A DNA stretch of 35,271 bases from positions 1-35,271 of the forward strand of contig CACZUZ010000025.1 of assembly GCA_902784465.1 (NCBI GenBank). The letters are read 5' to 3'. Both the position numbers and the translations under genes were made by a program. The notes under the pieces were generated by a model. The model was not told where the DNA came from, did no database searches, and saw nothing but the letters and a program-made list of their open reading frames with translations. The DNA comes from an uncultured Bacteroidota bacterium (lineage in GTDB: Bacteria > Bacteroidota > Bacteroidia > Bacteroidales > P3). Position 1 is the first letter of the stretch, and every line of letters begins with the position of its first letter. Positions 1-35,271 of the stretch are shown piece after piece.

Positions 1-1180
1 CGGAGAAGAACTTGATGCTCTCCGACTTCGACTCTATCAGTCGCAGGATGGCACGGCCAAGGGTGCTCTTGCCGCAGCCCGACTCGCCGACAAGTCCCAA
101 GGTCTCGTCTCTGTAGAGGTCGAAACTGATGCCATCAACAGCCTTCAATTTCTGTAGCGGCCGACCCAAGAAACTCTTTTTCAACACATACTCCACATTG
201 AGATTGCGAACCGACAACAATGGTTTGCTGGATGCTGTCGAATCCTTCACAGGCTCTCCTGTCGTCAATACGCTCTCCTCATCGTTCTTTTTGACCTCTT
301 CCAACGCCTCTGAAACAGCATCCCCAGACAATTCTTTACAAGTCAAACCTTCTTGCTCATTTTCAGAAAGGTAATCACTTACCGTAGGGAGCCGGCGAGG
401 TTTACCCTCCAAGGGCGGTCGACAGGCGAGAAGCCCTCTCGTGTATGGATGCTGGGGATTGTGAAGAATGTCGCCTGCATCTCCCTGCTCCACCACCTTC
501 CCACGGTACATCACCATGATGCGGTCTGCCACTTGGGCAATTACACCCAAGTCATGGGTGATGAAGATAATGCTGGTGCCATATTTCTGCTGCAACTGCT
601 TCAACAGCTCGAGGATGGTCTTCTGCACGGTGACATCGATGGCGGTGGTGGGCTCGTCGGCAATGATGATATCGGGGTGGTTGATAAGGGCCATGGCTAT
701 CATCACACGCTGCTTCTGGCCTCCACTCAACTCATGAGGATAGCTGTCGAATATTTTCTCCGGACGCGGAAGCTTCACCTCCTTGAACAAATCGATAACT
801 TTTTCTCTATCATCTTTTTTAGAGACCTTATCCATTCCTTTCGCCCTATGAGCCTCCATCATCTCCACCACCTGGTTTCCACATTTCTGCACAGGGTTGA
901 GCGAGGTCATCGGTTCCTGGAAAATCATACTGATTCTCTTCCCTCTCAGCTCCTGCATCTGCCTGTCGTCAAGAGTCAAGAGCTCGTTGTCGTACAGCAA
1001 GGCACTGCCTTTTACTGTGGCCGACAAGGGCAGCAGTCCCATCAGCGCCAGCGTGCTGACACTCTTCCCACTGCCGCTTTCGCCCACGATGCCAAGCGTC
1101 TCACCCCGTCGCAGCGTGTAGGTCAAGTTCTCCACTACCGTGCGACTGCCGAATGAGACTGTCAGTCCCCTGACTTCCAT
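1..1180 (-). CDS. Dipeptide/oligopeptide-type ABC transporter, fused double ATP-binding subunit (3' end outside window)
   Basis: This is a cytoplasmic ATPase subunit that would power an importer of the peptide/nickel (Dpp/Opp) class. The frame is open from the ATG at 1180 to the window edge (393 codons), so the stop lies outside. The first nucleotide-binding domain is complete: Walker A GESGSGKS at about residues 35-45, the Q-loop in SMIFQEPMTSLNP, the signature LSGGQKQR, Walker B IIIADEPTTAID and the switch histidine in FITHDLG. A charged linker follows. A second domain then begins and reaches its own Walker A, GESGCGKSTLGRAILR, before the sequence ends. Two ATPases in one chain resemble YejF or GsiA rather than separate DppD/DppF. 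No permease or binding-protein gene is visible, so the substrate cannot be assigned. Confidence 0.93.
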   Translation of the reverse strand, partial: MEVRGLTVSFGSRTVVENLTYTLRRGETLGIVGESGSGKSVSTLALMGLLPLSATVKGSALLYDNELLTLDDRQMQELRGKRISMIFQEPMTSLNPVQKCGNQVVEMMEAHRAKGMDKVSKKDDREKVIDLFKEVKLPRPEKIFDSYPHELSGGQKQRVMIAMALINHPDIIIADEPTTAIDVTVQKTILELLKQLQQKYGTSIIFITHDLGVIAQVADRIMVMYRGKVVEQGDAGDILHNPQHPYTRGLLACRPPLEGKPRRLPTVSDYLSENEQEGLTCKELSGDAVSEALEEVKKNDEESVLTTGEPVKDSTASSKPLLSVRNLNVEYVLKKSFLGRPLQKLKAVDGISFDLYRDETLGLVGESGCGKSTLGRAILRLIESKSESIKFFS

Positions 1181-1290
1181 TATTGTGTCGTCCTTTTTCA
1201 TATAAATATAACGACGATTAGCATATTAAATTATATGCTTCAATAATAATAGTTCAACATCGAAAAACGATAGCTTTTTTGACAAAGCGA

Positions 1291-1303
1291 TGCAAAAAAG
1301 TTT
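1291..1303 (-). promoter_or_regulatory. Putative promoter of the ABC ATPase gene
   Basis: Read on the minus strand this is AAACTTTTTTGCA followed by TCGCTTTG. It shares the TTTGCATCGCTTT context of the rocD and dsbD promoters but lacks a perfect TA in the -7 box. It lies about 110 nt upstream of the ATG. Confidence 0.4.
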
Positions 1304-1322
1304 TTTATTTCAAAAAAAAACG

Positions 1323-1331
1323 TATATTTGC
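1323..1331 (+). promoter_or_regulatory. Bacteroidetes -7 promoter element for rocD
   Basis: TATATTTGC fits TAnnTTTG and is followed by ATCGCTTTT. It lies 44 nt before the ATG at 1375, a normal leader length. Confidence 0.7.
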
Positions 1332-1374
1332 ATCGCTTTTTAAACGATAAAACATACTTAAAATTAGCATAAAT

Positions 1375-2595
1375 ATGACGAAATCAGAGCAATTCATGGA
1401 AATGGAAGCCAAATACGGCGCCCATAATTATCATCCACTTCCCGTTGTCCTTGCTAAAGGCGAAGGTGCTTTTGTGTGGGATTGCGAGGGCAAAAAGTAC
1501 TTCGACTTCCTGTCGGCCTACTCCGCCGTCAACCAAGGTCATTGCCACCCCAAGATTGTCAAGGCTATGTGCGACCAGGCTCACGAGCTCACCCTCAGCA
1601 GCCGCGCCTTCTATAACAACTGCCTCGGCGAATGGGAGAAATACGTAACCGAATACTTTGGCTATGAGAAAGTTCTGCCAATGAACACCGGTGCCGAAGC
1701 CGATGAGACCGCTCTGAAGCTCGCACGCCGCTGGGGTGTTGTCAAGAAAGGCATCCCCAACGACGAGGTTATGATTGTCTGCTGCGAAGGCAACTTCCAC
1801 GGCCGTACCATCACCATCATCACCATGAGCAACGACCCCGAGAGCTACGCCAACTATGGCCCCATGACCCCCGGTTTCCTCCGCATCCCCTACAACGATG
1901 CCGACGCACTGGAGAAATGCCTCGCCGAACACCACGACAAGGTCGCTGGCTTCCTCCTCGAGCCCATACAGGGCGAGGCCGGTGTCTATGTGCCCGATGA
2001 TGGCTACCTCAAGAAATGCTACGACATCTGCAAGAAATACAACGTCCTCTTCATGGCCGACGAGGTACAGAGCGGTATCGCCCGTACCGGACGCATGCTG
2101 GCATGCGACCATGAGAATGTACGTCCCGACATCCTCATCCTTGGCAAGGCTCTCGGTGGCGGCGTAATGCCCGTCAGCGCCGTCCTCGCCGACGATGACA
2201 TCATGCTGAATATCAAGCCTGGCGAGCATGGCTCCACCTTCGGCGGCAACCCCATAGCTGCCAAGGTCTCCATCGCTGCCCTCCAGGTCATCAAAGAGGA
2301 ACACCTCATGGAGAACGCCGAGCGTCTCGGCAAAATCTTCCGCGAGGAGATGAGCAACTTCAAGAGCCCGATGATTGAGAAAGTGCGCGGCAAGGGTCTG
2401 CTCAACGCCATCATCATCAAGCCCCACAACGGCAAAGAGGCATGGGACGTCTGCCTGAAGATGCGCGACCTCGGCGTGCTGGCTAAACCTACCCACCAGC
2501 ACATCATCCGCTTCGCTCCTCCGCTGTGCATCACCGAGGAACAGCTCCGCGAAGCTATGGAACTCATCAAGAAGGCCATCGCCTCCTTCGAGTAA
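1375..2595 (+). CDS. rocD: Ornithine--oxo-acid aminotransferase
   Basis: A PLP-dependent class III aminotransferase predicted to transfer the delta-amino group of ornithine to 2-oxoglutarate, giving glutamate semialdehyde in arginine/proline metabolism. It acts in the cytoplasm. The 406-residue length is normal for the family. Visible family motifs include [12 protein letters not shown] near the N-terminus, [15 protein letters not shown] (cofactor phosphate region), EGNFHGRT, the aspartate of FMADEVQSG, and the Schiff-base lysine K258 in ILGKALGGG. The C-terminal [12 protein letters not shown] is also typical of ornithine aminotransferase. The gene has its own promoter and is followed by an intrinsic terminator. 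Nothing is unusual; acetylornithine aminotransferase is the main alternative, but the N-terminal motif fits RocD better. Confidence 0.93.
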
Positions 2596-2644
2596 TCAAA
2601 AGAATGGTTCGTTGTTTAACCATATCGTGCTTGTTGTTTTCATG

Positions 2645-2673
2645 GGTCGTCGCGCGAGCGGCGACCTTTTTTT
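2645..2673 (+). terminator. Rho-independent terminator after rocD, directly before the fucosidase start
   Basis: The arms GGTCGTCGC and GCGGCGACC (one G-U pair) enclose a 4-nt loop and are followed by seven T. The T-run ends 14 nt before the fucosidase ATG, so the element could also act as an attenuator for that gene. Confidence 0.8.
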
Positions 2674-2686
2674 AATCCCATTCAAC

Positions 2687-4072
2687 ATGAAAAAATCGAT
2701 TCTTACCATTTTAGTATTCCTCCTTTCGTGCAAACTCTCGACTGCCTTTGCACAGGTCGAGCTGGGTGGAGCCATAGAGAAAGCACCCGCCCCTACACCC
2801 ACAATAGTTCGCGACTACACCGATGAGCAACGCGATGAAACCGACCCCATCATCCTCAACCGCCTCGAGGAATGGAAAGACCTCAAGTTCGGCTTCATGG
2901 TCCATTGGGGCATCTACGCCCAGTGGGCCACCGTCGAGTCGTGGAGCATCTGCAGCGAGCCATGGATTACCAGCCGCGGCGTGGGCTATGAAGAGTACAA
3001 ACGCAAATACCAGGAACTCAACACCACATTCAATCCCAAAGGCTTCAGCCCCTCGAAATGGGCACGTGCCGCCGCCAGTGCAGGCATGAAGTACTTCGTC
3101 TTCACCACCAAACACCACGATGGATTCTGCCTCTACGACACCTACGAAACAACCTACTCGACAACCAACAGCAGCTGTCCCTTCTTCAAAAACAAGTACA
3201 GCGACATCACTCGCGCACTGACCGACGCCTTCCGCGAACAGGGAATGTGGATTGGCTACTACTTCTCAAAGCCCGACTGGCACTGTCCCGACTACTGGGC
3301 TCCCGAATGGGCCACTCCCGACCGTAACGTCAACTACTCCATCGCCGACAACCAGGCGCGGTGGAAAAAATACTGCGACTTCACCTTCAACCAGATACGC
3401 GAGCTCACCCACAACTACGGCGACCTCGACATCCTCTGGCTCGACGGTGGCTGGATCCGCCCCGAATGGAGCGTCAACGACGAGAGCCGTCCCTGGCTGG
3501 GATGCAGCGGCCAGATTCAGGACATCAATATGCCACGCATCGCACGCATGGCACGCGACAACAACCCCGACCTCCTCATTGTAGACCGCAGCGTGGGCGG
3601 CAAGTATGAAAACTACCGCACCCCCGAGAAGCAAATACCCGACGAGCCTCTCCCCTACCCCTGGGAGACATGCATGACCATGGGCGACAGCTGGTCGTAT
3701 GTCAACAACGACAACTACAAGTCCACCAACCAGCTGATACACATGCTCTGCGACATTGTAGCCAAAGGCGGCAACCTGCTCCTCAACGTTGGCCCCAACG
3801 CCAACGGCGAAATCCCAGAGCCATGCCTGCTGCGTATGGAGGAGATTGGCGAATGGCTCAAAGCCAACGGTGAAGCCATCTACGGCACACGTCCACTCAA
3901 GCCATACGCCAAGAACAACGTGCGCTACACCCAAAGCAAGGATGGAATGCATCGCTACATCATCTATCTCCTCGACGAAGGCGTCAATCCCCCCTCGCGC
4001 ATCGAAGTCGACGGTCTCGTCTACCGCATCAAGAAGAAGACCAAGCACGCCGTCATCGCCGAAATGTTCTAA
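2687..4072 (+). CDS. Secreted alpha-L-fucosidase, glycoside hydrolase family 29
   Basis: Predicted to remove alpha-linked L-fucose from host or plant glycans outside the cytoplasm. The start at 2687 is preferred over an upstream in-frame ATG at 2612 because it gives a clean signal sequence (MKKSILTILVFLLSC) and falls after the rocD terminator. Processing is ambiguous: Cys15 could be a lipidation site (FLLSC), or signal peptidase I could cut after AFA at residue 22. GH29 features are clear: KFGFMVHWGIYAQW near residue 70, FTTKHHDGFCLYD, and the nucleophile Asp253 in WLDGGW. A late GNLLLNVGPNANGEI segment is also typical. At 461 residues it is of normal length. No promoter is obvious between rocD and this gene, so expression may come from read-through. 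Confidence 0.93.
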   Translation: MKKSILTILVFLLSCKLSTAFAQVELGGAIEKAPAPTPTIVRDYTDEQRDETDPIILNRLEEWKDLKFGFMVHWGIYAQWATVESWSICSEPWITSRGVGYEEYKRKYQELNTTFNPKGFSPSKWARAAASAGMKYFVFTTKHHDGFCLYDTYETTYSTTNSSCPFFKNKYSDITRALTDAFREQGMWIGYYFSKPDWHCPDYWAPEWATPDRNVNYSIADNQARWKKYCDFTFNQIRELTHNYGDLDILWLDGGWIRPEWSVNDESRPWLGCSGQIQDINMPRIARMARDNNPDLLIVDRSVGGKYENYRTPEKQIPDEPLPYPWETCMTMGDSWSYVNNDNYKSTNQLIHMLCDIVAKGGNLLLNVGPNANGEIPEPCLLRMEEIGEWLKANGEAIYGTRPLKPYAKNNVRYTQSKDGMHRYIIYLLDEGVNPPSRIEVDGLVYRIKKKTKHAVIAEMF

Positions 4073-4088
4073 AAAACCTAACCGTCCC

Positions 4089-4285
4089 AACCACCCACCC
4101 AACTGTCCCAACCGCCCACCCAACTGTCCCAACCGCCCACCGAAACAACAGCCCACCACCCACCGAAACAACAGCCCACCAAAACATCCCATCCGCCACC
4201 ACCCAACCCTACACCACCCAATCACCACCCACCAAAACGCCCTGCCTCCACCACCCAACCGCCCACCGAAACGCCCTGCCTCCGC
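4089..4285 (+). repeat. C-rich degenerate tandem repeats in the 368-nt gap between the fucosidase and transposase-like genes
   Basis: Two adjacent 21-nt units (4089-4109 and 4110-4130, core CCCACCCAACTGTCCC) run into a partial third. A CGAAACAACAGCCCACC unit then occurs at 4141 and 4164, and AAACGCCCTGCCTCC occurs twice near 4234 and 4270. The plus strand is almost free of G. The minus strand therefore carries closely spaced GGG runs that fit a G-quadruplex pattern. No protein-coding gene is supported here. Confidence 0.85.
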
Positions 4286-4440
4286 TGGGTTGTTTCCATC
4301 CCTTCCTCCCTCCCCTTGCTGTGTGGCCAACTCTTCCCTATGTTCCTCCTTTTTCGTTTGGCCCTTTCCACCCGATATCGTTTCCCCGTTAATACTCTCC
4401 CTTCCTTCCCCTCTCATCCAGAAACACGATAAAACAAGCG

Positions 4441-5802
4441 ATGCAAGACTCACCATACCGCCCGCACAACCCAGGTCATGATTATCACGGCAAAGGCACC
4501 TACCTAATAACGCTGGTTGTTAGCGGCCGTCGACCTCTGCTATCGAGCTTCTCGACCGATATCGGTCGAGAAGACCTCATCGTCCAGCAGCCCGCCCCTT
4601 TTGGCCAGCCTTTCCCCCTCGCCCAGCCCTCCCAGCCCTCCCCTTTTGGCCAGCCTTTCCCCCTCGCCCAGCCCTCCCATCCCGCCCCCCTCGCCTCCCT
4701 TGCCCATCCCGCCTCCCTCGCCCAGATGCAGTCCGCAAGGACTGCTGCCACCTCGCCACTGACAGGACAACAGCTGCTGCATCTCTCTCCCATGGGCGAA
4801 TTTGTGAAGCAGGCATGGGAGGATATTCCCGCCCTACAGCTGAAACATGGCAACAAAGTAGCCGTCCATGCTTGTATTTGCATGCCAGACCATTTCCACG
4901 GTGTCATCGAAATAATAGAACCCATGCAATGGAGCCTTGGAGACATACTCCAAGCCTTCAAGGCTCATTGCACCCATTATTGGCAGCAGCAAATGGGGCT
5001 GGCGCCCTCATCAGATCGACCGATCTCGGTCGATCTGGACCGGCCAGACATCCCCGACTGGCTACGCCAAAAAGCTCTCGTCCACCGGTCGGAGGGCTCT
5101 TTCATTCGCAACCTCTCTCCCAAGCAAAGACAGCAATACTACGCCCTTTCGGGATATGAACGGCTCCATCTCTTCGACGACAACTACGACGACACCATCT
5201 GTCTCGACAGTCGTCACCGCGAAGCCATGATACGGTACGTGGTCGACAATCCCCGACGTGCCATTCTCCGCCGCCTTTTGCCCGATTTCATGCGCCGCTG
5301 TCACCACCTCAAGGTTGGCAATCGCAGCTACGGTGCCTTCGGCAACATATTCCTTCTCCGTTGGGCCAACAAGATTCAAGTGCAATGCCACCGCAAGCAC
5401 CCTTTGACCAGGGAACCGTATGAGACAACAGCCGAATACTCCCGTCTGTGGAGCCAATGGATCAAAGCCATCCTCGGCGGACAGACAGTGATTGTCACGC
5501 CCGGCATCTCTCGCGGAGAGCAACGGATAAAGAACGAGTGCCTCGCCAAGCACTATCCGCTAATCCACATCCAGAAAGAACCCATCGGCCACTACTGGAA
5601 ACCCGAGCACAGCCGCTTCGAATCCTGCTCCAACGGCAGCCTACTCATACTAGCCCCCTGGCATCTTGACCAAATGGACGGCGTCTCTGGCGTACCCTCC
5701 GCCACCGACTACAGCCGTTTCCACAACCTCAACAACTTAGCAGCCGAGTTGTGCGCCTTCACAGGCCAAGCCACAATAGTCCGTCATGACGACAGAACAT
5801 GA
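4441..5802 (+). CDS. HUH-type (Y1) transposase-like protein of the RAYT kind, with an extra C-terminal domain
   Basis: A single-strand DNA endonuclease related to IS200/IS605 transposases and REP-associated tyrosine transposases. The N-terminus (GHDYHGKGTYLITLVV) is the usual opening beta-strand. The HUH motif is MPDHFHGVIEI, with His151 and His153. The candidate nucleophile is Tyr266 in RYVVDNPRRAIL, the YxxxNP context common in RAYTs. Residues 50-95 are a Pro/Gln/Ala-rich insertion coded by a 45-nt repeat, and two palindromes lie within the coding sequence. Residues from about 310 to 453 form an additional domain with GNIFLLRW, VIVTPGISRGEQRIKNE and GSLLILAPW. Its alternating beta/alpha look suggests a Rossmann-like fold, possibly DprA/LOG-like; this is inference. 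No flanking terminal repeats are seen, so it is probably a single-copy domesticated gene rather than an insertion sequence. Confidence 0.85.
   Translation: MQDSPYRPHNPGHDYHGKGTYLITLVVSGRRPLLSSFSTDIGREDLIVQQPAPFGQPFPLAQPSQPSPFGQPFPLAQPSHPAPLASLAHPASLAQMQSARTAATSPLTGQQLLHLSPMGEFVKQAWEDIPALQLKHGNKVAVHACICMPDHFHGVIEIIEPMQWSLGDILQAFKAHCTHYWQQQMGLAPSSDRPISVDLDRPDIPDWLRQKALVHRSEGSFIRNLSPKQRQQYYALSGYERLHLFDDNYDDTICLDSRHREAMIRYVVDNPRRAILRRLLPDFMRRCHHLKVGNRSYGAFGNIFLLRWANKIQVQCHRKHPLTREPYETTAEYSRLWSQWIKAILGGQTVIVTPGISRGEQRIKNECLAKHYPLIHIQKEPIGHYWKPEHSRFESCSNGSLLILAPWHLDQMDGVSGVPSATDYSRFHNLNNLAAELCAFTGQATIVRHDDRT
4548..4573. repeat. REP-like palindrome 1 inside the RAYT gene
   Basis: A 26-nt palindrome: 12-nt arm CTTCTCGACCGA, spacer TA, arm TCGGTCGAGAAG. 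It shares the core TCGACCGA-NN-TCGGTCGA (arms 7-8 nt) with a second element in the same gene at 5012, but is read in a different frame (F-S-T-D-I-G-R-E). Confidence 0.85.
4595..4679 (+). repeat. In-frame 45-nt direct repeat coding a Pro-rich linker
   Basis: Two identical 40-nt copies at 4595-4634 and 4640-4679, starting CCCCTTTTGGCCAGCC, are offset by 45 nt. They encode 15-residue units containing PFGQPFPLAQPS. A more degenerate Pro/Ala/Leu stretch continues to about 4725. Confidence 0.9.
5012..5037. repeat. REP-like palindrome 2 inside the RAYT gene
   Basis: The arms CAGATCGACCGA and TCGGTCGATCTG are separated by TC. The architecture (12 + 2 + 12) and central core match palindrome 1, but the coding frame differs (S-D-R-P-I-S-V-D). 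Confidence 0.85.
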
Positions 5803-5896
5803 TAAAACCCTTTGAACCAACTCCTTGAGTATTTAGAAAAGATATGTGCTATGCGTGGACGAAGTACCGACTCGACAAAAATATACCACGTATTCA

Positions 5897-7873
5897 CTAC
5901 CGTATGATTACAACCTTTCGAGCCGGGTAGCTGCCTATCTTGACAAGATATGTACCTGAGACCGGCACGTCAAACCGCAGTGACTGATAGTCGTCTTGTT
6001 TAGTTGCCAAGAGTCGTCCATCTATGTCGTACAACCAGACTCGATTTCCTTCTGCACCATCCACAACAATCTGTCTGTTACTGGCATAAACTTTGACATT
6101 GATTGTTTCCGCCTCGTTTACGCCAACATATAGGGTATCGTGGATATATAGTGTATCGTAGATAAATTGCGGCAAATAGATTGTGTCGTGTAACAATATC
6201 GTATCGTGTACAGATAGCCACAATGTATCGACTATCGTGTCGTTCATTATCAAAATGGTTGTATCGTGGACTGTAACGAATATTGAATCGTAAAAATACT
6301 GTGGCAAATAGATTGTATCTAGGAGTGTCACGGTGTCGTGTACAGTGACAGACAGAGTATCTGTCAAGGTATCTGTTACAATCACATAAGATGTGTCATG
6401 AATAGGCATAACGACAGTGTCATAGATATAGATTGTATCCTGATAAGGTTCGCCGACTGCATAGAAGTATGCGGTTAGGGTGGTGTCGCAAACTACCGCA
6501 AATACGTATGGATTGTAAGTAGCGCCATTACTCCAATGCGAGAACTGGAATCCACTGTATGGTGCCGCCGTCAATGTGGCAACGGTTCCATATGTATAGC
6601 GGCCGCCACCAGACACACTTCCATAAACGATACTATCTGCAAAAACAGAGACGGTATGAGTGTCGATGGCAAAGTAGGCCGTCAGTGTCATATCTCCCGT
6701 AATCACGACGCTATGGCTACTTTCTGTGCTTCCATCACTCCATCGCTCAAAGAAATAATGCGGAGCAGTGGCAGTGGCTGTAACAACGATAGTGTCTAGA
6801 TAATCATATACTCCACCTCCTGCAACAATGCCTAATGAGGTGTTAAAGCTTTGCACAGTGAGCGAATACTGGTTTTTAACAAAAGAGGCACTTATTGATG
6901 AGTCCCCAGTAATAAACAGGGTGTCTTGACTGTTTGTGCTTCCATTGCTCCATTGTTGGAAATGGTATCCATAATTAGGCGTTGCCTTTACGACAACACT
7001 TGAATCACACCGAACATCATTGGAGTCTAAATCTTTTACTATGACAGCAGCTCCACGTTGAGGTTGTTCAGTAGAAACGTTCATCATTAATCCTACAGTA
7101 GGAACAGTATATTTATGTTGAGTCCCAAACCAGAAGGAATATGAATGGTAAGAGCCACAGGGAATAATGATATTGAGCGTATCAGGAGTACCTCCATAAA
7201 AACCACCACCATAAGAAGGTGCTGTTTCTGAGAGGAATATCAAAGAGTCCAATTGTGGGCAGTAAGTAAAAGTTCCATATCCAATACTCGAAACAGAACT
7301 ACCAAATATAATAGTTCTCAAACTATAACATTGAGAGAAAGCCGCATCCCCGATAGAGACAACAGAATTCGGAATCACGACTGAAACAAGACTGGTGTCT
7401 GCATCGAAGGCTTGCTTCCCTATGGTTGTTACAGATTCCCCAATAGTCAAGTCTGATAAATTGTGACATGCACAAAAAGAACACCAGCCAAGAGTTGTTA
7501 CAGAGTTCGGTATTGCCACTGATGCAAGATTTGAACAGGCACTAAAAGCTTCTTGTTTTATTTCTGTTATAGTAGTTGGCAATATGACAGTATCTACGTA
7601 ATATGAGTGATGGAATGCCTCGTATCCAATAGAGGTAACCGGATACCACACTCCATTATATTCCACACTGTCTGGGATAATTAAGGTACCCGCAATTGAT
7701 GTATCATAATTCGGCATACCATAAGTTTTAAATGTCGCTTCGGCTTCACCGTTTACAATCTGGAAATACACTGTATGGTTGCTCGGTGTAACTGCGGTAA
7801 AGGTCTGACCATGTACATTAGATAACAAAGAGAACAATGAAATCAGTAGTGTTATAGTTGCGTTGCGTGTCAT
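5897..7873 (-). CDS. BspA-like leucine-rich-repeat surface protein with T9SS C-terminal sorting domain
   Basis: A predicted cell-surface or secreted adhesin. An N-terminal signal peptide ends near VHGQ. LRR_5/BspA repeats span about residues 70-230 (pattern ...IPNSVTTLG...AF..C..L). Three beta-rich bacterial repeats then cover about 255-475, each with W(S)(N/D)GST...GD..L.AYF, resembling InlB B-type repeats. Residues about 480-580 are a stalk built from repeated H-D-T and D-T-I-Y-L-P-Q strings. The last 80 residues form a type A sorting domain ending YLVKIGSYPARKVVIIR, which would be removed on export through the T9SS. The coding sequence is AT-richer than its neighbours. A promoter lies 21 nt upstream of the ATG. 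Confidence 0.88.
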   Translation of the reverse strand: MTRNATITLLISLFSLLSNVHGQTFTAVTPSNHTVYFQIVNGEAEATFKTYGMPNYDTSIAGTLIIPDSVEYNGVWYPVTSIGYEAFHHSYYVDTVILPTTITEIKQEAFSACSNLASVAIPNSVTTLGWCSFCACHNLSDLTIGESVTTIGKQAFDADTSLVSVVIPNSVVSIGDAAFSQCYSLRTIIFGSSVSSIGYGTFTYCPQLDSLIFLSETAPSYGGGFYGGTPDTLNIIIPCGSYHSYSFWFGTQHKYTVPTVGLMMNVSTEQPQRGAAVIVKDLDSNDVRCDSSVVVKATPNYGYHFQQWSNGSTNSQDTLFITGDSSISASFVKNQYSLTVQSFNTSLGIVAGGGVYDYLDTIVVTATATAPHYFFERWSDGSTESSHSVVITGDMTLTAYFAIDTHTVSVFADSIVYGSVSGGGRYTYGTVATLTAAPYSGFQFSHWSNGATYNPYVFAVVCDTTLTAYFYAVGEPYQDTIYIYDTVVMPIHDTSYVIVTDTLTDTLSVTVHDTVTLLDTIYLPQYFYDSIFVTVHDTTILIMNDTIVDTLWLSVHDTILLHDTIYLPQFIYDTLYIHDTLYVGVNEAETINVKVYASNRQIVVDGAEGNRVWLYDIDGRLLATKQDDYQSLRFDVPVSGTYLVKIGSYPARKVVIIR

Positions 7874-7893
7874 ATAGATGATGTTTTTCAGAA

Positions 7894-7903
7894 TGCAAAA
7901 GTA
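7894..7903 (-). promoter_or_regulatory. Bacteroidetes -7 promoter element for the BspA-like gene
   Basis: TACTTTTGCA on the minus strand, 21 nt upstream of the start codon. The short distance implies a very short leader. Confidence 0.6.
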
Positions 7904-8033
7904 CGACTAATAATTAAACCGACAAAACCCAGAATGGCTCAAAGTCCCTACCTGATTAATGATCAATAAGTTAATCACTTATACCACTACACTTTATATT
8001 TATCACACAACCACAATAAACAGGTAGATGATG

Positions 8034-8064
8034 AAAAAAAAAGGACAACTCTGATGAGTTGTCC
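8034..8064 (-). terminator. Rho-independent terminator after tRNA-fMet
   Basis: On the minus strand GGACAACTC and GAGTTGTCC form a perfect 9-bp stem with a 4-nt loop, followed by at least eight T. Confidence 0.9.
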
Positions 8065-8071
8065 GTCTCGG

Positions 8072-8143
<72 letters not shown>

Positions 8144-8163
8144 CTATTTGTTTGAAATCGGTT

Positions 8164-8172
8164 GCAAAAGTA
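8164..8172 (-). promoter_or_regulatory. Promoter of the initiator tRNA
   Basis: TACTTTTGC on the minus strand, with TTTGG about 20 nt further upstream as a -33 element. It lies about 20 nt before the tRNA. Confidence 0.7.
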
Positions 8173-8217
8173 CACACTTTTGGGGAACTGACCAAATTTT
8201 TTTGAGCAAAAATAATA

Positions 8218-8253
8218 CCTGCTGCCGTAAATCATTGATTTACCGACAGCAGG
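8218..8253 (-). terminator. Likely terminator of dsbD
   Basis: Minus-strand arms CCTGCTG and CAGCAGG plus an inner GTAAATC/GATTTAC stem form a long, slightly bulged hairpin, followed by TATTATTTTTG. It sits between the dsbD stop and the tRNA promoter. Confidence 0.55.
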
Positions 8254-8321
8254 TTTATTGTTTTTGGGATGGCTATCCTCTAGTATTTTTTATAAAAAAC
8301 GCCAATTCAAGGCTCGAATTT

Positions 8322-10385
8322 TCATTTTTTGGCATAGTTTTCGTTGCCTTCATGAAGGAATTCGAGGAACTGTGACGGGTCGGGATTGTAGGAGAAATTC
8401 TCCTTTGTCAGCTGGTTGCCGTCGGCGTCGATGATGACGTAGTATGGCTGTGCATTCATATTGTATTGGGTACGCTGGAAGAAGAGGTTGCGGCGACCAA
8501 GAGTCTTGATTATGCGGTCACCGTCCTTCACCCACTCGCTTTCGGGCAGGTCGATGTCGTTCATGTCGCAGTACAGCTCGCAGAGGACGAAATTGTCGTT
8601 CATGTATTTCTTCACCTCGTCGTTGGAGAGCACATACTGCTCCATCTTGCGGCAGTTGTTGCAGTTGATGCCTGTGAAATCGATAAAGATAGGCTTGCCT
8701 GTCTGACGGGCGAATGCCTTGGCCTCCTCGATGTCGAAGAAGCCCTTGTAGCCGAGAGGCTCATGCAGCTTGTCGGCATACTTGCGGTCGGCGGGAATGC
8801 CGTCAAAGCTCACCGCGCTGACGGCTGCACCCTTGTTCTCGACAACAATCTTCTCGATGTTGAAGTCCTGCGTGTGCATGGGAGGCAGGAAGCCGCTGAT
8901 GCCGTTGAGGGGAGCACCGAAAAGACCAGGAATCATATAGACAGTGAAGGAGAGCGATGCAATGGCAAAGAAGAGTCGGAGGACACCTATCTGTTTCAGT
9001 TCCTCATCACCCTTGAACTTGAGCTTGCCGAGGAGATACAATCCCATGAGGCCGAAGATGACAATCCAGAGAGCCAGGTATATCTCGCGGTCGAGCAGAC
9101 GCCATCCCCAGTAGAGGTCGGCCATCTGGAGGAACTTGAGGCCAAAGGCCAACTCAAGGAAAGCGAACACAATCTTCACCGAGTTGAGCCAGCCGCCCGA
9201 CTTCATGTTCTTGAGCACCGAGGGGAAAAAGGCCAAAAGGGTGAACGGCAGTGCGAAACCGATGCCAAAGCCGAGCATCGAAACCAGGCTAATCCAGCGA
9301 TTGGTGGTCGATGTCGCCAACTCGACAAGGGCTGCACCGATGATAGGACCCGTGCAGGAGAAAGAGACCAGCACGGTAGTGAGAGCGATGAAGAAAGGAG
9401 CCATGAGGCCACCCTTGTCAGCCTGAGCGTCACTGGCGTTGACCCATTTCTCCGGCATCTTGATTTCGAAAAGGCCAAAGAACGAGAGTGCGAAAACGAA
9501 GAAGATGACGAAGAAGATAAGGTTAGGAATACCATGAGTGCCGATGACGTTGAGCGACTCTGGGCCAAGGGCAAGCGTAAGTATGGCGCCAAGCACGGCA
9601 AACATGAAAATGATGGAACCGCCAAAGAAGAGAGCCTGACGGCGGTTCTTGCGCTTGTTGTCGCTGCTGTGCATGAAGAAGTTGACCGTCATGGGTATCA
9701 TGGGGAAGACGCATGGCGTGAACATGGTGACGATGCCAGCCAGCAGGGCACCGAAGAAGAGAGCCAGCAGAGATTTCTGCTGTTCTGGTTCCTCTGTCTC
9801 TGGCTCAGAAGCCACAACTTCTGCGACCGTGGCAGCAACCGTCTCGGCCTCATCAGCCGCTGTATCTGTGACAGCCTCTGCTGCAGTCTCTTCCGCACCA
9901 TCATTTTCGGCTATCAGAGGCTGTGACGATGCCGGCACCTTGAAGGTGAAGGGCTTGTCGTCGGGGGCTATACAGCTGCCGTCGTTGCAGAGCTGGTAAT
10001 ACATGGAACCCGTGACCGAGAAGGGCTGGGCGGTGGTGCGTTTGATCTTCTGGCGGAAGGTGACGCTGCCGCTGAACGAACGCACGACGCATTTGAAGAT
10101 ATCGTCCATCTCCTCGTGAGCCTTCGGTTCCATCACGCCGCCGACGAGATTATAGTTTTTGTCTTTGGTGAATGTAAACTCCGATGGTATGGGCCCGCTG
10201 GGGTCGGACTTCTGCGAATATATATGCCAGCCGTTGTCGAGCTTGAGTACAAACTGCAGTTCCACCTCGTCGTTAGGCAGCTCCTTCACTTTGTAGCTCC
10301 AGTGCGCTGGGTCGATCTGCGCCGATAGGGTCATAATGGCGGCCATGAAAAGGCCAAAGAAGAGTGATTTCACAATGTTTTTCAT
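8322..10385 (-). CDS. dsbD: Thiol:disulfide interchange protein DsbD
   Basis: An inner-membrane electron conduit that passes reducing power from cytoplasmic thioredoxin to the periplasm. All three modules are present. After a signal peptide (MKNIVKSLFFGLFMAAIMTLSAQ), an N-terminal immunoglobulin-like domain carries the pair Cys133/Cys138 in LCNDGSC. An acidic Ala/Glu-rich linker follows (about 160-203). The eight-helix membrane domain holds Cys225 in TPCVFPMIP and Cys344 in SCTGP. The C-terminal thioredoxin domain has Cys575-N-N-Cys578. The start at 10385 is chosen because it begins the signal peptide and follows the promoter; longer in-frame starts cross the promoter. It is divergent from three cysteine-rich lipoprotein genes, which are possible clients. 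Confidence 0.95.
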   Translation of the reverse strand: MKNIVKSLFFGLFMAAIMTLSAQIDPAHWSYKVKELPNDEVELQFVLKLDNGWHIYSQKSDPSGPIPSEFTFTKDKNYNLVGGVMEPKAHEEMDDIFKCVVRSFSGSVTFRQKIKRTTAQPFSVTGSMYYQLCNDGSCIAPDDKPFTFKVPASSQPLIAENDGAEETAAEAVTDTAADEAETVAATVAEVVASEPETEEPEQQKSLLALFFGALLAGIVTMFTPCVFPMIPMTVNFFMHSSDNKRKNRRQALFFGGSIIFMFAVLGAILTLALGPESLNVIGTHGIPNLIFFVIFFVFALSFFGLFEIKMPEKWVNASDAQADKGGLMAPFFIALTTVLVSFSCTGPIIGAALVELATSTTNRWISLVSMLGFGIGFALPFTLLAFFPSVLKNMKSGGWLNSVKIVFAFLELAFGLKFLQMADLYWGWRLLDREIYLALWIVIFGLMGLYLLGKLKFKGDEELKQIGVLRLFFAIASLSFTVYMIPGLFGAPLNGISGFLPPMHTQDFNIEKIVVENKGAAVSAVSFDGIPADRKYADKLHEPLGYKGFFDIEEAKAFARQTGKPIFIDFTGINCNNCRKMEQYVLSNDEVKKYMNDNFVLCELYCDMNDIDLPESEWVKDGDRIIKTLGRRNLFFQRTQYNMNAQPYYVIIDADGNQLTKENFSYNPDPSQFLEFLHEGNENYAKK

Positions 10386-10428
10386 GTATTTCAGATTGTT
10401 ATATGTATTATTCATTATTGAAAAGCGA

Positions 10429-10438
10429 TGCAAAAGTA
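10429..10438 (-). promoter_or_regulatory. Promoter of dsbD
   Basis: TACTTTTGCA followed by TCGCTTTTC on the minus strand, 43 nt before the chosen start. It matches the rocD promoter context. Confidence 0.75.
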
Positions 10439-10481
10439 CATTTTTTTTTGGGAAAAAGATTTGTTTTAATAAAAAATTGTG

Positions 10482-10490
10482 TATTTTTGC
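10482..10490 (+). promoter_or_regulatory. Promoter of the cysteine-rich lipoprotein cluster
   Basis: TATTTTTGC with a -33 TTTG ending near 10463, about 18 nt upstream. It is divergent from the dsbD promoter, whose -7 box is 44 nt away. Confidence 0.75.
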
Positions 10491-10557
10491 AAAAAACAAA
10501 GGGGTTGCCGAAAACCTAATAGAGTAGGCATAACAAACACAATAAAAACATATTACA

Positions 10558-10779
10558 ATGAAGAAAGTTATTTTGGCTATTGCCGTAGTTGCCGCTGTCG
10601 CTTGCTTCAGCAGCTGCAAAAAGAACTGCGTTTGCAACGCAACCTACACTATGATGGGCGAGACCATGAAAGTTGGTCCTATGACCATCGAAGACCAGAA
10701 GAACTGCGATGACGTTGATGTCCCCGCTGCTTGGTCTAGCTTTGGCGCTAGCCTCAAAATGGATTGCAAAGCTGAATAA
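10558..10779 (+). CDS. Small cysteine-rich lipoprotein, paralogue 1
   Basis: A 73-residue predicted lipoprotein of unknown function. The signal sequence ends at a lipobox, FSSC, with Cys20 as the lipidated residue. The mature part has four more cysteines: a C-x-C pair (Cys24, Cys26), Cys50 and Cys70. The same spacing recurs in the next two genes, so the three form one family. It has its own promoter and an intrinsic terminator 20 nt after its stop. The coding region is too short for motif searching by eye. Proximity to dsbD suggests a link to envelope thiol chemistry, which is inference only. Confidence 0.85.
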   Translation: MKKVILAIAVVAAVACFSSCKKNCVCNATYTMMGETMKVGPMTIEDQKNCDDVDVPAAWSSFGASLKMDCKAE

Positions 10780-10799
10780 TGCTGTAAGCAAACCCGAAA

Positions 10800-10828
10800 A
10801 ACGCTGTCCTGTATGGGCAGCGTTTTTT
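10800..10828 (+). terminator. Terminator between lipoprotein paralogues 1 and 2
   Basis: The arms AACGCTGTCC and GGGCAGCGTT (one G-U pair) with a 5-nt loop are followed by TTTT then GC. It ends 15 nt before the next ATG, so paralogue 2 may depend on partial read-through. Confidence 0.75.
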
Positions 10829-10843
10829 GCTTTTGTCCCAACG

Positions 10844-11053
10844 ATGAAAAAAACAACACTGTTGCTCCTGTCGGCATCACTGCTGCTCTCCTCCTGCTAC
10901 AAACATTGCACCTGCAAGACATGGTACGACGGCTATGTGCCTGTCTATCACGAGGGGGTGGAGCTTGACAAGAGTCTCTACAGCCAATGTTCCGACATGG
11001 ACAACATCACCAATATCGACCCCAAAGAGGGTATTGAATGTATCGACGAATAA
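10844..11053 (+). CDS. Small cysteine-rich lipoprotein, paralogue 2
   Basis: A 69-residue predicted lipoprotein. The ATG at 10844 starts a classic signal (MKKTTLLLLSASLLLSSC) with lipobox LSSC and lipidated Cys18. The mature part has Cys22-x-Cys24, Cys49 (QCSDMDN) and Cys66 near the C-terminus, the same layout as the flanking paralogues. An in-frame ATG at 10709 would overlap paralogue 1 and lacks a signal peptide, so it is not used. Function is unknown. It shares CSD/CSE and TDP/DP-type residues with paralogue 3 in particular. Confidence 0.82.
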   Translation: MKKTTLLLLSASLLLSSCYKHCTCKTWYDGYVPVYHEGVELDKSLYSQCSDMDNITNIDPKEGIECIDE

Positions 11054-11073
11054 CTAACCAAACAATCCACATC

Positions 11074-11289
11074 ATGAAGAAAACAGCATCCTTACTTATC
11101 GCCCTTGCCGCCATGGCATGCCTCGGCCTCTCCTCTTGCGCCGACAAGACATGCAGCTGCAAGAATTATGTGGCCGGTTTCGAATCGGGCCAAGTCGAAG
11201 AAAAGCTCGGCGACCACGACAACTGCAGTGAGCTTACAGAGCTCACCATCACCGACCCCGAGATGAAAACGGGTAAGGTGTGCGAATAG
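11074..11289 (+). CDS. Small cysteine-rich lipoprotein, paralogue 3
   Basis: A 71-residue predicted lipoprotein, starting 20 nt after paralogue 2 and probably co-transcribed with it. The lipobox is LSSC (Cys22). The mature cysteines are Cys27-x-Cys29, Cys51 and Cys70, the last being the penultimate residue. The pattern matches the other two genes: C-x-C, 21-24 residues, C, 16-19 residues, C. The family does not match anything I can name. Two disulfides per protein, or a metal site, are possible. Confidence 0.83.
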   Translation: MKKTASLLIALAAMACLGLSSCADKTCSCKNYVAGFESGQVEEKLGDHDNCSELTELTITDPEMKTGKVCE

Positions 11290-11329
11290 GGGTCAGTCCG
11301 AATTGGGCGTTATAAAAATCCTGAGAGAC

Positions 11330-11361
11330 AGCTGCTACTTCAACTTGAATAGCAGCTTTTT
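11330..11361 (+). terminator. Terminator of the lipoprotein cluster, overlapping the end of the opposing gene
   Basis: AGCTGCTA and TAGCAGCT form the outer stem, with TTCAA/TTGAA pairing inside, followed by TTTTT. The right half lies within the last codons of the minus-strand gene that ends at 11335. Confidence 0.75.
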
Positions 11362-12783
11362 CTCGCCCTTGTCGGTGCGGATGTAGAGGGTGTAGTCCAA
11401 CTTGGGCATCTTGCTTATGGTTATACGGGCACCGTTGCGGTACTGCGGCAGTTTACGCACGCTGGCACCGTCGGGGCCGACAAATTCGACCTCGGCTACG
11501 GGGCTTTCCATGGTGATGGTTATATAGCCCTGGTCGAGGAAGGGGTTGACGACCACACGCTCTTTCGAAGTCCCCTGTGCCTCCATGCCCGACGAGGCCA
11601 CAAAGTCCTGACCAAACAAGGCTCCGCCAACCTGGTTGAGTTTGCGGTTGGCAGGAGAGAAGGTACGCATGTCGTCGGTGGGGGTCAGCGTCAGCGTGGC
11701 TCCAACAGCAACCTCCATATAGTAACGGCCATCGGCATCGGTGACAACCTGCTGCTGCCCGTCGCTGACGGTGACGCCGGCAAGGGCCGCGCCGCGGTCG
11801 TCGGTGACACGCCCCATCACGGGATGACCGCTGAAACGCGTCAATCCCTGCATATTGCTGCCGAACCACTTGTTGCCCATGCCGTCGACCATGACGCGAC
11901 GGTGTATGTCATCGGGGAGCTGCCCATTGCGGGGCTTGTAAATCCACCAGTTATCCTTGCCGTCAAAGAGGACTACCCCCTTGTCGGTAACCATCCAGAT
12001 AGCACCCGAGGGGTCGAAGGCAAGGTCGTTGACCTGGTTGCAGGGCAGCGGGCTGTTGGAAGTGTTGTATACCGTCCAGCTGTCGCCCTCTATGCGAACC
12101 AGGCCTCCTAACGTGCCAAGCCATTTCACATCGTTCTTGTCTATGATTATTGCCGGCACAATATTGTCGGGCAGCTTCGAGTTGCCCGTGGTGTATGATG
12201 TCCAGGTGCGGTCGTTGAAAACCGAGAGACCGTCGTTGGTGCCAATCCATTTGCGGTTGGCGCGGTCGATGGCCACACAGAGGATAAAGTCGCTGAGCAG
12301 CTGCGAGTCGCTGGATGTATACTTCTTCCAGTCGCTGCCGTCATACCGCACCAGTCCTCCGAGGGTCACACCAATCCATTTCACATCGTTGCGGTCGATG
12401 GCAATCTTGGAGATGAACTTCATCTGCAGCTTCTTCATCTGCTCCTTGTGCTCCGTCCATCGCGAGCCGTCGAACTCGATGACGCCATAGTCGTCGGTAC
12501 CAATCCATAGCACATTGTTGCCATCCACTGTCAAGCAGTTGACATACTGGTCCTTGAGCTTCTCGTTGAACATCGAGAAGTCGGTCCATGTTTTGCCTGT
12601 AAGCTTCGCCATTCCCAGTTCCGTGCCAAACCATTTGCTGTTCTTCTTGTCGCAGGCCATGGCAAGGATGGTGTTGCCCAGCTCAGAGTTTTTCATTGTG
12701 AAACGTGTCCAGACCTGGGCGTTAGAGACTGAAAAGATATTGATAAGAGAGACTATTGCAGCAACAAAAAGTTTATTTTTCAT
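11335..12783 (-). CDS. Secreted two-component-type beta-propeller protein with carboxypeptidase-regulatory-like domain and probable T9SS tail
   Basis: An exported protein with a signal peptide (MKNKLFVAAIVSLINIFSVSNAQ). Six or more Reg_prop repeats occupy about residues 30-320, each with KW(I/F)G(T)..GL..(F/Y)DG..W..Y and an intervening D(R/K)(N)DVKW. These blades are best known from sensor domains of Bacteroides hybrid two-component systems, but no kinase or DNA-binding part follows here. A VMGRVTDDRGAALAGVTV segment begins a carboxypeptidase-regulatory-like (CarboxypepD_reg) domain at about 325-395. The last 80 residues end YTLYIRTDKGEKKLLFKLK, resembling a T9SS sorting domain. It lies 12 nt downstream of the next gene on the same strand and is probably co-transcribed with it. 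Confidence 0.85.
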   Translation of the reverse strand: MKNKLFVAAIVSLINIFSVSNAQVWTRFTMKNSELGNTILAMACDKKNSKWFGTELGMAKLTGKTWTDFSMFNEKLKDQYVNCLTVDGNNVLWIGTDDYGVIEFDGSRWTEHKEQMKKLQMKFISKIAIDRNDVKWIGVTLGGLVRYDGSDWKKYTSSDSQLLSDFILCVAIDRANRKWIGTNDGLSVFNDRTWTSYTTGNSKLPDNIVPAIIIDKNDVKWLGTLGGLVRIEGDSWTVYNTSNSPLPCNQVNDLAFDPSGAIWMVTDKGVVLFDGKDNWWIYKPRNGQLPDDIHRRVMVDGMGNKWFGSNMQGLTRFSGHPVMGRVTDDRGAALAGVTVSDGQQQVVTDADGRYYMEVAVGATLTLTPTDDMRTFSPANRKLNQVGGALFGQDFVASSGMEAQGTSKERVVVNPFLDQGYITITMESPVAEVEFVGPDGASVRKLPQYRNGARITISKMPKLDYTLYIRTDKGEKKLLFKLK

Positions 12784-12795
12784 CGGGAGAATGGT

Positions 12796-14061
12796 TTAGG
12801 TTTTATGCTTTTCTTTTTTGGCGGCAGGAAAGAGGATATTGTTAAGTATCAGTCGATAGCCTGGCGAGTTCGGGTAGAGCGAGAGGTCCGTCGGGGGGTC
12901 ACCGACGAAATGGCGATAGTCCTCGGGGTCGTGTCCGCCGAGGAATGTCCAGGTGCCCTTGCCATACTCACCGTGGAGATAGCGGACCTCGCCCAGCTCC
13001 TTGTTCTCACCCATAATCAGCGCGTTGGTCTTCACCGTCGAACGACGGAACGCCGTTGTCTGCCCCATGAAACCATGAATGATACGCGTGTGGTTTTGGG
13101 TCAGCATAGTGGGGATCCAGTCCCATTTGGCCGAGAAGTCGAAGAGGGTGAAGAAATCGTTCTTCTCGTTAATCTGGCGTTGGCGGGTGCGGTCGTCGAT
13201 GTCGATGGTCGAAATCTCATATTCGGCTGGGTTGGTGCTGATGCGGAAATCTTTGAAAGCAAAGCATTTGGAATAGTCAAGAAGTTCTTGGGCATTGGGC
13301 TGCATAGGGTCGCCGTCGAACATGACATCGCAGATGTCGACATTCTCGGCTGCCAAAGCCACATCGTAGCTGTCGGGTGCCGAACACATGGCGAAAAGGA
13401 AGCCTCCACCCATGACGAAGTCGCGGATTTTGTGTACCACGGCGAGTTTAAGCTGCGACACCTTCTGATAGCCAAGCTTGTGGGCGCGAGCTTCCTGGTC
13501 GCGGACATCCTCTATGTACCACTGGGCGTTGCGGTAGTTGCCCCAGAATTTGCCATACTGTCCAGTGAAGTCCTCATGATGGAGGTGGAGCCAGTCGTAG
13601 GTTGGCAGCACGCCAGCCACAACCTCTTCGTCGTAGATGACATCGTAGGGTATTTCGGCGTATGTCATCACCAGCGTCACGGCATCGTCCCACGGCAGCT
13701 TGCTCTTGGGAGAGTAGACGGCAATCTTGGGAGCCTTCTGCAGACGCACAGCATCCATATTGACCGATGGGTCCGCAATTTCGGAGAGGATAGCCGTCGA
13801 CTGGCCGTCGGCGATAACCTCGGTGCTTACTCCGCGGAGCTTGGCCTGGCGTTCTATCGACTCTGCGTATTTCATCATGAATGTGCCGCCACGATAGTTA
13901 AGGAGCCATGTTACCTCCACCTCACGCTCGAGGGCGTAGTAGGCTATACCATACGCCTTCAGGTGGTTACGCTGCGTTTCATCCATCGGCACAAGCAGAT
14001 AAGAGGCCGATGCCGAGAGGGATAGCATTACCAGTATAAGTGTGAAAACTGTTTTTTTCAA
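12796..14061 (-). CDS. Secreted Bacteroidetes protein of unknown function (family often labelled asparagine synthetase B)
   Basis: 421 residues using a TTG start at 14061. This start gives a proper signal peptide (LKKTVFTLILVMLSLSASAS) followed by YLLVPMDETQRNHLKAYGIAY. An in-frame upstream ATG would add a non-signal leader. From memory, relatives in Bacteroides carry the name asparagine synthetase B. I see no N-terminal catalytic cysteine, no glutaminase motifs and no SGGxDS pyrophosphatase loop, so that label is not supported. Conserved-looking segments include LNYRGGTFM, VMGGGFLFAMCSAPDSYDVAL, IIHGFMGQTTAFRRSTVKTN and GTWTFLGGHDPEDYRH. The last suggests a glutamine-amidotransferase-like alpha/beta fold, as inference. 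It is the first gene of a pair with the propeller gene. Confidence 0.8.
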   Translation of the reverse strand: MKKTVFTLILVMLSLSASASYLLVPMDETQRNHLKAYGIAYYALEREVEVTWLLNYRGGTFMMKYAESIERQAKLRGVSTEVIADGQSTAILSEIADPSVNMDAVRLQKAPKIAVYSPKSKLPWDDAVTLVMTYAEIPYDVIYDEEVVAGVLPTYDWLHLHHEDFTGQYGKFWGNYRNAQWYIEDVRDQEARAHKLGYQKVSQLKLAVVHKIRDFVMGGGFLFAMCSAPDSYDVALAAENVDICDVMFDGDPMQPNAQELLDYSKCFAFKDFRISTNPAEYEISTIDIDDRTRQRQINEKNDFFTLFDFSAKWDWIPTMLTQNHTRIIHGFMGQTTAFRRSTVKTNALIMGENKELGEVRYLHGEYGKGTWTFLGGHDPEDYRHFVGDPPTDLSLYPNSPGYRLILNNILFPAAKKEKHKT

Positions 14062-14162
14062 TCTCGAATTAGTTTGTGATGTACACCAATAACAAAGAAA
14101 CATATTTTTTATTGTAAAAACTGGACAAGAAAGATTTTTTTTGTCACATGAAATAAAAGTAC

Positions 14163-14171
14163 TATCTTTGC
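14163..14171 (+). promoter_or_regulatory. Promoter of tRNA-Leu
   Basis: TATCTTTGC followed by AAAGCG on the plus strand. It lies about 90 nt before the tRNA. Confidence 0.6.
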
Positions 14172-14260
14172 AAAGCGAAAAAACGGAGACTACAACCATT
14201 AATTCACTAACAATTAGTTAATTAACCAAGCACCCTCATCGTTATCGTTCATAGTAATCC

Positions 14261-14342
14261 GCGGATATGGCGTAATTGGTAGCCGCGCTAGACTTAGGAT
14301 CTAGTTCTTCACGGAGTGGGGGTTCGAGTCCCCCTATCCGCA
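14261..14342 (+). tRNA. tRNA-Leu (anticodon UAG)
   Basis: The acceptor arms GCGGATA and TATCCGC pair perfectly. The anticodon stem CTAGA/TCTAG encloses loop CTTAGGA with anticodon TAG. A long variable arm (TTCTTCACGGAGT) marks a class II tRNA, and the T-arm is GGGGG-TTCGAGT-CCCCC. CCA is not encoded. This decodes CUA, and CUN by wobble. Confidence 0.95.
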
Positions 14343-14349
14343 CAAAATG

Positions 14350-14381
14350 AACCGATTGTTGAAAAACTTTCGGTTTTTTTT
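14350..14381 (+). terminator. Probable terminator after tRNA-Leu
   Basis: AACCGA and TCGGTT form a 6-bp stem with a long loop, followed by a run of T. The stem is modest, but its position 8 nt after the tRNA supports it. Confidence 0.5.
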
Positions 14382-14413
14382 ATGTGTTTAACTCTGAAAT
14401 TGATTTTTTTTAG

Positions 14414-14422
14414 TATTTTTGC
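14414..14422 (+). promoter_or_regulatory. Promoter of parE
   Basis: TATTTTTGC on the plus strand, 69 nt before the ATG at 14492. Confidence 0.65.
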
Positions 14423-14491
14423 CTTTTGAGTGTAAAAATGCAACCGTGTTTTTCTACTTGAAAAAGACATACTTATAGTATTAGACATAAA

Positions 14492-16453
14492 ATGGAAGAA
14501 GAGTTAATCACCCCTATCGTTGACGATTACGACGAAAGTAAGATTGTGCATCTGGAGGACATGGTGCACATACGTCTGCGTCCCGGCATGTACATCGGCA
14601 AGCTGGGCGACGGCTCGTCGCACGACGATGGCATCTACGTGCTCATCAAAGAGGTGATTGACAATGCCATCGACGAGTTTACATCGGGTTACGGCAAGCG
14701 CATCAATGTCAACATCGACTTCGCCGAACGACGTGTGTCGATACGCGACTTCGGTCGTGGCATCCCCCTGGGCAGCATCGTCGATGCCGTCAGCAAACTC
14801 AACACCGGAGCCAAGTACGACAGCAAGGTCTTCCAGAAGTCGGTGGGCCTTAACGGCGTGGGTACCAAGGCCGTGAATGCCTTGAGCAGCTGGTTTAAGG
14901 TGCAGTCGGTACGCGACGGGAAAACACGCATAGCCGAATTTGCAGAAGGCAAGCTAGTCTCCGATACGGGAATAATCAACATAGACACGTTGAATGATGA
15001 CAAGTTGAGTGATTCTCAAAACGGTTCAACGGATAAACATATCAACAGTTCTACTGAAAACGGCACCCTCGTCGAATTTATTCCCGACAACAAGCTCTTC
15101 GGTAACTTCCACTTTGTCAACGAGTATGTGGAGCGCCGCATCTGGAACTACGCCTACCTCAACAAAGGTCTTACCCTCTACTACAACGACCGCCGCTACT
15201 ACTCCAAGAACGGTCTGCTCGACCTTCTGGAACACAATATGGACAGCGAAGGACTCTACCCCGTGGTGCATATCAAGGAGGGCGACTTTGAGTGTGCCTT
15301 TACCCATGTCAACGGCCAAAGCAACGACTACTATTACAGTTTCGTCAACGGCCAGCACACCACCGAGGGCGGCACACACCAAAGTGCTTTCCGCGAAGGT
15401 TTTGCCCGCGTGGTACGCGACTTCTACAAGAAAGACTGCGAGCCGTCGGACATCAGGCAGGGACTCGTCTGCGCCCTCTGTGTACGAATCCAAGAGCCTG
15501 TCTTCGAGGCTCAAACCAAGACCAAGCTGGGCTCCACCCATCTTGCCCCTAACAAGGCCGACGGAACCAACGACAGTCCTCTGCTCAAGACCTATGTGCT
15601 TGACATACTGAAACGCCACCTCGACAACTACCTGCATATCAACTCCGAAACAGCAGAGAACCTGCTGGCCAAAATCAACGCCAACGAGAAAGAACGCAAG
15701 GAGATTGCCGGCATCAAAAAGGTGGCCAAGGCGGCCAACAAGAAGGCCAGCCTCAACAACCGCAAGCTGCGCGACTGCCATATCCACTACAACAGCAACC
15801 ATGCCCGCCGGTTGGAGACCACAGTCTTCATCACCGAGGGCGACTCGGCAAGCGGCAGCATCACCAAAAGCCGCGACGTCGCCACACAAGCCGTCTTCAG
15901 CCTTCGCGGCAAACCACAGAACACCTTTAAAATAAGCAAGGTGGATGTCTACGAGAACGATGAGCTCAATCTGCTCCACAACGCCCTCGACATCGATGAC
16001 GGCATGGATGGCCTGCGCTACAACAACGTGGTGATTGCCACCGATGCCGATGTCGACGGAATGCACATACGCCTGCTGCTGCTCACCTTCTTCCTGCGTT
16101 TCTATCCCGACCTGATTCGCACCGGCCACGTCTACATACTCCAGACCCCCCTCTTCCGCGTCCGCAACAAACAGAAGACCACCTACTGCTACACCGACGA
16201 AGAACGCATCGACGCCATCCACAACACCCCTAATGCTGAAATCACTCGATTCAAAGGTCTTGGCGAAATATCGCCCGACGAGTTCAAGAACTTCATCGGC
16301 AAGGACATGCGCCTCGACCCCGTGCTGCTCCACAAGGACTTCGACACCAAAGGCGTGCTGCGATTCTATATGGGCAACAACACCATGGAACGCCGCGAAT
16401 TCATAATGGCCAACCTCAAAGTGGAGGATGACGAGAGCATTGTCGTGGCTTAA
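14492..16453 (+). CDS. parE: DNA topoisomerase IV subunit B
   Basis: The ATPase subunit of a type IIA topoisomerase that decatenates replicated chromosomes. The 653-residue length fits ParE rather than GyrB. GHKL motifs are complete: [17 protein letters not shown] and [14 protein letters not shown]. The transducer lysine loop is QTKTKLGS. The TOPRIM catalytic residues are Glu449 in EGDSASG and Asp518/Asp520/Asp522 in DADVDG. The C-terminal [15 protein letters not shown] is typical. Residues about 158-190 form a polar, AT-rich insertion (Asn/Ser/Asp-rich) in the ATPase domain where relatives have a short loop. The partner parC does not follow; a T9SS cargo gene does. Confidence 0.93.
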
Positions 16454-16517
16454 CGTACCATTCGCTATCCAACAATTCAATTCCAATTATTAATAAACCC
16501 CAAAAAAACAAAAAAAA

Positions 16518-18137
16518 ATGAAAAAAATTTTACTTACCCTCTGTGCTGCAGCCCTCTGCTTCACCGGCATGGCGCAGAACAAGAACATCGTCTGCCCGCG
16601 CAGCTCCGAGACTTTCACCGCTCAGAGCATCAGCAAGAATGCCACCAAGGATGACGTCCACATCCAGTGGAGCCACATCCACGGCAACGGCTTCCAGACT
16701 AACGACATCAACGGCAACCCTGTGAATGTCGCCGACACCCTCGCCGCCGGCAAGAGCATCGTGGTTGACTACTCCGCCACCTGGTGCCCTCCCTGCTTCC
16801 GTTTCCACAATTCCAAAGTTCTTGAGGCCATCCACGAGCAGATGCCCAACGTCTGCGTCCTTTGGGTAGAGTCCGACCCCACCACTACACTCGCTGATAT
16901 CCAGGGTACCGGCAGCAACACCCAGGGCGACTGGACACACTACAGCGATGGCAGCGAAGTCTCCTATCGTATCATCGACTGCGCCGACTGCGAGAGCATG
17001 ATTGACCCCACCGGCTATGTGCCCGCTGTTTATTTCGTTTCCCCCGAAGGCTACTACTGCCACATCTACGGTGAGGAATGGGGTGTCTACATCGACCAGC
17101 CTGCCCAATTGGCCGTCGCCAACATCAACGCCCTCATCGAGGCTTCCCCTCAGGCCGGACAAGCACCTGTCATCAACATCGACGGTCCTCTCTCTGTCCT
17201 CCAGGGCAACGTTGCCACCTTCACTGCATTAATCACCAGCGTTGACGAAGTCACCAACATCAGCTGGACTATCGACGGCGGCAACCCCGCCACTGCCAGC
17301 TCCGAAACTGTTTCCACCACTTGGAGCACCTTAGGCGACCACACCGTAACCCTCAGCGTCACCAACACCACCGGCACTACCACCAAATCCATTAACGTTA
17401 ACGTCTTCAGCTGGAACTGGGGCAACACTATGACCTACGTCAAGGAAGAGCAAAACGCAGGCAACGTCGGAACCGGCGGCGGTGCTTTTTATTGGGGCGC
17501 TATGTACCCTGCCCAATTCATGAGCGGCCGCAATTTCATCAAGAGCGTTGATATCTACGTTAGTAGAGCCGGCGCCCACACCCTCTATGTAGGCCAAGGC
17601 GGCGACAATGCTCCTGCTTCACAGATTTACACCAAAACAGTGACTTTCACATCCAATCAAGTTGACAGCTGGCAGACAATCAATGTCAGCGGCAGCGTCA
17701 GCCTGAACGGTTCTAACCTTTGGGTCTATTTCTATACCACCGGCCTTGACTACCCCGCTGCCGGCTCACCCTTCAGCGGCGACTACAACGGTTCTTTGGT
17801 CAGCATGGATGGCACACAATGGATGGACGTCCAGTCTGCTTCAGGCGGATCGCTCGACTACACCTGGATGATTAAAGCCACCACTGGCGACCAGGGCAAT
17901 GCCGACATCGAGGATGCCCTCGGTAGCAAACTCTACGTCTACCCCAACCCCACCACCGGCATGATCACCATCGACGTTGACAACTTCGTCAACTGCGACA
18001 TCACCGACGTGGCCGGCCATACTGTAATGACCTCAAACGAGAGCACCATTGACATGAGCAACCTCAGCAACGGCGTCTACTTCGTCCGCGTCAACACCAC
18101 CAACGGCTCTGCCATCCAGAAGATTGTCAAGAAATAA
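16518..18137 (+). CDS. T9SS-exported protein with thioredoxin-like and PKD domains
   Basis: A 539-residue secreted protein. The signal peptide ends at MAQ. A thioredoxin-like domain spans about residues 60-210, with the redox pair Cys90-Pro-Pro-Cys93 in YSATWCPPCFRFH and a cis-proline candidate in YVPAVYFVSPEGY. A PKD domain follows at about 215-300 (FTALITS...NISWTIDGG...GDHTVTLSVTN). A beta-rich region of unknown type covers 305-455. The final 75 residues are a type A sorting domain: LYVYPNPTTGMITID and the end YFVRVNTTNGSAIQKIVKK. The T9SS tail predicts release outside the outer membrane, unusual for a thioredoxin-like enzyme. No clear promoter is seen in the 64-nt gap after parE, and a strong terminator follows. 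Confidence 0.9.
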   Translation: MKKILLTLCAAALCFTGMAQNKNIVCPRSSETFTAQSISKNATKDDVHIQWSHIHGNGFQTNDINGNPVNVADTLAAGKSIVVDYSATWCPPCFRFHNSKVLEAIHEQMPNVCVLWVESDPTTTLADIQGTGSNTQGDWTHYSDGSEVSYRIIDCADCESMIDPTGYVPAVYFVSPEGYYCHIYGEEWGVYIDQPAQLAVANINALIEASPQAGQAPVINIDGPLSVLQGNVATFTALITSVDEVTNISWTIDGGNPATASSETVSTTWSTLGDHTVTLSVTNTTGTTTKSINVNVFSWNWGNTMTYVKEEQNAGNVGTGGGAFYWGAMYPAQFMSGRNFIKSVDIYVSRAGAHTLYVGQGGDNAPASQIYTKTVTFTSNQVDSWQTINVSGSVSLNGSNLWVYFYTTGLDYPAAGSPFSGDYNGSLVSMDGTQWMDVQSASGGSLDYTWMIKATTGDQGNADIEDALGSKLYVYPNPTTGMITIDVDNFVNCDITDVAGHTVMTSNESTIDMSNLSNGVYFVRVNTTNGSAIQKIVKK

Positions 18138-18159
18138 GACATATCTCTTTCACATCTTT

Positions 18160-18189
18160 GAGCCCGCCAGTTCTGGCGGGCTCTTTTTT
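18160..18189 (+). terminator. Strong rho-independent terminator
   Basis: A perfect GAGCCCGCCAG/CTGGCGGGCTC stem with a TT centre is followed by six T. Confidence 0.95.
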
Positions 18190-18251
18190 ACATATTGCTG
18201 AACGTAAAACACCACAATGAAAAAAAATTTTGTGCATTTATAGAAACTTGC

Positions 18252-18260
18252 TATACTTGC
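18252..18260 (+). promoter_or_regulatory. Promoter of the acidic/H1-like gene
   Basis: TATACTTGC, close to TAnnTTTG, with TTTTG about 20 nt upstream. It lies 19 nt before the ATG at 18279. Confidence 0.55.
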
Positions 18261-18278
18261 AAAAATTTTCAAGCAACT

Positions 18279-19097
18279 ATGAATCACAACAACCGCAAGA
18301 AAAAACTGATTATCAGCTATAAAAATCTGACCGATGATATTCGGGAACTCTTCAAAGAAGCCTATCCCGAAGGCTATAAAGACTATCTGCAAAAGACAAT
18401 CAAACCAAACGGAGAGGCAATTTTTGTCGTACCCCTCGAGACAGAAGACACCTCTTACATGATAAAATTCGATGTCAAGATTGACACTGGACTTGTCGAC
18501 GAAGATCTCGACAAAGACATCTACGGCGACGAAGAGCAAGTAGAAAGCGAGTTCGCACCCATCTCTGAGGCCATCGACAAGGAAGAGGGCAACGACCATC
18601 GCGTCGGCAAGCTCAACCATGGAGCCTACGAGGAGATCTTCGAAGGGCTGCCCGAAGACAAGAAGGAATTTGAAATGGAGAACGACGACCTCGATGACGA
18701 ATACGGCGATGACCGCCCCGATGACGAGAAAGACTCATATATTGACGGCGATGACGATGACGATGACCTCGAACCCGACGACGACGACCTCCTCGAAATT
18801 GAAGGGCTGCTGGCCGAAGCCGATGCCGGCGAAGGTCTTTTGCGCGAGGATAATCCTCCCGAAGAGCACCATCGTGGACGCAAGAAGAAAAGCGAGACCG
18901 CCGGCGGCTTGGAGACAGCTGCAACCAAGACTGCCAAAAGCTCTAAAGTTGCCAAAACCACAAAGACTGCCAAGACTACAAAAACCACCAAGGCCACAAA
19001 GACTACCGCCCGCAAAACCCCTTCCAAACTAACCAGGGAAGAGCTGACCACAAAGAAAGCAAAAAAAGCCGCAGCTCTTAAGGAGAAAAAAGCTTGA
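18279..19097 (+). CDS. Conserved hypothetical protein: small N-terminal domain, acidic middle, histone-H1-like basic tail
   Basis: A 272-residue cytoplasmic protein with no signal peptide. The start at 18279 is chosen because it follows the promoter; a longer in-frame start at 18195 would overlap it. Residues 1-70 look like a compact alpha/beta domain (KKLIISYKNLTDDIRELFKE, then FVVPLETEDTSYMIKFDVKID). Residues about 75-195 are strongly acidic, with runs of Asp. Residues about 215-272 are Lys/Thr/Ala repeats of the TKTAKTTKTTKATK type, like bacterial histone-H1-like or Hc1 tails that bind nucleic acid. I recall similar N-terminal domains in other Bacteroidales proteins without a known role. 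Charge separation suggests a nucleic-acid or chaperone-type binding protein, as inference only. Confidence 0.8.
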   Translation: MNHNNRKKKLIISYKNLTDDIRELFKEAYPEGYKDYLQKTIKPNGEAIFVVPLETEDTSYMIKFDVKIDTGLVDEDLDKDIYGDEEQVESEFAPISEAIDKEEGNDHRVGKLNHGAYEEIFEGLPEDKKEFEMENDDLDDEYGDDRPDDEKDSYIDGDDDDDDLEPDDDDLLEIEGLLAEADAGEGLLREDNPPEEHHRGRKKKSETAGGLETAATKTAKSSKVAKTTKTAKTTKTTKATKTTARKTPSKLTREELTTKKAKKAAALKEKKA

Positions 19098-19104
19098 CAT
19101 ACAA

Positions 19105-19140
19105 CTGGCACAAGGCTAGATGTCATCAGCCTTGTGCCAG
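19105..19140. other. 13-bp stem-loop between convergent genes
   Basis: CTGGCACAAGGCT pairs perfectly with AGCCTTGTGCCAG across a 10-nt loop. There is no T-run after it on either strand. It lies between the 3' end of the acidic/H1-like gene and the 3' end of nadD, so it may be a processing or rho-type end signal. Confidence 0.7.
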
Positions 19141-19186
19141 CCAAAAAACAAAAAAATCTCATTGTGGATTGTTACGATGTCACCAT

Positions 19187-19759
19187 TCACTCGTAGAAAT
19201 GCATCTCTGTGAGGTATTTAAAAACCGGTTCGGTGAGAAGATAGCGGGGAGGGTGACCATCGGCTATCAGTTTGCGGATATAGCTTGAGGAGATATCCAT
19301 CGTCGGAAGCTCAACGACATGGACATGAGGATGTTTGGCCAGGTCGTTGAGTTCAATTCCAGGACGTGGATAGACGTAAATATTATAGTTTTCAAGGATT
19401 TGCTCATAGTTACGCCAACGATGGAAATTGTCCAGGTTGTCGCCACCTATGATGAGTGAAAAACGCTTGTTGGGATATTTCTCGCTGAGATGGGCAAGTG
19501 TAACGACGGTGTAAGATGGAATGGGAAGATGCAACTCGGCATCGCATACCCGCATTTTATAGTTGTCGTCGATGGCTGCGCGCACCATCTGTATTCGGTG
19601 ATGGTCGGCAAGGAGCGTGCGTCGTTCCTTGAAGGGGTTCTGCGGCGACACAACAAACCACACCTCATCCATATCAGTCAACTCAAGCATCGAGTTGGCT
19701 ATGATGAGATGACCCACGTGAATGGGGTTGAACGAACCAAAGAAGAGACCGACGTGCAA
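19187..19759 (-). CDS. nadD: Nicotinate-nucleotide adenylyltransferase
   Basis: Transfers AMP from ATP to nicotinate mononucleotide to give deamido-NAD in NAD synthesis, in the cytoplasm. At 190 residues it is a standard NadD. The nucleotidyltransferase motif GSFNPIHVGH is at residues 8-17, SPQNPFKERR follows near 38-47, and LIIGGDNLDNFHRW is at about 100-113. The C-terminal ISSSYIRKLI is the family ISxTxxR equivalent. It starts 2 nt after the stop of the secreted unknown upstream, so the two are almost certainly co-transcribed. Confidence 0.96.
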   Translation of the reverse strand: MHVGLFFGSFNPIHVGHLIIANSMLELTDMDEVWFVVSPQNPFKERRTLLADHHRIQMVRAAIDDNYKMRVCDAELHLPIPSYTVVTLAHLSEKYPNKRFSLIIGGDNLDNFHRWRNYEQILENYNIYVYPRPGIELNDLAKHPHVHVVELPTMDISSSYIRKLIADGHPPRYLLTEPVFKYLTEMHFYE

Positions 19760-19761
19760 GG

Positions 19762-20358
19762 CTAGTAATACTTATATTTCGAGATGATGCCTATGTGGCG
19801 GAGCTTGTTGCCACGGAAGGTGTATACCTGACCCACTTCGCCGGCACCGCTGATGACCTTGAGCACGGCAATGTCGTTGACATACGACTTGGGGAAACGC
19901 TTGAAGACAGTGCGGAACACATCCTCTTTCGACATGCCCACATGCACACCGTTGTCGAGCTTCACTTCGGCATCGGTGATGCGGCCGGCAATCATCTCAA
20001 CGCGACCAGTGGTAATGCTGTGATACATATCGATATAGCTGTCATCAAGGCGACGCAAAGTGTTGACCGACACCACCATCGAGTCATAGTAGTTCTTGTA
20101 GCCCACCTCACGGTACCACTGCAACTGGGTGCTCGTGATATACTGCTCCACATTTTCCCACTTGCCTATGGGATAGATAACATTGTCCGAGAGTGCATAA
20201 ACGGTCATTGTGTCTGCCAGCACCTTAATGTCCTTGACCATATATTCAGGCTTGGCAAAGGTCATCATACGCATAGCCTTGGCTCTCGAGCTCAACTCCT
20301 GAGCCGAAACAACCGAAAAAAATGTTGCAAGGACTGCAAAAACAATTATTTTTTTCAT
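19762..20358 (-). CDS. Secreted hypothetical protein
   Basis: 198 residues with an N-terminal signal peptide (MKKIIVFAVLATFFSVVSAQ) and no lipobox. I do not recognise the family. The central part is mixed alpha/beta with YITSTQLQWYREVGYKNYYD. The last 70 residues contain VHVGMSKEDVFRTVFKRFP followed by a beta-rich end (VGQVYTFRGNKLRHIGII). That layout faintly recalls BamE/SmpA-type periplasmic domains, which is a weak inference. It precedes nadD by 2 nt and is the first gene of that unit. Confidence 0.8.
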   Translation of the reverse strand: MKKIIVFAVLATFFSVVSAQELSSRAKAMRMMTFAKPEYMVKDIKVLADTMTVYALSDNVIYPIGKWENVEQYITSTQLQWYREVGYKNYYDSMVVSVNTLRRLDDSYIDMYHSITTGRVEMIAGRITDAEVKLDNGVHVGMSKEDVFRTVFKRFPKSYVNDIAVLKVISGAGEVGQVYTFRGNKLRHIGIISKYKYY

Positions 20359-20448
20359 CTTTTCATCTTTATGTCTGACAATAACGCTACAGGAAGAATA
20401 TTATTACATCCTATAGTTTTTTTTTACAGTTTTTTCAAAAAATTGGAT

Positions 20449-20457
20449 TAACTTTGC
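20449..20457 (+). promoter_or_regulatory. Promoter of tex
   Basis: TAACTTTGC on the plus strand, 45 nt before the ATG at 20503. Confidence 0.65.
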
Positions 20458-20502
20458 ATTTCATTTCTGTGCAAGCAAACAAGCACAACAATCATCAAGA
20501 CA

Positions 20503-22632
20503 ATGGATTACATAAACATAATAGCCACACAGCTCAACCTCGGCACACGACAGGTGGAGAAAACCATCGAACTGCTCGAAGGAGGTGCTACTGTGCCTTT
20601 TGTTGCCCGCTACCGCAAGGAGGCCACGGGCAATCTCAACGAGGTACAGATTGCCGCCATACGCGACATGCTACTGAAGCTCAAGGATATTGACAAACGC
20701 CGCGAAACGATAATACAGAGCATCGAACAGCAAGGCAAGATGACCGACGAGTTACGCCAACAGCTGATGAAGGCTGAGACGATGACCGAACTCGAAGACC
20801 TCTACCTGCCCTACAAGCCGAAACGCAAGACACGTGCCTCGATAGCCATAGAGCGAGGTCTACAACCCCTCGCCGACGAGCTGATGAAACAGTATCAATG
20901 CGACGTGGAAGAACTGGCTGAGAAGTACATAAATACCGAAAAGGGCGTCGCCGGCGTAGAGGATGCCCTGGCCGGAGCACGCGACATCATCGCCGAGCGC
21001 GTCAGCGAAGACCTACAGGCCCGCAACAAGGTGCGTAACCTTTTCCGCCGAACGGCAATGCTGATGTCGAAAGTTGCCAAAGGCAAAGAGGATGAGGCCG
21101 GAAAATTCAAGTCGTGGTTCGACTGGAAGGAGCAGGCCATGCGGGCACCTTCGCACCGTCTCCTAGCCATGTTCCGCGGCGAAGAGGAGGGCATGCTCAG
21201 CGTCAAGATTCAACCTGAGGAGGACGAGCCAGCCGTGGAGTCGCTCGAACGCCAGTTCTTACGCGGCAACAGCCAGTCGTCGCAGCAGGTGGCTCTTGCC
21301 GTCAAAGACGGCTACAAGCGGCTTCTGTCGCCTCAGGTGGAGACCGAATTCCGCAACCTGCTGAAAGAGAAGGCCGACAAAGAGGCCATCAAAGTCTTCA
21401 CCGAGAACCTGAGGCAGCTGCTCCTCGCCGCCCCTCTCGGTCAGAAACGCACCCTCGCCATCGACCCTGGATTTCGCACAGGGTGCAAGGTTGTGTGTCT
21501 TGATGCACAAGGCCAACTCATTCATAACGAGACCATTTATCCTTTCACTTCGGTTCGTGAAGAGCATGCCGCCGTCAGCAAACTCGAAGCTCTTGTCGAG
21601 GCATTCAAGATTGAGGCCATCGCTATCGGCAACGGCACTGCCGGACGCGAGACGGAGGAAGTGGTGAAACGCTGCCGCTTTAAAAACAAGGTGATTGCCG
21701 TAATGGTGAGCGAAAGCGGTGCCTCGGTATATAGTGCCAGCGAGGTGGCCCGCAAGGAGTTTCCCGACTACGACGTGACAGTACGCGGAGCTGTGAGCAT
21801 CGGCCGCCGACTGATGGACCCTCTAAGCGAACTGGTGAAGATTGACCCCAAGAGCATCGGCGTAGGACAATACCAGCACGACGTGGACCAGAAGATGTTG
21901 GCAGCCAGCCTGCAAGACACAGTGGAGAGCTGTGTCAACAGCGTTGGCGTGGAGCTGAACACAGCAAGTGCAGAACTGCTCTCCTACGTCAGCGGCATAG
22001 GTCCCTCACTGGCATCGAAGATTGTAGACTACCGCAACCGCAACGGGGCCTTCGCCAACCGCAGAGAGCTGTTGAAAGTCGAGCGTCTTGGCGAGAAAGC
22101 CTTCGAGCAATGTGCCGGCTTCCTGCGTGTACGCGAAAGCAAAAACCCGCTGGACCACAGCGCTGTACATCCCGAACGCTACGCTCTTGTGGAACGTATG
22201 GCCGCCGGCGTAGGCACCACCGTAGAGCAACTGATAAAGGACAAAGAACAACGCAACAAGATAGATATAAGGCAGTTTGTCACCGACGACTGCGGATTGC
22301 CGACACTGCAAGACATCATGAAAGAGCTGGAGAAACCTGGTCTCGACCCAAGAGCAAGGTTCGAAGTCTTTGAGTTCGACAAGAATGTCAGCCGCATCGA
22401 AGACCTTCAGGAAGGCATGGTGCTTCCCGGCATAGTGACCAACATCACAGCTTTCGGATGCTTCGTCGACGTGGGAGTGCATCAGGACGGCCTCGTACAC
22501 ATCTCGCAAATGGCCAACCGTCGTGTCAACGACCCCAACGAGGTGGTGCATCTCCACCAGCATGTACAGGTCCGAGTACTTGAAGTAGACTTGAAGCGTA
22601 ACCGTATCTCACTCAGCCTGAAGAATGTATGA
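20503..22632 (+). CDS. tex: Tex-family RNA-binding transcription accessory protein
   Basis: A cytoplasmic nucleic-acid-binding protein that associates with transcription. The 709 residues contain the expected order of parts. The Tex N-terminal helical domain opens with LLEGGATVPFVARYRKEATG and includes LYLPYKPKRKTRA. A YqgF/RNase-H-like domain starts near residue 320 at TLAIDPGFRTGCK. A helix-hairpin-helix region contains ELLSYVSGIGPSLASKIVDYR. The C-terminal S1 domain is at about 634-705 (GMVLPGIVTNITAFGCFVDVG...ISLSLKNV). Its stop overlaps the start of the kinase gene by 4 nt (ATGA), implying translational coupling. Confidence 0.95.
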   Translation: MDYINIIATQLNLGTRQVEKTIELLEGGATVPFVARYRKEATGNLNEVQIAAIRDMLLKLKDIDKRRETIIQSIEQQGKMTDELRQQLMKAETMTELEDLYLPYKPKRKTRASIAIERGLQPLADELMKQYQCDVEELAEKYINTEKGVAGVEDALAGARDIIAERVSEDLQARNKVRNLFRRTAMLMSKVAKGKEDEAGKFKSWFDWKEQAMRAPSHRLLAMFRGEEEGMLSVKIQPEEDEPAVESLERQFLRGNSQSSQQVALAVKDGYKRLLSPQVETEFRNLLKEKADKEAIKVFTENLRQLLLAAPLGQKRTLAIDPGFRTGCKVVCLDAQGQLIHNETIYPFTSVREEHAAVSKLEALVEAFKIEAIAIGNGTAGRETEEVVKRCRFKNKVIAVMVSESGASVYSASEVARKEFPDYDVTVRGAVSIGRRLMDPLSELVKIDPKSIGVGQYQHDVDQKMLAASLQDTVESCVNSVGVELNTASAELLSYVSGIGPSLASKIVDYRNRNGAFANRRELLKVERLGEKAFEQCAGFLRVRESKNPLDHSAVHPERYALVERMAAGVGTTVEQLIKDKEQRNKIDIRQFVTDDCGLPTLQDIMKELEKPGLDPRARFEVFEFDKNVSRIEDLQEGMVLPGIVTNITAFGCFVDVGVHQDGLVHISQMANRRVNDPNEVVHLHQHVQVRVLEVDLKRNRISLSLKNV

Positions 22633-23480
22633 AGCAGATTCTACTAATCAACGATGTTGTGGGTCACAGTCATGTAGGCATGGTAGCGATGATGCCCATA
22701 CTCACCTATATGGGACACGCCACCTATAACCTGCCTACGGCACTGGTCTCCAACACCCTCGACTACGGGAAATTCAATGTCCTGGAAACCACAGACTATA
22801 TGCGCGGCACGCTGCCTGTGTGGGAACAACTGGGCTTTAGCTTTGACGCTGCCTGCACTGGCCTGATGTTCAGCGAGGAGCAGGCCAACCTTGTATCCGG
22901 CTATTGCTCTCGACTCAGGGATTCTGGCACAACCATCTTCGTCGACCCCATCATGGGCGATGGCGGCAGGCTCTACAACGGCATGACCCACCGCCAGGTG
23001 GAGCTGATGCGCCACATGGTTGGCATGGCCGACCTCTGCTTCCCCAACTATACAGAAGCCTCCCTCCTAACCGACATCCCTTTCCGCAAAGAGGGCATGT
23101 CGTGGGACGAAGCCTGCCGCATGCTCGATGAACTATGTGGCATAGGGTCAAAAACTGCCATCATCACCAGTGCCCATGTAGAAGGAAAGAGCTGCGTAGT
23201 AGGTAGACGCAGCTCATTGCCTGTCAACGGTGTTCTGCAACAACAGAGCGAAGGTCTGTATTTCAAGATTGACTATGAGGAAATCCCTGTACTGTTCCAC
23301 GGCACTGGCGACATCTTCTCCGCTGTCCTGATAGGCAACCTCATGAACGGCAAAACACTAAAGGAGAGCACTCGCAAAGCTATGGGCATTGTGAGCGAAC
23401 TCATCAACCGCAACCGTGACCTCCCCGACAAGGAGGGTGGCATACCCATCGAACAATGCCTGATGATAATTGACAGTTAA
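22629..23480 (+). CDS. Pyridoxal/pyridoxamine kinase-type PfkB-family kinase
   Basis: Predicted to phosphorylate pyridoxal or related B6 vitamers in the salvage route. 283 residues, as usual for PdxY/PdxK. Visible motifs are the N-terminal LLINDVVGHSHVG (substrate loop), VDPIMGDGGRLYNG (ATP and metal region), LCFPNYTEASLLTD (the PNxxE type) and the catalytic GTGD in FHGTGDIFSAVL. It overlaps tex by 4 nt. Assignment to PdxK or PdxY cannot be settled by eye, so no symbol is given. No terminator is evident directly after the stop. Confidence 0.88.
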   Translation: MKQILLINDVVGHSHVGMVAMMPILTYMGHATYNLPTALVSNTLDYGKFNVLETTDYMRGTLPVWEQLGFSFDAACTGLMFSEEQANLVSGYCSRLRDSGTTIFVDPIMGDGGRLYNGMTHRQVELMRHMVGMADLCFPNYTEASLLTDIPFRKEGMSWDEACRMLDELCGIGSKTAIITSAHVEGKSCVVGRRSSLPVNGVLQQQSEGLYFKIDYEEIPVLFHGTGDIFSAVLIGNLMNGKTLKESTRKAMGIVSELINRNRDLPDKEGGIPIEQCLMIIDS

Positions 23481-23512
23481 CCTTCATTGTTGCAGAACAG
23501 ATAAACACATTC

Positions 23513-23581
23513 TCACTTCATCACCACCACCTTCCGTGCCTGGCGGTCACCGACCTTGACAAGGTAAGCTACATTCTTGAC
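23513..23581 (-). pseudogene. 3' remnant of a T9SS cargo gene (sorting-domain end only)
   Basis: On the minus strand a frame reads VKNVAYLVKVGDRQARKVVVMK-like residues (given here as VKNVA then YLVKVGDRQARKVVVMK) and a TGA stop at 23513. It closely resembles the end of the sorting domain of the BspA-like protein (YLVKIGSYPARKVVIIR). Upstream, the sequence is the terminator of the AraC-type gene, so the rest of the gene is gone. Confidence 0.7.
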
Positions 23582-23586
23582 GCAAT

Positions 23587-23622
23587 AAAAAAGACGGTGG
23601 GCAACTCAAATGCTGCCCACCG
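23587..23622 (-). terminator. Terminator of the TPR/AraC gene
   Basis: Minus-strand arms CGGTGGGCA and TGCCCACCG with a 10-nt loop, then TCTTTTTT. It lies 29 nt after the stop codon. Confidence 0.85.
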
Positions 23623-23650
23623 GAGGTGGATGGTGTGAGATACGGCAAAA

Positions 23651-25243
23651 TCATTTCTCCTTTGCGGCGCGGCGGTACTCGGTGGGCGACATGGAATAGT
23701 GGTCGCGGAAAAGGCGGGCGAAAGTACTGCGGTTGGTTATGCCGCACTGCTCAACGATGAGGCCCACAGGGTCATCGGTGGTGGCAAGCAACATGGCTGC
23801 ATGGCGTATGCGGTAGTGGTTGATGAAGTCGGCGGGGGTGGTATTGGCACATTCGTTCAAGGCATCATAGACATAGTGGTAGTTGGTGCCAACTAGGCGG
23901 GCCAGCGTCTCATGGTTGCACGCTGCATCGGTATAGACGGCGGGGTCTTCCATCAGCAAACAGAGGCGGCGGTAAAGTTGCTGGCTCTGACCGAGGCTCT
24001 CAACGGGTTGTGCCTGCTGCCGCTCACGTTCTTCGGCTTCGGCTTGCTCGCGTTGTTGTATCTGTTCGTAGAGCAGACGGTTCTTCTCGGTCAACATAAT
24101 ATTGTAGCGGTGTATGCGGACGAGAATCCATACAATCAGAATGATTATGATGGTCGCCGCAAGGAAGAGGACGCGGAAGAGGCGCGTCTGCTGGCGGCTC
24201 TCCTCCAGTGCCAGCTCCTTCTCATGGGTCTGGTATACAACCGCCAGCTCGGCGGCATCGTTGCGCTTCTGCCGTGCAAGAGCGGTGTCTATGCCGTTGA
24301 AGGCCGAGTCGGCCAAAGCCAGAGCCACGTCGACACGACCTGCCTGCCGGTTGGCCTTGTAGCGGGGTGCAAGGTCGCCCTTCAGATAGTCGAACGTGAT
24401 GTGGATGGTATCGGGGGCAAAGACGGTGTCGTACCTTATGTACATATCGGCTGCCTCAGCATAACGTCCAGAGGATGTCAGGTATTCGGCGGCAGTGACA
24501 ACACATTGTGGAGTAACGAGATGTCTGTCGGGTATGGAGTCGAAGACAGCATCGGCTTCCCGCTTTCTACCCTGCTTCAGCAACATCCCGGCACGGTTGA
24601 GGGCATAGATATCCCAATACTCTTGGACGAGATGGGCTTCAGCGTCATCCACCTGCTCCCACGCCGCAAGTTCCTCAGCGCTGCGACGAAGCCAATGCTC
24701 CGCCTCGTCGAATTCGAGAGTGGTGAGGTAGAGGTCGAACAGGCAGTCGCACATCAGCACCATGTTTAGGTTCCCTTTGTTCTCGCCGCCCACCTCCTTG
24801 GCTCGTGCCTCGTAGGCTTTGAGATAGGTCTCCTTTGCCGCGTCGAACTGCTTCAACTGCTTCTCGCACAAAGCCACCTCGTAGAGCAGCTCCGACATCT
24901 GGGCTGGAGGGAAGTCGGGGTGCTTCTCGGCCTCGGCCAGCACCTCGCTGGCAACAGCCAGCGCCCCCTCCTTGTCGCCACGGATGAACATCAGAAAAGA
25001 GTAGCGGAAGCCTGTCTCGCCATAGAAACCCAGCCGAGCCTCGGGCTCTTCCTTCATCGCCATGTAGGCCTTGCGGTAGTACATCTCCGCCAGCCGCATC
25101 TGTCCCGACATGTCATACTCAATGCCCTGGTTGTAATCCCTGATGGCCTGCTGCACCCACTCGGGCTTATCGTCGGACTTGTGGCTTTCCGTGCAGCCTG
25201 CGAGTAGCATCACAGCGCATATAATCAATAATTTAAGTTTCAT
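23651..25243 (-). CDS. Membrane-bound TPR sensor with AraC-family DNA-binding domain
   Basis: A 530-residue predicted one-component regulator. The N-terminus is a lipoprotein-type signal (MLLAGC, Cys17). Residues about 30-340 are TPR-like helical repeats predicted to face the periplasm. A transmembrane helix spans 355-376 (VLFLAATIIIILIVWILV), followed by a coiled coil rich in Glu/Gln/Arg (about 380-412). The C-terminal AraC/HTH_18 domain is at about 425-527 with NECANTTPADFINHYRIRHA and the second helix-turn-helix GITNRSTFARLFRDHYSMSP. TPR-TM-HTH proteins are common in Bacteroidetes; the combination with a lipobox is odd. It starts 57 nt after the porX stop and may be in the same transcript. 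The signal sensed is unknown. Confidence 0.87.
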   Translation of the reverse strand: MKLKLLIICAVMLLAGCTESHKSDDKPEWVQQAIRDYNQGIEYDMSGQMRLAEMYYRKAYMAMKEEPEARLGFYGETGFRYSFLMFIRGDKEGALAVASEVLAEAEKHPDFPPAQMSELLYEVALCEKQLKQFDAAKETYLKAYEARAKEVGGENKGNLNMVLMCDCLFDLYLTTLEFDEAEHWLRRSAEELAAWEQVDDAEAHLVQEYWDIYALNRAGMLLKQGRKREADAVFDSIPDRHLVTPQCVVTAAEYLTSSGRYAEAADMYIRYDTVFAPDTIHITFDYLKGDLAPRYKANRQAGRVDVALALADSAFNGIDTALARQKRNDAAELAVVYQTHEKELALEESRQQTRLFRVLFLAATIIIILIVWILVRIHRYNIMLTEKNRLLYEQIQQREQAEAEERERQQAQPVESLGQSQQLYRRLCLLMEDPAVYTDAACNHETLARLVGTNYHYVYDALNECANTTPADFINHYRIRHAAMLLATTDDPVGLIVEQCGITNRSTFARLFRDHYSMSPTEYRRAAKEK

Positions 25244-25300
25244 CTGATGTTGGTGTGTATATAATGGGGAGAGTGGGACAGTTGCATCAGTCGCTCAATT

Positions 25301-26848
25301 CTAACCTTTGTTTCTCAGCGTGATAAACGGTATCAGTATCTCTTCCAACGAGATACCTCCATGCTGAAAGGTGTTCATATAGTACTGGACGTACTGGTTG
25401 TAGTTGTTGGGATAGGCGAAGAAGTCGCCGGCGCGGGCAAAAATATAGGGAGATGTGACATATCGTTTGGGAAGGAATATCTTCTTGGGTTCCCTCACCT
25501 CAAAAACCTGCTTGGGATTGTAGTCGAGCAGGCGGCCCTGCTTGTATCTCAGGTTCACCGAGATGTCGCGGTCACCCTTGACGCGCACTGGGTTGTCGAT
25601 ACGCACTGAGCCATGGTCGGTGGTGATTACCACGTTGGCATCGTGGTCGGCAAGGAACTTGATGACCTCGAGCAGAGGCGAATACTCCATCCATGAGAGC
25701 GTCACAGAACGATAGGCTCGCTCGTCCTCGGCAAGTTCACGGACGATGTTGCTGTCGGTGCGGGCATGCGAGAGCATGTCTATAAAATTGTAGATGATGA
25801 TGTTCAGCTTGTTGTGCATCAGGTTGGGAAGGCTGTCGACGAGACGCTTGCCGTGCTGGGCATTGAGCACCTTGTTGTAGCTCATCTTGACGTTGAAGCC
25901 ATGACGCTTGAGGTTCTCGCCCATCAGCTCCGCTTCATATTGGTTCTTGAAGCCCTCTTCGTCCTCGTTGACCCAGTACTGGGGGTATTTGTTCTCAATC
26001 TCCGACGGCATCAGTCCGGCGAACATGGTGTTACGGGCGAACTGTGTCGTTGTGGGGATAATGCTGTAATAGATGTCGTCGCGTTCGACATGAAGGTACT
26101 GTTCAACAAGCGATTGTATATATTTCCACTGGTCGTAGCGGAAATTGTCGATGACAATCATGAAGGTGGGACGATCCTCCTCGAGCAGGGGAAAGAGGCG
26201 TTCGCGAACCACGGTGGAAGACATCAAGGGCTTTTCGCTCTTGCCGTTGACCCAATCGATATAGTTACGCTCGTAGAAACGGCAGAAGAGCTGGTTGGCT
26301 TCGGCTTTCTGTGAACGGAAAATGTCGTGGATATTGTCGTCGCTGGTGTTGGCAAGCTCCAAATCCCAATAGACAAGTTTGCGGTAGAGATCAATCCATT
26401 CGTCGGCACTGAGACGGTCGCTGAGCTGCATGCTGATGTCGCGGAACTGCTGCTGGTAGGAGAAGGTCGACTTCTCGCTGACAAGACGCTTGGCCTCGGT
26501 GTGTTTCTTGACGGAGAGGAGTATCTGGTTGGGGTTGACAGGCTTGATGAGGTAGTCGGAAATCTTGCCGCCGAGGGCCTCATCCATGATATGCTCCTCC
26601 TCGCTCTTGGTAATCATGATGACGGGGAGCTGGGGGCGGAGACGCTTGATTTGCGTCAGCGTGTCGAGGCCGCTGATGCCCGGCATGTTCTCGTCGAGGA
26701 AAACGAGGTCGAACTCGTTATCGGCAAGTTCGTCGAGGGCTTCTGAGCCCGAGGTCACAGGGGTTACAGAATAGCCTTTGTCTTCAAGGAAAAGGATGTG
26801 CGGCTTGAGCAGGTCAATCTCATCATCAGCCCAGAGAATCGAAGTCAT
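25301..26848 (-). CDS. porX: T9SS response regulator with PglZ phosphatase-type domain (PorX)
   Basis: PorX couples two-component signalling to expression of the type IX secretion machinery. The 515 residues match known PorX length. The receiver domain (1-120) has acidic Asp8/Asp9, phosphoacceptor Asp52 in FLDENMPG, Thr80 and Lys81. A helical linker follows. The PglZ/alkaline-phosphatase-type domain has a full set of candidate metal ligands: Asp234 (VIDNFRYD), nucleophile Thr274 (ARNTMFAG), Asp357 and His361 (FIDMLSH), Asp411-His412 (TTDHGS) and His497. Published PorX proteins hydrolyse oligonucleotides with this site. The partner kinase PorY is not in the window. T9SS cargo genes elsewhere in the window fit this assignment. 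Confidence 0.95.
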   Translation of the reverse strand: MTSILWADDEIDLLKPHILFLEDKGYSVTPVTSGSEALDELADNEFDLVFLDENMPGISGLDTLTQIKRLRPQLPVIMITKSEEEHIMDEALGGKISDYLIKPVNPNQILLSVKKHTEAKRLVSEKSTFSYQQQFRDISMQLSDRLSADEWIDLYRKLVYWDLELANTSDDNIHDIFRSQKAEANQLFCRFYERNYIDWVNGKSEKPLMSSTVVRERLFPLLEEDRPTFMIVIDNFRYDQWKYIQSLVEQYLHVERDDIYYSIIPTTTQFARNTMFAGLMPSEIENKYPQYWVNEDEEGFKNQYEAELMGENLKRHGFNVKMSYNKVLNAQHGKRLVDSLPNLMHNKLNIIIYNFIDMLSHARTDSNIVRELAEDERAYRSVTLSWMEYSPLLEVIKFLADHDANVVITTDHGSVRIDNPVRVKGDRDISVNLRYKQGRLLDYNPKQVFEVREPKKIFLPKRYVTSPYIFARAGDFFAYPNNYNQYVQYYMNTFQHGGISLEEILIPFITLRNKG

Positions 26849-26888
26849 ATTAAGGGGGGTGTTTTATGTTTCGGGGGTTTTCTTGTTT

Positions 26889-26979
26889 TCTAGATTTGTC
26901 TAGATTGTCTAGATTGTCTAGATTCTCTAGATTGTCTAGATTGTCTAGATTCTCTAGTTTGTCTAGTTTGTCTAGTTTA
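26889..26979. repeat. Ten-unit 9-bp tandem array between porX and mfd, with 27-bp higher-order period
   Basis: Unit 1 is TCTAGATTTG. Units 2-10 are 9 nt: TCTAGATTG, TCTAGATTG, TCTAGATTC, then the same trio again, then TCTAGTTTG, TCTAGTTTG, TCTAGTTTA. The G-G-C, G-G-C, G-G-A pattern means the array grew as 27-bp blocks. Most units contain the palindrome TCTAGA. It occupies the divergent region between the two genes. Confidence 0.95.
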
Positions 26980-27014
26980 ACGCCGTACGCAATTTTTTCG
27001 TATATCCGGCGTTA
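26978..27014. other. Stem-loop at the edge of the 9-bp array
   Basis: TAACGCCG pairs with CGGCGTTA, and inside it TACG pairs with CGTA around a T-rich loop. It starts in the last repeat unit and lies about 70 nt before the mfd ATG; a leader or protein-binding role is possible. Confidence 0.55.
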
Positions 27015-27085
27015 CACTTAACGAACTTTAACTATCACCACTATCATACTCCCACAATTTCCAACATTATACCACATAGCTCAAA

Positions 27086-30000
27086 ATGCAACTTACAGAC
27101 ATCTATAGCGAATCGAATATCATAGTTCAACTTAGTAAAGGGCTTAGGGAGAGCAGCGCTCGCATCCATGTCACCGGACTGACGGGAAGCCTAACTGCCA
27201 CCGTTGGCGCAGCTCTTTACAAGGAACTGGCAGACAGGAACATCATGTTTATCGTCGGAGCCAAAGAGGATGCCTACTATCTTCAGAACGACCTCGAGAC
27301 TCTACTCGACGAAAGCGGGGCGGAAATCGAAGAGAAGCACGTCCTGCTATTCCCCACGACCTACAGACGCCCCTACCAGACCGAGGAGACCGACAACGCC
27401 AACGTGATGATGCGCTCCGAAGTGGTGAAACAACTGGCAGGAGGCAGAAGGCTGGTGGTGGTAAGCTATCCCGAGGCTCTGGCAGAAAAGGTGGTGTCGT
27501 CCAAAACCCTGACAAGCAATACCCTCCAGATACACAAAGGCAACCAGCTCGACATGGATTTCGTGATGGACGTGTTGCAAGAGTATGCCTTCGAACGCGT
27601 CGACTTCGTGACACAACCAGGCGAATATGCGGTGAGAGGCGGCATATTGGACGTCTTCTCCTTCGCCAACGAGATGCCGTTCCGCATCGAGTTTTTCGAC
27701 GACACGGTGGACTCGCTGCGCAGCTTCGACCCTGTAAGCCAACTGTCTGTGAGGCAGATGGATGTCATCACCATCATCCCTAACCTCGAAAACAAACAAG
27801 ACAACGTACAGCCTGACAGCCAGCCAATCAGGCAGTCAGAGAAGGTCAGCGTACTGGACTACTTTGGCAGCGAGGACATAGTGTGGGTGCAGGGACTGAT
27901 GTTTGTGAGCGAGACCATAGAGAAATGCTTCGCCACAGCCACTACCGAATTCAAAAAAATTGAAGCTGACCGGGACAAGGGACTTGTCCGCATGCAGAAT
28001 GCCAAACCCGACGAGCTATACTCGTCAGCCAACGAGTTCCTCAAGGCACTGATACGCTGCAAAGTGATAGAATCGGGCAACTCAGCCTTCTTCAACAAGG
28101 GACTAAAGATAGAGGCCCACAGCGAACTGCAGCCGGCATTCAACAAACAGTTCGAGCTGCTGAAAGAGTCGCTCAGCCAATATGCCGACAAGGGTTACCA
28201 GCTCTTCATCAGCGTAAGCAGTGAACAACAAAAGAAGAGGCTCGACAAAGTTTTCGGAGAGGAAAACAGCTTTCAGCTGACAACCATCAACTACCAACTG
28301 TCGAAGGGTTTCATCGACCATGATGAACATCTGCTGTGCTATACCGACCACGAAATCTTTGAGCGATACCACAAATACACCGTGCGCGACCTCAGCCACA
28401 ACCGCGAGGCACTGACCCTCAAGGAACTGTTCGAGCTGAAACCTGGCGACTACGTGACTCATATCGACTACGGGGTAGGGCGTTTTTCCGGACTTGAGAA
28501 AATAGAGACCAACGGAAAGCAGCAAGAGGTTATCCGACTGGTTTACAAGAACAACGACACTCTTTATATCAGCATCCACGGCCTGCACAAGATAAGCCGC
28601 TACGTCGGCAAGGAGGGACAGGCACCCACCCTCAACCGCTTGGGCAGCAACACATGGCAGGTGCTGAAGCAGAAGACCAAGAAGCACGTCAAGGACATAG
28701 CCAAAGACCTCATAGCCCTCTACGCCAAACGCAAGGCGACGCGAGGGTTTGCCTTCAGCCCCGACAGCTACCTGCAGAACGAGCTGGAAGCCAGCTTCAT
28801 GTATGAGGATACCCCCGACCAGCTGAAGGCTACCATCGACGTGAAAAACGACATGGAGGCACGCTCACCGATGGACCGCCTGGTGTGTGGCGATGTGGGG
28901 TTCGGCAAGACCGAGGTGGCCATACGCGCCGCCTTCAAGGCTGTGTGCGACAGCAAACAGGTGGCGGTACTGGTACCATCAACAATCCTCGCCTTCCAGC
29001 ATTACAACACATTCAGCGAACGACTCAAGGGGTTGCCTGTCAACATCGACTACCTCAACCGCTTCCGTACCACAAAAGAGAAAAACCAGATTATCCGCGA
29101 CCTTGAAAGCGGCAAGCTCGACATACTGATAGGCACCCACGCCATCACCAACGGAAAGCTGAAATTCAAAGACTTGGGACTGCTCATCATCGACGAGGAA
29201 CAGAAGTTCGGAGTCAGCGTGAAAGAGAAGCTCAAGCAGGCGCGTACCAATGTTGACGTGCTGACCCTGACGGCCACACCGATACCGCGCACCCTACAAT
29301 TCTCGCTGATGGGGGCACGCGACCTCAGCGTCATACAGACCCCACCCCCCAACCGCCAGCCAATACAGACCGAGCTGCTAGCCTTCAGCGAAGAGACCAT
29401 ACGCGACGCCATACTCTACGAACTGTCGCGCGACGGACAGGTGTTCTTCATCAGCAACCGCGTCGAGAACCTACCCGAGATGGCCGGACTGGTAAGCCGG
29501 CTGGTACCCGATGCCCGAGTGGCTATGGCTCACGGCCAGATGGAGGGCAAAGAGGTGGAAGAGACAATGCTGAAGTTTATCGACGGCGAAATCGATGTAC
29601 TGGTGGCCACAGCCATCATCGAGAACGGACTCGACATCCCCAACGCCAACACCATGATTATCAACAACGCCCAGCAGTTCGGACTCAGCGACCTGCACCA
29701 GATGCGCGGTCGTGTGGGCCGCAGCAACCGCAAGGCATTCTGCTACATGTTCATCCCGTCGTTTGGCATACTTACCGACGAAGCCCAGAAGAGGCTCCGC
29801 GCCATCGAGGAGTTCTCGACAGTGGGCAGCGGCTTCAATCTGGCCATGCGCGACCTCGACATCCGTGGCGCCGGCAACATACTGGGCGCCGAACAGAGCG
29901 GATTCATCAGCGAAATAGGCTACGACATGTACCACAAAATCCTAAATGAGGCCATCGAGGAACTCAAGGAAACCGACTTCCACGACCTCTTCTATGGCAA

Positions 30001-30517
30001 CGACGTACCAAGCACTCCGTCCTCCGCTCCCAGTTCTCCGTTTTCCGTTCCCCGTTCTCCGTTCGTCAAGGAGTGTGTCATCGAGACCGACCTAGAGGTT
30101 TTGCTGCCCGACGACTACGTGACCAACATCAGTGAGCGACTGCAACTATACAAGGAACTCAATGAGCTGAACAGCGAAGAGGAACTGGACCACTACCGCG
30201 AACGGCTGATAGACCGCTTCGGGCCTATACCTACAGCAACACAGGAGCTGATAAAGACCATCACTCTGCGTCGCATGGCAAAGGAATTTGGCATCGAGAA
30301 GCTGGTACTCAAGCAGAACAAGATGGTGTGCAACTTCGTCGCCAACCAAAACAACCCATTCTACCAGTCGGGGAATTTCATGCAGCTTATAAAATATGCC
30401 CAAGAGCATCAGCGTACAGTGCATCTGCGAGAAACAACAGAACGGCTATCCCTGGTCTGCGACAACGTCGACTCCATCCATTCAGCAATAGAAAAGCTAA
30501 AGGTGCTGATTGGATAG
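27086..30517 (+). CDS. mfd: Transcription-repair coupling factor
   Basis: Mfd removes RNA polymerase stalled at lesions and recruits UvrA. The 1143 residues have the full order. The UvrB-like N-terminal region includes FPTTYRRPYQ and PGEYAVRGGILDVFSFA. The CarD-like RNA polymerase interaction domain has LKPGDYVTHIDYGVGRF. The translocase has Walker A GDVGFGKTE (Lys608), the DEEQ box at 703-706, TATPIPRTL and MRGRVGRSNRKAFCY. The C-terminal TRCF domain starts ETDLEVLLPDDYV. Between translocase and TRCF domain, residues about 976-992 are a Ser/Pro-rich insert coded by a heptanucleotide repeat. It is divergent from porX across a tandem array. No strong terminator follows. Confidence 0.96.
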   Translation: MQLTDIYSESNIIVQLSKGLRESSARIHVTGLTGSLTATVGAALYKELADRNIMFIVGAKEDAYYLQNDLETLLDESGAEIEEKHVLLFPTTYRRPYQTEETDNANVMMRSEVVKQLAGGRRLVVVSYPEALAEKVVSSKTLTSNTLQIHKGNQLDMDFVMDVLQEYAFERVDFVTQPGEYAVRGGILDVFSFANEMPFRIEFFDDTVDSLRSFDPVSQLSVRQMDVITIIPNLENKQDNVQPDSQPIRQSEKVSVLDYFGSEDIVWVQGLMFVSETIEKCFATATTEFKKIEADRDKGLVRMQNAKPDELYSSANEFLKALIRCKVIESGNSAFFNKGLKIEAHSELQPAFNKQFELLKESLSQYADKGYQLFISVSSEQQKKRLDKVFGEENSFQLTTINYQLSKGFIDHDEHLLCYTDHEIFERYHKYTVRDLSHNREALTLKELFELKPGDYVTHIDYGVGRFSGLEKIETNGKQQEVIRLVYKNNDTLYISIHGLHKISRYVGKEGQAPTLNRLGSNTWQVLKQKTKKHVKDIAKDLIALYAKRKATRGFAFSPDSYLQNELEASFMYEDTPDQLKATIDVKNDMEARSPMDRLVCGDVGFGKTEVAIRAAFKAVCDSKQVAVLVPSTILAFQHYNTFSERLKGLPVNIDYLNRFRTTKEKNQIIRDLESGKLDILIGTHAITNGKLKFKDLGLLIIDEEQKFGVSVKEKLKQARTNVDVLTLTATPIPRTLQFSLMGARDLSVIQTPPPNRQPIQTELLAFSEETIRDAILYELSRDGQVFFISNRVENLPEMAGLVSRLVPDARVAMAHGQMEGKEVEETMLKFIDGEIDVLVATAIIENGLDIPNANTMIINNAQQFGLSDLHQMRGRVGRSNRKAFCYMFIPSFGILTDEAQKRLRAIEEFSTVGSGFNLAMRDLDIRGAGNILGAEQSGFISEIGYDMYHKILNEAIEELKETDFHDLFYGNDVPSTPSSAPSSPFSVPRSPFVKECVIETDLEVLLPDDYVTNISERLQLYKELNELNSEEELDHYRERLIDRFGPIPTATQELIKTITLRRMAKEFGIEKLVLKQNKMVCNFVANQNNPFYQSGNFMQLIKYAQEHQRTVHLRETTERLSLVCDNVDSIHSAIEKLKVLIG
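30013..30061 (+). repeat. Seven-unit heptanucleotide repeat inside mfd
   Basis: The G residues at 30019, 30026, 30033, 30040, 30047, 30054 and 30061 close seven 7-nt units: CACTCCG, TCCTCCG, CTCCCAG, TTCTCCG, TTTTCCG, TTCCCCG, TTCTCCG. Because 7 is not a multiple of 3, loss or gain of one unit would shift the mfd frame. Confidence 0.9.
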
Positions 30518-30614
30518 CAAAGGAGGGCGGTTTGACCTTTAATGTTTACAGCTAATGGCCAACGGCCGAAAGAAAAAAAAAAATTAAAAAAACTAAAAAT
30601 TAACAAAAAAATAC

Positions 30615-30623
30615 TATTTTTGC
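30615..30623 (+). promoter_or_regulatory. Promoter of the acyl-CoA ligase gene
   Basis: TATTTTTGC on the plus strand, 73 nt before the ATG at 30697. Confidence 0.65.
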
Positions 30624-30696
30624 ATATTAGGAGGATTTTGTACGTTTTGGCATTCCACCTTTTAGAAACAATAATATCAACCTACTACGCAAAAGA

Positions 30697-32562
30697 ATGG
30701 AAATAAATATTACTCGTCTTTTTGATCTTCTCGACCACCTGGTAGTCAACCACCCTAAAGATGACATGCTCGCCGGCAAGGTTAATGGCGAATGGGTGCG
30801 CTACAGTTCGCACGACTACTACAAATACGCCCACTTCATGGCCTACGGCCTCATGGAGCTGGGCATCCAGCCCGGCGACAGGGTTATCACCATCTCCAAC
30901 AACTGTCCGGAATGGAACTTCATCGACATGGCTCTCTCTATGATGGGTGCCATCCATGTGCCAGTCTACCCCACCCTCTCTACCGAGAACTATCTGCATA
31001 TCTTCCGCCACAGCGAAGCCAAGCTCATCCTGGTAAGCAGCAAAGTGCTGCTCAACCGCATACGTCCCGCCTGGAACCAGCTCGAGAACAAGCCCGACAT
31101 CTACACGCTGGCCAACATCGAGGGTGAGCACCGCACGCTGGAAATCCTCAAGCTCGGCATCGCCAGCCGCGAGAAGCACCTCGCCGAACTGGAGCAGCTC
31201 AAAGAACGGATCAAACCCGACGACTGGCTGACCCTCATCTACACCAGCGGCACCACTGGCGACCCCAAGGGCGTCATGCTCTCCCACCGCAACATCTGCT
31301 CCAACTTCCTGGCACACTCCAAAGTCAACCCCATGACCCCCGACTACAAGGTACTCTCCTTCCTGCCCCTCAACCACGTCTTCGAACGCTCGATGAACTA
31401 CCACTTCCAATACCTGGGATGCAGCATCTACTATGCTGAAAGCATGGGTACACTACAGAGGGACATGGCCGACATCGGATGCGGTGGCTTTTGCGCCGTT
31501 CCACGCGTACTGGAGATGTTCTACGACAAGCTCTATGCCGCTGGCAAGGACTTCCCCGCCATCAAGAAAGCCATCTATTTCAGAGCCTTCAAGCATGGAA
31601 TGCGCTTCGACAACGGCATCATCAAGAAAGTGTCGGTATGGTACCAGATTATGCACCGCTTCTACGACTACATGGTCTACCGCCATTGGCGCGACAAATT
31701 CGGCGGCCGGAAGATGATCATCATCAGCGGAGGCAGCAGCATCCCCGAGCGCCTCGTCCGCCTCTTCAGCGCTGCCGGCATGAACATATACGAAGGTTAC
31801 GGCCTCAGCGAGACCTCGCCCGTCATCGCCGTCAACAACCCCGTCGACGGCCTTGTGCGCTACGGCACCGTGGGTCCCATGCTCAGCGGCACCGAGATGA
31901 TGATAGCCGAAGATGGCGAAATCCTCACCCGCGGCCCCCATGTCATGATGGGCTACTACAAAGACCCCGAATACACCGCCGAGGTCATCGACAGCGAGGG
32001 ATGGTTCCACACGGGCGACATCGGCAAGCTGGTGGGCGGCAAATACCTCAAAATCACCGACCGAAAGAAAGACATCTTCAAACTTTCTGCTGGCAAATAC
32101 GTGGCTCCGCAAGTGATAGAGAACAAGCTGCGCGAGTCGGAATACATCGACCAGGTGATGGTCATCGGTGAAAACCAGAAGATTGCCGCTGCCATCATCT
32201 CGCCCAATTTCAACACCCTCCACTATTGGGCCCTCAAGCACCACCTCCACTATCGCGACAACACCAAACTCATCGAGCTTCCCGAGGTCAACAAGAAGAT
32301 GCAGGAAGTCATCGACCAGTACAACAAGGAGTTTGCACCGCATGAGCAGATAAAGAAGTTCCGGCTTGTCAGCGAGGAATGGACGACAGCCAATGGGTTC
32401 CTCTCCCCCACCCTCAAGGTTCGCCGCAAAATCCTGCAAGATAAATACAAGGATATTATCAAGGACATTTTCGGCATCCAAGACGAGACAAAATCTGGCA
32501 TTCTCGCCACATTCCGCTCCATCGAACTGCCCTCAATCAAGTTCCCGTTCAAAGAAAATTAA
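30697..32562 (+). CDS. Long-chain-fatty-acid--CoA ligase (AMP-forming)
   Basis: Activates long-chain fatty acids to acyl-CoA through an acyl-AMP intermediate. The 621 residues are typical of the FadD15-like group. The P-loop/AMP motif IYTSGTTGDPKGVMLSH is at about 181-197. Other family parts are FLPLNHVFERSMNYHF, IISGGSSIPERLVRLF, YEGYGLSETSPVIAVNN, and the hinge-region GWFHTGDIGKLVGGKYLKIT followed by DRKKDIFKLSAGKYVAP. The C-terminal lysine region (SPTLKVRRKILQDKY) is also present. It has its own promoter. Nothing unusual is seen. Confidence 0.94.
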   Translation: MEINITRLFDLLDHLVVNHPKDDMLAGKVNGEWVRYSSHDYYKYAHFMAYGLMELGIQPGDRVITISNNCPEWNFIDMALSMMGAIHVPVYPTLSTENYLHIFRHSEAKLILVSSKVLLNRIRPAWNQLENKPDIYTLANIEGEHRTLEILKLGIASREKHLAELEQLKERIKPDDWLTLIYTSGTTGDPKGVMLSHRNICSNFLAHSKVNPMTPDYKVLSFLPLNHVFERSMNYHFQYLGCSIYYAESMGTLQRDMADIGCGGFCAVPRVLEMFYDKLYAAGKDFPAIKKAIYFRAFKHGMRFDNGIIKKVSVWYQIMHRFYDYMVYRHWRDKFGGRKMIIISGGSSIPERLVRLFSAAGMNIYEGYGLSETSPVIAVNNPVDGLVRYGTVGPMLSGTEMMIAEDGEILTRGPHVMMGYYKDPEYTAEVIDSEGWFHTGDIGKLVGGKYLKITDRKKDIFKLSAGKYVAPQVIENKLRESEYIDQVMVIGENQKIAAAIISPNFNTLHYWALKHHLHYRDNTKLIELPEVNKKMQEVIDQYNKEFAPHEQIKKFRLVSEEWTTANGFLSPTLKVRRKILQDKYKDIIKDIFGIQDETKSGILATFRSIELPSIKFPFKEN

Positions 32563-32650
32563 CCACAATATTATCTTAATATTCAATTGATTTTCTATAT
32601 TCCTTTCTCTATTTCGAAATTTATTTTTGTGGGTTTTGCAAAAAAGTAGT

Positions 32651-32659
32651 ACTTTTGCA
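32651..32659 (+). promoter_or_regulatory. Promoter of tRNA-Gln
   Basis: TACTTTTGC on the plus strand, 22 nt before the tRNA. Confidence 0.7.
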
Positions 32660-32681
32660 AACTCTTTCATGAAAATGGATT

Positions 32682-32752
32682 GTCCCATGGTGTAATGGTA
32701 GCACATCAGATTTTGGTTCTGCTTGCCCAGGTTCGAATCCTGGTGGGACAAC
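32682..32752 (+). tRNA. tRNA-Gln (anticodon UUG)
   Basis: The acceptor arms TGTCCCA and TGGGACA pair perfectly. The anticodon stem CAGAT/TTCTG region encloses TTTTGGT with anticodon TTG, and the T-arm is CCAGG-TTCGAAT-CCTGG. CCA is not encoded. Promoter and terminator flank it closely. Confidence 0.95.
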
Positions 32753-32757
32753 AAAGA

Positions 32758-32784
32758 AAACGCCTCGTCGGAGGCGTTTTTTTT
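32758..32784 (+). terminator. Terminator after tRNA-Gln
   Basis: AACGCCTC and GAGGCGTT with loop GTCG are followed by a run of T. Confidence 0.93.
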
Positions 32785-32891
32785 CGTTAAAAGGAAGCAC
32801 TTTCCCGCATGTCTACAGGAATAATAACAGACGTACATGTGCGTCACCAAAAAGGCATCAAACCATTACCTGCCAATTCCGAGCGTGAGTC

Positions 32892-32913
32892 CCGCGAGTA
32901 CCCTCACTCGCGG
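32892..32913. other. Unexplained 8-bp stem-loop in the gap after tRNA-Gln
   Basis: CCGCGAGT and ACTCGCGG enclose a 6-nt loop, without a T-run. The 276-nt gap 32785-33060 otherwise holds only a second hairpin (32963-33003) and the mntA promoter; no gene is supported. Confidence 0.6.
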
Positions 32914-32962
32914 ATAAGACGAGGGAAAGATTTAGAATAGACATAAAATAGATTTCTAACCC

Positions 32963-33003
32963 ATGCCTTCGGCCTAAAAAATCGCCGAAGGCATTTTCTT
33001 TTT
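32963..33003 (+). terminator. Orphan terminator-like hairpin upstream of mntA
   Basis: ATGCCTTCGGC and GCCGAAGGCAT form a perfect 11-bp stem, followed by TTTCTTTTT. No gene that would need it is visible just upstream on the plus strand, so it may end an undetected small RNA. Confidence 0.75.
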
Positions 33004-33023
33004 GCCGTGTTGAAAAAAAAGTG

Positions 33024-33032
33024 TAATTTTGC
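33024..33032 (+). promoter_or_regulatory. Promoter of the mntA-hepT pair
   Basis: TAATTTTGC with TTTG at 33001-33004 about 19 nt upstream. It lies 29 nt before the ATG. Confidence 0.7.
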
Positions 33033-33060
33033 AAATTGAAATAACTCAATTATTATTGCC

Positions 33061-33357
33061 ATGAGCACGCAAGCGATGACACAGATAATAGCAGACTACT
33101 TCAAGACGCAACCCGTCGTGAAGGCCTGGCTTTTTGGCTCTTATTCGAGGGATGAGCAGAGACCGTGGAGCGATGTCGACATTCTTGTTCAGTACGATCG
33201 GAGCCAACCTATAGGCCTGCTGAAAATTGCCAGCATGAAAGTGGCTCTCGAAGATCTCCTTCGTTGCGAGGTCGATCTGGTGGAAGATGGCACCTTGCGC
33301 CCTTGGGCGGTTGAAAGTGTAAACAAAGACAGGAGACTTATTTATGAGAGAGCATAG
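33061..33357 (+). CDS. mntA: MntA-type minimal nucleotidyltransferase antitoxin
   Basis: A 98-residue minimal nucleotidyltransferase, the antitoxin half of an MntA-HepT (type VII) toxin-antitoxin pair. In characterised systems it adds AMP to a tyrosine of HepT and so blocks it. The signature GSYSRDEQRPWSDVDILV is at residues 26-43 with catalytic Asp38 and Asp40. The third acidic residue is Asp72 in CEVDLVEDG. The hepT gene starts 14 nt before its stop, so translation is probably coupled. It has its own promoter. Confidence 0.92.
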   Translation: MSTQAMTQIIADYFKTQPVVKAWLFGSYSRDEQRPWSDVDILVQYDRSQPIGLLKIASMKVALEDLLRCEVDLVEDGTLRPWAVESVNKDRRLIYERA

Positions 33358-33850
33358 AAGAGACCGTGGACGGCTGGAAGACATTTTGAAATACGCCCAA
33401 AATGTTGAAAAAATTGTCAGCGGCATCACCTACGACGAGTTTGTCAGCGACATCCGCACCTACTATTCCGTTATGAAGAATGTGGAAGTCATTGGCGAAG
33501 CTGCCAATATGCTGACGCACCATTTTCGGGAGGAGCACGACGAACTACCATGGAGGCCTATCATCAGTATGCGCAATGTGCTAGTGCATGGATACGCCCA
33601 AATATCAGATGCAGACCTTTGGCAGACAGCAACCGCGGATATCAAACCTTTGCGGCAGCAGGTCGAACGCTACTTGGCCGACATTGACTGGAAACAATGG
33701 GAGCAAAGACAAGACCACCATACTGATATTGACAATGCTGCCTACAAGCAAGCAATCAACTCCGCCCGCAAGATGAAAACCAAAGGCTATCCAGTTGCCG
33801 ATATCGCCGAAATTACTGGATTGTCGGCAGATGAAATAGCGAGTTTGTAG
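33344..33850 (+). CDS. hepT: HepT-type HEPN ribonuclease toxin with C-terminal extension
   Basis: 168 residues. The first 120 are a DUF86/HepT HEPN domain: MREHRRDRGRLEDILKYAQN, EVIGEAANML, and the catalytic RNxxxHxY motif as Arg77-Asn78...His82-Gly-Tyr84. Tyr84 corresponds to the residue AMPylated by MntA in studied pairs. Residues about 130-168 are extra: a helix with INSARKMKTKGYP and then VADIAEITGLSADEI. This resembles the C-terminal helix-turn-helix-like tail of Rpn/PD-(D/E)XK transposase-family proteins. Most HepT proteins end without it. The gene overlaps mntA by 14 nt. Confidence 0.9.
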   Translation: MREHRRDRGRLEDILKYAQNVEKIVSGITYDEFVSDIRTYYSVMKNVEVIGEAANMLTHHFREEHDELPWRPIISMRNVLVHGYAQISDADLWQTATADIKPLRQQVERYLADIDWKQWEQRQDHHTDIDNAAYKQAINSARKMKTKGYPVADIAEITGLSADEIASL

Positions 33851-33937
33851 ATAGAATGTTACCAGGGACAAGTAAAACACCCCCCTCTTCTGTCTCAACA
33901 TAGGTGATGTCGCTCACCCTGCCTTTCTCACAATTAT

Positions 33938-34529
33938 TTAACAATAAATTTCTTAACCAATACCCCTTTACGAGTGGCAACACGGACAAAAATAGGCTCC
34001 TAGAACGAGATTTGTATGAAGGACCAGAATACATATAGGGGTCGTGGTTTGCCCAAAGGACGACAAGGGCGTAGGTGCCGCCATTGTCGAGGTGGAATGG
34101 CTGCGAGTGGTGCTGCCAAATGGTCTCGCCGCGCAGATACAAGTCGTTGCCGTTGTCGGAGAGGCTTATCCATCCTGCAGGAAGAGTGTTCTTGTTGCTG
34201 CTGTTTGCGAATGTATTGGCGAAATAATTTGTGTCGAACAACACGCCATGAGGGACGAGGAAGAACCGTAGATACTCAAAGACATAGTTGCTGTTTTGTA
34301 AGCCGTTGGCAATCCAGTCGTAGTTGATGCGATAGTCGCCCGCGGATGCGAACTGCAGCTCACGCATTGCCCAGAGGTAGCCATGTACAGGTGTGCTGGA
34401 ATGTGTGGCTCCACTGTCAGCACTGATATATAGGCTGTTGCCATTGGCCGTAGCCGCTGTCCCCCGATACCATCCGTTGGCCGATGGGGGGGGGACCCCA
34501 TCCTCCTCACGATACACCATACATTGCAT
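33938..34529 (-). pseudogene. Decayed T9SS cargo gene fragment
   Basis: On the minus strand a frame opening near 34529 reads NGWYRGTAATANGNSLYIS, LWAMRELQFASAGDYRINYDW, FFLVPHGVLFDTNYF and LPAGWISL. This matches a beta-sandwich module common in Bacteroidales surface proteins. No signal peptide precedes it. After PYMYSGPSYKSR the frame goes wrong. A second frame gives LGAYF and, one T too many in the T5 run at 33988-33992, a third frame gives VRVATRKGVLVKKFIVK and a stop at 33938. Together these rebuild a T9SS sorting-domain end. The gene is thus 5'-truncated, has lost most of its sorting domain and carries at least two frameshifts. A nine-base G run at 34486-34494 marks its 5' end. Confidence 0.8.
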
Positions 34530-34572
34530 AGCATTTTTTACTCGTCTGTGTCTCTAAATCAATTTTTTGGTG

Positions 34573-34580
34573 TATCTTTG
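34573..34580 (+). promoter_or_regulatory. Orphan promoter-like element
   Basis: TATCTTTG on the plus strand. Downstream is only a tiny frame, ATG at 34619 to TAA at 34636 (M-K-T-L-R), which looks like the severed start of a lost gene. Nothing else is seen until 34674. Confidence 0.4.
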
Positions 34581-34673
34581 TAAGCTCGTTTTTATATGAT
34601 AAATCATTAATTAACAATATGAAAACATTGAGATAAAGAGGATTATATATAATAAATAGTTTTAAGAATAGAC

Positions 34674-34682
34674 TAAATTTGC
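34674..34682 (+). promoter_or_regulatory. Promoter upstream of the hypB fragment
   Basis: TAAATTTGC on the plus strand, about 100 nt before the hypB-like ATG at 34783. Confidence 0.5.
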
Positions 34683-34782
34683 ATGGAATACTAGTGCCAT
34701 CTGAGGGTTGTGCAATGTTATTGAGGTTTTCAAGAGTATGACACCCTTTACTAGATGAAACGTTGAATGAAAAGAAACAGTT

Positions 34783-34896
34783 ATGGATGAATTAAGAGTA
34801 ATAGAAATAAAAAAGAGTGTTTTTGCTGACAACGACCGCGATGCCGATGAGCTGCGTGGAGAACTCCGTCAACAGGGAGTCTTCCTCCTGAATCTT
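34783..34896 (+). pseudogene. hypB: 5' fragment of hypB (hydrogenase nickel incorporation GTPase)
   Basis: The first 38 codons read like the N-terminus of anaerobe HypB: MDELRVIEIKKSVFADNDRD, then ADELRGELRQQGVFLLNL. In intact HypB the next residues are the SSPGSGKTT P-loop. Here the frame instead runs into sequence antisense to the minus-strand YbjN-like gene and the P-loop is missing. The break therefore falls within or just after the LLNL codons at 34885-34896. No other hydrogenase gene is in the window. Confidence 0.65.
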
Positions 34897-34947
34897 ATAC
34901 TTGCCATCCTCCAGAACCTTCTTAATTGCCTCATAATTTTTGTTCAT
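34792..34947 (-). pseudogene. Truncated second YbjN-like reading frame (51 codons)
   Basis: The ATG at 34947 overlaps the stop of the upstream minus-strand gene (TAATG), implying coupled translation. It starts MNKNYEAIKKVLEDGKYKIQ, then EEDSLL, like the N-terminus of small Bacteroidales proteins related to YbjN. From about codon 20 it runs antisense to the hypB fragment and soon stops after LFYFYYS. It is probably a broken copy whose 3' part was replaced. A short functional peptide cannot be excluded. Confidence 0.5.
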
Positions 34948-35271
34948 TACTCGTCCTCCTTTGTTTCGTTATTGTTATCGTCATCATCTTCATCCTCACC
35001 AGGGAGTGTATCATCACCCTCTAACTTGCGATGGAACAAGAAGTAGGATGCCTGCAACAGCAACATGCTGTGCTCGATGATGTCCTCCAGATTGTCCTCT
35101 CCAAAAAGACGGTACTCATAGAACACCCATACGCTATCGCCATACACACAGGTCTTGCTATACTTGATAGACATATTCGTATCATTGACTACCTCTAAGA
35201 CAAAGCGCTTGTTCTCGTCTGTCACATCGTAGATGTTGGGGACGGCAAATCTCAGGAAGTTCTCGTCATCG
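34947..35271 (-). CDS. YbjN-like protein, 3' part (5' end outside window)
   Basis: The minus-strand frame is open from the window edge to the stop at 34947. It reads DDENFLRFAVPNIYDVTDEN, KRFVLEVVNDTNMSIKYSKT and VWVFYEYRLFGEDNLEDIIE, and ends in an acidic tail (GEDEDDDDNNNETKEDE). The order beta-hairpin, NxxN-type loop, strand and C-terminal helix (HSMLLLQASYFLFHRK) is reminiscent of YbjN-type bacterial sensory-transduction regulator domains. Assignment is by resemblance only. The start codon lies beyond 35271; an internal GTG at 35225 is not a likely start because good coding sequence precedes it. Confidence 0.65.
   Translation of the reverse strand, partial: DDENFLRFAVPNIYDVTDENKRFVLEVVNDTNMSIKYSKTCVYGDSVWVFYEYRLFGEDNLEDIIEHSMLLLQASYFLFHRKLEGDDTLPGEDEDDDDNNNETKEDE

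Follow-up and report, generated by a model that had tools for sequence, protein, structure and literature searches.

Paired palindromes kept within the coding sequence of a RAYT-like HUH gene of uncultured Bacteroidales

A RAYT-like gene with two internal palindromes

Two palindromes lie within the coding sequence of a RAYT-like gene from an uncultured Bacteroidales bacterium. The gene occupies positions 4441..5802 of the plus strand in the analysed stretch of 35,271 nucleotides (hereafter the window). An earlier sequence-only reading had reported palindromes at 4548 and 5012 that share a core and have identical 12+2+12 architecture. Both palindromes and the common core, TCGACCGA-NN-TCGGTCGA, were confirmed, but the architecture holds for only one of them: site 2, CAGATCGACCGATCTCGGTCGATCTG (5012..5037, plus strand), is of the form 12+2+12, whereas site 1, CTTCTCGACCGATATCGGTCGAGAAG (4548..4573, plus strand), is a perfect 13+0+13 palindrome, complementary through its centre. 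As the same reading had claimed, the two are translated in different frames. Site 1 is read F-S-T-D-I-G-R-E, with S-T-D-I-G-R for the core, and site 2 is read S-D-R-P-I-S-V-D-L, with R-P-I-S-V-D for the core. They are the longest two of the five palindromes found in the 35-kb window with arms of at least 9 and a loop of at most 8. When up to three mismatches were allowed, the core matched twice in the window, whereas 100 shuffles averaged 0.19 matches and two of them also reached two. In the bacterium's own genome (2.53 Mb, 84% complete) the 18-mer core occurs at two places, both within the RAYT-like gene, and its reversed control at none; with up to three mismatches it was found at seven places as against five for the control.

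The proposed assignment of the gene to the RAYT type was supported by the predicted fold and by a weak, partial profile match. The 453-residue protein resembles RAYT/TnpA_REP HUH Y1 enzymes and has an extra C-terminal part. NCBIfam profile NF047646 (REP_Tyr_transpos) gave 34.8 bits against a curated cut-off of 80, with a partial match covering 41-88 of 146, and Pfam gave no match for the window protein. Weak matches to Pfam Y1_Tnp were obtained for 41 of 64 aligned proteins (best E 0.0013). This alignment represents 64 of 81 genes; broken or partial genes and that of locus L078 were left out, and four of the 81 genes were dropped for being shorter than 300 residues. Invariant in all 64 proteins are P149, D150, H151, F152 and H153 of the HUH motif P-D-H-F-H (residues 149-153; 4885..4899, plus strand) and Y266, D269, N270, R272 and R273 of the Tyr motif Y-V-V-D-N-P-R-R (5236..5259, plus strand). 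Site 2 lies between the two motifs, and Tyr266 is the putative catalytic residue by likeness to Y1 enzymes.

An AlphaFold2 model built from the 64 aligned proteins had a mean pLDDT of 79.6. Foldseek matched it to the Y1 structures 4er8, 2xm3 and 2vju (probability 0.99-1.00; E 0.009-0.07); 4er8, a TnpA_REP with a REP hairpin, gave an E value of 0.009, and the IS608 and ISDra2 transposases were matched too. The sole match below 0.001 was to ShosA (8zva, E 0.0004), and further matches were to MilB (E 0.016) and DprA (3uqz, E 0.08). The Tyr motif is followed by 180 residues, and the model with its Foldseek matches suggests a DprA/ShosA/MilB-like alpha/beta part at 5431..5781 (plus strand), with approximate limits taken from secondary structure. 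The protein would thus consist of an HUH Y1 domain and a DprA-like C-terminal domain, the assignment of the hits to these parts being our inference.

The surroundings of the gene vary by locus, and no neighbour cluster is present in more than 11 of the 81 loci. In seven of the 81 (L030, L061, L088, L029, L041, L034 and L049) an hsdM gene lies at most about 90 nt upstream of the RAYT-like gene start (gene at about 2501, but at 1374 in L049 and at 1972 in L088), and in six of these an hsdS match follows downstream (Pfam names checked for L030 and L041). In the hsdM genomes the RAYT-like gene is therefore located in type I restriction-modification loci. Profiles of anti-phage systems gave no match for three proteins.

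Pairing at the nucleic-acid level

The relatives used for comparison were the best 80 of 105, giving 81 loci together with the window. All 80 are titled uncultured Bacteroidales, many of them from rumen or other gut samples. Palindromes recur in them at the same two places of the gene, with centres mostly 104-119 and 355-445 nt past the match start. The site 2 centre of the window is found further along, at 583, because of a repeat expansion between the sites. This expansion (4588..4731, plus strand; repeat family D1) adjoins site 1 on its 3' side and is Pro-rich in translation; the model has a pLDDT below 50 at residues 48-105. In locus L078 another large repeat insert is situated near the place of the Pro-rich expansion.

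According to the sequence-only reading, the likeness of the two sites resides in the DNA and not in the protein. At site 2 the protein is itself conserved, as NRPISVDC, yet the codons exceed what the protein demands. This was assessed by a codon null in which each protein was kept and synonymous codons were redrawn from the gene's usage. Of the 79 loci with a match, the 47 that have a Phe codon at site 1 entered its tests, one of them being skipped in the codon null for a stop; the other 32 lack that codon. For site 2, nine of 80 rows with gaps were left out. Pairing reached 352 of 506 at site 1 (46 rows) against 256.6±8.1 under the null, and 670 of 781 at site 2 (71 rows) against 369.5±10.4; the rows are related, so that these deviations are not independent. 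Fully paired sites numbered 11 against 0.11 expected at site 1 and 21 against 0.00 at site 2, and for 26 single rows of site 2 the observed pairing was reached in none of 2000 draws. Protein constraint as the only cause of the palindromes is ruled out by this null.

The arms also covary. The covariation score was 0.359 versus 0.240 at site 1 and 0.218 versus 0.106 at site 2, in each case with 0 of 500 shuffles as high, and the best slid registers gave 0.159 and 0.105, respectively. The scores were calculated from 32 distinct rows for site 1 and 54 for site 2; relatedness is taken into account by the slides but not by the shuffles. The site 1 alignment held 38 of the 47 rows, nine length-shifted or motif-lacking ones having been left out by eye, a choice that favours pairing; the codon null had kept eight of these nine and skipped the other for its stop. 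The site 2 alignment held 69 of the 71 rows, without L052 and L062, whose site is letter-identical to that of L054 (identical rows count once). At site 2 all five covariation measures stand out, none being equalled by more than 3 of 500 shuffles. Two cruder ones fall within the shuffles at site 1: the count of pairs changed on both sides was matched in 76 of 500 shuffles and that of further pair types in 150. Tree-based counts took well-paired rows only and were not used as evidence. Since the pairing exceeds the codon null and covaries, it is kept at the nucleic-acid level, which bears out the claim of a likeness in DNA.

Concerted evolution of the two sites found no support. They have the same position-7 pair in 13 of 25 loci where 10.8 are expected (P 0.12), and the same centre in 7 where 4.8 are expected (P 0.16).

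A shared apex and the distribution of the hairpins

Hairpins with the apex CCG-N4-CGG, counted in the 81 loci with five of six outer pairs required, number 73 in the gene, 15 up to 300 bp away from it and three in about 330 kb of further flank. Thus 88 of the 91 belong to the RAYT-like gene or its closest 300 bp, and three control apices of the same bases were seen 1, 0 and 0 times in the gene. Of the palindromes with arms of at least 8, those with this apex make up 42 of 60 inside the gene, 4 of 18 in the upstream 300 bp and 6 of 23 in the downstream 300 bp. At least one apex hairpin lies in the gene or within 300 bp in 59 of the 81 loci, and at least two in 25 loci; by this strict criterion 22 loci have none. 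The window gene has no flanking apex hairpin within 300 bp, the 15 such hairpins being spread across the 81 loci. On the coding strand the fourth loop base is T in 83 of the 88 hairpins and the second in 73, a preference that coding constraint may cause inside the gene. In 84 of the 88, neither strand has a GT[AG]G within 6 nt of the hairpin foot.

A search for further copies throughout the genome, as the sequence-only reading had proposed, yielded no third full 18-mer, but six shorter copies that have the apex and a stem. The genome shows no enrichment of the bare apex ACCGNNNTCGGT (27 and 24 places on the two strands versus 42 and 42 for the reversed control). Of the 37 places outside the gene, the context of 21 was read, and these include the six apex-sharing hairpins, which form a tandem of three on contig C6, a tandem of two on C13 and a single copy on C14 and in every case lie between the surrounding main ORFs. 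To this extent the suggestion of mobile palindromes finds support, in that apex-sharing hairpins between genes exist. By the refuting condition of the sequence-only reading, which combined a lack of further copies with conservation of both palindromes as protein, the outcome is mixed, site 2 being conserved in protein but with more pairing in its codons than the protein requires. The many extragenic copies per genome that are a trait of REPs were not seen in this genome, which has two copies in the gene and these six elsewhere among the places read.

A count of the core GACCGANNTCGGTC in 59 same-genus genomes gave 39 places versus 5 for the reversed pattern, and in 40 genomes from other genera of the order 0 versus 7. 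A close orthologue (E <1e-150) is present in 16 of the 59, and 16 of the 26 core places of these 16 genomes are inside it, where 0.013 would be expected, in agreement with the proposed tie between palindromes and gene. The 43 genomes without a close orthologue have 13 core places. Outside the gene, 19 places in relatives were inspected: six in one Mur ligase gene, four hairpins with arms of 12-22 (L154, L162, L169 and L170) and nine whose arms measure 7 or 8, including one that a contig end cuts. In L169 a tandem of four hairpins, GGCGACCGAAC..GGTCGCC, separated by spacers such as TTAGGGCAAAAAA, extends over 1036-1160, and no ORF of 100 aa includes it; the hairpins of L154, L162 and L170 overlap putative open frames of 109-219 aa. 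In the Mur ligase gene, GGTGTGACCGA-NN-TCGGTCACACC is present in 6 of 31 aligned loci (L157, L172, L174, L175, L186, and L173 with one mismatch), and its core and frame are those of site 1.

Covarying arms could also arise from a mutational process, in which template switching between the arms of a quasi-palindrome perfects the pairs and mimics compensatory change without any selection for binding. Template switching reportedly homogenises the arms of inverted repeats, site 1 adjoins unstable repeats, and the Mur ligase gene with the palindrome has the length of some relatives without it. Such a process leaves unexplained, however, that the apex CCG-N4-CGG is shared by two sites in different frames, by the gene flanks and by copies elsewhere, and that none of the 82 palindromes with arms of at least 8 in the further flanks has it. 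We consider it unlikely that the palindromes are kept mainly in this way.

The same genus has a second, distant RAYT-like family, which was compared at 21 loci, including a second copy in the bacterium's own genome; 16 of these have an ORF with both motifs. A palindrome with arms of at least 8 lies between HUH and Tyr motifs in 14 of the 16, as counted without a shuffle control, and none of these palindromes has the apex of the window family. The second RAYT-like gene of the genome itself (C26:28563-29235; L009, L151) has TGTTGCGTTGsCAACGCAACA both within the gene and just past its stop, and the core of this palindrome occurs at seven places in the genome versus 0 for the control, five of them on C13 and C30. 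Because 14 of 16 genes of the distant family carry other palindromes, internal palindromes appear to be common among RAYT-like genes, with a different palindrome in each family. A Mur ligase linker in L177 contains in frame GTGGCAACAGTGTTGCAAC, one mismatch from GTTGCAACAGTGTTGCAAC of the second RAYT-like family (L118 and L124).

Explanations and relation to known systems

Mobile REP-like palindromes could have been inserted in frame, tolerated in the manner of Rickettsia palindromic elements and later decayed, as the sequence-only reading had envisaged. Site 1 gives a mixed answer. Twenty-five loci pair there at 9 or more of the 11 positions, and the length between anchors is 204 nt in four of them, 207-210 in seven and 225-405 in 14; 21 of the 25 are thus longer than the 204 nt found in 28 of the 32 loci without the Phe codon. 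Insertion would agree with this, with the second palindrome close to site 1 in L015 and L018, and with L053 and L078, where an insert ends in the palindrome. Yet the gain is 21-201 nt in 14 of the 25 loci, the window included, and 0-6 nt in the other 11, too small for a 24-nt element. The site 1 palindrome can therefore occur without added length, but added length often accompanies it. Site 2 is at one place in most relatives; 71 of 80 rows align there with no gap, and most encode a conserved motif of the NRPIS type. Neither site requires in-frame insertion, which as an account of both is rather unlikely, though for site 1 it stays conceivable.

Both sites are within the ORF and would be transcribed, so that they might act as mRNA hairpins in translation pausing, in RNase processing or in binding of the protein to its own message. 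On the coding strand of site 1, G·T mismatches (11) outnumber A·C ones (3), a weak bias that would suit such a role. Site 2 lacks this strand bias (20 versus 22), and hairpins with the same apex occur outside the ORF as well, on either side of it, which makes a role in mRNA improbable. The two-fold symmetry, the lack of a clear strand bias and the presence of the core in the Mur ligase gene and elsewhere, in part in genomes that lack a close orthologue of the RAYT-like gene, would suit duplex operators of a homodimeric regulator other than the RAYT-like protein. This is equally improbable, since in the loci read the hairpins are nearly confined to the RAYT-like gene although its neighbours differ among loci, and their stem letters vary while pairing persists, unlike those of a fixed-letter operator.

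On balance we lean towards the explanation that sites 1 and 2 are cognate hairpins of the encoded HUH Y1 protein, kept at two set places of the coding sequence by selection on the DNA. Several of the results count against it: the missing GT[AG]G, which is the known guide of REPs, the lack of apex enrichment in the own genome, the two site 1 covariation measures within the shuffles, the absent or weak mismatch bias, the 22 loci without an apex hairpin, the 13 core places in genomes without a close orthologue and the core in the Mur ligase gene. That the protein binds or cleaves them is what we infer from its fold, from the pairing of one gene family with one palindrome family and from the behaviour of TnpA_REP enzymes as described in excerpts of PMC8266576. 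The protein would bind the hairpins when its own gene is single-stranded, in replication or transcription bubbles. Its main role there would be feedback on its own expression or activity, the use that we regard as likeliest given that the sites stay within the gene and have spread little elsewhere; occasional copying of the hairpins to other sites could give rise to the small intergenic arrays. Self-targeting regulation, the other possibility raised from the sequence, is plausible.

A more specific proposal is made tentatively, as a possibility that we hold with some doubt. An HUH enzyme fused to a DprA-like domain would carry its own recognition hairpins as internal coding elements, and the two sites flanking the HUH-coding region would turn the gene into a substrate for the enzyme it encodes, serving feedback or programmed single-strand processing of the locus, with synonymous codons selected for that. 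To our knowledge, the role of RAYTs for their hosts is unsettled. The sites point to the likely substrate of the enzyme without reliance on high-copy repeats.

REPs inside tnpA_REP genes are a known phenomenon. The excerpts of Quentin et al. 2018 (PMC6006769) considered here describe REPs inserted in frame within tnpA_REP genes of subclass 2.4, generally between HUH and Tyr motifs. As far as these excerpts go, the window gene resembles that subclass in having a REP-like palindrome inside a TnpA_REP gene with the frame kept, in the position of site 2 between HUH and Tyr, in a variable region and in Bacteroidetes being among the hosts. It differs from the subclass described there in having two sites, with site 1 upstream of the HUH motif, and in its motifs: subclass 2.4 has NH[IFV]H and YIxNNP and no C-terminal extension, whereas the window protein has DHFH, YVVDNPRR and a long C-terminal part. 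Compared with the same description, the window family also lacks the GT[AG]G foot in nearly all of its hairpins, and many loci keep the sites without a length gain of the size of an insertion.

With the REPtrons of E. coli, Stenotrophomonas and Marinomonas, as presented in the excerpts of PMC8266576, the family shares an HUH Y1 enzyme with hairpins that are probably cognate, the pairing being deduced here. According to the same excerpts, loop positions can decide recognition in REPtrons. Compared with what they describe, the window family has no GTAG guide, few copies in its own genome and hairpins mostly in the gene. So far as excerpted from PMC3733652, intragenic GTAG/CGTC REPs and Rickettsia palindromic elements are likewise palindromes translated in frame within proteins, but they are distributed across unrelated genes, whereas most of those described here belong to a single gene family and occupy set positions in it.

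The excerpts of PMC6006769 contain no statement on two fixed sites or on maintenance at the codon level, and no paper in the open-licence collection searched mentions TnpAREP together with DprA. New here are the two conserved coding sites, their maintenance at the codon level, the shared apex, the absence of a GTAG foot and the DprA-like part suggested by the model. The window family offers a transposase-like gene whose codon choice is shaped by nucleic-acid structure across many species, and its two defined, conserved in-gene sites make self-recognition directly testable.
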